A stretch of DNA of 23,634 nt from a virus: the IMG/VR virus record IMGVR_UViG_3300030101_002282, positions 2,421-26,054 of that record, one strand, 5' to 3'. Position 1 is the first letter of the stretch; each line of letters opens with the position of its first letter. A program made the translations under genes and the position numbers. The notes beneath the pieces are model-generated. The model made no database searches, was not told the origin of the DNA, and saw only the letters and a program-made list of their open reading frames with translations. Below are positions 1 through 23,634 of this stretch, in pieces.

Positions 1-878
1 CATACACTACACATTGGTTGATCTTTACATTTGTAACCCCAATCTTTTTTATCGTGTTGAGTTATAACTATTTGAACCTCAGAGTCAGGCATAGGTTTTT
101 CCATGGCCGTTGCGTTAAACATTATTAGTTTTGATTTCCATTCACTAGGCCATTTTTGTTTTGCATATGTGCCATAATGAAATAGTGCATTGTTTCTACC
201 ACCCTCACCTATTTTATTTAACGCAAGTATTTCAATACAAGGTGGTGCATCACTAAATTCTGATTTAGGTCTTTCTACTTTTATGTTGTCAACATTTTTT
301 TGTTTTTTATTTTCATACAACAAATAAAAACCATCTAGATTAACAGCTTCTCCATTATCATTAAAGGCATATCTTGTAGAATCATTACCATTAAAGTATG
401 GTAAATTTAAAAAATTTCCTGTATCATCTTGCGATTTTAATTCTGTTTGTTTTGGAAAAACTTCTGATCCACCATAACCCAATACAGCTTTTATTTCCAT
501 TAACTTATCTTGCATAGATCTTGCAGATACATAATCTTCAGTAAATAAAAATACATGTGCACCACCAGATTTAGATCTAAATACTACTAATGGTAATTTT
601 AATTTTTGAATTTTTTCTATTAATTGTTTGTGATCAAACCCTGCATATGAATCAATATCAATACAACCCCATCTACAATTATTATCATCGTTTATAGGTA
701 TTACACCTAAACTATCTTTACCTTCTAAATGTTTTTGCCATAATAAATCTGTGACTGGTTCTCTTTTTACAAAAGACTTACCTTTCAATTTAGTGCCATT
801 ACCATTTGATTCACCCACAATGGTGACACCATGAGCACGTTCTAATCCTGTAAATATATTTTTGAACTTCTCAATCAT
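1..878 (-). CDS. AEP-family DNA primase, TOTE-type (partial, C-terminus missing)
   Basis: The frame is open from an ATG at 878 to the window's left edge, giving 292 codons with no stop, so the gene is truncated by the window. The translation carries the three catalytic motifs of archaeo-eukaryotic primases: an acidic pair in WGCIDIDSY (D74 and D76), SGGAHVFLF with H108, and EVFPKQ with K143. The later segment NLPYFNGNDSTRYAF is typical of the TOTE-type branch. Members make RNA or DNA primers, and in phages they often sit with a helicase. The visible end contains YKCKDQPMC, possibly the start of a cysteine-rich zinc-binding part. No clear Shine-Dalgarno precedes the ATG. The gene follows the 249-aa gene after a 57-base gap containing a GC-rich hairpin. 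The family call is from motifs seen. Whether a helicase domain follows beyond the window is unknown. Confidence 0.8.
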   Translation of the reverse strand, partial: MIEKFKNIFTGLERAHGVTIVGESNGNGTKLKGKSFVKREPVTDLLWQKHLEGKDSLGVIPINDDNNCRWGCIDIDSYAGFDHKQLIEKIQKLKLPLVVFRSKSGGAHVFLFTEDYVSARSMQDKLMEIKAVLGYGGSEVFPKQTELKSQDDTGNFLNLPYFNGNDSTRYAFNDNGEAVNLDGFYLLYENKKQKNVDNIKVERPKSEFSDAPPCIEILALNKIGEGGRNNALFHYGTYAKQKWPSEWKSKLIMFNATAMEKPMPDSEVQIVITQHDKKDWGYKCKDQPMCSV

Positions 879-890
879 AATCAATAGCGC

Positions 891-919
891 GGGCGGCTTC
901 CACTCTCGCTTTGCCGCCC
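891..919 (-). other. GC-rich hairpin between the 249-aa gene and the primase
   Basis: The bases GGGCGGC (891-897) and GCCGCCC (913-919) can form a 7-bp all-G/C stem around a 15-base loop, in an otherwise AT-rich genome. It lies 16 bases after the 249-aa stop and 12 bases before the primase ATG, on the transcribed minus strand. No U tract follows, so it is not a textbook intrinsic terminator. It could attenuate transcription, stabilise an mRNA end or control primase translation. Confidence 0.5.
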
Positions 920-935
920 ACTACCTAGGGTTCTG

Positions 936-1685
936 TTAGTATGGTTGTTTCGAGTCTGCCTCGTTATTACCATGCTTCGCCTCAATCTCACCTTTACCTA
1001 CTTGTTCTGCAAAACGTTTTGCCATGTCGTAGATTGCTTTATCTTCGACAGGACCAACCTTTTCTACATCCCAACCAAACCATGTACCTTTGTCGTTAGA
1101 CATCTGTACGGTCTTTAGATTATAAATGTGACTATATGTTGGCGGAGTAAAAAGTCCGTTTTTACCCTGCATTTTAATACCCATCATCATTGAGTTCCAT
1201 TTTCTACTCACTTTTAATTGAGTAGCTTTCATAGAAATCAAAGCTGTTGATGGATTATTACCAAGAGTAAGTACAAAGTGATCGGCAGTATTTTCAAGAT
1301 AATTACCATTTGGTAATCTATCTTTATAGTCCTTACCTCTAGTCGTCTGACTAATGATATCACTGTCTGGTGCATGAATTGCAACAGGTGCACCAGTGCT
1401 GGTACCTCTATCTTGCCATTCAATGTACTTTCTTTTGTAATGACATGGGACAACAGTCAACATATCATACAACTCGTTAGTAACAGTATTGATTATTTTG
1501 CCGGGTTCTGCGCCCTCGACATATTTACCATCTCTTTTGTTTACCTCTGGAGATAGCTGTCCCAAAACTTTCAAGAAGGGTAACGCAAGATCTTCCTGCG
1601 AAATGTTTTGAGCACCTTTGTTAGCATCAGCTTCAAAATTTACTGTCGCTAATGCTCCTTCTGTTTTTGTTGCTACTTGGTTCAT
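936..1685 (-). CDS. Conserved phage protein in replication block, possibly ssDNA-associated
   Basis: This 249-aa protein has no signal peptide or membrane segment. It reads as a soluble alpha/beta protein with an acidic, Gln/Asn-rich C-terminus (roughly residues 225-249, ending EADSKQPY). The N-terminal 25 residues look flexible. The motifs LPFLKVLGQLSPEV, CHYKRKYIEWQDRG and KWNSMMMGIKMQG are ones I associate with a conserved marine-phage family of uncertain function. The start at 1685 is supported by AAGGA about 11 bases upstream, and the gene begins 2 bases after the 183-aa gene. Its position just upstream of the primase, plus the acidic tail common in ssDNA-binding proteins, suggests a role in ssDNA binding or recombination. 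That role is inference. No catalytic motif is visible. Confidence 0.6.
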   Translation of the reverse strand: MNQVATKTEGALATVNFEADANKGAQNISQEDLALPFLKVLGQLSPEVNKRDGKYVEGAEPGKIINTVTNELYDMLTVVPCHYKRKYIEWQDRGTSTGAPVAIHAPDSDIISQTTRGKDYKDRLPNGNYLENTADHFVLTLGNNPSTALISMKATQLKVSRKWNSMMMGIKMQGKNGLFTPPTYSHIYNLKTVQMSNDKGTWFGWDVEKVGPVEDKAIYDMAKRFAEQVGKGEIEAKHGNNEADSKQPY

Positions 1686-1687
1686 GT

Positions 1688-2239
1688 TTATTTGTTCCTT
1701 TTTATTGTAGTTTTATTCTCGGTATATACACCGAAAATATCCGCTGGCATTTCTTTACCTGCCTCAATACGCTCGCGAACTAGCGCTTTCAGAGTCATGG
1801 ACTCAACCTTCATCTTACGTGTCGGTTCAAGTCCTTGACTCTTCGCAAGATCGGCATAATCAGCCGCTCTTGTATCTTCGTTAGATCCAAAGGATACGGA
1901 TATCTCGTTTTTGATTATATCCCCCAGTCCATTTGTACGAAGCCAGTTAAACGCCGTCTCTTTGTTGGCCTCTGTAATGTGTGCCTTATACGACGTAGAA
2001 ACTTTTAGATGTGATCCATCTGAAAGTTTTAATTCCGATAAACCCATTTCAGTCATCATAGTTGGTATGACCTCTCCTGATATATGGTCTCTTTTCTTTT
2101 TTAATAGTTTTAAATTTTCTTCTGCTGCCTCTATGGTTGTTGCAAAAGTTTCTAATCTTTCAACTTGATCTGCAAGTGACTGAATATTATCAGTCTTCTT
2201 TAGTGCATCTTGTTTGTCTTGTTCAAAATCAATTGTCAT
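1688..2239 (-). CDS. Conserved phage protein with N-terminal coiled coil (DUF7173-like)
   Basis: This 183-aa soluble protein has a heptad-rich, highly charged N-terminal helix (about residues 15-60, including LADQVERLETF and LKLLKKKRD) that should form a coiled coil. A beta-containing middle follows (LKLSDGSHLKV), then the motif TAFNWLRTNGLGDIIKNE (about 95-112) and a basic C-terminus (TTIKRNK). It resembles a phage family of unknown function that I associate with the label DUF7173. An AGGAG at 2246-2250, six bases before the ATG, fixes the start. The start overlaps the end of the upstream 119-aa gene by 11 bases. With the 249-aa gene and the primase it forms the leftward early operon. No enzymatic motif is seen, and a structural or accessory role in replication is possible. 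Confidence 0.6.
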   Translation of the reverse strand: MTIDFEQDKQDALKKTDNIQSLADQVERLETFATTIEAAEENLKLLKKKRDHISGEVIPTMMTEMGLSELKLSDGSHLKVSTSYKAHITEANKETAFNWLRTNGLGDIIKNEISVSFGSNEDTRAADYADLAKSQGLEPTRKMKVESMTLKALVRERIEAGKEMPADIFGVYTENKTTIKRNK

Positions 2240-2588
2240 CTATTTCTCCTTTCTCATATAAATTAATAGAAATAGGATAATATTTTCTTTCTTGTTTATC
2301 CCATTTTAACAAATTGTATTTACCATTTGTGGTATCAGAAACTAAAGAACATGCAACACCTATCAATGCAGGATCACCTGTAAGTAGTAAATAATCTTTC
2401 TCTGTAAAATCTTTTAGACCTTGTCTTAATTTACGTATTAAAGGACCAGGTGAAAAAATCATTTGAGAAAATTCCGGTAATAAAAATTTTAAGTCACCAT
2501 ATTCAGTAGCACCCATAATATTTATTTTAGGACTTCCTGCTTGGCTTCCTGCAATTTCTTGTATCACGTATACTTTATTTTCTTTCAT
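2229..2588 (-). CDS. Conserved small phage protein, unknown function
   Basis: From the ATG at 2588 this is a 119-aa soluble protein; a TTG three codons further upstream (2597) is a poorer start. Recognisable stretches are KVYVIQEIAGSQAG, KINIMGATEYGDLKFLLPE, MIFSPGPLIRKLRQGLKDF and DYLLLTGDPALIGVACSLV. I recall this pattern as widely conserved in marine phages, always without assigned function. It is the first gene of the leftward early operon and starts within about 10 bases of the predicted minus-strand -10 box, so its mRNA may be leaderless or nearly so. I see no Shine-Dalgarno. It sits back to back with the helicase, which suggests co-regulation with replication, but nothing in the sequence gives a biochemical role. 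Confidence 0.65.
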   Translation of the reverse strand: MKENKVYVIQEIAGSQAGSPKINIMGATEYGDLKFLLPEFSQMIFSPGPLIRKLRQGLKDFTEKDYLLLTGDPALIGVACSLVSDTTNGKYNLLKWDKQERKYYPISINLYEKGEIDDN

Positions 2589-2589
2589 G

Positions 2590-2624
2590 CTTGACAATAT
2601 AGTTAAATAATATTATATGTCAAG
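2590..2624. promoter_or_regulatory. Palindromic divergent promoter region
   Basis: An inverted repeat, CTTGACA (2590-2596) and TGTCAAG (2618-2624), flanks a fully AT-rich 21-base centre. Each arm supplies a consensus TTGACA -35 box. On the minus strand, TTGACA (2623-2618) is followed after 16 bases by TATATT (2601-2596), reading into the 119-aa gene. On the plus strand, TTGACA (2591-2596) is followed after 17 bases by the weaker TATATG (2614-2619), reading into the helicase. The two promoters overlap almost completely, so polymerase can occupy only one at a time. The palindrome could also be a repressor operator. Confidence 0.6.
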
Positions 2625-2641
2625 TCAGAAAGTAAAAAGTT

Positions 2642-4072
2642 ATGAATTATAAATTTAGAATGAAACCTTATAAGCATCAATTGACTGCTTTAGAAAAGTC
2701 ATGGAACAAAGAAACGTATGCATATTTTATGGAGATGGGTACGGGTAAAACAAAAGTATTAATCGATAACATGTCAATGTTATATGATAAAGGTAAAATA
2801 GACGGGGCTTTAATTATTGCACCGAAAGGTGTTGTTAAAACTTGGTATGAACAAGAATTACCTACGCATCTACCAAAACACATAGAGAATGTGTCTGTAT
2901 TGTGGCAATCAAATATAACTAAAAAACAAAAAGAACAACTTAACTCCTTGTTGTTATGTGGAACAGAGCTTCATATATTTGTAATGAATGTAGAAGCTCT
3001 TTCTACAAGTAAAGGTGTGGACTTTGCACGTAAATTTTTAAGCTCACATAACACGTTAATGGCAATAGATGAGTCTACAACAATAAAAACACCAAGTGCA
3101 AAACGTACAAAAAATATAATTGGTTTAGGTAAGATGGCTAAGTACAGAAGAATTATGACTGGTTCTCCTGTAACTAAAAACCCTTTAGATTTATATACTC
3201 AATGTTTATATCTTGATCCTTATCTATTAGACTTTCAATCTTATTATGCATTTAGAAACAGATATGCTGAAATGAAAACTTTAAATGTTAGAGGTAGATC
3301 AATACAAGTTGTTAATAAGTTTATTAATTTAAATGAATTATCGGATAAATTACAGGGTTTTTCATACAGAGTATTAAAAGAAGATTGCTTAGATTTACCT
3401 GAAAAAATATATATGAAAAGACATATATCTCTTACACACGATCAAATTAAAGTGTATGACCAAATGAAAAAGACAGCTCTTGCTACGTTAAATGGTAAAA
3501 CTACTAGCACAATGACTGTACTAACTCAGTTAATGAGATTGCAACAAATAACTTGTGGTCATTTTGTGGCAGATGATGGATCTACACAAGACATACAAAG
3601 CAATAGAATAAAAGAATTAATGAGTGTGTTAGATGAAATAGAAGGTAAAGCTATTATATGGGGCCATTGGCAAAGAGATATAAATAATATTATAAAATCA
3701 ATTGTAGAAGAATATGGTCCAGGGTCCGTGGTTGATTATTATGGATTAACACCACAAGATGAAAGACAAGATAACATACGTAAATTTCAAAATGATCCTA
3801 AATGTAGATTTTTAGTTGGCACACCTCAAACCGGTGGATATGGTATTACACTTACACAAGCAAACACTGTTATATATTATTCTAATGGTTATGATTTAGA
3901 AAAAAGATTACAATCAGAGGATAGAGCACACAGAATAGGTCAAAAGAAAAATGTTACTTACGTTGACTTAATATGTGAAGATACTGTTGATGAAAAAATA
4001 GTGCAGGCTTTACGTAAAAAAATTAATGTAGCTTCACAAGTATTAGGTGAAGAATTAAAAGCTTGGATTTAG
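2642..4072 (+). CDS. SNF2-type superfamily 2 DNA helicase/translocase
   Basis: This 476-aa protein has the full two-RecA-lobe helicase motif set: a Q-like region FRMKPYKHQ (5-13), Walker A MGTGKT (32-37), motif Ia ALIIAPKGVV (56-65), DEAH-box-type motif II DEST (143-146), motif III TGSP (173-176) and motif VI QSEDRAHRIGQ (424-434). The SEDRAHRIGQ form and the preceding GITLTQANTVI are hallmarks of SNF2/Rad54-like ATPases. It is short for that group, with no accessory domain, as is usual for phage members. It probably translocates on or remodels DNA during replication or recombination. It is the only plus-strand gene, driven by the divergent promoter at 2590-2624. The upstream Shine-Dalgarno is weak (AGAAAG). 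Its TAG stop overlaps the endolysin stop. Confidence 0.92.
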   Translation: MNYKFRMKPYKHQLTALEKSWNKETYAYFMEMGTGKTKVLIDNMSMLYDKGKIDGALIIAPKGVVKTWYEQELPTHLPKHIENVSVLWQSNITKKQKEQLNSLLLCGTELHIFVMNVEALSTSKGVDFARKFLSSHNTLMAIDESTTIKTPSAKRTKNIIGLGKMAKYRRIMTGSPVTKNPLDLYTQCLYLDPYLLDFQSYYAFRNRYAEMKTLNVRGRSIQVVNKFINLNELSDKLQGFSYRVLKEDCLDLPEKIYMKRHISLTHDQIKVYDQMKKTALATLNGKTTSTMTVLTQLMRLQQITCGHFVADDGSTQDIQSNRIKELMSVLDEIEGKAIIWGHWQRDINNIIKSIVEEYGPGSVVDYYGLTPQDERQDNIRKFQNDPKCRFLVGTPQTGGYGITLTQANTVIYYSNGYDLEKRLQSEDRAHRIGQKKNVTYVDLICEDTVDEKIVQALRKKINVASQVLGEELKAWI

Positions 4073-4548
4073 ATAAATAAATCTTTTGCGTTTCCAAGTA
4101 TGGGTTTGTATTTTGTTTTACCTTCAGATCTAAATGCGTGTAAAAAACTAGCTCGTGGTGTTCCTTCCGTATAGCTACAATGTATCCACCCACTGTTGGG
4201 TTCACCTGGAGTGTAGAACTCTAATATAAGCTGGTCATATGGAAGCTCTCTTTTGATCCAATCTGCAAGCTCACAATTGTCAACACCTACAACTTCAAAA
4301 TCCGCCGCTTCCGCTTTTGAATGCTGACTGGACAAACTCGATCCTATAGCAACACACAATTCAGGGCTACGAAATCCACTAGTCACTTTAACTCTACCGA
4401 AATGGTCACGTACCGGTTGTAAAATATTTTCACAAAGTGCTTTTAATTTTTCTATTTGTTCTGCGTTAGGGTTATTGTTGATACCCTTACGTATTGCTGT
4501 GTCTGATTTAATTAACTCTGAAAGAGTAAAGTTACGTGAAAGATTCAT
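4069..4548 (-). CDS. Endolysin: M15-family zinc peptidase (D-Ala-D-Ala carboxypeptidase-like)
   Basis: This 159-aa protein matches the Peptidase_M15_3 pattern. FTLSELIKSDTA (7-18) is the usual N-terminal helix, and VTSGFRSPELC (55-65) precedes the zinc site. SQHSKAEAADFE (74-85) supplies H76 and D83, and GWIHCSY (120-126) supplies H123; E110 is a candidate catalytic acid. A79 replaces the glycine common in SQHxKGxAAD, a mild variation. The enzyme would cut peptide cross-links in peptidoglycan to release progeny. There is no signal peptide, so export would depend on a holin, and the adjacent upstream gene fits that role. Its ATG overlaps the holin-like stop in TAATG at 4546-4550. It is the last gene of the late operon and converges with the helicase. 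Confidence 0.88.
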   Translation of the reverse strand: MNLSRNFTLSELIKSDTAIRKGINNNPNAEQIEKLKALCENILQPVRDHFGRVKVTSGFRSPELCVAIGSSLSSQHSKAEAADFEVVGVDNCELADWIKRELPYDQLILEFYTPGEPNSGWIHCSYTEGTPRASFLHAFRSEGKTKYKPILGNAKDLFI

Positions 4549-4742
4549 TATTTAAATAATATTCCTAATGCGAAGAGTACAGCAGATCCCGCTGCTGCTA
4601 AGAGAACCCAATAGACTTTATCTATCTTACCGCCCAACTTCTCGACGTCTTCATGTACATGTTTCAAATTTTTTTTGACACCTGATATGTGTCCGTACAA
4701 AGATAAAATATGTTCTCTAGTATTTTTTGGTTGCATTGCCAT
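4548..4742 (-). CDS. Small membrane protein, holin-like (XhlA-like layout)
   Basis: This 64-aa protein has a charged, helical N-terminal domain (residues 1-42, including HVHEDVEKLGGKIDK) and one C-terminal transmembrane segment (about 43-63, YWVLLAAAGSAVLFALGI) with almost nothing after it. That layout matches haemolysin XhlA-type proteins and some single-span holins or antiholins. Placement directly before the endolysin, with TAATG overlaps at both ends (4740-4744 and 4546-4550), supports a lysis role: forming or regulating the membrane lesion that lets the M15 enzyme reach the wall. M3 is an alternative start. A spanin is unlikely, as there is no lipobox or export signal. Function is inferred from topology and position only. 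Confidence 0.65.
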   Translation of the reverse strand: MAMQPKNTREHILSLYGHISGVKKNLKHVHEDVEKLGGKIDKVYWVLLAAAGSAVLFALGILFK

Positions 4743-7700
4743 TAATTTCTTCTCGCTATTTCTTGTTCTTCTGGAGATAGTAATGCTTGTTCACTACGTG
4801 TCAAGTTGTTAATTTGGTTATTTTGTCTAGTAAATAAACGTTGATTTGGCATTGGCATTTGTGGTAGTGCAGATTGACCTTGTGGATCAGTGTCTGGTAA
4901 AAAGTCATCTAAACTTATATTCCAATCTTGATATAAATTTAATCTATACATTTGATCTTCCATTTGACCTAATGTACTTTCAGCTTGATTATAGACATTT
5001 GATACTCCACCTTCTTTAGATAGATCTTCAAATCTTTCAATAAGTTTTTTCGAAGGAAAGAAAGGTACAAATTCACCAGATGTTATTTCATTATATACAG
5101 ACCCCAAACCTCTTTTGTCAAAAATTTCATAAACATCATCATCTTTAATTCCTAATGATTTTGCATTATTAATACTTGTTAACATTTGTTTCTTAACTTC
5201 AAACAAAGATTTATTAGCTGTAAAATATCTGTCTATTACATCTGATGGTGTTCTCATATCAACAGGATCAATCTCTCCTGTAAATAATTTTCTAGAATTA
5301 GATACACCTTGTTGATATTCAAATAATTTAAAACCTAAAGATTTTTTAGGATCAACTTTTATTAATCTAAAACCAAATATACCTGCAAGCTCGTAAGGTA
5401 TTTCATATATCTCAGCTCCTCTACCTGGTTCACCAGTAATTGCTTTTTTAGTTCTTTCAAATGGTTGTGTTGTTGGTAATAAAGTTTTACCAAGATGTTG
5501 CATAATTATTGTAACTTTTTCTGGTCCTGGTGTTTGATCATTATATAATTGTTTACCTTCTCTTGTTCTACCATTTCTACCCCATATATCCATGAACGCC
5601 TCTGTATAAATTGATTCTGATATAAATGGTGAAGCTGTTTCACCGGCAGCTTCTGCAATACCTTCTACAAAACCTTTTAATAATATTTCTTCGTTATCAA
5701 TACCTTCTTGAATATTACGTAATACAGTTTGAAAAGGTCTTGTTAATGTATCGTAAACATTATTTTTAGACCAATCTATATAAAATAATTCACCTGTCTC
5801 TGGATCTCGTGTGTATATTTTTTGTGAACTTTTAGCCCATGGTGCCACGAAATCATTTGCTGCATCTGCTTCTTCGTTTGATACACCAAATATAGCTTGC
5901 GATCCTTTTGTTAATCCATATGGAATTATACCCATAGCACCCACCATTCCAACAAGTCTTTTCATAGCAAGACCTTTCATAGGATTTTTACTTGTAATTG
6001 GATTTAAACTTCTTGTTACAGGATCTCTTAAATCTTTTGCTACTTGTTCAAATATACCGAAGCCTGTTCTAAATACCTCTGATGGCCATGACATAAAATT
6101 ACCAAAAGGTGATACCCTTGCAGCTCTTACAAACTCACCAACCTTTGCATAGTTTGGCACTGTGTCTTGTACAATTTGTGCTACCTCTTGTTTTAATGCT
6201 TGTGGTGATATTTTTATGCCTGCTTTTGCATATCTTTCACCTCTTTGTACTAACTGCACTTCATAATTTATAATCTTCCAAATATCATCTTCTGCAACAT
6301 ATAAATCTTGCATAAATTTACCGGTTTTTTTAATACCTCTACTAGTTTTTTTACCTAGTGAGTTAATCATAGGAAATAAAATACTATCGGTTGCAAAATT
6401 ACCTTCACCAAATCTTACATCTTTCATTAGATTACGTAGATCTCCAAGCCTTACATTTGTATTTACAATACCTAATTCTAGATACTCTCTATATTTTTCT
6501 TGTGATAATTCTTTTCTTGGTCCACCTACTTGCACTGTACCAAAAGCATTGTTCATAGCTTGTCTAAATACTCTTGGATCTGCAAACATTGTTCCATTAG
6601 CAAATGAAAATGCACTAGAACTTAAAAAGTTTCTTATGTGTGTAGGGACAGATAGAATTGTTTTTGCGTATTGTGCACCAGCTTTAGGTGTTAATAATAA
6701 ATTACGCCATGCCCATGAAAATGTTTTACCTATTGGTCCTCCCGTTTCACCTCTCATAAAATCTTGTATCTTTGATACGTTTGTAAAACTTTCTGCTATC
6801 TCTCTTGTTGTATACGTATTAGATAATCTATTTACTAATACACCATCTTTAAAATATTCTTTTACATAATCATCCATCTTAACTATTTCTGGTTCGTTAC
6901 CAAAAGCTCTTTTAGCTGCAAGTGGTGAAGAATGAAAAAAACCTCTTTGACCAAGTGGTGTTTCTGCTGTAGCTTTTGCTTTAGCTACTGCATCTGCATC
7001 TAATATTTCATCAAACAATTGATTTTTTCTAGCTACAATAGACAATCTATTCATACCCTCAAAAATAGAGTGTCTAACATCATTTATTTCACCAAATAAA
7101 TCTCTAAATACTTTTGATCCTTTACCTATAACTTGTATTTCTTTTTTACCACCAGGTAGTTTTTTTTCTATTGTTTGTGCAAATGTTTTTAATGCAAATG
7201 CATCATCAGCTGATCTAGATAAATTTTGATATGCAAACGTTGGTAGTCTATCTCTTTTTGGGTCCATCTTTCTAACTTGTTTTATAATATCATTAACCAT
7301 ACCTTCTGCTTCTAACTCTGTAATAGGATTTTGATTTTTACGTGCATAACGCATAAACAATGTAATAGCTCTATCTATATCTTGTCTTGCTGGTTTATAT
7401 TTTTGTAAAAAACCTGCCTCTGCATTTTCAAATATTTCAAACGTATTACCTATATAATTTTTAACTCTATTACCCATTATCTTACGTAAATCTACACCTA
7501 CACCTGCTGGTAAATCTACTTTAGCTCCAGGTCCACCTGCTGTTATATTTAATATATTAGCAAACTCTTCTCTTGTTTTAACAATAGACCTTAATATGTT
7601 TTGTGAAACTTCTGTGCCTTCTTTTTTACCTAATCTTTTTTGAGTTTGTTGTGTTATCTCTTTTGCTAATTTTCCATCAACAGCTGATTTATTTAAATCA

Positions 7701-8773
7701 CCTTTAAATAATCCATCATCTAACAAAGTTAAAAATTTTTTTCTTTCTTCTGCGGAAGATGCATTAAAAAATTTTCTAAAGTCTGGAAATACTTTATCTA
7801 CTTCTCTATCTATTCTAGCAACTTGTTCTTCAGCAAAGTTTACGTCTCTCATTTCTCTTGCTTTTTGTGTTTTCTTTGCTTCAGCTACTTCTTGTGGTTT
7901 TGTTCCTCTAAATCTAAATGCAGCACTAAATTTATCTAATGCTTGGTCAAATAAACCACTGCTATATGCAAGTTCTTTACCACGTTTAGCTAATGCTTTT
8001 GCTGCAACTCCTGTACCATAAACAAAAGGTGTAAGAAAAATAGACTCTGCACCAAATTTTGCTCTGTTCATTAATTTTCTAGCTGCGTCTTCTGATGGGT
8101 CATCTCTAACATCTCTGTCTAAAGCAAGAGCAGCATCGGGTCCAAACAGATCACTTATGTTTCCTATCTTTTCAACATCAGCTACAAGCGTCTCTCCAGC
8201 TGCACCACCTAGTACAACAGCACTAAATCTTTGTGTGCCCGATAATTTATTTAATTCTTCTGCTTTTTTTCTACCTTTTGCTATATTAGGATTTTTAAAA
8301 CTTATAAGTTTACCAGCTCTCTTTGCTTTTAATCCTTTAGTTGCTAATGTTGTTGCAATTTTTGCACCTGCTCCTCCTGGTATACCTATTTGTACTAAAG
8401 CTTCTGTTAATCTACCTATAGCTCTTTGTTCTGCTATTTCTTCAAATGGATTAAGTTTATCAAAAAATGCTTCTACTTGAGCTGCGGAGTTTTCTGTCAA
8501 TCCAAGGTCTAAGAGCTCTGCACCAAGAGATACTACACCTTCCACAGTTTTTATAACACCAGAACCAAGTCCTGCAACAAATGCTGTTGCACCCGATACT
8601 TCATTGTTATCCTCTGCTTCAGGTAAATTTATATCTGTTGCATCTATACCTTCACCTATATTTCGATATAGGTTTTTATTTATATCACCTTCGTTTTTAT
8701 TTTTTTCTTTTTCTTGAACTTTACCACCTGATATTGTGGGATTGTTGTTAGGATCGTATGGATCAAATGCCAT
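4742..8773 (-). CDS. Giant internal virion / DNA-ejection-like protein
   Basis: At 1343 aa this is the largest gene. The start is fixed by AGGAG at 8779-8783, five bases before the ATG and overlapping the upstream stop. The N-terminus (about 1-55) is polar and disordered. Several Gly/Ala-rich hydrophobic stretches follow (GATAFVAGLGSGVI at 61-74, GIPGGAGAKIATTLATKG at 130-147), then long charged helical tracts, and around the middle NFMSWPSEVFRTGFGIFEQ, a motif I recall from large marine-phage virion proteins. The C-terminus is Gln/Asn-rich. Size, mixed membrane-active and helical segments, and position at the end of the structural genes before lysis resemble T7 gp16-type ejection proteins. 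No lytic transglycosylase motif is evident. The identification rests on architecture and neighbours, so function is inferred. A virion-packaged protein of another role cannot be excluded. Confidence 0.6.
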   Translation of the reverse strand: MAFDPYDPNNNPTISGGKVQEKEKNKNEGDINKNLYRNIGEGIDATDINLPEAEDNNEVSGATAFVAGLGSGVIKTVEGVVSLGAELLDLGLTENSAAQVEAFFDKLNPFEEIAEQRAIGRLTEALVQIGIPGGAGAKIATTLATKGLKAKRAGKLISFKNPNIAKGRKKAEELNKLSGTQRFSAVVLGGAAGETLVADVEKIGNISDLFGPDAALALDRDVRDDPSEDAARKLMNRAKFGAESIFLTPFVYGTGVAAKALAKRGKELAYSSGLFDQALDKFSAAFRFRGTKPQEVAEAKKTQKAREMRDVNFAEEQVARIDREVDKVFPDFRKFFNASSAEERKKFLTLLDDGLFKGDLNKSAVDGKLAKEITQQTQKRLGKKEGTEVSQNILRSIVKTREEFANILNITAGGPGAKVDLPAGVGVDLRKIMGNRVKNYIGNTFEIFENAEAGFLQKYKPARQDIDRAITLFMRYARKNQNPITELEAEGMVNDIIKQVRKMDPKRDRLPTFAYQNLSRSADDAFALKTFAQTIEKKLPGGKKEIQVIGKGSKVFRDLFGEINDVRHSIFEGMNRLSIVARKNQLFDEILDADAVAKAKATAETPLGQRGFFHSSPLAAKRAFGNEPEIVKMDDYVKEYFKDGVLVNRLSNTYTTREIAESFTNVSKIQDFMRGETGGPIGKTFSWAWRNLLLTPKAGAQYAKTILSVPTHIRNFLSSSAFSFANGTMFADPRVFRQAMNNAFGTVQVGGPRKELSQEKYREYLELGIVNTNVRLGDLRNLMKDVRFGEGNFATDSILFPMINSLGKKTSRGIKKTGKFMQDLYVAEDDIWKIINYEVQLVQRGERYAKAGIKISPQALKQEVAQIVQDTVPNYAKVGEFVRAARVSPFGNFMSWPSEVFRTGFGIFEQVAKDLRDPVTRSLNPITSKNPMKGLAMKRLVGMVGAMGIIPYGLTKGSQAIFGVSNEEADAANDFVAPWAKSSQKIYTRDPETGELFYIDWSKNNVYDTLTRPFQTVLRNIQEGIDNEEILLKGFVEGIAEAAGETASPFISESIYTEAFMDIWGRNGRTREGKQLYNDQTPGPEKVTIIMQHLGKTLLPTTQPFERTKKAITGEPGRGAEIYEIPYELAGIFGFRLIKVDPKKSLGFKLFEYQQGVSNSRKLFTGEIDPVDMRTPSDVIDRYFTANKSLFEVKKQMLTSINNAKSLGIKDDDVYEIFDKRGLGSVYNEITSGEFVPFFPSKKLIERFEDLSKEGGVSNVYNQAESTLGQMEDQMYRLNLYQDWNISLDDFLPDTDPQGQSALPQMPMPNQRLFTRQNNQINNLTRSEQALLSPEEQEIARRN

Positions 8774-8781
8774 TATGTCTC

Positions 8782-9612
8782 CTAATCCTGATCTACATCA
8801 ATCGGCTCATACCCTGCTGAAGGATCTAGTGTTACAAAATCTAATGAACCATTGCCAACACTAATTCTTTTTTTCCATTGACCTTGTATGGCATCATAAA
8901 AAATTTGACCTGTTTGTACATTTGATACATCAGGCACATATTGAACTTTACCTTTTTTACCAACATCAACATAATCTATCTCTACTAGATTTGATCTCTG
9001 TCCTAAATCTGCAGTTCGAATAAAATCTATAGTTTTTCTAGATATATCATCTGCTCTACTACCTTTATATTTAGATATAATTCTGTTTTCTGCAGCATCT
9101 GTTAGATCACTCCTCATAGCTTTTACTTGTTCTTCATAAGTTTGTGCAGCATAACCAGATTTATCTTTTATTTTTGCAATTTCTAAATCACTTGCTCTAT
9201 CTAATGCAGCTTGTGATGCGTCAAATTTTTGTTGCGCCGCTGCTATAGATTTTGCTTCATCAGATTCTATTGCTTGACCAACTATTGCTTGTTGTAATGC
9301 TCTATCCTGTAATGCTTCTTGTGCTCTTATACCTTGAAATGTGCTAAAAGGTTCCTTAGCAGCTGTTGCTGCTGTCGCTAATAAACCACCTCTAGGTGGA
9401 GCAGATAATAGATTTAAACCAAAATTAGTTAAAAAACTAGATACAGATCCAGGCATAGCTTGTGTTTGTGTTCTAGGTGCAAATTGATTATACAATTCAC
9501 GTATTCTTTCTACTTCACCACCTACATTATAGTTTTGTCTATCTAAACCTGATGTAATACCATCAGCAGATCCACCTCTTCTAAACATAGGTCTTTTTAA
9601 AGTTCTATTCAT
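8782..9612 (-). CDS. Putative internal virion protein with GG/RQNY motif
   Basis: This 276-aa protein opens with a basic segment and a double-glycine motif, RPMFRRGGSADG (7-18), then RQNYNVGGEV (25-34). The same pattern recurs in the 680-aa protein two genes upstream. Residues 50-85 are Gly/Ala-rich and mildly hydrophobic (FGLNLLSAPPRGGLL). Residues 85-180 are Ala/Gln-rich helix with coiled-coil character, and the C-terminal third is beta-like and acidic (ending PIDVDQD). It lies between the 310-aa and 1343-aa genes, with gaps of 1 and 8 bases. Such Ala/Gln-rich helical proteins next to a giant virion protein are typical of podovirus ejection proteins, but no homologue of known function is recognised. 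The role is inference. Confidence 0.55.
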   Translation of the reverse strand: MNRTLKRPMFRRGGSADGITSGLDRQNYNVGGEVERIRELYNQFAPRTQTQAMPGSVSSFLTNFGLNLLSAPPRGGLLATAATAAKEPFSTFQGIRAQEALQDRALQQAIVGQAIESDEAKSIAAAQQKFDASQAALDRASDLEIAKIKDKSGYAAQTYEEQVKAMRSDLTDAAENRIISKYKGSRADDISRKTIDFIRTADLGQRSNLVEIDYVDVGKKGKVQYVPDVSNVQTGQIFYDAIQGQWKKRISVGNGSLDFVTLDPSAGYEPIDVDQD

Positions 9613-9613
9613 A

Positions 9614-10546
9614 TTATTGCCCCATTAATGCAAATGGATTTTTATTTGCAACAGCTCCATATATACCAGCTAATGTTGAACCAACTCCTAATGCAGTCTG
9701 TAATGGTGTAGGATTTGGAACGTTAGTTGTTTGTGTTTGTCCCGGATATCCACCCATAATACCTGCAACCTGTGCTGCATATCTATCTAATTGTTCTTGT
9801 GGTTGGAATGTTGCCATTCTTGTAGCTTCTCTTTGTGCATCTAGTACAGCTTGAGATTGTGCCTGGTTTATAGCGCCCAACGAACCTAATTGTGAAATAT
9901 CTCCTCGTTGTAATCCAGGCACAAGTGATGCTAGACCTAGCTGCGTTTGTAGATCAGCAGCTCTTTGAGCCTGTGCCTGACCAAAACCTTGTTGTAATAA
10001 TTGAGATTGTAGTGCTGCTCTGTTTCTATCAGAACCAGTATCGTATTCTGCTAGTTGAACTCCCTCTCTTCCTCCACCAAATGCACCTGACTGCACTGCT
10101 CTATCTCTAATAGATTGTCTATTAATAGCTGCGTTTCTGTCAAATTCTGAAAGTGTTGCATCAATAACTTGTTGTTGATATGGCGACATATATTGTTGAG
10201 TTTGTGCCGCTGTCATTGGTCCTGTCAAATTCTGTGCTGCTGTTAAATACGGTTGAAAAGAACCAACACCTTGTGTTGCTAGGCTTTGTGCTTGTGTTTG
10301 TAATGCATCTTGTGCAGCAACTTGTGGTGCAAGTCCCGCTAAACTATCTTGTCTAATTCCAAATTGTGTAGCTGCACCCTGTCTTGCTTTAAATTGATCA
10401 GGTGTTTCACCTGTTTGTTGTGTTAATGATCCTATCCCTCTTGTAACTACTGGTACGGCTGTTTGAGCCGTGATCTGCGTTGCAAGATCTTGACCTAAAT
10501 CTTCGACAAACTGTGCGGGTAAATTTCTTACTGTTTCTGTTGCCAT
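9614..10546 (-). CDS. Gln/Ala-rich virion (ejection-like) protein
   Basis: This 310-aa protein is exceptionally rich in Gln and Ala and predicted to be nearly all helix. Its core, YMSPYQQQVIDATLSEF followed by AVQSGAFGGGREGV, belongs to a pattern I recall from internal or ejection proteins of many phages: a helical block, a Gly-rich hinge (GAFGGGR, near residue 155), then another Gln-rich helix. The C-terminus (TALGVGSTLAGIYGAVA) could insert in a membrane. The start overlaps the 680-aa stop in TAATG (10544-10548), with an AGGAG about 10 bases upstream. It is grouped with the 276-, 680- and 1343-aa proteins. No enzymatic motif is seen. Confidence 0.6.
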   Translation of the reverse strand: MATETVRNLPAQFVEDLGQDLATQITAQTAVPVVTRGIGSLTQQTGETPDQFKARQGAATQFGIRQDSLAGLAPQVAAQDALQTQAQSLATQGVGSFQPYLTAAQNLTGPMTAAQTQQYMSPYQQQVIDATLSEFDRNAAINRQSIRDRAVQSGAFGGGREGVQLAEYDTGSDRNRAALQSQLLQQGFGQAQAQRAADLQTQLGLASLVPGLQRGDISQLGSLGAINQAQSQAVLDAQREATRMATFQPQEQLDRYAAQVAGIMGGYPGQTQTTNVPNPTPLQTALGVGSTLAGIYGAVANKNPFALMGQ

Positions 10547-12588
10547 TATATGACTTCTCCTAATCTTTGTGATGTTTGAAACATTTTACGTGCGCCATCT
10601 AAGCCTTGCGATTCTTCTGATACGTCACCTCCGGCTTCAAGGTTTTTCATCATATTATACATAACTTCTGCGCCTTTGTCTATATCTCCATCTCCTGCGT
10701 TTCTAACAGCTTCGGCTGTAAATACAAACTCATTCTTTGATAATCTTGCAGGCACATCGTCTGCTTTTTCCATTCTTCCTATTGGTACAAAACCACCTTC
10801 AGCTCTTAAATCCATTTCTTGTCCACCCATATCTAATAAAGGCATAGTCTTTTTTGCTACTGGTTCAACGTCTCCGCCTTCAGCCATAAATCTTGGTGCT
10901 GTATACGAATAAGGATCTCTTCTTATAGCTGCAATATCTATACCTTCACCTCTGTATGGTTCTCCTTCATCTTCTTCTTCAGGAGCACCAACACCTAATA
11001 ATGGTAATGCAGATGCTAGACCTATTGCTTTTAATGCACTAATACCACCTTTACCATCTCCTAATAATGCTCCACCTATTTTACTGTCATCTATTTTTTT
11101 GGCTATCTCTGCAAACTTAGATAATTTTTCTGGATCTGTTTTTGAAATTGCATCTACAACTTTTGGATCAACTTTTTCTAAAGCTTGTGCATTAACCATA
11201 TCTGTAAATTTACTAGTTTCTAATGGTTTAATACCATAAGCAGCTGACTCATAATCAAATACATTTGCACTTGGAATACCACCTTGAATATTTGCAGCAC
11301 CACCAGAACCACCTAAACCTAAATCATTAAATTTAGACATATCTGAATAATCAACTGTAGCTGCTTGTTGTGCTCCAGTGCCAGTAGATGTTGCTGGTGC
11401 TCCTTTAGCAGACATTGCACCTAAAGCTCCACTAATTGCTGCTGATTTTAATATACCTTTTGCATCTAAGTCTTGACCAGAAGCTAATTGTAAACCTCCA
11501 GTAGTTAATCCTGATATAACAGCTGATCTCATAAATGGACTAGCGCCAGCCATAAATCCTGAACCAGCTGCAGCATATGGTGCATAAAGTGCTATGGCTG
11601 TTTGTACGTATGGATTCTTTAATAATTTTTTTCTAGTTCTATTTACTTTAGAACCAATTTTCTTAACTGCTTTAGTTGCTTTTTTAATAACACCACCAAG
11701 AAAATAATTTTGTCTTGCAACTTCTGTATTTGCAATTCCACCATCAGCCATAAATCTATATGCTATACCTGGTTGTTGAGTTGTTGTTGGTACATTAGCA
11801 GCTGCTGCTGCGTTTGCTGCTGCTTGTTGTTGTGCTAGTAATTGTTGTAATGTTAAAACATTGTTACCATCATCATCGTTATCTTGATTAGTTGGATTAC
11901 CATATGCATCTATTAAACCAGCTTGTCTTTGACTCATATAATCTTCAAAAGTTGTTCCTTTAAATCTTCCTGCTGGTACAACTTTTTGATCAAAAAAAGC
12001 TTTATTGTTAAGAGGACCAAACTTACTAGCAATTTTACCTATTAAACTATTAGCAAATAAATCTGATACAATATTTCTATTACCATAAGCAGTTGTATTT
12101 GGAACTGTAGTTCCTCTATAACCTCCAAATAAACCACCAAACTTTGAGGGTCCTGTGTAGGATTGTGTAAAAAAATCTTTTTTCTCATTTGGATCAGATA
12201 AAGTTCCTTTTTGTGCAGTGGTTCTTTTTTGTCCATACTGTTGTGATCTTCTATTTTCTCTAGCATCACCACCGTCGCCTCCAGTGTTATCGCTGCCTTT
12301 GTCTTCAGATCCAAAATCTCCACCTTGAAGACTAGGAAGTCCCGCAGGTCCTTTATTAGGTTTACCTTTTAAAGATCCATATAAGTTTTTATCTATTAAT
12401 ATTTTTTCTTCTTCATCAGTTATGTAAGCTAACTTTGCTTTAACATGACCTGGTTCCGATAACCAAAATTTAGGTGCTTTAACCATTTCTTGTTTACCAA
12501 GAAAATTTTTTACACCAGCTTGTGTAACAGGTTTCTCACTACCTTCTTTATACATTTGTCTTGCTTGTTGTGAATTTGTTATAGCCAT
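10546..12588 (-). CDS. Large virion-associated protein, basic patch and GG motifs
   Basis: This 680-aa protein appears modular. Residues 1-130 are polar and Gly-rich. Residues 245-265 are Gln/Ala low complexity (LAQQQAAANAAAAA). RFMADGGIANTEVARQNYF (278-296) is the double-glycine/RQNY motif also seen in the 276-aa protein. A strongly basic patch follows (301-325: IKKATKAVKK, NRTRKKLLK), then Gly/Ala hydrophobic stretches (326-400 and 515-535). The motif RFMAEGG repeats at 566-572, and the conserved C-terminal block has RMEKADDVPARLSKNEFVF (605-623) and EVMYNMMKNLE (641-651). I recall this C-terminal block as common in marine phages, without known function. DNA-binding-like charge next to membrane-like segments fits a packaged ejection protein. 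It overlaps the 84-aa gene stop in TAATG, with AAGGA about 9 bases upstream. Confidence 0.6.
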   Translation of the reverse strand: MAITNSQQARQMYKEGSEKPVTQAGVKNFLGKQEMVKAPKFWLSEPGHVKAKLAYITDEEEKILIDKNLYGSLKGKPNKGPAGLPSLQGGDFGSEDKGSDNTGGDGGDARENRRSQQYGQKRTTAQKGTLSDPNEKKDFFTQSYTGPSKFGGLFGGYRGTTVPNTTAYGNRNIVSDLFANSLIGKIASKFGPLNNKAFFDQKVVPAGRFKGTTFEDYMSQRQAGLIDAYGNPTNQDNDDDGNNVLTLQQLLAQQQAAANAAAAANVPTTTQQPGIAYRFMADGGIANTEVARQNYFLGGVIKKATKAVKKIGSKVNRTRKKLLKNPYVQTAIALYAPYAAAGSGFMAGASPFMRSAVISGLTTGGLQLASGQDLDAKGILKSAAISGALGAMSAKGAPATSTGTGAQQAATVDYSDMSKFNDLGLGGSGGAANIQGGIPSANVFDYESAAYGIKPLETSKFTDMVNAQALEKVDPKVVDAISKTDPEKLSKFAEIAKKIDDSKIGGALLGDGKGGISALKAIGLASALPLLGVGAPEEEDEGEPYRGEGIDIAAIRRDPYSYTAPRFMAEGGDVEPVAKKTMPLLDMGGQEMDLRAEGGFVPIGRMEKADDVPARLSKNEFVFTAEAVRNAGDGDIDKGAEVMYNMMKNLEAGGDVSEESQGLDGARKMFQTSQRLGEVI

Positions 12589-12842
12589 TATTCTTCGTCC
12601 TTATCAGATGATGCACCTAACGCTGGTATCTTTGCTACTTTAATTTTTACAGATCTAGTTACATCTTCTCTAACTGTAGCTGTTTCTGGATTTACAATAT
12701 CATCCTCTGCTTCTTTGTCAGAGTTATATTCATAATTTGTCTTTGTATTTCTTAAAACTATTTCAGCTTCACACTTAACGACAGGTACCTCTTTGCCGTC
12801 AACTGTTATATATTCTACTGATCCTTCTTCTTTAAATGCCAT
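12588..12842 (-). CDS. Small conserved phage structural-region protein
   Basis: This 84-aa acidic protein is predicted beta-rich in its first half (VEYITVDGKEVPVVKCEAEI) with a charged linker and an Asp/Glu tail (SSDKDEE). I recall close relatives at the same place in marine phage genomes, always as hypothetical proteins. There is no signal peptide, membrane span or catalytic motif. It starts one base after the 108-aa gene stop and overlaps the 680-aa start in TAATG (12586-12590). The position among virion genes suggests a minor virion or assembly protein. The function is not recognised. Confidence 0.6.
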   Translation of the reverse strand: MAFKEEGSVEYITVDGKEVPVVKCEAEIVLRNTKTNYEYNSDKEAEDDIVNPETATVREDVTRSVKIKVAKIPALGASSDKDEE

Positions 12843-12843
12843 A

Positions 12844-13170
12844 TTAATCTCTATTTATTTGTAGCACAGAAATAACCATATGTAACCTATTTCCTGTGGC
12901 TGCTTGTGCTTTTAAAATTTCATTTTCCTGCATTATAAGGGGTTGTGATAATAACTCAACTGTTTGATTAGACGATATAGCCTTTGTTTTAAACAAACTA
13001 AATACTGATGCACCAGCTGTTAAAGTAACAGATATACTATCAGCATTACCAGAATCCTCAGATACTAATATTGATTTGATAATACTAGTTGTTGCTGTTG
13101 GACTAGTGTAAACAGTCGTATCTGACGTATCGTTAAAATCTATTTTTGCGTTTGTATATATATTAGCCAC
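12844..13170 (-). CDS. Small beta-rich virion-like protein
   Basis: This 108-aa protein is almost entirely short beta strands and Thr/Ser-rich turns (TSIIKSILVSEDSGNADSI, VELLSQPLIMQENEIL, RLHMVISVLQI). That is typical of small capsid- or tail-decorating proteins of phages, a comparison drawn from composition and context. The start is GTG at 13170, and the start codon overlaps the last 8 bases of the 55-aa gene within AGTGGCTAA. No Shine-Dalgarno is visible, so translation probably depends on re-initiation after the upstream stop. No membrane segment or catalytic motif is seen. Which virion part it belongs to cannot be told from the sequence. Confidence 0.6.
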   Translation of the reverse strand: MANIYTNAKIDFNDTSDTTVYTSPTATTSIIKSILVSEDSGNADSISVTLTAGASVFSLFKTKAISSNQTVELLSQPLIMQENEILKAQAATGNRLHMVISVLQINRD

Positions 13171-13330
13171 TTAAAAACCAAGAGAATCTCTCTTGCTCCT
13201 GTTTTATTTCATCTAGAAAAGTTGAGTTTAATTGTTCTTTCATTAAGGTCAACGCTCTATTGATTTGTTTTTGGTTTGAAAAATCATATTCTTCTTTTGG
13301 TTCCGGTATTCTTACAGTTACTTTAGCCAT
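13163..13330 (-). CDS. 55-aa conserved small phage protein
   Basis: An ATG at 13330 opens a 55-codon frame ending in TAA at 13163-13165. The product starts MAKVTVRIPEPKEEYDF, continues with a charged helical segment (LTLMKEQLN, EIKQEQERF) and ends FSWFLSG. The pattern VTVRIPEPKEEYD is one I recall from small marine-phage proteins between the nozzle-like gene and the small beta-rich gene. It overlaps the 650-aa stop in TAATG (13328-13332) and the next gene's GTG by 8 bases, so both junctions look coupled. Without it there would be a 159-base gap in a region that otherwise has none. The function is unknown. Confidence 0.7.
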   Translation of the reverse strand: MAKVTVRIPEPKEEYDFSNQKQINRALTLMKEQLNSTFLDEIKQEQERFSWFLSG

Positions 13331-15282
13331 TATCTTCTACCGTCCGGTTGTATATCTAATCTTAATGTGCCAAATCTCCAAGACTCACTAGTTGCATCAT
13401 TTGCTATTTTCACACTAGCAAATCTACCTCTAGCTCTTGTATCTTTTTTCTGTGTTGTGGATGTAATAGTAAAAGGACTATATGTAGAATTAGATGATGT
13501 ATCTTGAGGATATCTTTTTAATCCAATAGTTACTTTTGCATTACCTAACAATGTTTTAAAATCTGGTATAAATCTTCTCATAGCTATAAATATTTCTCCT
13601 GCAACTTTAGGGCCAGCACTTCTACCTTGTGCGTCTTTTGATCTTTGTTCAAGATCAAAGTCAAATGATTGTATAAAAGATGTAACAGTAGTAGTTGTAC
13701 CATTTGGATTTACTTGATCTGTACCTACTTCATGTTCAAAATAAGTTGTTTGACCTAAACCAGTTTGACCAACTATTACAGGAAACGTACCACTAGCAGA
13801 AGAATCATATTTAGTTGCATATGGATTTTTATATATTGTGGCATCCATCCAACTTGTTCTTGCTTCTGTTCCTGTATACCAAACACCACCTCTCACACCT
13901 GCTGATTCACCAAAATTAAATACAACATATTTATCATTGTAGTCTGAACTAGCTGAAGGATAATACCAAGTAATTTCTGTAAATAGATTATTTAAACCTG
14001 CTGCAACCTGCTGTCCTTTTGTAGTATCAAAATTGTCAAATACAAAGTCCTCAACAGTACACGGTAGTGATTTTACTGTACCATCATAAAGAAAAAAACC
14101 TTTTGGACTTAACCAAAAAGCTGCACCATCTATTTCAATAACAGCATTTTGTCCAATTAATCCACAGTTAGTACCAACTTGTTCAACAGCAAATGTGAAT
14201 GGTGCACCAATAAATTTCATTGTGTACAATGCATTATCAGTCCATATCAAAATAACTTCTTTTGCTTTTAATGCACCCATGATTTTTGTGCCATCTTGTA
14301 ATCTTTGTGTTCCAGCTGTGTTTGTTGCTGATGGTAAAAATGTATTAATATCTTCTTGATCAGAAAATCTTATAAACATATCATCTTGTGTTCCTGTGTT
14401 TCCAATAGTTGTTTCTGTTCCAAGATGTATTAAGTGTCTTGTTGTTGGTGATATTAAACTAACTCTAGTTTTTGTTGGATTGTTTGTTGTTTCAAAACTT
14501 GTAGTAGTTGTAGATGCACGTGTTGTTAATCTCTGTGATATACCCGAGTTCCATGTAAATGTTTTACCATTTAATATTGTTGCAACCAATACCTCACCAA
14601 AATTGTCTAGTGACCATAACCCAGGTTCTAGTGTAACATCAGATGCAGCCGCTGCCTCACCCCAGTTACCATTACCGTATGGGTCCATACCCCAACCATA
14701 ACCATAAGTCTGTTCTCTTGGTCCTACTGGCTCGTATGGTTTTATACTTAGACTACCACCTGTTGATACAGTTCCACTAGCATTGCTAGATTGATTGATT
14801 GTAAATGTTCCTGTTGTTGGCACAGATATGACTTGAAAATTTTTATCTTCAAAGTCAGCATCATTAAAACCTGTACCACCAGGCAGTGTCACAGAATCTA
14901 GTTGCACTATATCTCCAACCTTTAAACCATGAGCTGCTTTTGTGATTGTACAAGTTGGTGATCCATTTGTTGTTGCAATTGTTGCTGATGTTAATGTGGC
15001 TTTTAAAGGTGTAATGTCATATAATTGACCTTCAAAATAAATAAGTAAAAATTTATCTGATCCAAGAGCCACGTATCTATTACCATCGTTATCTACGAAA
15101 GCATGTTGTTTTCTAACTACACCAGAAATAGTGTCAGTAGTTAGTGATGCCCAACCGCCAACTTTTTCTGGTAGACCATATCTAAATCTTACGTTATCAG
15201 AATCAACCCAACGATTTTCTGCACCCGCTGGTGTATCTTGTTTATCTATTCCAGGTCTAAAATTAAACTCAACGAGAGCCAC
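13330..15282 (-). CDS. Tail nozzle-like protein (T7 gp12 / P22 gp10-type)
   Basis: This 650-aa protein starts at GTG 15282, fixed by AGGAG at 15290-15294, seven bases away. The N-terminus, FRPGIDKQDTPAGAENRW then VRFRYGLPEKVGGW, and the C-terminus, RARGRFASVKI then SWRFGTLRLDIQPDGRR, match a pattern common to podovirus tail nozzle and stabilising proteins. The interior has repeated beta-strand blocks suited to a beta-propeller. One of them, ILIWTDNALYTMKF then FWLSPKGFFLYDG, resembles the P22 gp10 blades by eye. Such proteins close the head after packaging and carry the tail fibres, consistent with the fibre genes upstream. I also see a Thr-rich insert near 100-170. The assignment is by pattern, not alignment. 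A different tail-tube protein is possible. Confidence 0.6.
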   Translation of the reverse strand: MALVEFNFRPGIDKQDTPAGAENRWVDSDNVRFRYGLPEKVGGWASLTTDTISGVVRKQHAFVDNDGNRYVALGSDKFLLIYFEGQLYDITPLKATLTSATIATTNGSPTCTITKAAHGLKVGDIVQLDSVTLPGGTGFNDADFEDKNFQVISVPTTGTFTINQSSNASGTVSTGGSLSIKPYEPVGPREQTYGYGWGMDPYGNGNWGEAAAASDVTLEPGLWSLDNFGEVLVATILNGKTFTWNSGISQRLTTRASTTTTSFETTNNPTKTRVSLISPTTRHLIHLGTETTIGNTGTQDDMFIRFSDQEDINTFLPSATNTAGTQRLQDGTKIMGALKAKEVILIWTDNALYTMKFIGAPFTFAVEQVGTNCGLIGQNAVIEIDGAAFWLSPKGFFLYDGTVKSLPCTVEDFVFDNFDTTKGQQVAAGLNNLFTEITWYYPSASSDYNDKYVVFNFGESAGVRGGVWYTGTEARTSWMDATIYKNPYATKYDSSASGTFPVIVGQTGLGQTTYFEHEVGTDQVNPNGTTTTVTSFIQSFDFDLEQRSKDAQGRSAGPKVAGEIFIAMRRFIPDFKTLLGNAKVTIGLKRYPQDTSSNSTYSPFTITSTTQKKDTRARGRFASVKIANDATSESWRFGTLRLDIQPDGRR

Positions 15283-15289
15283 AGTCTAG

Positions 15290-15294
15290 CTCCT
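15290..15294 (-). promoter_or_regulatory. Ribosome binding site fixing a GTG start
   Basis: AGGAG (read on the minus strand) lies seven bases before the GTG at 15282-15280 and overlaps the upstream gene's TAG stop at 15293-15295. It decides the non-ATG start of the nozzle-like gene. Confidence 0.7.
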
Positions 15295-16009
15295 ATATTT
15301 TATCTTTGTAAGCCCAACCTCTAGCAGTACTTACAAAAACTAATGTAAATGCTGACCCATTTACATTAACAACTAAGTTTGATGCTGAGCCTAAAATGTT
15401 GGAACCATTTCTGCCTATGGTTAAGTTGTTAGAATTAAAATTACCTGCTGAACCTCCACCATCAATAAAATGAACTTCTGCGCCAACGGAAGGTGATGAT
15501 GGTAATGTTACAGTTACAGGCGATGAACTTGTATCTACAATTACTTGATCATTTGCAACTGCAGTATAAGTACCATTAGTTGTTATGTACCCTCTTTCAA
15601 CAATACTTGAATTTACATTTGTGCCATCTGAATATAGTAAAGATTTTGATTTTACAGGTAATGATATTCCTGTGCCAGATACAGTTTTAAAAGTTAATGT
15701 AAATCTATTTGAAGTTCTATCTGTAGCATCTTCAACCACGTATACTCTTTCAACTGAATCTGGAACTGTTACAGTTCTGTTCGCCGCAAGAGTACCCGTT
15801 AGTTTTAGGTACAGGTTTTTACCATTTGATACAGCTCCATTAGAAATCGCTAATGCTTGATCAGACGATGCTACATCTATTGAGATGTAACCAGATGAGG
15901 CTTGTTCTAATTGCTGAAGATTGGTATTAGTTATAGTACCCCATGTACCTGACTTCTCACCAGTAGTCATTAATTCTAATTTTAAATTACTCGAAAATGT
16001 TGATGCCAT
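15293..16009 (-). CDS. Beta-rich tail fibre / adhesin-like protein
   Basis: This 238-aa protein has the start pattern LKLELMTTGEKSGTWGTITN (9-28). I recall it at the front of many marine-phage structural proteins, and the usual continuation LEQASSGYISIDV follows. The middle is Ser/Thr/Val-rich beta sheet with VPDSVERVYVVEDAT. The C-terminus (VEVHFIDGG-like GAEVHFIDGGGSAG, then NNLTIGRNGSNILG) looks like a fibre or receptor-contact beta domain. No enzymatic motif is seen. AGGAG at 16014-16018, four bases before the ATG, overlaps the stop of the 81-aa repeat protein. It lies between the repeat proteins and the nozzle-like gene. A distal tail protein bridging fibres and nozzle is plausible but is inference. 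Confidence 0.6.
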   Translation of the reverse strand: MASTFSSNLKLELMTTGEKSGTWGTITNTNLQQLEQASSGYISIDVASSDQALAISNGAVSNGKNLYLKLTGTLAANRTVTVPDSVERVYVVEDATDRTSNRFTLTFKTVSGTGISLPVKSKSLLYSDGTNVNSSIVERGYITTNGTYTAVANDQVIVDTSSSPVTVTLPSSPSVGAEVHFIDGGGSAGNFNSNNLTIGRNGSNILGSASNLVVNVNGSAFTLVFVSTARGWAYKDKI

Positions 16010-16016
16010 AATTCTC

Positions 16017-16262
16017 CTATGGGTTAAGTGGATCTATTGGGACCCACGTTTGCCCTGCGTTTGGATCTATTGGGTTCCATGATACCACAGAAACCGTGCC
16101 TAATGCAAGGTTAAATCTATTACCAGTCGGTTTAGCTCCAAATCCAACAGAGCTATTTCCAACGGCAATATTGACTCTTTGACCATTAGCAAGCACCACT
16201 ACATTCTGTATTCCTACGCCTGCAAAAGTTGTTGATGAAAAGGATGTTGCTCCAAAAAACAT
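16017..16262 (-). CDS. Short repeat protein, two-repeat paralogue of the 211-aa protein
   Basis: The start is taken as the ATG at 16262, giving 81 aa. GGAG at 16270-16273 lies seven bases upstream, and the resulting N-terminus MFFGATSFS matches MYFGATSFS of the next gene. A longer reading from 16292 would overlap that gene and lacks this support. The architecture mirrors the 211-aa paralogue: FGATSFSSTTFAGVG head, then two repeat units centred on ANGQRVNIAVG (25-35) and PTGNRFNLALG (45-55), then a tail with QTWVPIDP (71-78). Glycine-to-glycine spacing is 20 here rather than 22. It is probably a beta-structured, virion-exposed protein. No homologue of known function is recognised. Confidence 0.65.
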   Translation of the reverse strand: MFFGATSFSSTTFAGVGIQNVVVLANGQRVNIAVGNSSVGFGAKPTGNRFNLALGTVSVVSWNPIDPNAGQTWVPIDPLNP

Positions 16263-16263
16263 A

Positions 16264-16899
16264 TTATATCTCCGTCCAAACTTGAGTTGCATTTACCGGT
16301 ACCGCTTCCCATTTTCTGATTAATATATCAGATGTACCTACATTAAATCTATTACCAGATGGTAACACTTTAGACTTAGCTATTATAGTAACATCACTAG
16401 TTGCAATATTAAATCTCTTACCAGATACAATTGCTGTTGCATTTGCTTTAGTTGTTGCATTACCAAGAGCTATCTCAAAACCATTACCAGTAACTGATAG
16501 ATTACATTTACCAATTATTGTTACATCACCAGTTGCAAGATCTAATCCTTGACCTGTGATAGGTGGTTTAGACTTACCTTTGGTTATAACAGTTCCATTA
16601 CCTATCTCAAAACCATTACCTGTAACTGGTACATCTTTTGGTATAGAAGCTTGTGCATCACCTATACCTAATTCTAAACCATTACCTGTTAATATTTCTC
16701 TAGCTTTTGCAACAATCGTTACATCACTAGTTCCAATATTTACTCTATTACCTGTAACTGAAACATTTGCTTTACCGATGATTACATCATCACCGATAGC
16801 TACATTGATCCTTGATCCAAGGACATTAACGAATGCGTTAGGATTAAAGCCTACATCAGAGAAGGCTGCTGCCGAAAAGGAAGTAGCTCCAAAATACAT
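16264..16899 (-). CDS. 211-aa protein built of eight 22-residue repeats
   Basis: After a 22-residue head (MYFGATSFSAAAFSDVG) the protein is eight uninterrupted 22-residue units (23-198), then a 13-residue tail ending VWTEI. Each unit carries G-x-x-hydrophobic-[ND/E]-[IL] early, as in VTGNRVNIGTSDVTI, VTGNGFEIGNGTVI or PSGNRFNVGTSDILI, with a small or basic residue pair at the end. The strict length and alternating hydrophobics suggest a beta-solenoid or stacked beta hairpins. No cysteine-based or metal motif is seen. It starts 10 bases after the 347-aa gene and lies one base before the 81-aa paralogue. It is likely a fibre shaft, spacer or surface adhesin. This is not a family I recognise by name. 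Confidence 0.65.
   Translation of the reverse strand: MYFGATSFSAAAFSDVGFNPNAFVNVLGSRINVAIGDDVIIGKANVSVTGNRVNIGTSDVTIVAKAREILTGNGLELGIGDAQASIPKDVPVTGNGFEIGNGTVITKGKSKPPITGQGLDLATGDVTIIGKCNLSVTGNGFEIALGNATTKANATAIVSGKRFNIATSDVTIIAKSKVLPSGNRFNVGTSDILIRKWEAVPVNATQVWTEI
16270..16273 (-). promoter_or_regulatory. Ribosome binding site choosing the inner start
   Basis: GGAG on the minus strand, seven bases before the ATG at 16262, selects that ATG over the upstream in-frame start at 16292. It lies inside the last codons of the 211-aa gene. Confidence 0.65.
16306..16833 (-). repeat. Eight tandem 66-bp coding repeats
   Basis: Residues 23-198 of the 211-aa protein correspond to eight consecutive 66-bp units with no insertion or deletion between them. 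Units are diverged at the DNA level but keep phase. The repeated DNA words read TTACCAG or TTACCTG (16356, 16422, 16488 and similar) on the plus strand, spaced 66 bases apart. Confidence 0.75.
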
Positions 16900-16909
16900 G
16901 TGAGGCTAC

Positions 16910-17953
16910 CTAAAATGCAGTTACTGGAATATTATTAGTTCCTACTAATGATTGACCAAATGCCATAAATGCTATTGACTGACCAGAACCACTCCAAGCA
17001 TTTCCATTATTTCTAACCTTAATACCATTACTTACAAAATCAAATAAATCTGTATAATCATATTCTGCTGAATTAGCATCTGGAAAAAGGGCTTTTGATA
17101 CAGAATTAGCCGTATCTCTTTCTGAATCAACTAAGACCCAACTTGCAGTTATTGCTGTATTTTTAAGTAAAAGCCAACGTGGTTTAAACCCACAATATGC
17201 AAATGCACCATCAGCATTTCCATTACCTGTCCAACTACTAATTTTAGAATAACCTGTTTTTTCTACAAACACATAAGCAACATAAGTTCCACCAGAACCA
17301 TTTACCCCAGTATTTGTTCCAACTGAAAATACTGAAGATGTCGGTCCTGTACTATTCCATAAAGCACCACCACCACTTGTACTTACAGCATTTTGTTCGT
17401 TCAATGCTAAATATGCATCGTTATTGCCTAAAGCAGAATGATATATCCACCAAGTATCAGCACTATCTACTCTTTTAACAATTATCATTTTAGGAACTGC
17501 CCCTAATCCATGTGCAATAGTTCCAGCACTACCAGTACCTGACCATTTGTAAACTCCAAAACCAGATGTAGTATTTATTGAATAAGCTGATGGAGTTATT
17601 GTACCACCAGATATTCCAGATGCTGTTCCAGCTTTCCAATTCCATGAAACATAAGTTCCTCCACTTTCATTATAACCACTACCAGCATAATCTCCTTGAA
17701 AATTAAAACCGCTTCCGCTAACTGTTCCTATTCCATTTGGTTCACTACCTAATGCAACACTTCTATCTGGTGATAATCTATTACCAAAACTATTTACAAT
17801 ATCTTGAGCCGCATGGTTTGCACTACTATTTCTTCGTTTTACCCATATCCAATCAGCTTGAAAAGGTAAAGAGATTGTTTGTTGAGAACCTGTGCCTGAC
17901 CAAGTTGCTGTTGTAAAATAATCTGTAGATTTATTAATTGTTGTAAAAGCCAT
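16910..17953 (-). CDS. DUF7483-like fibre protein, copy 2 of the cassette
   Basis: This 347-aa, Gly/Ser/Thr-rich beta protein has no signal or membrane segment. Motifs include YVSWNWKAGT (101-110), GTIAHGLGAVPKMIIVKR (144-161), WNSTGPTSSVFSVG and YCGFKPRWLLLKN, then a C-terminal IAFMAFGQS. This is the pattern of the phage tail-fibre family I know as DUF7483. It is a clear paralogue of the 350-aa protein at 20503-21555, from MAF[TS]TI[NK]KS at the start to the last 30 residues. It lies one base after the LamG/SPRY gene and ends 10 bases before the repeat-protein gene. It likely forms a receptor-contact part of a fibre. The family function is not established. Confidence 0.75.
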   Translation of the reverse strand: MAFTTINKSTDYFTTATWSGTGSQQTISLPFQADWIWVKRRNSSANHAAQDIVNSFGNRLSPDRSVALGSEPNGIGTVSGSGFNFQGDYAGSGYNESGGTYVSWNWKAGTASGISGGTITPSAYSINTTSGFGVYKWSGTGSAGTIAHGLGAVPKMIIVKRVDSADTWWIYHSALGNNDAYLALNEQNAVSTSGGGALWNSTGPTSSVFSVGTNTGVNGSGGTYVAYVFVEKTGYSKISSWTGNGNADGAFAYCGFKPRWLLLKNTAITASWVLVDSERDTANSVSKALFPDANSAEYDYTDLFDFVSNGIKVRNNGNAWSGSGQSIAFMAFGQSLVGTNNIPVTAF

Positions 17954-17954
17954 C

Positions 17955-19325
17955 TTATAAATTTAATCCTTTTGTTGATAATGCAGTATATCCTGTTGGA
18001 ACATCATACTCAAATATTCCGTTATTGCTAGCATTAGTTCCTGCACTAGATATTGCTGAATCTCCAAAATAACCATTTCCAAAATTAACTGAACCTATTG
18101 CTTGTCCACTTCCTGAAAGATCTGATATAAAGAAAAACATTTCACCATGATTTTGCACATATTGAGCTGCGTTTGTAAATGATAAAACATTTCCAGTTGA
18201 AGATGTTGGATCTCCACTATTCATATAAGTTCCGTTTTTATGAAAAAATAATCTGTAGTTTTCCATATCTAAAGCTATACCTAAAACGTCTCCATCAGTA
18301 TATGATGCTCCACCACTTACATCTCCATTACTATCATAATAAACATTACCACTATAGTAATAAGAGACTGCAGCTTGGTTAGTATTACTATCTGGTGCAT
18401 TTGAAGATAAAAAAATATTTTTATTGCAAACTCCAACTGCAAGTCTTGATGCATCATTTGCTTTTACTTCACAATAAAATTTTCCACTTCCTTGTGTCAT
18501 TCCTAAAGTTGAAATAAAAAAACCTTTGTAGGAATTATTACCAGCTGTATTTAAAACTGTGTTACCTCTTTCTATTGTTGGACTATTGTTACCACCAAAT
18601 ACTGCTAAAGTATTTAATGTAGCAAAAATATTACTTGGATTATCCTCTGTTTTTGAAAGTGTACCACCACCAACCGTTAAATTATTACTTTGACCAGATT
18701 GGTCTGTAACTGAATTTCCATCTTTTAAAATAAAAAAGTTAAAATCACTTGAACCAGTATAACTAATACTAGGATTAGTATTTATTTTCCATTCTCCAGT
18801 TGTAGCATCTGTTGAACCAAATACTGTTTGTGCTAGTGCTTGATTATCCACTCTATGAAAATGAGACATTAACCCATCAAAATATTCTGCGCTATCTCCT
18901 CTTCTACCTATGTAAATTGGATAGTTTGAACCACCAACCCCAAAATATATATTTTGACTAGATGATGGATAAGTAGGAGAACCACTAAATGAAGTTTCTC
19001 TTACACCATTTACATATATTTTAACTCTATCTGTTGATGTACTATCAGTTGTGTCCCATGCTACAACTATATGATACCAAGCATTAATATCTCTAAATGC
19101 TCTAGTAGTGTTAATATCTACTTGCGCACTACCACCATCATAAGAAAAGAAACCTAAGGTATTATTGCTATTAAACCTCATCATACCAAAATTACTTCCA
19201 TCATACCATTCTGAATAAACATGTTGTTGTGAACTTAATCCACTTCTTTTTATCCATACAGAAATAGTACCTTTGGTTCTATTTCCTGCTGTTGGATTAG
19301 CTTTTGTTATATATGTACTAGCCAT
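17955..19325 (-). CDS. LamG-SPRY adhesin, copy 2 of the cassette
   Basis: The first about 170 residues of this 456-aa protein are a LamG/concanavalin-like jelly roll: SVWIKRSG (22-29), WYHIVVAWDTT (83-93), VKIYVNGVRE (101-110), FDGLMSHFHRVD (149-160). A linker with DQSGQSNNLTVGG (208-220) leads to a SPRY-like domain (about 265-418) with GKFYCEVKAN, DGDVLGIALDMENYRLFF (344-361) and INFG-type SVNFGNGYFG (412-421). It ends FEYDVPTGYTALSTKGLNL, the common C-terminal form of phage SPRY proteins. Such domains bind glycans or proteins, so receptor recognition on the host surface is likely. No catalytic residues are seen. Its paralogue is at 21564-22922. Its ATG overlaps the fibre gene stop in TAATG (19323-19327), with AGGAGG about 15 bases upstream. 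Confidence 0.8.
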   Translation of the reverse strand: MASTYITKANPTAGNRTKGTISVWIKRSGLSSQQHVYSEWYDGSNFGMMRFNSNNTLGFFSYDGGSAQVDINTTRAFRDINAWYHIVVAWDTTDSTSTDRVKIYVNGVRETSFSGSPTYPSSSQNIYFGVGGSNYPIYIGRRGDSAEYFDGLMSHFHRVDNQALAQTVFGSTDATTGEWKINTNPSISYTGSSDFNFFILKDGNSVTDQSGQSNNLTVGGGTLSKTEDNPSNIFATLNTLAVFGGNNSPTIERGNTVLNTAGNNSYKGFFISTLGMTQGSGKFYCEVKANDASRLAVGVCNKNIFLSSNAPDSNTNQAAVSYYYSGNVYYDSNGDVSGGASYTDGDVLGIALDMENYRLFFHKNGTYMNSGDPTSSTGNVLSFTNAAQYVQNHGEMFFFISDLSGSGQAIGSVNFGNGYFGDSAISSAGTNASNNGIFEYDVPTGYTALSTKGLNL

Positions 19326-20500
19326 TAGTTAAACTGCGCTCCTCCTGACGCACCGTGAGATATAATAATATTAAACTGACGGTCCGCTGTTTGGCCCTGC
19401 GCATCCGTTGCCCGTATCGTAAATGTATACGTTGTAGTTTGCGTCGAGCCTGATTCAGTACCAGTGATTGCACCCGTACTTGTATTTAAACTTGCACCAC
19501 CTGGAAGTGATCCAGATTGTACTCCGAAAGTTGTAGCATCTGTGGCTGCAACTGTAAAGTTTATAGTTCCTGTAGCTGCCACTGTTCCTAGATTTCCTGC
19601 AGCAGTTGTCCACGCAGGTGCATCAGATACAGTTAATAAAGCTGTTGCTGATCTACATGCGATACCATCATTGTTCTCTAATCTTAAAAAATATGTGCCA
19701 TCAACCGGTAAAGTAAAGTTTGCAGTTACAGATGTTGCACTTGAAAAAGATACAGAGTTTGCAGTAACGATAGCACCAGTAGATGAGTTGATTGCATCAA
19801 CAAAAGGTGGCGTAGAGCTGTCCTTAAAATTTGTACCAGTTATAACTATATTACCAGCGTTGTTATCAAGAACTGTTGGACTAATACCAGTAATAGTTGG
19901 AAAAGTAACACCATCAGCAAAACTTAAAACACCTGAACCATTGGTAGTTAGAGCCTGTCCATTTGTACCATCTGCTGCGGGCATCTTTAAAAAGACACCT
20001 GTGTTTAGATGTGTTGAATTATGTAATACGTAGTTACCCATGTTACCATGGTTAGAACATTGGTAGAATAAAACATTTGGTGTTGTCTTATCGACAGCTA
20101 TCTGTGTGTATGCTCCCGAGTTTCCTGGTGCAGGTGAATTACCTGTGTTAGTTACTCCGGTTGTGTACTCTGTTGTTTTTGCAGCATCAACATAAAATCT
20201 TAATGGGTGACCATTGTTTGATGAATCACTTTGATCAAATCTATAATAATATGGTTTAGAAGTATCCTGTCCTTTTAATTCTATTATAGGTGTCTGTATA
20301 CCATTGATATAATATCCAAGAGAACTACCAACACCAAAGTATGGTGAGTCGGCTGTCTTTGCAGTAACCTTAACCTCGTATACAAGTGGAGCAGTAGAAG
20401 AATAATACTTGCCCTGGAAACCTGCACCACCAGAATCTTTACTGATGATCAGATTACCATCTTGATCCTGTATCGTATCTACTTTTAATATACTACTCAT
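19325..20500 (-). CDS. Multidomain fibre with cupredoxin-like, IPT and He_PIG domains
   Basis: This 391-aa protein starts SSILKVDTIQDQDGN, a frequent phage fibre N-terminus. A beta domain (about 38-158) carries a possible type 1 copper ligand set: H98 in NGHPLRF and C148, H151, M154 in FYQCSNHGNMG. An IPT/TIG domain follows (about 201-292: PTITGISPTV, IVITGTNF, LTVSDAPAW), then a He_PIG/cadherin-like domain (about 295-381: VQSGSLPGGASLN, TFTIRATDAQGQTADR) and a GGAQFN end. The last two domains are paralogous to the partial protein at the right edge. The start follows the 350-aa stop by 2 bases. It probably forms a fibre arm carrying the cassette's adhesins. Copper binding is inferred from residues only. 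Confidence 0.78.
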   Translation of the reverse strand: MSSILKVDTIQDQDGNLIISKDSGGAGFQGKYYSSTAPLVYEVKVTAKTADSPYFGVGSSLGYYINGIQTPIIELKGQDTSKPYYYRFDQSDSSNNGHPLRFYVDAAKTTEYTTGVTNTGNSPAPGNSGAYTQIAVDKTTPNVLFYQCSNHGNMGNYVLHNSTHLNTGVFLKMPAADGTNGQALTTNGSGVLSFADGVTFPTITGISPTVLDNNAGNIVITGTNFKDSSTPPFVDAINSSTGAIVTANSVSFSSATSVTANFTLPVDGTYFLRLENNDGIACRSATALLTVSDAPAWTTAAGNLGTVAATGTINFTVAATDATTFGVQSGSLPGGASLNTSTGAITGTESGSTQTTTYTFTIRATDAQGQTADRQFNIIISHGASGGAQFN

Positions 20501-20502
20501 AA

Positions 20503-21555
20503 TTATCTTGCCGTTGCTGGTACTCCATTTGTTGTTTCATCAGCTACAAATGGCTCTTTAGCAAATGCCATAAATATATATGTTCCACCACTTTCATTGT
20601 GATTTGAATGTGACATTCTTAATTTAAGACCATTACTGTATAACTCTGAGTTTGTATTACTATCTGGTGAAGTTTCTGCGTTAGTATTATTTGCATACAA
20701 ATCTCGCCATTGACCATTAAAATCTCTTTTATGATCTCTCATTAACCAATCAGCAGTACCACTTATTTTTTTAGTCATAACCCAAGCTGGTTTAAAACCG
20801 CAATAAATAAATGGCCCATCTGTTGAGCCGTTACCAGTATACTTTCCAAATTTAGAAAATCCTTTTTTTTCTGTAAATGCATAAATTATATTTGGATAAC
20901 CATTTCCATTAACTGATGTATCAGTTCCTAATGTAATAACACTTGAAGTAGGTTCTGTATCATTCCAATGGTCTGCATAATCATTTAAAGCAGCATTTGT
21001 ATTTAAATATAAATAATCTGTTGCAGGGTCACTTGCAAACTTATCATGATAAACCGTAAAAGCAGCATTACTGTTTAATCTTTTTTGAATTATAAAATTT
21101 GGTTTAGCACCAAGTCCGTGTGCAATAGTTCCAACACTACCTGTACCTGTATATGCATATATTCCAAAACCTGCTGTGGTATTTATTGAATAACCAGTTG
21201 GAGTTATTGTACCACCAGATAAACCAGATGTTGTTCCTGCTTTCCAATTCCAAGACACATAAGTTTGTGAATTTTCATTTACTGCACCATTTGAACCAAC
21301 TGAGAACCCATCACTATCAAAAGCTGTTAAACTTTGTGCTTCTGTTGCTTCTGCATTAGCACTGTTACTTTCTAATTCTTTTGTTGCACCTCTAACTGCA
21401 TCTAAAAGTTTATGTGGAGAAGTTGAACTTCTTTCTTTTAGCCATACCCAATCTGGTTGGAAACCAACTCCTGTAATTGATTGTGATGATCCATTACCTG
21501 TGTAAAGGTTAACGTTAAAGTATTCGATTGATTTTTTAATTGTTGAAAAAGCCAT
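20503..21555 (-). CDS. DUF7483-like fibre protein, copy 1 of the cassette
   Basis: This 350-aa paralogue of the 347-aa protein has the same order of motifs: MAFSTIKKSIEYF, DWVWLKERSS (35-44), YVSWNWKAGTTSGLSGG (99-115), GTIAHGLGAKPNFIIQKR, WNDTEPTSSVITLG, FSKFGKYTGNGSTDGPFIYC and TYIFMAFAKEPF near the end. Divergence concentrates in residues 45-95 and in the segment after IIQKR, which would suit receptor-facing loops. The start follows the LamG/SPRY stop by 8 bases, with no strong Shine-Dalgarno (GGTAGAA). It is a structural fibre protein of the DUF7483 type. Family function is unproven. Confidence 0.75.
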   Translation of the reverse strand: MAFSTIKKSIEYFNVNLYTGNGSSQSITGVGFQPDWVWLKERSSTSPHKLLDAVRGATKELESNSANAEATEAQSLTAFDSDGFSVGSNGAVNENSQTYVSWNWKAGTTSGLSGGTITPTGYSINTTAGFGIYAYTGTGSVGTIAHGLGAKPNFIIQKRLNSNAAFTVYHDKFASDPATDYLYLNTNAALNDYADHWNDTEPTSSVITLGTDTSVNGNGYPNIIYAFTEKKGFSKFGKYTGNGSTDGPFIYCGFKPAWVMTKKISGTADWLMRDHKRDFNGQWRDLYANNTNAETSPDSNTNSELYSNGLKLRMSHSNHNESGGTYIFMAFAKEPFVADETTNGVPATAR

Positions 21556-21563
21556 ATTATATT

Positions 21564-22922
21564 CTACCCATAAGTATTTAAATTTTTTGTGTTTAATGCG
21601 TAATATCCAGATGGTACATCATATTCAAATAAACTTCCATTACCATTTGAACCTGCAGAAGCTATAGCTGTAGTGCCAAAAAATCCGTTACCAAAGTTTA
21701 TGCTTTGTTTATTACCATTTCCATAGACATCAAAAAATGGTTGGATTGGAGTACCAGCAGCAGGCCAAGATGCACTTAATTTACCATTTACACTTGTTCC
21801 TGGAAATGCTTGGTTATTATTACCACTACCATCTGCCCATGTGCTATCATTTGCACCACCATTTTTTGAAAAATAAATATTTCCATTAGTTATATCTAAT
21901 GCAACACTTATAATATCTCCTGCTGTATATGATGCCATATAAGTTGTAGAAGAGCCATTATAGTAAATTTCTCCGTTTTGGTGAATGTAAAATGCATCTG
22001 TGCCATAGTAGTAACTATTACTATGTGTTTTATCATTAGTAAAAAACATACCTAATCTATGACCAGTTGTATTTGCTACATCTATTTTCATTTCCCAATA
22101 CCACTTTCCTGTTTCAGGTGAAATAGTTCCAAATGTTTGTCTATTTTCATTATCACCACTCGCCATTGTTAAATTGCCGTTTGAAAATGTTGGCTTGTAT
22201 ACTCCACCACTTTGTTTTACTACATCATTAGGATTTAAAGTGCAGTAATTATTTGATGGTGTATCAAGTGATTGTATTAAATTTCCATTTTTTGTAAAAT
22301 TATTTGATTGACCTGAACTGTCTAAACCTAAATTACCAGAGTTTTCAAACTTTAAATGAAAACCATTTGTACCCCAAGTAACACCAGTTGGTGATTTAAA
22401 TTTCCAAATATTTGTTGCAGTATTTGTTTCACCAAATGCAGTTGGAGCCACAACACTTCCGTCAACAAAAGCTAGGTGACTTATGTTTCCTTCAAATTGA
22501 TCTGCGTTATTAGAGTTATCACCAATAGTATGTGCAAGAGCTGAACCTAATCTTAAAACATAATCTTGTGAAGGATAACTTGTATCATTAAATTCAGTTT
22601 CTTGTGATCCATTTACCCATAGTTTAATTCTATCAGCAGCTGTTGCTTGTGTAGTATCAAATTGAACAACGATGTGATAAAATGCTGATGGGTCTCTAAA
22701 CAATCTTTTAGTTGTTACAAAGTATTGTTGAGAACTTACTTTTTCAAAAAATGAAAATCTATCTGCACTATTAAATCTTATATCTGCTCTATTGTTGGAG
22801 TCTGTGTATGTGCTAAAAATAGAACCATCACCACCTATATCAGATCTTTTTACCCACATGGATAAAGTAAATTTTTTGTTTCCAGTTGGTGTTGAAAATG
22901 TATGTGTTAATGTACTTGCCAT
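21564..22922 (-). CDS. LamG-SPRY adhesin, copy 1 of the cassette
   Basis: This 452-aa paralogue of the 456-aa protein has an N-terminal LamG-like domain with LSMWVKRSDIG (20-30), FYHIVVQFDTT (81-91), IKLWVNGSQE (99-108) and FEGNISHLAFVDGS (143-156). The linker holds DSSGQSNNFTKNG (201-213). The SPRY-like domain is about 268-425, with GKWYWEMKI (272-280), GDIISVALDITNGNIYFSKNG (335-355) and INFGNGFFG. It ends FEYDVPSGYYALNTKNLN. The domain order, linker and ending are the same as in copy 2, while loops differ widely. It likely recognises host surface glycans or proteins. AGGA about 9 bases before the ATG supports the start, and the fibre stop lies 9 bases upstream. No active-site residues are seen. 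Confidence 0.8.
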   Translation of the reverse strand: MASTLTHTFSTPTGNKKFTLSMWVKRSDIGGDGSIFSTYTDSNNRADIRFNSADRFSFFEKVSSQQYFVTTKRLFRDPSAFYHIVVQFDTTQATAADRIKLWVNGSQETEFNDTSYPSQDYVLRLGSALAHTIGDNSNNADQFEGNISHLAFVDGSVVAPTAFGETNTATNIWKFKSPTGVTWGTNGFHLKFENSGNLGLDSSGQSNNFTKNGNLIQSLDTPSNNYCTLNPNDVVKQSGGVYKPTFSNGNLTMASGDNENRQTFGTISPETGKWYWEMKIDVANTTGHRLGMFFTNDKTHSNSYYYGTDAFYIHQNGEIYYNGSSTTYMASYTAGDIISVALDITNGNIYFSKNGGANDSTWADGSGNNNQAFPGTSVNGKLSASWPAAGTPIQPFFDVYGNGNKQSINFGNGFFGTTAIASAGSNGNGSLFEYDVPSGYYALNTKNLNTYG

Positions 22923-22931
22923 AATATTATC

Positions 22932-23634
22932 CTACGGGTTAAACTGCCCTGAGTTGTTAGCTGCAAAAAGAAATGTTAAACTAAACGCTCGGTCAGCAGT
23001 TTGTCCCTCAGCATCTGTTGCTCGAATAGTAAAGTTAAACGTTGTATCCGCTGAAGCACCAGATTCAGTTCCAGTCAATGTAGACGATCCTGAGCCACTA
23101 TTCAATGTAATTCCACCAGGTAGTGATCCTGATTGTACAGTCATACCTGTTGAATTTGTTGCTGTTAAAGTTATTGTTCCAATATTTGATCCACCAGAAA
23201 ATGAACCTAATGACCCTGCTGCTGTTTGCCAAGCAGGTGCGTCTGATACTGTTAATAGTGCTCCAGTTTGAACTGCGTTACCATCTGGATTCTCTACATA
23301 TAATTTGTAACTTGCATCAACTGAAATAGTAAATTTAGCTGTAATACTTGTAGCTGATGTAAATGATACTTCATCCGCTACAAATTGTGCACCTGTAGTT
23401 GAGTTAATTGCTGTAACTAACGGAACAGATACAAAATTAGTTCCTGTAATAACAACTGATGTTTGTGTATTTTCAATCGCTGAAGGACTAATACCTGATA
23501 CTGTTGGTCTTACTTCAGTTGTTAAAGTAATAGATCCACCAAGGGCTACTGCTTGACCGTTGATTGTAATTTGTCCTGATCCTTGTAACGCTGCGTTTGC
23601 AACAGAAGTATTTGGTAAAGCAATACTTGCACCA
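22932..23634 (-). CDS. Fibre protein with IPT and He_PIG domains (partial, N-terminus missing)
   Basis: The frame is open from the right edge to the TAG at 22932-22934, giving 233 residues with the N-terminus outside the window. The visible part starts with a short Gly/Ser segment (ITINGQAVALGG). An IPT/TIG domain follows (PTVSGISPSAIEN, VVITGTNF, LTVSDAPAW), then a He_PIG/cadherin-like domain (VQSGSLPGGITLN, FTIRATDAEGQTADR) and the ending NNSGQFNP. Both domains match the C-terminal half of the 391-aa protein closely. The segment before the IPT domain does not resemble that protein, so whether this copy has a cupredoxin-like domain is unknown. It begins the first cassette copy and precedes the 452-aa gene by 9 bases. 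Confidence 0.75.
   Translation of the reverse strand, partial: GASIALPNTSVANAALQGSGQITINGQAVALGGSITLTTEVRPTVSGISPSAIENTQTSVVITGTNFVSVPLVTAINSTTGAQFVADEVSFTSATSITAKFTISVDASYKLYVENPDGNAVQTGALLTVSDAPAWQTAAGSLGSFSGGSNIGTITLTATNSTGMTVQSGSLPGGITLNSGSGSSTLTGTESGASADTTFNFTIRATDAEGQTADRAFSLTFLFAANNSGQFNP

Follow-up and report, generated by a model that had tools for sequence, protein, structure and literature searches.

The window (the whole 23,634-nucleotide stretch analyzed here, positions 2,421 to 26,054 of IMG/VR virus record IMGVR_UViG_3300030101_002282) ends at its right edge with the 26,054-nt record itself, beyond which nothing is readable. It contains six open reading frames (ORFs), all on the minus strand, in which a fiber gene with a He_PIG domain, a LamG+SPRY gene and a DUF7483 gene follow one another in two tandem units (Table 1). 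An earlier note on this DNA had described this order as occurring twice in the same orientation, in units of about 3.6 kb, and the six ORFs lie as it stated: the spacing is 3,602 nt from DUF7483 gene to DUF7483 gene (21555-17953) and 3,597 nt between the LamG+SPRY genes. Pairwise alignment within the window bears out its pairing of the proteins, with clear homology for the DUF7483 proteins (347/350 aa; 43% identity, E = 2e-91), the LamG+SPRY proteins (456/452 aa; 36%, E = 8e-68) and the fiber C-termini (391/233 aa; 50%, E = 1e-56). Its description of two complete, different sets stands as far as the difference is concerned (36-50% identity), but not for completeness: the upstream fiber is truncated by the record end. 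Judged from its homologue in the sister contig L024 (IMGVR_UViG_3300029309_000580), which begins MSEVKVNKVSPRSGT, this fiber would start about 30 codons further up.

Table 1. Genes of the two cassettes and of their downstream flank, in window coordinates.
Feature	Position	Strand	Basis
Slot-2 fiber gene, 3' part only, IPT-like/He_PIG C-terminal domain	22932..23634	-	Open frame 22932-23633; He_PIG 30 bits
Slot-2 LamG+SPRY adhesin, 452 aa	21564..22922	-	Pairwise match; Pfam domains; AlphaFold2 pLDDT 85.6
Slot-2 DUF7483 protein, 350 aa, three internal repeats	20503..21555	-	Pairwise match; Pfam; AlphaFold2 pLDDT 91.7
Slot-1 fiber, 391 aa, N-terminus MSSILKVDTIQDQDGNLIISKDSGG, C-terminal He_PIG domain	19325..20500	-	98% aa identity in L024
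Slot-1 LamG+SPRY adhesin, 456 aa	17955..19325	-	48%-identical allele in its place in sister contig L024
Slot-1 DUF7483 protein, 347 aa	16910..17953	-	99% aa identity in L024
R211, 211-aa repeat protein, downstream flank	16264..16899	-	Trails the array in relatives
91-aa protein with repeats similar to R211, downstream flank	16017..16292	-	R211-type matches at the same place in relatives
T238, 238-aa tail protein, downstream flank	15293..16009	-	phrog_31104; 100% aa in L024
T650, 650-aa virion protein, downstream flank	13330..15282	-	phrog_3287; 64% to 023Pt_psg01; 100% aa in L024

Domain matches all exceed the curated cut-offs. The two DUF7483 proteins score 312 and 371 bits against PF24299 (Pfam cut-off 27 bits), covering model positions 1-327 and 2-330 of 330, and the two LamG+SPRY proteins score 61.3/40.1 and 51.2/38.3 bits for Laminin_G_3/SPRY; the same holds for He_PIG. 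T4 Gp10-like XD/TD domains were not found in the six proteins by Pfam and PHROGs scans. AlphaFold2 models of the slot-2 DUF7483 and LamG/SPRY proteins have the pLDDT values listed in Table 1. In the latter protein the SPRY half resembles solved SPRY domains, for example those of DDX1 and Ash2L. DUF7483 is made up of three repeats that are homologous to one another (hhalign probability 98%), and structure and sequence comparison gave no convincing solved relative: neither the best structure match, an engineered single-chain adiponectin trimer (probability 0.44), nor the best sequence match to a solved protein, CanA (E = 0.007), was convincing. Speculatively, the predicted model could represent a single-chain, three-part cap that fits a trimeric fiber. 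Elsewhere, LamG, SPRY and DUF7483 are fused in one protein (SS120-1, L318, 5612-7957; MEP301, L320, 5648-8014; C72C1, L317, 249-4673), which supports the idea that these domains work together. In phage Greip (L319, MT375525; 7001-8071), the DUF7483 gene bears the label of a SprT-like protease, which is probably wrong.

The nearest relatives of T650 are found in 023Pt_psg01 (64%), HTVC027P (50%) and HTVC023P (48%), and the window therefore appears, by protein similarity, to have the backbone of an HTVC023P-type Pelagibacter (SAR11) podovirus, from which we infer SAR11 as the host. The DUF7483 cassette is absent from all three of these phages. The 211-aa and 91-aa proteins next to T238 (16017-16899) are built from repeated TGNxxxIxxG motifs and their ORFs share a 29-nt overlap; they possibly form a repeat-built fiber.

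Profiles made from the window's own proteins were used to search a set of 306 contigs or regions, in which pieces of the same contig had been merged where they overlapped. In relatives, conserved genes border the array. Those on its upstream side are an SU10-type adaptor and two small genes, and those on its downstream side R211, T238 and T650. The full-locus set comprised 32 sequences spanning the upstream small gene to T650, L108m being left out as fragmented. Across the whole locus, three cassettes are present in 16 of 31 other sequences, two in 5, one in 3 and none in 7 (023Pt_psg01 and HTVC023P among them), counts that differ from population frequencies, as contigs were picked by similarity to the window, and that comprise fewer independent arrays, given near-duplicates such as L103m/L105m and L072m/L273. 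By this comparison, what the window shows is the downstream portion of a locus whose flanks are conserved and which holds as many as three slots.

Each slot has its own type of fiber N-terminus: MSSILKVDTIQDQ in slot 1, MSEVKVNKVSPRSGT in slot 2 and MSxxEVxKIIPQSGT in slot 3. Of the 820 pairs within slot 1, 704 have matching N-termini; between slots 1 and 2, this holds for 24 of 964 pairs. The mutual resemblance of slots 2 and 3 is higher. The nearest neighbor comes from the same slot for 80 of 87 fibers (N35), 61 of 84 LamG/SPRY proteins and 57 of 83 DUF7483 proteins. Slot labels change 7 times on the fiber tree (36 when shuffled), 19 times on the LamG/SPRY tree (38.5) and 27 times on the DUF7483 tree (38.8), the trees being quick ones, made from divergent proteins, whose single branches are unreliable. 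Tree changes and N-terminal matches thus point to fibers that belong to slots and to adhesins that keep only a partial slot preference. Because both adhesins retain some preference, their exchange between slots is not free. Three sequences (L112, L127 and L155) form a second clade with three cassettes and other slot-specific fiber N-termini (MTTKIK or MAKTK; MAYIGRGT or MAYVGRGT; MAYIGNRP or MAYIGTAP), and fiber docks are therefore not universal.

In slot 3 of L024, the fiber has the slot-3 N-terminus and a different C-terminal domain; the next gene encodes a LamG protein of 434 aa, and there is no DUF7483 gene. Upstream of the window there may accordingly be a slot-3 fiber gene carrying another kind of payload. 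A third cassette of the DUF7483 type directly upstream was considered and rejected, as L024 (T650 100%) differs in payload at this place. Tandem paralogous structural proteins are also seen in 023Pt_psg01 (three; L083, 12472-16679) and in HTVC023P (four; L084, 6242-11938); they start with slot-like N-termini and, in 023Pt_psg01, have Gly_rich_2 ends. The slot-3 or slot-like N-termini in these three sequences suggest that the fiber dock may outlast its payload.

With T650 identity serving as a clock for the backbone, fibers and T238 track backbone identity, unlike the adhesins. Among pairs with T650 identities of 60 to 95%, median identity is about 37-47% for LamG/SPRY and about 41-52% for DUF7483, irrespective of the backbone, adhesin identity staying close to 40/45% across most backbone identities; among pairs above 99%, some have all alleles in common and others none. 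In one such pair (L252 and L103m; T650 99%, T238 100%), the fibers are 97, 88 and 96% identical and all six adhesins 40-49%. Adhesins thus diverge between near-identical backbones, as in hypervariable host-recognition regions. The comparison of the window with L024, whose T650 and T238 are identical in amino acid sequence, resolves this divergence to single genes. There are no mismatches from 17,435 to 17,944, the first falling at 17,945, no more than nine bases into the DUF7483 gene (start 17,953); the slot-1 fiber gene (20,500-19,325) differs at 18 of 1,176 positions (98.5% nucleotide identity); and between these near-identical neighbors the LamG/SPRY proteins are only 48% identical. Past the fiber gene, identity is lost once more at 20,505, where the slot-2 DUF7483 gene ends. 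On these alignments, the difference reads as allele replacement with edges at gene ends. A diversity-generating retroelement is an improbable source of this variation, since whole-gene replacement does not fit it; no reverse transcriptase was found among the window proteins scanned, which come from an incomplete genome.

Conserved ends with divergent middles, as the earlier note had observed, are indeed a feature of these genes, the ends being better conserved than most interiors. Pairwise identity is about 60-69% over the last 45 residues of LamG/SPRY proteins, compared with 13-20% in their most variable blocks, and 66% over the first 30 nt of their genes, compared with 43% for the following 30. 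These ends may well serve as recombination joints. Alleles also recur across slots and backbones: the DUF7483 protein in slot 3 of L120/L122 is 94% identical to that in slot 1 of L252, and slot 2 of L257 and slot 3 of L271 encode DUF7483 proteins with 90% identity at a T650 identity of 74%.

Two full cassettes are also present in the cultured Pelagibacter phages HTVC103P and HTVC104P. Between the two isolates, the fibers are 92 and 69% identical, the LamG/SPRY proteins 47 and 45% and the DUF7483 proteins 57 and 42%, and neighboring genes mostly 64-98%, with one pair (gp55/gp53) at just 36%. Both phages infect HTCC7211 with different alleles in both slots, and a difference in alleles therefore need not mean a different host strain. 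Because these isolates show a similar pattern, assembly chimeras can be rejected as the sole cause and an assembly artifact is unlikely, although the problem could still apply to individual contigs, L024 for example.

The whole is best explained, in our judgment with good though not compelling probability, by up to three fiber docks bearing exchangeable receptor-binding tips. Each fiber would be docked at its own place on the tail by its slot-specific N-terminus and would share with the other slots an IPT/He_PIG C-terminus, at whose tip the LamG+SPRY and DUF7483 proteins would sit as adhesins. DUF7483 is a likely receptor-binding tip in view of its position, its phage tail annotation and its variability. 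Fibers would remain with slot and backbone, while the two adhesin genes would be exchanged singly by homologous recombination between co-infecting phages, the conserved gene ends acting as joints, such that near-identical phages would come to carry different adhesin combinations. One virion would then display several receptor-binding tips, with two or three specificities side by side. The earlier note had suggested that two adhesin sets could build heterotypic fibers or keep two receptor specificities; both suggestions we likewise infer. More tentatively, and with somewhat less than even confidence, near-identical SAR11 phages might have a large allele pool for LamG/SPRY and DUF7483 in common, from which each genome would draw up to six into three dock-specific fibers by gene-precise recombination, giving each virion its own combination of tips.

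The alternative that survives best, which we consider unlikely, holds that the slots encode fixed heteromeric fibers (for example inner and outer ones) of a single receptor system, the variability reflecting escape from changes of the host surface, not several simultaneous specificities. Slot-specific N-termini, the residual slot preference of both adhesins and the growth of HTVC103P and HTVC104P on one host strain would all suit such fibers, but the same alleles turn up in different slots, entire payload classes are swapped inside one slot and the number of cassettes varies from one to three per phage.

Less probable still is the origin proposed in the earlier note, namely that the cassette was tandemly duplicated in this phage lineage and then diverged. 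Shared order, orientation and 3.6-kb spacing, a 234-nt repeat at 76% and the clear homology of the paired proteins are what a duplication would leave, but the identity of the copies (43 and 36%) is at the family background between phages: median identity within phages is 43.7% for DUF7483 and 37.5% for LamG+SPRY, compared with 44-45% and 37% between phages. Nor do the copies of one phage group together on the trees, over which they are scattered (75 changes of phage label on the DUF7483 tree, 75.5 when shuffled). The slot-2 genes of the window are much closer to those of L091 (LamG/SPRY 93%, DUF7483 63%), in which both slot-1 adhesins are only 41-45% identical to the window's, and edges of identity coincide with genes. 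A recent tandem duplication is thus rejected, since a copy is about as close to homologues from other phages as to its partner in the same phage, and similarity at this background therefore indicates, as far as sequence identity can tell, paralogy within one family. An ancient duplication is possible as the founder of the slots. As they stand, the data favor fixed fiber slots with independently exchanged adhesin alleles.

Alternating expression from an invertible or phase-variable system, with one set active at a time, is very improbable: its support comes from HTVC200P, in which one DUF7483 gene is inverted and two LamG/DUF7483 junctions carry a 58-nt inverted repeat, but the window genes all lie on one strand almost end to end, contigs with two to three sets are same-strand with the exception of HTVC200P, and an invertible switch in the window was rejected as no long inverted repeat was found within its array. 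In HTVC200P itself (L088, MH598801; 9384-11991), the repeat is 95% complementary and a 168-nt segment comprising a fiber end and a LamG start is duplicated at 98%; this suggests that the region was rearranged recently or, possibly, that it contains an invertible segment.

The reading as fiber docks with exchangeable tips has parallels in known systems. Ackermannviridae have exchangeable multi-protein receptor complexes in the form of branched tail spikes (TSP1-4), and phiKp24 is another phage with several receptor-binding proteins (PMC11414711). As read from sequence, the array may resemble these systems: a phage has several candidate receptor-binding proteins, the slot-specific fiber N-termini and hypervariable adhesins would be the counterparts of conserved assembly domains at the N-terminus and of variable receptor ends, and whole genes are exchanged. 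Unlike in Ackermannviridae, its anchor, LamG/SPRY and DUF7483 adhesins are separate genes from other fold families, and the unit of exchange is one adhesin gene. Hypervariable host-recognition regions, or metaviromic islands, that include lectin proteins have been described in marine phages (Mizuno 2014, PMC3909814; Skadi, PMC10504331), and there too tail-fiber and lectin-like genes vary between otherwise similar phages, pelagiphages included. The evidence in those reports is low read recruitment at a single region, whereas the array can be divided into as many as three slots, each with its own type of fiber, and shows allele replacement that is precise to the gene.

Single fiber-LamG/SPRY-DUF7483 modules are common to many other pelagiphages. 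HTVC011P, HTVC121P, HTVC204P, Skadi-4 and Greip share the order of fiber C-terminal domain, LamG+SPRY and DUF7483, but have one module behind one tail fiber, whereas the array has two or three, each with its own short fiber. HTVC103P and HTVC104P, with two full cassettes, come closer; they differ in two extra genes (106 aa and about 430 aa) between the sets and in their backbone, and their cassette genes are annotated only as hypothetical proteins. A literature search, with most subscription journals outside its reach, found no paper naming DUF7483, none on marine phages that combines tail fibers with LamG and SPRY, and none naming what SAR11 phages bind; the words tail fiber, LamG, SPRY and lectin are absent from the main text of an 80-genome survey of HTVC023P-type phages (PMC9599517). 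Provisionally, then, we regard the array as new, in the sense that a multi-slot locus with gene-precise swaps is a variant on the known hypervariable host-recognition regions.

The array offers matched natural experiments, in which near-identical backbones differ in single adhesin genes, and it marks DUF7483, a functionally uncharacterized domain, as a likely receptor-binding tip. SAR11 bacteria rank among the ocean's most abundant cells, and the array suggests a way in which several receptor-binding tips could be borne by one small podovirus and re-dealt gene by gene.
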